Source: a virus
IMG/VR virus record: IMGVR_UViG_3300032242_002117
Location: 1-22,623 of that record
Reading direction: 5' to 3' (one strand)
Length of the DNA stretch: 22,623 nt
Shown here in pieces: positions 1 through 22,623 of the stretch (position 1 is the first letter of the stretch; each line of letters starts with the position of its first letter). Made by a program: the position numbers and the translations under genes. The notes beneath the pieces are model-generated. The model was not told the DNA's origin and made no database searches. It saw nothing but the letters and a program-made list of their open reading frames with translations.

Positions 1-45
1 ACTATTTACAAAGAAAAGTCGCTCCGAAAGAGGTAGCACCACCAC

Positions 46-486
46 ATGCCGCCGACACGATTCACGCCGGACCGCCGCGAGCAGCTACTGCAGCTTCTCG
101 AAGCTGGAAAACCAGTGGTCGCCGCTGCAGCCGACGTCGGCATCAGTCGAAACACAATCGGGTCATGGGTCAACCGCGGCAAGTCAGCGGAAGCACCCGC
201 CGACGTTCGCGAGTTCAGCTCCGAATATCGACGCATCGTCGATGCTCGACCAAAGGGACACAAACGCTTCGCGCCAGTTGCGGCGCTAAAAGAACACAAG
301 GCAGGGCGGCTGTCTGAAGATCAGCTACTGCAACTGCTTGAAGAGGCAGCGCAAAACTTGAACGTGCGTGCGATCGAGATCCTATTAGCGCGACAGGGAG
401 CGAACAGTGACGACAACGCAGACGAAAAGCCGCAGTCGCTCGGCGACGAACTCGCCGCATGGCGCGAACGCAAGAGCAGTCCGTGA
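46..486 (+). CDS. Terminase small subunit (putative)
   Basis: This 146-aa protein probably recognises the packaging site on phage DNA and recruits the large terminase. Residues about 6-45 form a helix-turn-helix resembling those of phage small terminases (LLEAGKPVVAAAADVGIS followed by a recognition helix with N and W residues). The rest is helical and charged, with a leucine-rich stretch (about residues 90-115) that could oligomerise. It lies directly before the large terminase, which is the usual order. A purine-rich AAAGAGG at 27-33 precedes the ATG with a somewhat long 12-nt spacer. Its last 80 nt also encode the start of the next gene in another frame. The function rests on the HTH plus position; the family is divergent, so another DNA-binding role is possible. 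Confidence 0.8.
   Translation: MPPTRFTPDRREQLLQLLEAGKPVVAAAADVGISRNTIGSWVNRGKSAEAPADVREFSSEYRRIVDARPKGHKRFAPVAALKEHKAGRLSEDQLLQLLEEAAQNLNVRAIEILLARQGANSDDNADEKPQSLGDELAAWRERKSSP
394..399 (+). promoter_or_regulatory. Ribosome-binding site deciding the GTG start of terminase large subunit
   Basis: AGGGAG lies 7 nt before GTG 407, inside the small terminase gene. No ATG or GTG in that frame follows before the Walker A motif, so this site supports the long overlapping start. Confidence 0.6.
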
Positions 487-1888
487 AGAGCTGGAAGCAT
501 TTGGCGCTTTTTGTCGCGCATATCTCGTCACCGAAAACGGCGGCGCACTGATTCTCGAAGATTGGCAGCGGCAAGTTTTGGCCGATCATTTCGACAACAC
601 AGTCGAAGAGGTCGTCCTACTTCCAAAAGGGCAGGGAAAGACAACGCTTTTCGCAGCGCTCAGTCTGTGGTCACTGTTGACCACGTCGGACGCTCGAATC
701 TATCTAGCTGCAGCTTCAAGAGATCAGGCGTCGCTCATGTACCAGCACGCGCTCGGATTCGTCGACCGGCAACCAAAACTGCAAGAACTGATCGCGACTC
801 GACCCGGTTATCGCGAGCTGCGCAACCGCTCAGACAGCGGGTTTTTGCGCACAGTCAGCGCGGACAGCAACACGAACGACGGCACCGGCGCGACGCTCGT
901 TTGCGTCGATGAGTATCACCGCCACAAGACCACGGATCTGGTCGCAGTGTTTCGAGATGGACTTGGCAAGCGCGGCGGAAAGATGGTGACGATCTCAACG
1001 GCTGGAGCAAACAGTCGCACTCCGCTGGGGCAGGTTCGCGAACGCGCTCATCTGTTGGAAGATCAGAGCCGCGACGATTTTCATTTTCGCGCAGTGTCAC
1101 CAGACGGATCGTTTCGGTATCACGAATGGGCGGTCCCGGACGGAGAGGACGTCGACTCGATCGAGGTCGTCAAGCGCGCGAATCCGTCGAGTTTCGTAAC
1201 GGTCGAAGAGCTGCGCAGACGTTATGAATCGCCGTCGATGCACCGACGCGAATGGTTGCGCTACGCAGCGAACCAGTGGGTCGGCGCGCTTGAGGACGCA
1301 TGGCTGGAGCCGGGCCGCTGGGCTACACTTGCGGACCCGGAGATGGTCATTCCGGACGGCGCGGAAGTGTATCTCGGCGTCGACATCGGGTTGCGACACG
1401 ACACGTCAGCAGTTGCGGTCGTGCATCAGTTGTCGGACGGTCGCTTCGCGGTTGAAGGGACCGTGTTCGAACCACCGGCGGAAGGTGATCTCGACCTGTC
1501 AAAAGTCGAGCAGCACATTATCGGTTTGGCTGATCGCTATTCGGTTCAGTCGCTCACGTATGACCGCTGGGGATTTGCGCGTTCGGCGCAGTACCTAAGC
1601 GACATGGGTTTGCTGTGCCTAGATATGCCAATGACGAATGAGCGCACAGTGCCTGCGTGCGCTCGACTGCTTGAAGCAGTCAACCGCGCCGAGCTGGTGC
1701 ATAACGGAGATCCAGTCTTGACGGCGCACGTCGAAGCTGGAGCGATTCGCGAAACGGAACGTGGCTGGCGAATCTCAAAGGGAAAGACCGCACAGCAGGG
1801 CGGAAAAATCGACCTGCTTATGGCTTTGCTGTTGGCGCACACGACCGCCAGCGCAAGTAATCCGACAATCGCTATCGAATGGATATAG
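407..1888 (+). CDS. Terminase large subunit
   Basis: This is the ATPase and nuclease that pumps phage DNA into the prohead and cuts the concatemer. It has 493 aa, a normal length. The N-terminal ATPase has Walker A at residues 73-80 (PKGQGKTT) and Walker B ending in D168-E169 (LVCVDE). The C-terminal RNase-H-like nuclease carries the expected acidic triad: D326 in YLGVDIGLRHD, D386 in LTYDRWGF and D469 in KIDLLMALL. The start is GTG 407, preceded by AGGGAG; no later ATG or GTG in frame precedes the Walker A motif. It therefore overlaps the small subunit by 80 nt. All catalytic residues look intact, so the packaging motor should be functional. Confidence 0.96.
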   Translation: MTTTQTKSRSRSATNSPHGANARAVREELEAFGAFCRAYLVTENGGALILEDWQRQVLADHFDNTVEEVVLLPKGQGKTTLFAALSLWSLLTTSDARIYLAAASRDQASLMYQHALGFVDRQPKLQELIATRPGYRELRNRSDSGFLRTVSADSNTNDGTGATLVCVDEYHRHKTTDLVAVFRDGLGKRGGKMVTISTAGANSRTPLGQVRERAHLLEDQSRDDFHFRAVSPDGSFRYHEWAVPDGEDVDSIEVVKRANPSSFVTVEELRRRYESPSMHRREWLRYAANQWVGALEDAWLEPGRWATLADPEMVIPDGAEVYLGVDIGLRHDTSAVAVVHQLSDGRFAVEGTVFEPPAEGDLDLSKVEQHIIGLADRYSVQSLTYDRWGFARSAQYLSDMGLLCLDMPMTNERTVPACARLLEAVNRAELVHNGDPVLTAHVEAGAIRETERGWRISKGKTAQQGGKIDLLMALLLAHTTASASNPTIAIEWI

Positions 1889-1892
1889 ACGC

Positions 1893-2099
1893 ATGAGACT
1901 TCGCAAACGGCGCGTCCGACTGCATTTCAAAGACAGGTCGCCATCACTCGACGGCATTCTTACCGGCACTGTCGACGGTCATTTCATCATCAGAGCAGCA
2001 GTGCTAATCAACGGCAGCGAAGACGTCGTCACTCTCGATGGTGACGTCGAAGTGCCACGCCGAAACGTCCTATTTCTGCAGCGGCTCGGCGACCAGTGA
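1893..2099 (+). CDS. Small conserved-type protein between terminase and portal
   Basis: A 68-aa basic, beta-rich protein of unknown function, starting MRLRKRRVRLHFKD and ending in a hydrophobic VLFLQRL strand. I chose ATG 1893, 4 nt after the terminase stop, because longer starts in this frame lie inside the terminase gene. Its TGA overlaps the portal's GTG (GTGA, 2096-2099), which suggests translational coupling. From memory, small proteins of this kind occur at this position in some actinobacterial siphoviruses, but I cannot assign a role. Absence of cysteines, signal peptide or membrane segment points to a cytoplasmic or virion-assembly protein. Confidence 0.7.
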   Translation: MRLRKRRVRLHFKDRSPSLDGILTGTVDGHFIIRAAVLINGSEDVVTLDGDVEVPRRNVLFLQRLGDQ

Positions 2100-3424
2100 T
2101 CGTTCGAACCAACAACTCAAACCGCGAGCTACGCGACCTGTTTTCAGGATCTGACCGCATCCCGCGTCCGAGCGAAGCAGCCGGAGCGTGGGCGTACAGC
2201 GGTCGGATCGTGAACTTCGAAAGCGCGTCAGGACTGCCCGCGGTTATGGCTGCTATTCGATTGATCGCGGACACTGCAGCCAGTTTGCCGCTGTGCGTTT
2301 ACACACCAGCAGCGGACGGTTCACTGGTACGCGCGGATCAACTGCCGGTCGCGAACATTCTCGCGCGCGAACCAAACGAACAGCAGTCCGCATTTCAGGT
2401 CTGGAGTTTCGTTTTTTCATCGATGCTCGGCTGGGGCGGCGCGTACCTGTTGAAAGCCAAATCACAAGGTCGAGTCGTCGCTCTCTATCCGATCGATCCG
2501 TCGCGCGTAACGCCGCGCGTCGAAAATGGCGAACTTGTTTTCTACGTTCGAAACGTCACAAATCCCGGCGACCAATCATCGCGTCCACTGACCGGCGACG
2601 GACAAAAGAAACTTACGTCAAGCGACGTCCTATACGTTCCCGGTCAACTGTTGAACGATCCGTTTATCGGCGTGACACCGATCGCGATTCACAGGCACGC
2701 AATCGGAAACGCTCTTGCACAGCAAGAGTTTGCCGGTCGCTATTACTCAAACGACGGCAGTCCCGGCGGAATCATCAGCGTTCCGTCACAGCTCACGAAG
2801 GAAAAGCGCGAAGAGCTACGCGAAGCGTTCGAAGCTCGACACCGCGGCACGACTGCAGCACATCGCGTCGGCGTGCTGACCGGTGGCGCAACTTATGACA
2901 CAGTCCCGATCAACCTGCGCGACGCAGCGTTCATCGAATCGATGCACGCACACGCACAAGACGTCGCCAGAATGTTCGGCATTCCTGCAGGAATGCTTGA
3001 CGCTGCAGACTTCAACCATGCGTCGACGCCGGAACAGGACATGATTCGTTTTCGACTGCGACTCATCCCGTGGCTGCGCAGAGTCGAAAGCGCACTCGAA
3101 ACTGACACGGACCTATTTCCCGACGTTGACGTTCCCGGAATGCCCGACGCAGATCCAGTCGTCCGGTTCGATCCGAACGAACTGGTCCGCGCCGATCTCG
3201 AAAAGCGTTTCAGTGCGTACACGTCCGCTCGACAGGGCGGCTGGATGTCAGCAAACGAAATCCGAGCGCAGGAAAACCTTCCACCAGTGGACGGCGGCGA
3301 TCATATTCAAGTGACGCCGGTCGGTGGCGCACCGAATCCCACTGGAGCAGCCAGCACAAACCTAGACGTCATCGACGAATCAGACAACACGCTCGACGCC
3401 ACGGACGTCGCAGGCACCTACTAG
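2096..3424 (+). CDS. Portal protein (HK97-type)
   Basis: This 442-aa protein should form the ring at the special capsid vertex through which DNA enters and leaves. It has the layout of the HK97-like portal family: an N-terminal wing beginning with ASGLPAVMAAIRLIADTAASL, a central region with FVFSSMLGWGGAYLL and an IDPSRVTP strand, and the C-terminal clip/crown. The IPAGMLD...STPEQDMIRFRLRLIPWLRRVESAL segment is typical of the stem and clip helices. It starts with GTG overlapping the previous stop by 4 nt and ends 2 nt before the protease gene. Length, motifs and gene order (terminase, portal, protease, capsid) all agree. Confidence 0.95.
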   Translation: MIVRTNNSNRELRDLFSGSDRIPRPSEAAGAWAYSGRIVNFESASGLPAVMAAIRLIADTAASLPLCVYTPAADGSLVRADQLPVANILAREPNEQQSAFQVWSFVFSSMLGWGGAYLLKAKSQGRVVALYPIDPSRVTPRVENGELVFYVRNVTNPGDQSSRPLTGDGQKKLTSSDVLYVPGQLLNDPFIGVTPIAIHRHAIGNALAQQEFAGRYYSNDGSPGGIISVPSQLTKEKREELREAFEARHRGTTAAHRVGVLTGGATYDTVPINLRDAAFIESMHAHAQDVARMFGIPAGMLDAADFNHASTPEQDMIRFRLRLIPWLRRVESALETDTDLFPDVDVPGMPDADPVVRFDPNELVRADLEKRFSAYTSARQGGWMSANEIRAQENLPPVDGGDHIQVTPVGGAPNPTGAASTNLDVIDESDNTLDATDVAGTY

Positions 3425-3426
3425 AC

Positions 3427-4722
3427 ATGACGTCTTCAAATGTAAAAAGTTACGACGCGCCAGCATTGATTGTGTTGATCGGCGCGCCGGGAGCAGGAAA
3501 AACCACTTGGTTACGTGAACATCTTTCATCAGCGCAGCGCGTTGATCTAGAAATCCTGCGACGCGAACCGACAACCGATCCGGTTCAAACCGTAAAAACT
3601 GCAATAGAGGAAACTTGCAAGCATTTGCGCGCCGGACGTCTTGTCGGATTTGATTCGACGGCAATCAATCCCGCGATGCGAGAGCGTTTGCGCACCGCAG
3701 CCGAAGCGAACGGCGTTCCAGTTCACGCAATCATTTTCAATCCACCACTGGAACTGTTACTCGATGCACAAATGGAACGCGAACACCCGGTACCCGGCGA
3801 GCGCGTGAAGCAGTTGCACTCGCAATTGCAAGATCAGCTCGAAACAATTTACGCCGAATCTTGGGCATCGATTCGCACTGTTACGCGCACCGGCAAGCGA
3901 TCTAATCATTTTCCACAACCGACACGAGAGCGAAAAATGCTTGAATCACGCAGGACCGTAATCAACGAACGCGAGCTGCTGTGCGCGGACTTGACCAGTA
4001 TCGAGATCCGCGACAGCGGAAACAGCGACTACTTCACGGTCGCCGGACACGCCGCGATTTTCGGAGACGTCGCCGACCTCGGCGCATTTCGCGAAAAGCT
4101 CATGCCGGGATCATTCCGCTCAGCAATCGACACAAGCCTCGTGCATCTGCTTTGGAATCACGACGCAAACTTCCCGCTCGCCAGCACGGACAGCGGAACA
4201 CTCGACCTCGCCGAAGACGACCTCGGACTGCGCGTCTGGGCGCGCGTCCCGAAAGCACTGTCCTACGCTCCCGACCTGCGCACACTCATGGAAACCGGCA
4301 TCGCTCGCGGAATGAGTTTTGCTTTTACGCTGCCGACCGACGGCAGTGGCGAAACATGGTCACGATCCGACATTGAAGGCGACGCGCCACTGCGCACGAT
4401 TACGCGCGTGGAAGCTCTCTACGACGTGAGCTGCGTCACGCGCGGCGCGTACAGCGCACCTAGCTTCGCGATGCGCTCCGCTCTCGATTCAGCAATCGAG
4501 CGCGGCGATCTTCAGTCCACAGACTTTTCATCCGATGTCGCGCAGGCCGATCCTGCGGGCATCACCGACCATGTCGCGCAGGCCGATCCTGCGGGCGAAG
4601 GTGACGTCGCCATCACTAGTGATGGGGCATCGCAACTGCGGGCAAGTCAGCTCGCCGCACTGCAAACGACCGCAGCGATTCGTCGCCGCGTCGCCACAGC
4701 GCGTTTACAGACCAATCGCTGA
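3427..4722 (+). CDS. P-loop kinase-like domain fused to HK97 prohead protease
   Basis: This 431-aa protein has two parts. Residues 1 to about 155 resemble the polynucleotide-kinase/AAA_33 group: Walker A at 19-27 (GAPGAGKTT), an FDST segment (D76) like the acidic motif of that group, then RERLRTAAEANGVPVHAIIFN. Residues about 170-370 are a capsid maturation protease (peptidase U35): LLWNHD with H245 as candidate catalytic His, and RGMSFAF with S297 as candidate nucleophile. The protease would trim the capsid protein's N-terminal scaffold domain. The tail is low-complexity and contains an exact duplication. An in-frame ATG at 3937 (M171) with GAGAG at 3926-3930 could give a separate 261-aa protease. 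The kinase substrate is unknown. The fusion is seen directly; its benefit is inference. Confidence 0.9.
   Translation: MTSSNVKSYDAPALIVLIGAPGAGKTTWLREHLSSAQRVDLEILRREPTTDPVQTVKTAIEETCKHLRAGRLVGFDSTAINPAMRERLRTAAEANGVPVHAIIFNPPLELLLDAQMEREHPVPGERVKQLHSQLQDQLETIYAESWASIRTVTRTGKRSNHFPQPTRERKMLESRRTVINERELLCADLTSIEIRDSGNSDYFTVAGHAAIFGDVADLGAFREKLMPGSFRSAIDTSLVHLLWNHDANFPLASTDSGTLDLAEDDLGLRVWARVPKALSYAPDLRTLMETGIARGMSFAFTLPTDGSGETWSRSDIEGDAPLRTITRVEALYDVSCVTRGAYSAPSFAMRSALDSAIERGDLQSTDFSSDVAQADPAGITDHVAQADPAGEGDVAITSDGASQLRASQLAALQTTAAIRRRVATARLQTNR
3926..3939 (+). promoter_or_regulatory. Possible internal translation start for the stand-alone protease
   Basis: GAGAG at 3926-3930 lies 6 nt before in-frame ATG 3937-3939, exactly at the junction between the kinase-like and protease domains. 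The predicted short product is 261 aa, which is complete for a prohead protease. The ribosome-site match is partial, so this is a candidate only. Confidence 0.35.
4535..4596 (+). repeat. Two exact 26-bp direct repeats in the protease gene
   Basis: Copies at 4535-4560 and 4571-4596 are identical and spaced 36 bp start to start, keeping the reading frame. Each encodes VAQADPAG, in the low-complexity tail after the protease domain. This looks like a recent in-frame tandem duplication, possibly of a linker or a cleavage or interaction motif. Confidence 0.9.
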
Positions 4723-4733
4723 CAAAACTGTCA
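4720..4733 (+). other. Small hairpin at the protease stop codon
   Basis: TGACA-AAAC-TGTCA forms a 5-bp stem starting on the protease TGA. It sits 23 nt before AGAGG (4756-4760), the ribosome-binding site of the capsid gene. It is too short to be a terminator; it might affect mRNA processing or be chance. Confidence 0.3.
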
Positions 4734-4769
4734 GTCAATCAACCCCACAAGAGAAAGAGGTCCGGCATC

Positions 4770-6356
4770 ATGCCAGACGTTCATTCGCTCGAAGCGTCCG
4801 TTCGTGACGCATTTGACGCGCTCGAAGAGGCAAACGACGCGATTCAGTCCGCTGATTCCGCCGACGATTCAGTCGACGTAGAGGCACTGGAAGCAGCATT
4901 CGCCGACGCCGAGCGCAACCACCAGTCCGCAATCGAGAAGCTGGAGCGCGCACGTCGCGTCGAAGAGGCTCGATCAGCACTTCCAGTCGCTCCCGCCGAG
5001 GATGACGTCGCAGACGTTCCGGCAAAGCGCGCGTCAGTCAGCGTCGGAAATGAGCCGCTCGTCTACCGCAGCGTCAACGAAGGCGGTACGACATCGTTTT
5101 TCGCTGACGTGTACGCCAGCAGAAAGGGCGACCCGGCAGCAGCCGAGCGTCTCGACCGCCATTCGCGTCAGGCAGCCGAGCTGCGCGTCAACCCGAACAG
5201 CACCGACGGTACCGGTGGAGATTTCGTCTTCCCTGTGTATCTGATGGCTCAGTGGCTGAAGCTCGCTCGCGCCGGTCGTCCGTTCGCGAACGCCGTCAAC
5301 CAGCAGCAGCTCCCGCTCGGAACTGACTCAATCAACCTGCCCGGTATTTCAGCCGGTGCCACGGTTGCGAAGCAGACCGATGGAGCATCTGTCAGCTCGA
5401 CCGACATCACGACCAAGACCGTTACCATTCCGGTCAACACTGCTGCCGGTCAGCAGGATTTCTCGCGCCAGCTTTTCGATCGTACGATCGCCGCTGGAAT
5501 GGGAATCGATCAGGTCATCTTCGACGATCTGGCGCGCGCATACGCGACCACGATCGACGCAGCTTGCTTGGCCGGTACCGGCACAAACGAGGCGACTGGC
5601 ATTCTGAATACGTCCGGTCTACTCACGTCGACCTACACTGCAGGTACGCCGACTCTTGGCGGACTGTACGCAAAGATCGCCGATGCGATTCAGCAGATCC
5701 ACGCGACGCGATTCCTCCCACCGACCGCGATTGTGATGCACCCACGGCGCTGGGCGTTTGCTCTGTCAGCGCTCGACGGTTCAAACCGTCCGCTCATCGT
5801 GCCGCAGGCCGGTGGAAATCAGTCCATCAACGCTGAAGGCGCGCTCTCGCAGGTCGCGTCCGAAAACATTGTCGGATCGATTCAAGGACTGCCAGTCATT
5901 GTCGACTCGTCAATCCCGACCAACAACTACGGAACGAACCTGCAGGCAGTGACGACCACAAGTGCAAGCTCCAGCAGCTCGACGACTCTTGCAGTCACGA
6001 GCGGAACCGGCATCGTCAACGGCATGACCGCAGTTGGAACCGGCATCCCTGCCGGAACCACTGTCTCATCCGGTGGCGGAACCACGTCGCTTACGCTCAG
6101 CGCAAGCGCAACCGTCGCAAGCGGCGCGACCGTCACGTTCGGCGGCGGACAGGACACGGTCCTCGTTACTCGCTTGGAGGATCTGTACCTGTACGAAGAC
6201 GGCGCACCTCGTCTGCGCATCTTCGAAGAGACGCTGTCCGGTACTCTCCAGATCCGCGCTCAGGTCTACGGCTACTACGGTTTCACCGCCGCGCGCTACG
6301 CCGCAGCATCAGCCAAGATCAACGGAACCGGTCTAGCGGCTCCGACGTTCACCTGA
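4770..6356 (+). CDS. Major capsid protein (HK97 fold) with N-terminal scaffold domain and inserted module
   Basis: This 528-aa protein builds the icosahedral head. Residues 1 to about 100 are acidic and helical (ALEEANDAIQ..., AIEKLERARRVEEA), fitting a delta-type scaffold domain removed by the upstream protease; no separate scaffold gene is present. The HK97-fold core follows, with GGDFVFPVYLM, AQQDFSRQLFDR-type and TAIVMHPRRWAF segments, and ends with LYLYEDGAPRLRIFEE...QVYGYYGFTAARY. Between IPTNNYG and the QDTVLV strand an extra stretch (about 393-460) interrupts the core. It is a Ser/Thr/Gly-rich beta module nearly matching one in the major tail protein. AGAGG 9 nt before the ATG supports the start. 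Function is secure; the insert's role is inferred as surface display. Confidence 0.96.
   Translation: MPDVHSLEASVRDAFDALEEANDAIQSADSADDSVDVEALEAAFADAERNHQSAIEKLERARRVEEARSALPVAPAEDDVADVPAKRASVSVGNEPLVYRSVNEGGTTSFFADVYASRKGDPAAAERLDRHSRQAAELRVNPNSTDGTGGDFVFPVYLMAQWLKLARAGRPFANAVNQQQLPLGTDSINLPGISAGATVAKQTDGASVSSTDITTKTVTIPVNTAAGQQDFSRQLFDRTIAAGMGIDQVIFDDLARAYATTIDAACLAGTGTNEATGILNTSGLLTSTYTAGTPTLGGLYAKIADAIQQIHATRFLPPTAIVMHPRRWAFALSALDGSNRPLIVPQAGGNQSINAEGALSQVASENIVGSIQGLPVIVDSSIPTNNYGTNLQAVTTTSASSSSSTTLAVTSGTGIVNGMTAVGTGIPAGTTVSSGGGTTSLTLSASATVASGATVTFGGGQDTVLVTRLEDLYLYEDGAPRLRIFEETLSGTLQIRAQVYGYYGFTAARYAAASAKINGTGLAAPTFT
5982..6149 (+). repeat. Shared beta-rich module, capsid copy (residues 405-460)
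   Basis: This 56-residue stretch aligns without gaps to residues 124-179 of the major tail protein, with 37 of 56 identities by hand count. Shared landmarks are TSGTG, a GTG-I/V-P turn, SGGGTTSLTLS and VASGAT. It is preceded by a Ser/Thr-rich linker in both proteins. The pattern resembles a repeat type common in phage structural proteins; its fold is not established here. Confidence 0.85.
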
Positions 6357-6364
6357 TTCAAGTT

Positions 6365-6385
6365 TCTAGTCGTAACGCGACTAGA
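6365..6385 (+). other. Hairpin 1 after capsid gene
   Basis: TCTAGTCG-TAACG-CGACTAGA is a perfect 8-bp stem with a 5-nt loop, beginning 8 nt after the capsid stop codon. It lacks a following T run, so it could protect or process mRNA rather than terminate transcription. Confidence 0.6.
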
Positions 6386-6387
6386 TA

Positions 6388-6413
6388 TTCGCCGACACTC
6401 CCTGTGCGGCGAA
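6388..6413 (+). other. Hairpin 2 after capsid gene
   Basis: TTCGCCG (6388-6394) pairs with CGGCGAA (6407-6413). An inner CAC/GTG pairing across one bulged base can extend it. It is the second member of a three-hairpin cluster in the 142-nt gap after the capsid gene. Confidence 0.55.
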
Positions 6414-6420
6414 AGGGAAA

Positions 6421-6470
6421 CCCGCTGCTGCGTTCGTCATGGTGCGCAGCAGCGGGCGACCCGTTCTTTC
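6421..6470 (+). terminator. Hairpin 3, possible partial terminator or attenuator
   Basis: CCCGCTGCTGCG (6421-6432) pairs perfectly with CGCAGCAGCGGG (6445-6456), a 12-bp GC-rich stem with a 12-nt loop. The last bases of its 3' arm can instead pair in CGGG-CGA-CCCG (6453-6463), which is followed by TTCTTTC. These two structures exclude each other, as in attenuators. Tail genes downstream must still be expressed, so I infer partial termination that keeps capsid mRNA more abundant. Confidence 0.5.
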
Positions 6471-6498
6471 ATCTCTTCAACTCAAAACCGGAGACACA

Positions 6499-6717
6499 AT
6501 GCCCGAAGATCTCGACACTCATCTAGCGTCGGAATACGTCGACGCGCTCATTCGCGAACGCGATCAATACGTGCGCGCTGGACTAGATGACCGTGTAGCG
6601 GAAGTTGACGCCGTACTTGCACAGATTGGCGCTAGCGTCGAAGCACCCGCAAAGACCGCGTCAAAGCGCGCCGCATCAGCAAAGCCCGCAAAGGCTCCCG
6701 CGAAGACCGAAAAGTAG
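6499..6717 (+). CDS. Small Lys/Ala-tailed protein after capsid gene
   Basis: A 72-aa protein of unknown function. The N-terminal half is helical and charged (EYVDALIRERDQYVRAGLDDRVAEVDAVLAQIG). The C-terminal 25 residues are almost only Ala, Lys, Pro, Ser and Thr (KRAASAKPAKAPAK), a flexible basic tail of a kind that binds nucleic acid or acidic surfaces. I chose ATG 6499 with GGAG at 6490-6493; a longer start at 6439 would run through the hairpin arm. Small proteins like this occur between capsid and connector genes in some actinobacterial phages, as I recall, without an assigned function. Confidence 0.75.
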   Translation: MPEDLDTHLASEYVDALIRERDQYVRAGLDDRVAEVDAVLAQIGASVEAPAKTASKRAASAKPAKAPAKTEK

Positions 6718-6726
6718 GTCGCGGTC

Positions 6727-7350
6727 ATGGCTTACCCCGACCTCTGCACGACAGCGGACGTTCGATCATTTCTCCAAAAGCCAACGTCGGACACGGCGCA
6801 AGACTCGATTATCGGGTCGCTTATCAGCCGAGCGAGTCTCGCGATTATGCGCTACACCGAACGCGAGTTCATCAGTAGCAATCCCGGCTCGTCCGGATCA
6901 CCAGTCGCGCGCGTATTTGAACTGGAGCTGCAGCGACAGGGATGGCTCGACCTCGCACCATATGACGCGCAATCGGGAACTATCACACTGGTACAGCTTG
7001 ACTCGGATCTGACAACACCACGAACCTTGTCGTCTCAGGAATGGCGACCGTGGCCGATACCTGCAGCCGACGGAGTGACTAGCGCTCTGCGCATCATTCC
7101 GATTTCGCTAGGCGGCTATCACCGATTCAATCAGCGACAGATCAGCGTGACGGCACAATGGGGCTATCCGACGATTCCCGCAGATGTAGTTCACGCAGCG
7201 GTCACGACGACCGCAGTCTGGCTCCGTCGCGAGGTTTCGAGTTTTTCGACAACATTTAGGCTCGATGAAGATCGCGTCGAGCGTCCAGAATCGTTGCCAT
7301 CGCACGTACGCGCTGCGCTCGCGCCATACCGCAGGCAGGGACAGTCCTAG
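6727..7350 (+). CDS. Head-tail connector/adaptor protein (gp6-like, putative)
   Basis: This 207-aa protein probably forms the adaptor ring below the portal. It begins YPDLCTTADVRSFLQKPTSDTAQDSIIGSLISRASLAIMRYTEREF, matching the pattern of an N-terminal helical bundle seen in HK97 gp6-like connectors. An ISVTAQWGYPTIPADVVHAAVTTTAVWLRR segment follows, typical of such proteins (a TGTWGWP-like strand followed by a helix). It sits between capsid and head-closure genes, as expected. Its stop TAG shares one base with the next gene's GTG. Assignment is by pattern and position. Confidence 0.8.
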   Translation: MAYPDLCTTADVRSFLQKPTSDTAQDSIIGSLISRASLAIMRYTEREFISSNPGSSGSPVARVFELELQRQGWLDLAPYDAQSGTITLVQLDSDLTTPRTLSSQEWRPWPIPAADGVTSALRIIPISLGGYHRFNQRQISVTAQWGYPTIPADVVHAAVTTTAVWLRREVSSFSTTFRLDEDRVERPESLPSHVRAALAPYRRQGQS

Positions 7351-7976
7351 TGGCATATCCGCGCGGCACGCTGCACGCGACGAAAGCCGACATCCGTTCG
7401 CGCACGTGGACGATTCGCAGCCGGTCGGCTGGTGTGAACATTACGTTCACACTGGACGACACCACGAACGAAGCGTTCAAAGAGGCACGCCGTCGCATCA
7501 TTCGCGATCTAAAATCGGAAATGGTTTACGTCGGGGAACAGGTGATAGTTCCGGCAGCGGAGCGGCGCGCCTCATACGTTCGCTCGATTACTCATCAGGG
7601 ACTGGTCATTCGCCGCTCGAAAGCGAACTCAATTTACCTTACGACGCAGAAGCGCGGCAAGTTGAAGGACGCTGTCGGCTATATCGAGTTCGGCGGCGAT
7701 TCGACCACCATCATCGGACCGGAAGTCATCGGAGCGAAAAAACAGGGTCTGGATTGGCGCAAGCGACAGCGCAGAATGTCGCGCAGCAACAAATCGCACG
7801 CTGGAGCAATCAAGCTGCGTAACGGCGCGATCGTTCGCTGGGTCACACATCCTCGCCATTTCGAAGGCAAAAAAGGAATGCGAGACACAGTGCGCGCCGA
7901 AACACCGCATTTCCAAAGCGTGCTACAAGATCGACTGCTGCGCTACTTCGAGCAGGAAGGATTCATAACTCGATGA
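7350..7976 (+). CDS. HK97 gp10-like head-tail joining/tail completion protein (putative)
   Basis: A 208-aa, strongly basic protein with the pattern of gp10-like minor head-tail proteins: an N-terminal helix (EAFKEARRRIIRDLKSEMVYVGEQVIVPAAERRA), then a beta-rich middle (YLTTQKRGKLKDAVGYIEFGG), and RWVTHPRHFEGKKGMRDTV near the end followed by a C-terminal helix. It starts with GTG overlapping the preceding TAG by one base and ends in an ATGA overlap with the next gene, so it sits in a tightly coupled connector block. It is longer than many gp10-like proteins. It likely closes the head or joins it to the tail tube. Confidence 0.7.
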   Translation: MAYPRGTLHATKADIRSRTWTIRSRSAGVNITFTLDDTTNEAFKEARRRIIRDLKSEMVYVGEQVIVPAAERRASYVRSITHQGLVIRRSKANSIYLTTQKRGKLKDAVGYIEFGGDSTTIIGPEVIGAKKQGLDWRKRQRRMSRSNKSHAGAIKLRNGAIVRWVTHPRHFEGKKGMRDTVRAETPHFQSVLQDRLLRYFEQEGFITR

Positions 7977-8416
7977 GCAGCTCGATACTGACACCGATCA
8001 ACTCGCTACTAGCAAACGCGATCAGCAGTCTTGCCGTGACACCATCAGTGCGAGCGTACGCGACCGATCCGGGACTAGCTGGCATCGACCAACTGCCCGC
8101 CGCCGTATGCGGACTGCCGACGATTCAACGTACCGAACCGGATCAAGCCGAAAGCCAACTCGGAACGTACGACTGGAACTTGCAAATCCCGGTCGTGTTT
8201 CTTTTCGACCTCGGCGACACCGCCACTGCGCAAACCGAAGCACTCGACGTCGTCGAAGCCTTCATTCGATTGATTGACACAGGCACGCTCAGTGTTAGCG
8301 ACCCGCTCATCGTCGACGCAAAAGTCACAAGCAGCCAACCCGGAGAAGTCGTCGACAACGCGCGACCGCTACTTACGTATGACTGCTCAGTTCACATCCT
8401 CCGCTATTCCAACTAA
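7973..8416 (+). CDS. Tail terminator protein (putative)
   Basis: A 147-aa protein that probably caps the tail tube where it meets the head. Its features fit small tail terminator proteins: a helical start (INSLLANAISSL), a PAAVCGLPTIQRTEPDQAESQLGTYDWNLQIPVVFLF strand pair, then a helix (TEALDVVEAFIRLI) and a final LLTYDCSVHI strand. ATGA overlap with the previous gene (7973-7976) and its place just before the major tail gene region support this. Assignment is by structure-like pattern and order, not by a diagnostic motif. Confidence 0.72.
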   Translation: MSSSILTPINSLLANAISSLAVTPSVRAYATDPGLAGIDQLPAAVCGLPTIQRTEPDQAESQLGTYDWNLQIPVVFLFDLGDTATAQTEALDVVEAFIRLIDTGTLSVSDPLIVDAKVTSSQPGEVVDNARPLLTYDCSVHILRYSN

Positions 8417-8436
8417 CCACGAAAATGGAGCATTCA

Positions 8437-8826
8437 GTGTCAAGCACAAGCAAAGTAGCTTCGACCGAAAAACCAGACGCAGTCGATCGCGACAAGCCTT
8501 GCGGCGCTGTGCTTGATCTCGGCGAAGCAGCACCCATCAGTCCGCATACGATCGTCGGACTGCGCGGTCAATACCGACCAGATCGACCGACACCGATTGG
8601 CGGACACGACGAAGTGTCCATCGAAGAGGTCGAAGCAGCCATCGCGAAGGGCGCACACGTAAAGATCGTGAACATTCCGAAGGGTCAGCTCGACGAGTTG
8701 CGCGCGCTCGCAGCCGAAGACATTGCAGCCGCGCGCCGCGGAGCGGTTCAAGCTCGACAGGACGGACCTGTCGGAGCTGAAAACGCGCTGATCTCTGACC
8801 ATCTCGATGCAGTGAAGGGCAACTAA
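8437..8826 (+). CDS. Unknown protein upstream of major tail gene
   Basis: A 129-aa acidic protein of unknown function. The middle (IVGLRGQYRPDRPTP...DEVSIEEVEAAIAKGAHVKIVNIPKGQLDELRALAAED) suggests a small alpha/beta fold followed by helices. GTG 8437 is preferred because GGAG (8427-8430) lies 6 nt before it. ATG 8425 in the same frame would add four residues but has no ribosome-binding site; indeed that ATG forms part of the GGAG region. Position between tail terminator and major tail protein suggests a virion or assembly protein, but I see no motif that proves it. Confidence 0.7.
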   Translation: MSSTSKVASTEKPDAVDRDKPCGAVLDLGEAAPISPHTIVGLRGQYRPDRPTPIGGHDEVSIEEVEAAIAKGAHVKIVNIPKGQLDELRALAAEDIAAARRGAVQARQDGPVGAENALISDHLDAVKGN

Positions 8827-8827
8827 A

Positions 8828-10129
8828 ATGGCTACCGGCTACCTGCAGGGCAAGTACGAACAGACCGGCGCGTCGAACTACACGCCGAATCCCGGTTCTG
8901 AAAACACGACGCCGACTCTCAGCGGGAAAGTCATGTATTTCCCGTTGCAGTCCGCTACACCAAATCTCAACTCGAACCCGCTGGAGCGCGACGACGAACT
9001 GCGCAACTACGACCAGCCGATCCTTCGAGTGACCGACACGTTCGATCCGACATGGGATTACACCAGTCGCGCCTACCCGGATCTGCTCGGCTGGCATCTT
9101 GCGCAACTGCTTGGACGTGACACGACCAGCGGTTACGCAGTAACGGCGGGAGCTGCGGCAGCGGCAACCACCACGACGACCGCTGCATCGACCACGACCA
9201 CTGTTGCGATCACCAGCGGCACCGGCACAGCGAACGGTCAATACGTGACCGGCACCGGCGTCCCGGCTAATACGACCATCGCGAGCGGCGGCGGCACTAC
9301 TTCGCTGACGCTCAGTCAGGCAGTCAACGTCGCAAGCGGTGCGACGCTTTCATTCGGTGGCGCAGTCGACATCAGTGGTACTTCACTTCTGCTGTCGGGA
9401 CAGTACGCGCACACGTGGACTGCACCATTCGGACCGGCTGGCGGCGTCCCGCAAACGTCGCAGATGATTTTCGCATATCGCGACCAGTCGACGTTTTATC
9501 AAATGAACGGCTGTGCGACAGAGCAGCTCGAACTCGACACTCCCGACAGTGGCGGTGTTGCATTGAAGGCACAGGGACCAAGCCTGTATCTCAACTCGAT
9601 CACTGATCCGTCGCAGACTCCAGCGTACGAAACGGTCGCTCGACGTCCGTTCGTTCACGGCTCGCTTGCAGTTACCTATGCGGACACAGGCAGCGGTTAC
9701 ACGACCGCGAACGCTGGCGTCGCCGCCGGTTTCACTGTTCAGGCTCGCCAGCCAGTGAACGCGATCAGGACACTCGGTGCGAGTTCGCAGTACCCGGACC
9801 GCATGGAAAAGGACGATATGCCGGTGATGTTCAGCGGCACGATCGCAAAGCGAAACCTCACGAAAGCCGATTGGGACGCAATGAAGGCACTGTCGACGTT
9901 CAAGCTGACCGCGTCATGGGTTTCAACGGATTACCTGTCCGGCACCAGTGGTTCGCGCTACGGCTGCTCGATGACGTTTCCGAACGCGCAGCTCGTCGGT
10001 GGTTCGATCGATCCGCTCGACAACAAGCGCAGGCACGGCGCGAGCTACAACTGGAACGCCGTCTACGACGGAACCAGCGCAAGCGTGGTCGTGCGACTGG
10101 TCAACACGACCACGACCTACGCAGTCTGA
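8828..10129 (+). CDS. Major tail protein with inserted module
   Basis: This 433-aa protein should polymerise into the tail tube. The core shows a tube-protein style N-terminus (MATGYLQGKYEQTGASNYTP), and later segments such as QYAHTWTAPFG, TSQMIFAYRDQSTFYQMNGCATEQLEL and RLVNTTTTYAV. These fit the larger major tail proteins of actinobacterial siphoviruses that carry antigen-like additions. Residues about 105-178 form a Thr/Gly-rich insert closely related to that in the capsid protein. AGGG at 8817-8820 precedes the ATG. Location just before frameshifted chaperones and the tape measure is diagnostic. The insert probably points outward from the tube; that is inference. Confidence 0.9.
   Translation: MATGYLQGKYEQTGASNYTPNPGSENTTPTLSGKVMYFPLQSATPNLNSNPLERDDELRNYDQPILRVTDTFDPTWDYTSRAYPDLLGWHLAQLLGRDTTSGYAVTAGAAAAATTTTTAASTTTTVAITSGTGTANGQYVTGTGVPANTTIASGGGTTSLTLSQAVNVASGATLSFGGAVDISGTSLLLSGQYAHTWTAPFGPAGGVPQTSQMIFAYRDQSTFYQMNGCATEQLELDTPDSGGVALKAQGPSLYLNSITDPSQTPAYETVARRPFVHGSLAVTYADTGSGYTTANAGVAAGFTVQARQPVNAIRTLGASSQYPDRMEKDDMPVMFSGTIAKRNLTKADWDAMKALSTFKLTASWVSTDYLSGTSGSRYGCSMTFPNAQLVGGSIDPLDNKRRHGASYNWNAVYDGTSASVVVRLVNTTTTYAV
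9197..9364 (+). repeat. Shared beta-rich module, tail copy (residues 124-179)
   Basis: This is the counterpart of the capsid module at 5982-6149, aligned over 56 residues without gaps. It is preceded by a poly-Ala/Thr linker (about residues 107-123). DNA similarity is visible too, for example around the segment encoding GGGTTSLTLS, so the copies probably share an ancestor rather than having converged. Confidence 0.85.
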
Positions 10130-10155
10130 AAATCAAACACAGGGAGAAAAGCACA

Positions 10156-10482
10156 GTGGCAAGCATTACTGCAGCACTCGCCGGAGAAACCGTCGACCTG
10201 TTGGGCGAAGCGTACGAAACCGTTCCGCGAACTCGCAGCGTCACGATCGCAGCGACAAAGCTCGCGGAAGAGTCGGGAGCGATTCTCGATGACGAAAACG
10301 CCGACCCGGACCTGCAGGTCGAGTATCTCGCAAAGGTTCTCGCGCTGCGATTGAAGCCAAAAGCGGACATGTCACCACCAGCAGATCAGCGTCTGCTTGA
10401 CCTGTGGAAACAGGATCTGCTCAGTCTCGACCAGCTCTTCAAACTGATCGAGGATCTTTCCGGGAGCGCGGAGGGAAACTAA
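10156..10482 (+). CDS. Tail assembly chaperone, short product (gpG-like)
   Basis: A 108-aa acidic protein that likely coats and guides the tape measure during tail assembly, the role of lambda gpG. It begins VASITAALAGETVDLLGEAYETVP and includes the helical LQVEYLAKVLALRL region. It starts at GTG 10156, 9 nt after AGGGAG (10141-10146). The stop codon TAA follows immediately after a G_GGA_AAC slippery site, and the second frame continues downstream. Position between major tail protein and tape measure is the standard one for this gene pair. Confidence 0.9.
   Translation: MASITAALAGETVDLLGEAYETVPRTRSVTIAATKLAEESGAILDDENADPDLQVEYLAKVLALRLKPKADMSPPADQRLLDLWKQDLLSLDQLFKLIEDLSGSAEGN
10473..10479 (+). 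promoter_or_regulatory. Programmed -1 ribosomal frameshift site, G_GGA_AAC
   Basis: The heptamer GGGAAAC fits the X_XXY_YYZ rule in the frame of the upstream gene, with the TAA stop directly after it. A -1 slip re-reads it as GGG AAA and continues into the frame ending at 10748. A weak GCGG/CCGC hairpin (10489-10504) lies 9 nt downstream. Lambda-like tail genes use the same strategy, often with GGGAAAG. Confidence 0.88.
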
Positions 10483-10748
10483 ATCTCGGCGGTCTGTTTG
10501 CCGCGCAGATCCCCGACCTCACAAGCAAAGAGGCACTTGACCTAGTGCTGCTTCGAAAGTATTACCGCATCGGCGCTCGCGAAGCCTATTGCGAGTTGCC
10601 GGAATGGGAAGTAGAGCTGCTGCTGTCCGCGTTGCCGGAGCGTCAAGAGATGCTCGACGCAAGCAGTGACGACGCAGACGACGTACCGGAAGATCCGTGG
10701 TCTAAACCGCCACCGGATCTAGAAGACCTGTTGAAATCTGACCAGTAG
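10479..10748 (+). CDS. Tail assembly chaperone, frameshift extension (gpGT-like)
   Basis: This frame has no convincing start of its own and is read by a -1 frameshift from the preceding gene, giving a fusion of about 197 aa (108 plus 89). The added part contains LVLLRKYYRIGAREAYCELPEWEVELLLSAL and an acidic, proline-rich tail ending LEDLLKSDQ. In lambda the equivalent T domain binds the tail tube protein while the G domain binds the tape measure. The frame's open region reaches back to 10404, but its codons before the slip site overlap the upstream gene. Confidence 0.85.
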   Translation, partial: LNLGGLFAAQIPDLTSKEALDLVLLRKYYRIGAREAYCELPEWEVELLLSALPERQEMLDASSDDADDVPEDPWSKPPPDLEDLLKSDQ

Positions 10749-10765
10749 AAACGGAGGTGAACTCG

Positions 10766-12907
10766 ATGGCATCTAAGGGATCTGTCCGGTTCATCATTGG
10801 TGCCGAGACTGCTGGCATGACGCGCGGGTTGCGAAACGCAGAGCGCGAAATGAAAGGTTTCGGAGAGAAGGTCGAACGGCTCGGCAAGTTTGGTGGTGCG
10901 GGACTCGGCGGTATTGCTGCTGGCTTGACCAGCATTGGCGGTGCTGCAGCTTTTATCGGTGAAAGCGCAAACGCGACAATGAGCCTTTACAAGTCAACGC
11001 TTGCTCTATCGCGCGTCACCGGTTACGACACACAGACCGCATCCGCATGGGTATCGATGGCAAAGGCTCGCGGTATCGGAAGCGAACAGCTCACGCGCTC
11101 CTATACGACACTCGCGAAGCAGATTCGCGCCGCGCAGCAGGGCGGCTCTAGTGCTGTCGGTACGTTTTCGAAACTTGGCGTCTCTCAACGTGATCTAGCA
11201 AAGGGAAACACCGCGGAGATTCTCGGCAAGGTCGCAGACGGTTTGCGCGCTCACGCGAACGGCGCAGGGAAAGCAGCGATCGCGTCGCAGCTATTCGGTC
11301 GATCGTATTCGGGAATGCTGGGGATCTTGAACCGTGGCAGTCGCGGCGTAAGTGAACTGGTCCGCGAGGAGGAAAAGCACGGTCCAGTCTTGACCGGTAA
11401 CACGAAGGCGCTCGCTAAGGCTCGCGAGCAGCAGCTCAGGTTCACCATGTCGATGGAAAAACTGAAAGTCACTGTCGGCTCGGCAGTGCTACCTGTGATC
11501 GGCAAACTTGCGGACCGGTTGTCGAAATGGTTGGACGCTGGCTCGAATAAAAAGCGAATCGACGAACTGGTCAAATCGTTTTCTGGTCTGGCGGGTCAAG
11601 CTATGCAGGTTGGAAAGCTGCTGATACCAGTGATTTCCAGTGTCTCAAAGTTCGTCGGCAAGCATCCGCAAATGCTGAAGATCATCGCGGACATGGTTGC
11701 GCTCAGGGGAGCAATCCGACTACTCAGTTTTGCAATGCCGCTGCGGTCGCTCGGATTTCTGTCTCGTGGACTGTCCACGTTTGCGAAAGCCGCGGGAATC
11801 AAAGGCGCACTGGCAGGACGCGCGTTTGGCGGCGCGTTTATGGCCGCGGTCATTCCAGCTATCGAAAGTCTGAAAGACCTATTGAACGGCAAGAGCGCAA
11901 GCGCACTCGGACGCACCGCAGCCATGATCGGCGGCGGCGCACTTGGCAGTCTGCTTGGACCGGTCGGCGCACTTGCCGGAGCTGGAATCGGCGGAATGGG
12001 ATACGACCTGTTTTTCGGTGGATCTCGATCCGGTGGCGGTCCGGGACCAGCGGGCGGAAATGAAAAAATGCCATACGTCAGGCGCGGCGGTCGACTCGTT
12101 CCGTTTAGTGGCTACGGTGTCTTGCGCAAACTTCCGAAGGGACTGGTCTGGAAGACACCCGCGGAAATGGCTGCGGCTCGATCCGGCGCTATTGACGGTC
12201 TGGGCGATTTCAGTTTCTCGCCAACAAACGCAGGCGGCGCGACTCGACCGCATAAAGCGGCAGCGCACGTTCACACGTCGAACTCGCCGGATCAGATTCT
12301 CGTCGATGCAACAAAGTTGGCTGGCTGGTCACGCCCGATCGATGAGCAGCTCAGCAAATCATCTAACTCAATGTGGGCGCGTGGCATTGATCCAAACAGT
12401 GCGAAGGGACGCGCTGCAGGACAAGCAATCCTGCAACAAGGCGTTTCGAAATGGCCGAGCGTGCGCGGGCAGTTGAACAAACTCGCCGCGATCGCAGCCG
12501 AGCAGGGACATCACGCAACGCTCGTAAAGATCACAGACTTTATTCACCGCGGCGATCTGAAGCAGTTGGAATATAAAGCGCACCTCGCGCAGTCAAAGGC
12601 GCGCGGCAAAGCTGCGGTAGCTCCAGTCGTGCCGCAGATCAGCGGCGCTCAAATGAGCGAAGAGGCGTTCATTCGCGCGGCGTTTGCTCCCGGCGACATT
12701 GGCTCCGGTGGATTGAACGCATGGCTTGCCGCTGGCGGCGCACCGACCAGCTTGAACAGTGTCGCCGGTAGTAACACGGTAAACGTGACGATTCAGTCTC
12801 TGCATCCCGGCGACGGCGCAACTAAAACCGCGATCGCGACCAGCGTGGTAAAGGCTCTGCATTCGCAGGGTAAGCGTCCGCGCGTTCGCTCGACTGCAGG
12901 GAGATAA
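10766..12907 (+). CDS. Tape measure protein
   Basis: This 713-aa protein sets tail length and is ejected with the DNA. It starts ASKGSVRFIIGAETAGMTRGLRNAEREM, a typical tape-measure N-terminus, with a helical body and hydrophobic stretches at about residues 42-65 and 385-417 (the latter rich in Gly and Ala) that could enter the host membrane. No clear muralytic domain was seen. With the usual 0.15 nm per residue, a tail near 107 nm is expected. ATG 10766 is chosen over GTG 10757 because GGAGG (10753-10757) lies 8 nt before the ATG and overlaps the GTG. It is the longest gene directly after the chaperones, as expected. Confidence 0.93.
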   Translation: MASKGSVRFIIGAETAGMTRGLRNAEREMKGFGEKVERLGKFGGAGLGGIAAGLTSIGGAAAFIGESANATMSLYKSTLALSRVTGYDTQTASAWVSMAKARGIGSEQLTRSYTTLAKQIRAAQQGGSSAVGTFSKLGVSQRDLAKGNTAEILGKVADGLRAHANGAGKAAIASQLFGRSYSGMLGILNRGSRGVSELVREEEKHGPVLTGNTKALAKAREQQLRFTMSMEKLKVTVGSAVLPVIGKLADRLSKWLDAGSNKKRIDELVKSFSGLAGQAMQVGKLLIPVISSVSKFVGKHPQMLKIIADMVALRGAIRLLSFAMPLRSLGFLSRGLSTFAKAAGIKGALAGRAFGGAFMAAVIPAIESLKDLLNGKSASALGRTAAMIGGGALGSLLGPVGALAGAGIGGMGYDLFFGGSRSGGGPGPAGGNEKMPYVRRGGRLVPFSGYGVLRKLPKGLVWKTPAEMAAARSGAIDGLGDFSFSPTNAGGATRPHKAAAHVHTSNSPDQILVDATKLAGWSRPIDEQLSKSSNSMWARGIDPNSAKGRAAGQAILQQGVSKWPSVRGQLNKLAAIAAEQGHHATLVKITDFIHRGDLKQLEYKAHLAQSKARGKAAVAPVVPQISGAQMSEEAFIRAAFAPGDIGSGGLNAWLAAGGAPTSLNSVAGSNTVNVTIQSLHPGDGATKTAIATSVVKALHSQGKRPRVRSTAGR

Positions 12908-12908
12908 C

Positions 12909-15458
12909 GTGCAGCTTACGATCACTACGTATGCGGTCACGCCGTCGACGTTGACTCTCGCCGATGGCACGTCGAGCAATCCGTTCGCGCTGGTTTCCGA
13001 TTCGCTTGATTGGGGAAACAGTCAGTTTCAGCACGCATACAGTGGACCGCGCGGAACGCAAGGTGCGCGCGCAGCCAGTGGCATCCCACAGAACCGAACG
13101 GTCACACTGCCGATTCGTGTCTACGGTCAACCCGCCGGATCAACCACTGCGAAAGACTCGCTCGCCGCGAACATCAGAACTCTGAACTCAGTGACCGAAG
13201 ACCTTCGCAAGTTTGGCGGGAAACTGACGTGGCAGTCTGTTGGACAATCGTATAAGCAGTCGCTCGAAGTCATCACGACCGATGGTGCGCAACTGCAGAC
13301 GTGGACGAACCGCACCGAGACACGCAGCATCGCTGCAGTGAACTTGCAGCTAGTTTGCGCACCGCACGCCATTGGCGATTCAATGGACGTAAGCGACCAG
13401 ACGTTTTCGACGTACACGACTGACTATTCGCTCGATGCTGGAGCGTTTGCGAACTTGTCAAACACTGGCGGCAAGATCACAGCGACCGCAAACCAGACAG
13501 TCGAGCATCGACTGATTCACACGCAGCGTGGCTATCAGCTCGCAGATACTGAAGTCACGGTGAAAGCCGCTGTCGGCTCGACGCTCTCATCATGGAAAGC
13601 TGGAGCGATCCTGTGGCGCACCAGCGCAACCGACTACGTCACTGTCTACGTTGACGACAACGGCACGAACAGTCGACTGCGCATCGACCAAAGCATTTCC
13701 GGAACAGTCACGAATCGCTCCAGCGTAAACCTTGCGTCCAGATTGACAGCGGGCAGTCCCGGTTCGACCGTGTACGTTCGCGCACGCAGCGAAGGGACAA
13801 CCGTCTACGCCGAATACTGGACGTCCGCGCCGACACCGTCCGGCACACCGACACTGTCGACGTCGTGGGCGGCGTCGAGCGCATGGACCGCGACGACGTT
13901 CACGCAGGGCGCGATCGTCACGTATCAGGGCTACCAATACGTCGCAGCGAGCGCAACGCTAGCGACGGACGTTCCAAGCGGGGCTGCAACATCGACAGCA
14001 AAATGGAGCTACCTTGCCGGTCTGACCGGCATCACGTTTACTCCGCAAACCGCCGTCGCTGAAATCGACTATTTCATCGTTCGACCGTTCACGTACACGA
14101 ACGGACAACTCCCACGAAAAATCTCACTTCAGGGCATCATTCCCGGCGACAGTCCCGCACTAGGAAACCTTGAAATCACGACGTCACAGGACGCATCGTG
14201 GGCGATGGTTGGCTGGTCATCGAAGAGCGCTCCAACATCACTAGTCAGCACGCCGACACCGGCTGCGCCATTTCAGATCCTCAACGGAGACGCAAGCGAC
14301 AGCACAACCCGCAGCGGCTGGACAACGACCAACGCGCTCGGACTGCTCTGGAATAACTCGGCTTTTAGCAGCGCGACCACGTATTCAGCCAAATGGATTC
14401 TCGATCCGTCACTGCTTCCGATTGACGAATACACAACCGGTGATCGCGCCGTCGAAGTGTGGGCGCTCATCTTGACGGACCTGTCTTCGCGACTCGTCTC
14501 ACCAAACATCGTCGCAAGCCTGCAGAGCAAAGACGGTTACGGGCCGACGCGCTATACGGACGAATATGGAACTGCTGGGCGAACAGTGCCGGTCATGTCC
14601 AGCACTGCAACGGGCAGCGGCTACCGCTGGACTCGGCTAGGAACACTTCACGTCGGCAACACGACCGCTCGGGAAATGGCGCTCACGTTGACCGGCACTG
14701 CCGCCGCGACCTCGTCGACGTCGTCAGCGTGGGGCATCGCTCGCGTCATTGTCTTGCCGGTCAAGCAGCGCGCAACACTGCCGACCGCGAAGCACGCTGC
14801 AGAGTTCGGACCGGACTCAACGTATTCGAAATGGACACCGGCAGCGACAACGACCAGCTATTCGCTCGCGACGACGTACCCGGCTGGGCAGCTCGTCGTG
14901 TTCGGCACGTCGAGCAGCTATAGCGCAAGCGTTGCAACGTACTCAGCGAGCGCGACGTACACGACCGGGACGTACATAAAAGACACGACCGGACAGTATC
15001 TTTACGTTGCCGCAACCAATACGACTGCGGGTCAAGCACCGACCGGAGCGGCAACGTCTAACGCGCAGTGGACGTATGTGCAGACACTTCCGGCGACCAC
15101 GTCCAACACTGTCTATCGCGCAAAAAACGCGATCACGACAACGTCGCAGCAATACACGCTCCCGCAAAACAACTCGACCGATTGGGAAGCGTTTCAAATG
15201 TCGCGTCAGATCGCATCGGATCTGACGACGACAAGTTGGCAACCAACAGTCGCGACCGCACCACTGCTCGATCGAAGCATTGGCGGTGTGCTGCCGGAAC
15301 TCCCACCCGGCGCACTTGACTTGATTGTCGCATTGTCTAAGGTCGTGCCGGACGATCCGGTCGCAAGCATTGCGACCGAAGACATCCTGTATCCGTACGT
15401 CGCAAGCGTCCACGTTTCTATCCGACCACGATTCGACCAGTTGCGAACCGTCGCCTAA
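12909..15458 (+). CDS. Distal tail/minor tail protein with lectin-like and chitin-binding-like modules
   Basis: This 849-aa protein starts at GTG 12909, five nt after AGGGAG. Residues 1 to about 160 fit a distal tail (Dit-like) domain (FALVSDSLDWGN..., GIPQNRTVTLPIRVYG). Residues about 170-395 look like a concanavalin/LamG-type jelly roll (WKAGAILWRTSATDYVTVYVDD, then VYAEYW and EIDYFIVRPF). Inside it lies a CBM5/12-like module at 326-369 (TQGAIVTYQGYQYVAA...AKWSYL). A related module lies at about 673-723 (YTTGTYIKDTTGQYLYVAA...AQWTYV), just after a partial copy. The final 80 residues may return to a tail-fold domain. It probably sits at the tail tip and helps bind surface sugars; the binding role is inferred. 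Confidence 0.82.
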   Translation: MQLTITTYAVTPSTLTLADGTSSNPFALVSDSLDWGNSQFQHAYSGPRGTQGARAASGIPQNRTVTLPIRVYGQPAGSTTAKDSLAANIRTLNSVTEDLRKFGGKLTWQSVGQSYKQSLEVITTDGAQLQTWTNRTETRSIAAVNLQLVCAPHAIGDSMDVSDQTFSTYTTDYSLDAGAFANLSNTGGKITATANQTVEHRLIHTQRGYQLADTEVTVKAAVGSTLSSWKAGAILWRTSATDYVTVYVDDNGTNSRLRIDQSISGTVTNRSSVNLASRLTAGSPGSTVYVRARSEGTTVYAEYWTSAPTPSGTPTLSTSWAASSAWTATTFTQGAIVTYQGYQYVAASATLATDVPSGAATSTAKWSYLAGLTGITFTPQTAVAEIDYFIVRPFTYTNGQLPRKISLQGIIPGDSPALGNLEITTSQDASWAMVGWSSKSAPTSLVSTPTPAAPFQILNGDASDSTTRSGWTTTNALGLLWNNSAFSSATTYSAKWILDPSLLPIDEYTTGDRAVEVWALILTDLSSRLVSPNIVASLQSKDGYGPTRYTDEYGTAGRTVPVMSSTATGSGYRWTRLGTLHVGNTTAREMALTLTGTAAATSSTSSAWGIARVIVLPVKQRATLPTAKHAAEFGPDSTYSKWTPAATTTSYSLATTYPAGQLVVFGTSSSYSASVATYSASATYTTGTYIKDTTGQYLYVAATNTTAGQAPTGAATSNAQWTYVQTLPATTSNTVYRAKNAITTTSQQYTLPQNNSTDWEAFQMSRQIASDLTTTSWQPTVATAPLLDRSIGGVLPELPPGALDLIVALSKVVPDDPVASIATEDILYPYVASVHVSIRPRFDQLRTVA

Positions 15459-15460
15459 CG

Positions 15461-18196
15461 ATGCGCGACGCAGTCATTCGCATACAGGCCCAAGACGGCG
15501 CGTGGGAACACATCGGCGCGGACCGCTCGACCGGCATTGTCGCCGAAAGTTTGCAGCTCTCCGCGAACGCTTACGGACCCGACACCGCAAGTTTTAGTCT
15601 GCATCGCGATCCCGGCGCTGCGTGGCCGGACCTGTCAGCGTTCACGCCAGTGGAGATCGAAGTCGCTGGGCGATTGTGTTGGACTGGTCGAATCAGTGAA
15701 ACGCAGGTTCGTGATGGCAGCGAGCGATCATTGTCGATCAACTGTGAAGGCTCGCAAGCAGTTCTAGACGACGACCAATACGCGCGCGCATACGTTCACA
15801 CAAAGATCAGCGATTGGCGCGCACTCGGTGATTACGCGACGCTCGGCCCTGCGTTCAAAGGACACGAAGGGACCGTCAACCCTAACGGCGGCAGCATCTT
15901 TATGGGATGGCCGCAGGGAAGCACGCCGCAACAGGGCGAAGCTGTCGGAATGGTGCTTGATCTGGGCGGATCAACCGTCACCGGCGGCTATTCGCTCTAC
16001 GCAAAAGTCACACGGTACCTAGAGGTCGCGCGCATGACGCTTGCGACCGGCTCGGCTGGATACTTGACATCGTTTGGCTCGACACCAACTCTCCCGATCA
16101 TTGGCAGCGGTGGCACTAGTGCTGCAGCGATACCGGTCTGGAGCGCAGCATCTGTGGCATACACGGTCGGTCAGTTCGTGCAGCGCAACGTTGCTGGTGG
16201 AAACCCGACGATCTTTCAATGTTTGCGAGCGCACACGTCAGCAGCCGGAAACAGTCCAGACCTATACGCTGATCCGTGGACTGACCGTCAAGCCTACGCC
16301 GTCAACTCGATAGTCAATCAGGGCGGCTCGATTTATCAAACGCCGGTCGGCATTTCAACGCTTGCAGATTCGCTAATCGCTCCCGGCACACCCGCCGCCG
16401 CGGGCAAATGGACAGATATCACAGCGACCGCATACTGGGCGCCAATTGTTCCGCCGATTTCCTATTTCGTGGCAAGCTCAACTAACGCAGGCGGACTGCA
16501 GACGATCGCGAACCTGTCCTACGCTTCCCTGCAGTCGTACGGAATCCCGTACGGGTCCGGATATGGCCGGTCGCCTGCGGTGCGCGACTATTTGCAATCG
16601 CACTACACCGGGTCGCCAACATCGCCAGCATTCAAGACCGCTGGTTATTTCGACACGGTGTTTACGTTTAGCGGCGCGACGCGATTCATTGTGATCGTCG
16701 CCTACATCAATCGTTACGCGCAAGCACCACTAGCAAATCAATACGGCGCGCAGTTCGAACAGATCAGCGTCTACGGCAAACCGTCGTACTCATCCAATCC
16801 GTTCGACTCAACCCTGCGAGCTGCTGGATCACCTGCACTCGCAGCACAGTTCACGTCGGCGCTCACGCCGTCAATCACAGCCGACCTCGTTATCGCCGAC
16901 GCCGTCACCAGTGGCGGCTCCGACCTCACAGCCAATACGCCAACCGCACCGACGACAGTCCTGTCTCACGTCGTCACAGACGGTCACAAAACGCCGCGCG
17001 AAATGATCGACACAGTCAACGCCTATCACGGCTGGATTACGCGCGTAAACGAAAACAAACAGCTCACGTTCAAACCACGACCAACCACGCCAATCGCGCA
17101 ACTCGACAAATCCAGCGGATATGACTTCACCGATCAAGCCTCAAGCAGCGGCGCAGACGTCTACTCGCGAATCATCGTCGACGGACAGGATTATCAGGGC
17201 GGAGCGCTGCGCGTAGTTCGCACCGCGGCGCAGCTTGCATCAGCGATCCAGATCAGTGCAGCGGGAGCCAGCACAATCACTGCAGCTCAACAGGCCGGAA
17301 TAAAAATCATCGACCGACCGTCCGGCATTGCACTAAATCCGATCAATGGTGGAATCAAAACCACGACGACCGTTCAGTCCACGCTGTTTTCCGCAAACGC
17401 CATTTTCCGAGCTGGTGTGACGTACGTGTTGACCGGGACGTTTACGTATTCGGGCGCGACCGGCGCAACGTACCCGCAGGGACTGCAGATCACGTTCGGA
17501 CGCGACGGTTACTGCGTGCCATCCGGCAGATCACTATCGACAAACACGGCGCTCACAGTTGCCGGAAATGGCACTAACTCGCCGACCGTTTATGGCAACG
17601 CGAACGGAAGCGATGTCGGACCGTTCGCGTTTCAAATCCTCTGGACGCCGGAAACCGATCAAGACTGGACGTCCGGATCTGTGTTCACGTTCTCAACGAC
17701 AAACGGAAACAGTGGAGTCGGCGGGGACACGACACCATCGATTCGCATCGGCAAGAACGATACGTCGAACGCGACTGCGGCTGATCCGTCGATTCAGATT
17801 CGCTCCAGCACACTTGCGGAGATGCGCGGCATTCGACGCAGCTACCAGCTACAGGTTCCCGGCGTGCAAACCACCGCGACGCTCGCGGCGATCGGTGACG
17901 CATGGCTGTTCGATCATTTTCGCGCACAGTTTCGCGGAACGGTTCAAATCACCGGACCAAATGCTGCTCGAACTTTTACGACCGGCGATCCGATTCATCC
18001 CTCCGCACTGCTGCTGCAGACCGGTGAGTTGCTGCAGCTCACCGATCGCATCGACCCCGACACTGGACAAGTCGGCAGAGACGCGCGCATCGCCGCCGTG
18101 CAATACGACCACGACAGCGAAACGGCAAGCGTCGAGCTGGACAATCGCAGAGACAACCTTCAAACATTTCTCAGCCGACTCCAGATCGGTCAGTAA
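15461..18196 (+). CDS. Tail hub/minor tail protein with chitin-binding-like modules
   Basis: This 911-aa protein begins 3 nt after the previous stop. Its first 110 residues (VEIEVAGRLCWTGRISETQV) and a distant block near 505-590 (VVTDGHKTPREMIDTVNAYHGWITRVNENKQLTFKPRP, then DVYSRIIVDGQ) have the style of tail-hub (gpL/Tal-like) proteins. Its C-terminus (LQLTDRIDPDTGQVGRDARIAAVQYDHDSETASVELDN) also fits. Long insertions interrupt it: two CBM5/12-like modules at 227-273 and 274-317 (VAYTVGQFVQ...PWTD and YAVNSIVNQGGSIYQ...KWTDI), and beta-rich segments near 330-450 and 625-770. It likely forms the tail tip and touches the host. No peptidase motif was recognised. Confidence 0.8.
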   Translation: MRDAVIRIQAQDGAWEHIGADRSTGIVAESLQLSANAYGPDTASFSLHRDPGAAWPDLSAFTPVEIEVAGRLCWTGRISETQVRDGSERSLSINCEGSQAVLDDDQYARAYVHTKISDWRALGDYATLGPAFKGHEGTVNPNGGSIFMGWPQGSTPQQGEAVGMVLDLGGSTVTGGYSLYAKVTRYLEVARMTLATGSAGYLTSFGSTPTLPIIGSGGTSAAAIPVWSAASVAYTVGQFVQRNVAGGNPTIFQCLRAHTSAAGNSPDLYADPWTDRQAYAVNSIVNQGGSIYQTPVGISTLADSLIAPGTPAAAGKWTDITATAYWAPIVPPISYFVASSTNAGGLQTIANLSYASLQSYGIPYGSGYGRSPAVRDYLQSHYTGSPTSPAFKTAGYFDTVFTFSGATRFIVIVAYINRYAQAPLANQYGAQFEQISVYGKPSYSSNPFDSTLRAAGSPALAAQFTSALTPSITADLVIADAVTSGGSDLTANTPTAPTTVLSHVVTDGHKTPREMIDTVNAYHGWITRVNENKQLTFKPRPTTPIAQLDKSSGYDFTDQASSSGADVYSRIIVDGQDYQGGALRVVRTAAQLASAIQISAAGASTITAAQQAGIKIIDRPSGIALNPINGGIKTTTTVQSTLFSANAIFRAGVTYVLTGTFTYSGATGATYPQGLQITFGRDGYCVPSGRSLSTNTALTVAGNGTNSPTVYGNANGSDVGPFAFQILWTPETDQDWTSGSVFTFSTTNGNSGVGGDTTPSIRIGKNDTSNATAADPSIQIRSSTLAEMRGIRRSYQLQVPGVQTTATLAAIGDAWLFDHFRAQFRGTVQITGPNAARTFTTGDPIHPSALLLQTGELLQLTDRIDPDTGQVGRDARIAAVQYDHDSETASVELDNRRDNLQTFLSRLQIGQ

Positions 18197-18219
18197 ACCC
18201 TCAACCCTTACAGAACGCG

Positions 18220-18543
18220 ATGACCATAGACACAGCCGACCTCATTCTCCAAAACCTTGAACACGTACGCGAAGACTTGCGAACACTGCGCGACGAAGTA
18301 AAAGCCGGATTCGAAAAGGTAAACGGTCGGCTGGGCAAACTCGAAGACAGAGTTACCGCACTGGAGAAATGGCAGGGAGAGATCAAAGCGGTAGACAACG
18401 CAAATGATCGCAGCTTCGAACAGTCACACCTCCGGGAACACGTCAAATGGACGTCGAAACAGGTTCTCATCGCGGCGGCGGCACTTTTGGTCGGTTCGGT
18501 CAGTGCATCGATCGCGATCATCACAGCACTACACATCAGCTAA
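18220..18543 (+). CDS. Coiled-coil protein with C-terminal membrane segment (holin-like or XhlA-like)
   Basis: A 107-aa protein opening the lysis cassette. Residues 7-55 form a heptad-rich coiled coil (LILQNLEHVREDLRTLRDEVKAGFEKVNGRLGKLEDRVTALEKW). One membrane segment follows at about residues 83-104 (LIAAAALLVGSVSASIAIIT). This layout resembles XhlA-type haemolysin/holin partners, which work with small holins and endolysins, but many unrelated phage membrane proteins share it. It follows the tail genes and precedes two cell-wall hydrolases. No strong ribosome-binding site is visible before ATG 18220. Confidence 0.75.
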   Translation: MTIDTADLILQNLEHVREDLRTLRDEVKAGFEKVNGRLGKLEDRVTALEKWQGEIKAVDNANDRSFEQSHLREHVKWTSKQVLIAAAALLVGSVSASIAIITALHIS

Positions 18544-18556
18544 CGGAAGGCACAAA

Positions 18557-19132
18557 ATGGCACTAGTTGAAATGACACCTCGCCTAAACGCGAAAGCGTG
18601 GGAGACGATTGGCTGGAACACCCCCGGTAGCGCGCCGGTGCCGATGTTTCGCGCGCACGCATGGGCGCTACAGGCAGCGCACGATCGCGGCGCACGATTC
18701 GTCGTGACCAGTGCCGACCGTCGCGAGGGAGTCGCGGAGGCCTACGGCAAAAGCAGTCAAGCAGCGCTCTACCGGCTCTATCTTGCCGGTAAGGGCTATC
18801 CGGCGAATCCTCCCGGCAGATCCAGCCATGAGCTGCGCAGCGACGGAAACGCCGTCTACCTCACGCCAGCCGGAGATCCGATCAGTCGACGAATGCTCGG
18901 CATTGACGCAGTCGACGACGGCTGCGAAAACTCGTGCGATCAGTTGATTCAAACATTGAACGCTCTCGGCATTCGCGCAGTCAAACCGTACGCGAGCGGA
19001 GCCGAAGCACACCATTTCATCATCCGCAACATCTTCGAAGGGATCGCATGGCGCGCACTGGTCAAATCAACGGCGCGCAAGCACTCTCGTCGCTGGCTGC
19101 AGATCGTTACACGAAAGGGCTACACGAAATGA
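18557..19132 (+). CDS. M15/VanY-like peptidase, putative endolysin
   Basis: This 191-aa protein likely cuts peptide links in peptidoglycan. A region resembling the zinc peptidase M15 (VanY/D-Ala-D-Ala carboxypeptidase) group spans residues about 40-160: SxDRREGV, then S90-H91 with the following G-N-A, and a C-terminal EAHHF (E150, H152, H153) matching the ExxH/WH motif. The canonical SxHxxGxAxD pattern is distorted: three residues are inserted after H91 and the Asp position holds Y101. D96 or D117 might supply a ligand. CGGAAGG (18544-18550) precedes ATG 18557. Its stop overlaps the next lysin by 4 nt. The family call is moderate; hydrolase context is strong. Confidence 0.65.
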   Translation: MALVEMTPRLNAKAWETIGWNTPGSAPVPMFRAHAWALQAAHDRGARFVVTSADRREGVAEAYGKSSQAALYRLYLAGKGYPANPPGRSSHELRSDGNAVYLTPAGDPISRRMLGIDAVDDGCENSCDQLIQTLNALGIRAVKPYASGAEAHHFIIRNIFEGIAWRALVKSTARKHSRRWLQIVTRKGYTK

Positions 19133-19785
19133 GCATTCGCGGAGTTGACATTTACGAAGGCGACGGGCAAGTAACGTGGCCGAAGCTCGCGCAGTGGGCG
19201 CAGTTTGCGATCGTCAAAGTTACCGAGGGTGACTATCACGACTCGCTCGCATCCGCCGAACGCATTCAGCGCGCACGCGAAGCCGGAGTGATGGTCGGCG
19301 GCTACTGCTTTTTGCGACCGAAGCCGGGACGCAGCGGAGCTGACGAAGTAAAGATTTTCCTAGACGCTTGCCGCGCAATCGGTCTATACGACAAGAGCGG
19401 ACATCACGCAATCCGCCCAGTGCTGGATTTCGAAGCCAGCGCATTCGACACGTCGACGACGGTCGGGAAGTTTCGAACGCGCGCATACCTGCGCGGCGCG
19501 ATCCGGGAGGTTCGACGGCAGCTCGGCGGACGCCACCCAATCATCTATAGCGGCGCGTGGTGGCTCGACGACACGGTCGGTCTGAAATGGACCAGTGGCT
19601 GTCCACTGTGGGTCGCGAGCTACACACACCAGCCAATCATTCCAACAGCGTGGGCAAAGCAGGGCGCGATGCTGTGGCAATACACCGACCATCAGGTCGT
19701 CCCCGGCATCAGTCGACCAGTCGACGCAAACGTCTACGTCGGACCCGGTGGAGAAGCCGGTTTCCGCTCGCACCTCTGCATATAG
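19129..19785 (+). CDS. Glycoside hydrolase family 25 lysozyme (endolysin)
   Basis: This 218-aa protein should hydrolyse the sugar backbone of peptidoglycan to release progeny. It is a nearly bare GH25 catalytic domain: RGVDIYEG at the start (D7), FAIVKVTEGDYH, GGYCFLRP, the catalytic core strand PVLDFEA with D100 and E102, IIYSGAWWLDD, and LWQYTDHQVVPGISRPVDANVY at the end. No cell-wall binding domain is present. ATG 19129 overlaps the preceding stop (ATGA), with AAAGGG 9 nt upstream; a longer start inside the previous gene is not supported. It is paired with an M15-like enzyme of different bond specificity. Confidence 0.93.
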   Translation: MSIRGVDIYEGDGQVTWPKLAQWAQFAIVKVTEGDYHDSLASAERIQRAREAGVMVGGYCFLRPKPGRSGADEVKIFLDACRAIGLYDKSGHHAIRPVLDFEASAFDTSTTVGKFRTRAYLRGAIREVRRQLGGRHPIIYSGAWWLDDTVGLKWTSGCPLWVASYTHQPIIPTAWAKQGAMLWQYTDHQVVPGISRPVDANVYVGPGGEAGFRSHLCI

Positions 19786-19810
19786 CAAAGTCAACCCGAA
19801 GGGAAACGTC

Positions 19811-19981
19811 ATGCTCTCAAAAGCTCAGTTCTCAACCTTGAACGGACTAGTAATCGCCGCACTCACAGCACTCGTCAGTAGCGGAGTCATCAGTGGCAAG
19901 ACCGTTAGTGTCTGGCAACCACTGGTCGCCGCGGTGCTTGCGTTCGTCGGCACGGTCGCGGTTCGCAGCGCTCGACCGTAA
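19811..19981 (+). CDS. Small two-helix membrane protein, holin candidate
   Basis: A 56-aa protein with two predicted membrane helices at about residues 10-29 (LNGLVIAALTALVSSGVISG) and 36-52 (WQPLVAAVLAFVGTVAVR), joined by a short turn and ending in RSARP. Such small two-span proteins next to endolysins commonly act as holins, making membrane holes at the time of lysis. AAGGGA precedes ATG 19811. It is the last gene of the late operon, about 110 nt before a strong terminator. No family can be named. Confidence 0.8.
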   Translation: MLSKAQFSTLNGLVIAALTALVSSGVISGKTVSVWQPLVAAVLAFVGTVAVRSARP

Positions 19982-20047
19982 TCAACCGTCACCCAGCAGG
20001 AGCAGCGAAAACGCAGTCGCCAAGCGCCTCGGGTTGCGGTATTGTGT

Positions 20048-20080
20048 GCATCGAATGATGCCTTTCTGCCCCGTTGGGGC
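20048..20080 (+). ncRNA. Two short hairpins before the terminator, possible small RNA or 3' element
   Basis: GCATC-GAAT-GATGC (20048-20061) and GCCCC-GTT-GGGGC (20068-20080) lie in tandem, just upstream of the terminator hairpin. Together they give a three-stem RNA of roughly 80 nt (20048-20127) in a gap with no gene. It could be a protective 3' end of the late mRNA or a separate small RNA; no convincing promoter is visible. Confidence 0.35.
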
Positions 20081-20090
20081 GATTGGATTT

Positions 20091-20127
20091 AGAGGTCGAG
20101 GCGCGACCACGCCTCGGCCTCTCTTTT
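20091..20127 (+). terminator. Rho-independent terminator of the late operon
   Basis: AGAGGTCGAGGCG (20091-20103) pairs with CGCCTCGGCCTCT (20110-20122), a 13-bp stem with one G-T pair and a CGACCA loop. It is followed by CTTTT. The T run lies on the plus strand side, so it stops rightward transcripts of the late genes before they run into the opposing repressor gene. Confidence 0.88.
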
Positions 20128-20135
20128 CGCTGTGA

Positions 20136-20336
20136 CTAGCTCGCGGGTGACGCTGCGGCCTCGCGCCCGATCACATCGAGCAGGTTCCGCATCGTTTCCT
20201 TCGACGGCCTGTACCCGTTCTCGATGAATCTGATCGTCGCGGACGTCGTACCGGCCATCACTGCAAGCCGTTCCTGAGTCAGTCCCGCCGACTCGCGAAG
20301 CGGAATCCGGCTGTGTGTATAGGCTTGCGCTTCCAC
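20136..20336 (-). CDS. Xre-type helix-turn-helix regulator
   Basis: A 66-aa protein made almost only of a Cro/C1-type helix-turn-helix: LRESAGLTQERLAVMAGTTSATIRFIENG at about residues 13-41, then an YRPSKETMRNLLDVIG helix. It should bind an operator as a dimer and control transcription. It is the only leftward gene in the window and lies convergent to the late operon and divergent from the phosphoesterase gene. The start appears to be GTG 20336 with no clear ribosome-binding site; no alternative upstream start retains the domain better. Whether it acts as a lysogeny repressor or an early/late switch is unknown. Confidence 0.85.
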   Translation of the reverse strand: MEAQAYTHSRIPLRESAGLTQERLAVMAGTTSATIRFIENGYRPSKETMRNLLDVIGREAAASPAS

Positions 20337-20404
20337 TCAGAAGCAATCCAAAAGATGCAATCGCGCTCGTCTGCAACCGCAGGCGGGCGCGTTTGCACGT
20401 CTGC

Positions 20405-20421
20405 ACGCACCGACTGTGCGT
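20405..20421. promoter_or_regulatory. Candidate operator, perfect inverted repeat
   Basis: ACGCACCGACTGTGCGT has two perfect 6-bp half-sites around a 5-nt spacer. It ends 25 nt before the phosphoesterase ATG, covering where the -35 region would be. Its size fits a dimeric Xre-type repressor site, which is inference. Confidence 0.5.
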
Positions 20422-20434
20422 CCGCGGTGCGCTG

Positions 20435-20446
20435 CATAGTGTCAGT
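20435..20446 (+). promoter_or_regulatory. Candidate -10 element for a leaderless phosphoesterase mRNA
   Basis: CATAGT (20435-20440) matches four of six bases of TATAAT and lies 6 nt before ATG 20447. There is no ribosome-binding site in between. This arrangement would start the mRNA at or near the A of the ATG. No good -35 is visible. Confidence 0.4.
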
Positions 20447-21913
20447 ATGCCGCGGATCGTTCGCACGTACCCATCAGACGGGCAACTGGTTGAACTAGTT
20501 GCACGACTCGGAACGCTTTCGGCTGTTGCGACGCATCTAGAAATGCCTAACCAGTCGCTGTTCAACCACGTGCGCAGGCGCAGATCTGAAAACCCATTAC
20601 TCGACAAGCAGATAGACGACGCTCGCAAACTGGCGAAGGCATCAGAGACACGAAGTCATTTGGACCCGCGCGGCTCGATCAGTTGGCCGAGCGATCAAGA
20701 GCTGACGCTCGCATTGCAAACAATGAGCGTGCGTGAACTGGCCGATCAGATTGGCTGTGCTGAAGCGACGCTGCGGTATCGACTGCGCCGCCAGCAGATC
20801 GCGGTTCCATCCGCCAGTCGTAGTCGCGTCGAAACGAACCTAGACGCTGAAATCAGCGAAGCAGAACTGCTCAGACGTCGTAACGCCGAACTGGAGAAGG
20901 TCGCGCGCAACGCTCGAAAAGATGACGTCGAAACCGAAGCTCTGATCCGCAGACTCGAAGCCGCACTTCCCGAAGCGGCGGCTCGGTACGTAGCTCCACC
21001 AGCTCGACCACGACGGCAAGCCGCAGCCGCCGACGACCAGCACGAAGCGATTCTCTTATTCAGCGACACGCACGCTGGAGAGACAGTCACGCGCGAAGAG
21101 ACACTCGGACTGAACGAATACAACTGGCAAGTCATGCTCGATCGAATGGCTCGTCTGCAGGATCGCGTTCTGTCATTCGTCGCTCATCGTCCATACCCGA
21201 TTCGGAAACTGCACGTCTGGCTGCTCGGAGATATGTTGTCCGGCTCGATTCACGAAGAGCTGGCTCGCACGAATGAAATGGCGGACGCGCAAGCGACCGT
21301 TCAGTTTGCCACCGATTGCGCAGCTTGGCTCGAAGGTTTCGCCGGACATTTCGACTCGATCGACGTCGCTGGAGTACCCGGCAACCATCCGCGCCGCTCG
21401 CGCAAACCGTCCGCGAAGCAGGCAGCAAACAACGACGATTGGATCGCGTACAAAATCGTCGAACTGCTCATGCGCGGCGACGACCGCTACAGCTTCGATT
21501 TTCCCGCCGCGAGTTTCGTCATGCGAACCGTCGCCGAGCGCTGGCGGTTTCTCATCATGCACGGAGACGGCATTCGCTCATCGATGCCCGGTGTCCCGTG
21601 GGGCGGCGTGGTGCGACGTATCACGGTGCTGGAGCAGCAGTTCTCCGCCGCGAAAACACCGATTGATTACGTGGCGCTCGGACACTTCCACACCGCGAAC
21701 GCAATCGACGGAGTCAGTGTTCGCACGTTCCTCAACGGCTCGACAAAAGGCGTCGACGAATACAGCTTGAAAGCGTTCGGATCTGGACGCGCACCGACGC
21801 AGCTACTGCTTACCTGCCATCCACGCCGCGGAATCACGGACATCTCAATACTCGATCTCGAAGACCACCATCCGGCAGGCTTGTCGAAAGCAGACGTCGA
21901 CGCGCAGGCATGA
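20447..21913 (+). CDS. Helix-turn-helix/calcineurin-like metallophosphoesterase fusion
   Basis: This 488-aa protein joins DNA-binding and phosphoesterase parts. HTH-like segments lie at residues 14-45 and 84-118 (MSVRELADQIGCAEATLRYRLRR), followed by a charged coiled coil (about 132-178). The metallophosphoesterase shows every expected ligand motif: D207 and H209 (FSDTH), D262 (LLGDM), N313 and H314 (GNH), H372 (IMHGDG), H413 and H415 (GHFH). The fold acts on phosphodiesters in DNA (Mre11/SbcD), RNA or nucleotides; the HTH parts suggest DNA. ATG 20447 is chosen because a longer reading to 20315 crosses the promoter region. It has no ribosome-binding site. The protein appears catalytically intact; its substrate and role are not known. 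Confidence 0.88.
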   Translation: MPRIVRTYPSDGQLVELVARLGTLSAVATHLEMPNQSLFNHVRRRRSENPLLDKQIDDARKLAKASETRSHLDPRGSISWPSDQELTLALQTMSVRELADQIGCAEATLRYRLRRQQIAVPSASRSRVETNLDAEISEAELLRRRNAELEKVARNARKDDVETEALIRRLEAALPEAAARYVAPPARPRRQAAAADDQHEAILLFSDTHAGETVTREETLGLNEYNWQVMLDRMARLQDRVLSFVAHRPYPIRKLHVWLLGDMLSGSIHEELARTNEMADAQATVQFATDCAAWLEGFAGHFDSIDVAGVPGNHPRRSRKPSAKQAANNDDWIAYKIVELLMRGDDRYSFDFPAASFVMRTVAERWRFLIMHGDGIRSSMPGVPWGGVVRRITVLEQQFSAAKTPIDYVALGHFHTANAIDGVSVRTFLNGSTKGVDEYSLKAFGSGRAPTQLLLTCHPRRGITDISILDLEDHHPAGLSKADVDAQA

Positions 21914-22320
21914 TGACCGACTGCTCACACAGTCCCGGCAGCGATCCGCGCAGGCAGGGAACGTGCATCAAGTGCGGTCGACCGATGCCGAACGAACCAG
22001 TCATGGATCGCGACCCGGCATTCGAACGCGCAGCGATCCAGCACGCAGCCGATGCGGTTGGTCACGCTCACCTCGTCGACCGCATTGTCGCTGACGCCGA
22101 CCGGCGAACAGATCCCGGACCAGTCAGCTTGACCGCAGAGCGCGACCTCGTCGCCGAGCATCTCGACGAAACAGTCGACGGTTTCAACTACGCAACGTGG
22201 GAACTGCTGCGACTGCAGATCGCAGCGGAAGATCGCGCCGAACGCGCCGCCGCACTGACTGAAGCACTGAAACTCTCAGTGCTGCTTTATGACGCATTGC
22301 AGCGCGCCGCGCGCGCATGA
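21910..22320 (+). CDS. Unknown protein with N-terminal zinc-finger-like motif
   Basis: A 136-aa protein translationally coupled to the phosphoesterase by ATGA (21910-21913); a second ATG at 21913 is an alternative start. C5, H7, C19 and C22 (CSH...CIKCGRPMP) could bind zinc. The rest is helical and acidic (AAIQHAADAVGHAHLVDRIVADAD, then LLRLQIAAEDRAERAAALTEALKLSVLLYDALQRAARA). No family is recognised. Coupling to a DNA-binding phosphoesterase suggests a partner or nucleic-acid-related role, but that is inferred. Confidence 0.78.
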   Translation: MMTDCSHSPGSDPRRQGTCIKCGRPMPNEPVMDRDPAFERAAIQHAADAVGHAHLVDRIVADADRRTDPGPVSLTAERDLVAEHLDETVDGFNYATWELLRLQIAAEDRAERAAALTEALKLSVLLYDALQRAARA

Positions 22321-22475
22321 AGCAGTCGCGCTGCGAGTCGTGTCGCAACCCGATCAATCATGGTCGACTCTGCTGGCCGTGCGCATTGTGGCTCGGCGTT
22401 TGCGAACTGTGCGTGCGACCTCGCACCGCACGCGACCGCTCGGGGTTATTGCTCACCTGTACCCATTGCGGGTAA
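22317..22475 (+). CDS. 52-aa cysteine-rich protein with four CxxC motifs
   Basis: This short gene begins at ATG 22317, overlapping the preceding TGA (ATGA), and ends TAA 22473-22475. It encodes 52 residues with four CxxC pairs: C6-C9, C19-C22, C29-C32 and C48-C51. H15 and H50 lie nearby. Spacing is right for two zinc ribbons/knuckles. Basic residues (R5, R10, R17, R34, R36, R39, R41) suggest nucleic-acid contact. It extends the translationally coupled run of phosphoesterase and zinc-finger-like protein. It is easily missed because it is short; regular cysteine spacing makes it unlikely to be random. Confidence 0.75.
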   Translation: MKQSRCESCRNPINHGRLCWPCALWLGVCELCVRPRTARDRSGLLLTCTHCG

Positions 22476-22569
22476 AAACGGCATCGCGTTTCAGGAAAAC
22501 TACGGTACACAAAACCGGAACCGCCGCTGCGCGATTGCGTGAAAAGTGCGGTACGTTTCATCGTGATGA

Positions 22570-22603
22570 TTGACACACGCTCTCTATACACGCTAGCGAC
22601 GTG
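22570..22603 (+). promoter_or_regulatory. Possible promoter and start region at window end
   Basis: TTGACA (22570-22575) and TATACA (22585-22590) lie just 9 nt apart, too close to be one normal sigma-70 promoter. TATACA is 10 nt before GTG 22601, which opens a frame to the window edge, so a near-leaderless gene may start here. A CGCTAGCG palindrome (22591-22598) lies between. The 125-nt stretch after the cysteine-rich gene holds nothing else I can support. Confidence 0.25.
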
Positions 22604-22623
22604 CGCACTCGATCTCGAAGACC

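Follow-up and report, generated by a model that had tools for sequence, protein, structure and literature searches.

The locus that we describe here raises two questions: why do the capsid protein and the major tail protein of one virus share a segment of about 55 residues, and what would such a segment do on a virion? The window, that is, the stretch of 22,623 nucleotides that we analyzed, is a whole IMG/VR record (IMGVR_UViG_3300032242_002117). The genes for the two proteins, the two copies of the segment and the linkers that precede them are located in Table 1.

Table 1. Features of the window that carry or flank the two copies of the module (positions are those of the window).
Feature	Position	Strand	Remarks
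Major capsid protein (HK97 fold), host of copy 1	4770..6356	+	528 aa
Ser/Thr-rich linker AVTTTSASSSSS before the capsid module	5946..5981	+	From sequence; within the ~65 residues missing from relatives
Module copy 1, residues 405-460	5982..6149	+	A-domain loop after the GLPVI strand
Major tail (tube) protein, host of copy 2	8828..10129	+	433 aa; T5 pb6/P74-26-like fold
Thr/Ala-rich linker before the tail module	9161..9196	+	From sequence; within the 68 residues missing from L083 and L084
Module copy 2, residues 124-179	9197..9364	+	Loop after helix 84-95 and strand 103-107

Two copies of one segment in unrelated structural proteins

A preliminary description of the window, made by reading the sequence, reported that the two segments share 37 of 56 positions in a gap-free alignment; the count is correct and the residue coordinates are exact. 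The local alignment score of the two copies is 198, far above the scores of 2000 shuffles (mean 50, sd 7, maximum 78), and composition-adjusted BLASTP of copy 1 against copy 2 gives 8e-17 over 54 residues. Both copies are rich in T, S, G, and A, and neither contains a charged residue. The abundance of these four residues is the point in favor of chance, that is, of convergence between two low-complexity Ser/Thr/Gly stretches, and the preliminary description had itself named convergence by composition as one of the outcomes that would undo its claim. The controls refute this explanation, to which we give practically no weight: identity at 37 of 56 positions without a gap, a composition-corrected BLASTP value of this size and far lower scores for shuffled sequences all argue against it, as do the confident fold prediction and the structural match that are described below. 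In addition, the profile of the wider family finds no match at E<=0.001 in 2105 shuffled ORFs, so composition does not account for the similarity.

At the DNA level the two copies are identical at 110 of 168 positions (65%). The codons for the 37 identical residues are the same in 17 cases and different in 20 (11.5 identical codons are expected by chance). This level of DNA identity, together with the codon drift, indicates that the two copies are old relatives that have been maintained at the protein level; the same evidence rules out both a recent duplication of the module and an artefact of assembly.

The identities of the two host proteins are established in different ways. The capsid ORF matches Pfam Phage_capsid (PF05065, 4e-16), PHROG 2263 (major head, 7e-45) and NCBIfam TIGR01554 (3e-22), and a profile of its relatives matches HK97 gp5 in the PDB. 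The tail ORF has no convincing family match; however, its AlphaFold2 model (pTM 0.73) is matched by Foldseek to the tail tubes of T5, DT57C, P74-26, and SH-Ab15497 at about 1e-7 to 1e-9 and by VIA with Z 19-24 (Z 24.1 to P74-26 and 21.0 to T5, both over about 300 residues), so the name 'major tail protein' that the first reading had given to this ORF is correct. The tail protein and the module were predicted apart; when fragments of the module were aligned together with distant tail or capsid proteins, both came out misaligned, and within the model of the tail protein the module has a pLDDT <50 where the alignment is only two sequences deep.

Comparison with relatives of both proteins locates the segments as additions. 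In the capsid protein, the loop is ~65 residues longer than in relatives, and the site of the insertion can be aligned both to HK97 gp5 and to a second capsid family (vide infra); none of the related capsid ORFs that we recovered by BLASTP from IMG/VR loci carries the module, and the site in these, including that in the closest relative (L003), is a tight turn. In the tail protein, 68 residues are extra as compared with the loop in relatives; the segment is absent from 11 of 12 related tail proteins (those of L083 and L084 and nine that are more distant), the exception being the tail protein of L003, which contains the module at the same site. As judged from these sequences, both copies are clean insertions and not ancestral parts of their hosts, and the first reading was right in its description that each follows a Ser/Thr/Ala linker, that each interrupts a structural fold and that the two host proteins are unrelated.

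Just upstream of the capsid gene, the ORF for the head maturation protease (3427-4722) encodes a single protein in which an N-terminal P-loop domain that resembles AAA_33/polynucleotide kinase (7e-16) is combined with a prohead protease domain of the Peptidase_S78 family (6e-28).

The module family and its link to a decoration protein

We regard the segment as a putative self-folding accessory domain and call it, for the turn that is best conserved, the GTGIP module. A structural model of the module by itself, computed with 68 sequences (pLDDT 85), predicts a beta domain of ~55 residues and five strands. No model in Pfam or NCBIfam covers the module, PHROGs touch it only inside larger virion proteins and its motif letters do not occur in the literature text that we searched. 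A search of phage structural proteins for the motif, which the preliminary description had suggested, reveals a large family: a profile constructed from the two copies in the window reaches 57 IMG/VR loci, and a wider profile identifies 197 copies; the 145 ORFs that contain them fall into 59 clusters of phage proteins. A tblastn search of annotated phages with the bare module gave no matches, probably as a result of low-complexity masking by BLAST, and is not evidence of absence.

Using a profile of 68 modules (A7) and hmmsearch, we obtained a single clear match in the PDB, the decoration protein in 8ECI (E 1.6e-4). We traced chain 1 of that structure to gp7 of Arthrobacter phage Bridgette, a protein of 126 aa that is encoded directly after the capsid gene; gp7 is annotated as hypothetical in Bridgette and as a capsid decoration protein in two related phages. 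The alignment of the module profile with gp7 by hhalign has a probability of 95 (E 2e-8). The predicted fold agrees: Foldseek matches the module model to 8ECI chain 1 with a probability of 1.00, a TM score of 0.67 and 36% identity in the structural alignment, and VIA does so with Z 6.0 and rmsd 2.3 over all 59 residues, so that profile, profile–profile and fold matches cover the whole module. Because a Z of 6.0 by itself is middling for a small beta domain, the firmness of the link to Bridgette comes from the sequence profile. A further sequence link is provided by L282, which encodes a 139-aa protein that consists of a canonical module followed by a C-terminal part that resembles Bridgette gp7. 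By profile and by model, then, the module and gp7 belong to one family. They differ in context: gp7 is a free-standing protein with an extra C-terminal part that is encoded next to the capsid gene, whereas the module described here is internal to the capsid and tail-tube proteins; thus, the module shares a domain of the gp7 type and is not itself a decoration protein.

The few matches listed by Foldseek and VIA against the PDB are 8ECI, a stretch of a phage endosialidase (Z 3.5, the next best) and one match at the level of chance; so short a list does not disprove similarity to other folds. No Ig fold is among the structures listed, and the module model has five strands as compared with the seven- to nine-stranded beta-sandwich of Ig domains. 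Searches against the Ig, Big, PKD, and FN3 families gave no match (the best in Pfam, PKD_6 with E 1.1, is far under the cut-off), and further members of the module family gave no Ig match. Among predicted viral structures, the module fold is found in tail collar proteins, fibres, a P22 gp10-like protein, a baseplate initiator and another HK97 capsid protein. A further match among the predicted structures, A0A1V0SCQ2 in BFVD (TM 0.63), is a collagen-repeat protein of the giant virus Indivirus and hints at a spread beyond phages.

The conserved positions of the module are Gly, Pro, Thr and small hydrophobic residues, which are typical of turns and core. Among the 68 modules there is no conserved Trp, Tyr or charged surface position; the only well-conserved aromatic residue is a Phe in the last strand (55 of 68 rows), and Trp accounts for 0.1% of residues. 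The families of carbohydrate-binding modules gave no significant match to the module itself.

Hosts of the module and its movement among close relatives

The phage proteins in which the family search located the module include baseplate wedge, tail appendage, adaptor, nozzle, tail fibre, head–tail adaptor and collar proteins. Three kinds of major tail protein carry it, with those of L088 and L136 belonging to two other PHROGs. The capsid protein of L259 is a member of a different family (PHROG 267, 1e-56); either the module or a drifted version of it occurs in this protein and in 14 relatives, and the other relatives have a short loop in its place. Three of these 15 were found by the profile, and the other 12 were recognized by alignment to those three. 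The modules of this set (L259 and L283-L296) extend from the canonical form (GTGIP) to forms that have drifted so strongly (GTGVGA) as to be beyond the reach of the profile, a series that is useful for tracing decay. In a profile–profile alignment of the two capsid families, the insertion points coincide after a strand of the A-domain, at a probability of only 24% (E 8e-4); both loops follow the same G-x-x-[VI] strand. These alignments suggest that the two capsid families carry the module at an aligned A-domain loop, and we take them as supporting, not decisive.

Bacteria also use the module, so a view of it as a phage domain is too narrow. For the scan of bacterial genomes we used a tighter subset of modules as the profile; the alignment of the whole family was too diverse. 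The module was found in very large proteins of Verrucomicrobiota, in phage tail fibres and in a flagellar hook/rod protein. The Verrucomicrobiota proteins on genome contigs L158, L162, L175, and L181 contain 8 to 14 copies each, and autotransporter repeats were confirmed in two of the large proteins that were tested, including that of L158. The flagellar protein (L202, 3248-5134), from Spartobacteria, is of the FlgE/F/G type and contains four tandem modules between conserved ends. All of the hosts named here, viral and bacterial, are parts of virions or outward-facing proteins.

Within the group of close relatives of the window, presence of the module varies at four places, which are distributed over three proteins. 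The tail protein of L003 has a second copy near its N-terminus; L083 has no module in its capsid or tail-tube protein and two copies in a large protein that follows the tape measure, and the homologue of that protein in the window is without the module at the corresponding place; L084 has no copies. In a tree of 68 modules, the capsid and tail copies of the window and the two copies of L003 form one clade (support 99/91); the L083 copies are without clear placement. The preliminary description had called the two copies sister modules and had proposed a phylogeny of them; the four-copy clade is consistent with that relationship. The same clade, together with the second copy in the L003 tail protein and the two copies in L083, bears out its suggestion that the module had spread, here within the lineage. 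Because the copies of the lineage form one clade, recombination within the lineage is the most likely means by which the module passed from one structural gene to another. The tail protein of the window is closer in sequence to that of L084, which lacks the module, than to that of L003, which has it; similarity of the tail proteins does not track the presence of the module, so the module must have been lost or transferred at least once.

Modules in both the capsid and the tail-tube protein were found in no other record that we examined, most of which are fragments. In one phage record, L231, the module is present in a head–tail adaptor (134-1105) and in a minor tail protein (2329-3534), a second case of spread among structural genes.

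In the window, the large tail protein encoded at 15461-18196 contains a CBM5/12-like segment (PF02839, E 0.004, below the curated cut-off), and the large tail protein at 12909-15458 contains sequence that resembles this segment; the tail end may therefore carry further sugar-binding parts. In L083 (11930-14869), in the homologue of the 849-aa protein of the window, two modules seem to interrupt a CBM5/12-like segment, that is, one accessory module is nested in another.

Exposure, possible roles and meaning

We propose that the module, preceded by a flexible Ser/Thr linker, became inserted into the A-domain loop of the capsid protein and, likewise, into the loop after a helix of the tail-tube protein. 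That it would face outward, as the first reading had supposed, is well supported by inference: the homologous protein decorates capsids and the capsid loop takes an insertion in two families; the insertion in the tail protein follows a helix, as does domain 2 of the YSD1 major tail protein, a beta domain on the outer face of the tube that packs on the next subunit (PMC8718954); and the bacterial hosts are surface proteins. The likeness to YSD1 is one of position only, domain 2 being a beta domain between helix 1 and the following core strand of a tail-tube protein. The I-domain of P22, a beta-barrel of about 120 residues (PMC9965877, PMC10172136), is likewise, by description, a beta domain inserted in the A-domain of an HK97-fold capsid protein. 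If every capsid and tail-tube subunit carries one module, several hundred copies would be displayed on the outer surface of the head and tail of the virion, in accord with the high copy number that had been suggested previously. Taken as a whole, an inserted domain of the gp7 family that is exposed on both head and tail is probably the correct explanation, and we are comparably confident in its two parts, the identity of the module from its sequence and its exposure by analogy.

The closest known parallel is mycobacteriophage Douge, whose major capsid and tail-tube proteins both carry Ig-like domains (919 copies). Binding of these domains to mycobacterial glycans has been measured, and the phage adsorbs more slowly to a host without surface arabinomannan (PMC13033339). 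In both phages a single type of accessory domain would project from capsid and tail tube alike, in hundreds of copies; however, the Ig-like domain of Douge is C-terminal and binds glycans, whereas the module is a member of another family and is located in internal loops. According to a survey cited in PMC7602432, Ig-like domains of tailed phages occur in five classes of protein, namely, tail fibres and the proteins of the baseplate wedge, major tail, major head and decoration types. The family of the module is found in the same five classes, but the module has no Pfam Ig match and five strands in the model.

By analogy with such Ig-like domains, the module would most likely serve as an exposed domain of a generic kind, one that touches the host surface or the surroundings weakly and at many points; we hold this role tentatively, at somewhat below an even chance. 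A second possible role, which we consider rather unlikely, is cementing: a decoration protein captured as an internal domain would hold neighboring subunits together and make the head and tail tube stiffer. The one homologue with a solved structure is indeed a capsid decoration protein; dimeric capsid proteins of this kind are described around the Bridgette penton, where they bridge capsomeres (PMC13033339), and domain 2 of YSD1, at a comparable site in its tail protein, clasps the next subunit on the outside of the tube (PMC8718954). However, the family also occurs in tail fibres, tail collar, autotransporter-type and flagellar hook/rod proteins, where capsid cementing is impossible, close relatives assemble heads and tails that lack the module, and the long flexible linker better suits a loosely held domain; from the sequences collected, the breadth of hosts appears to fit a domain of generic weak contacts better than a cement.

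Two further explanations seem to us improbable, each to about the same degree. In one, the module would be a dedicated lectin with a specific glycan site of its own that provides weak binding and diffusion on the surface; the Ig-like domains on the capsid and tail tube of Douge are a direct precedent (PMC13033339), the module occurs in tail fibres and autotransporter-type proteins, and the other, weak structural match is to an endosialidase. The module itself, however, resembles no carbohydrate-binding family significantly, and its conserved positions offer neither an aromatic platform nor a charged site, which argues against one shared glycan pocket. The binding of host glycans or debris and the aid to diffusion that the first reading had suggested thus far lack support. 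In the other, the module would be mostly neutral padding, an easily folded and soluble unit that is tolerated in exposed loops, passed on by recombination and perhaps a putative carrier of O-glycans on Ser/Thr. Its patchy presence among close relatives, its charge-free sequence rich in Ser/Thr and its many unrelated hosts agree with padding, but the protein sequence has been kept while the codons drifted (20 of the 37 shared residues have different codons), which suggests purifying selection, and the module was inserted repeatedly at the same capsid loop in two families.

That head and tail proteins carry accessory domains is already established for Ig-like domains, in the survey as cited in PMC7602432. 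What is new is that a different, unnamed family, linked to a solved decoration protein, has such a role, that it is used at an aligned loop of two capsid families and that among close relatives it has moved into the capsid, the tail tube and another tail protein. We think it slightly more probable than the contrary that, beside the Ig-like domains, viruses and bacteria have in this beta-domain family a second surface module of general use: a free decoration protein in one setting that has been captured repeatedly as an internal domain (in two capsid families at the same A-domain loop, in several tail-tube families and in a flagellar hook/rod protein) and that here would be present on both the head and the tail of a single virion. 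The analysis identifies a large family of surface domains of virions that had not been catalogued and of which one member has a solved structure, and the window and its close relatives provide a natural example in which a domain of the decoration type moves between genes of the head and genes of the tail. Two ideas become testable, namely, that decoration domains turn from separate proteins into built-in domains of capsid proteins and that accessory folds of unrelated origin, when carried on capsid and tail tube, arrive by convergence at the role of the Ig-like domains. The A-domain loop, which accepts the module in two capsid families, would be a naturally tolerated site for insertion.
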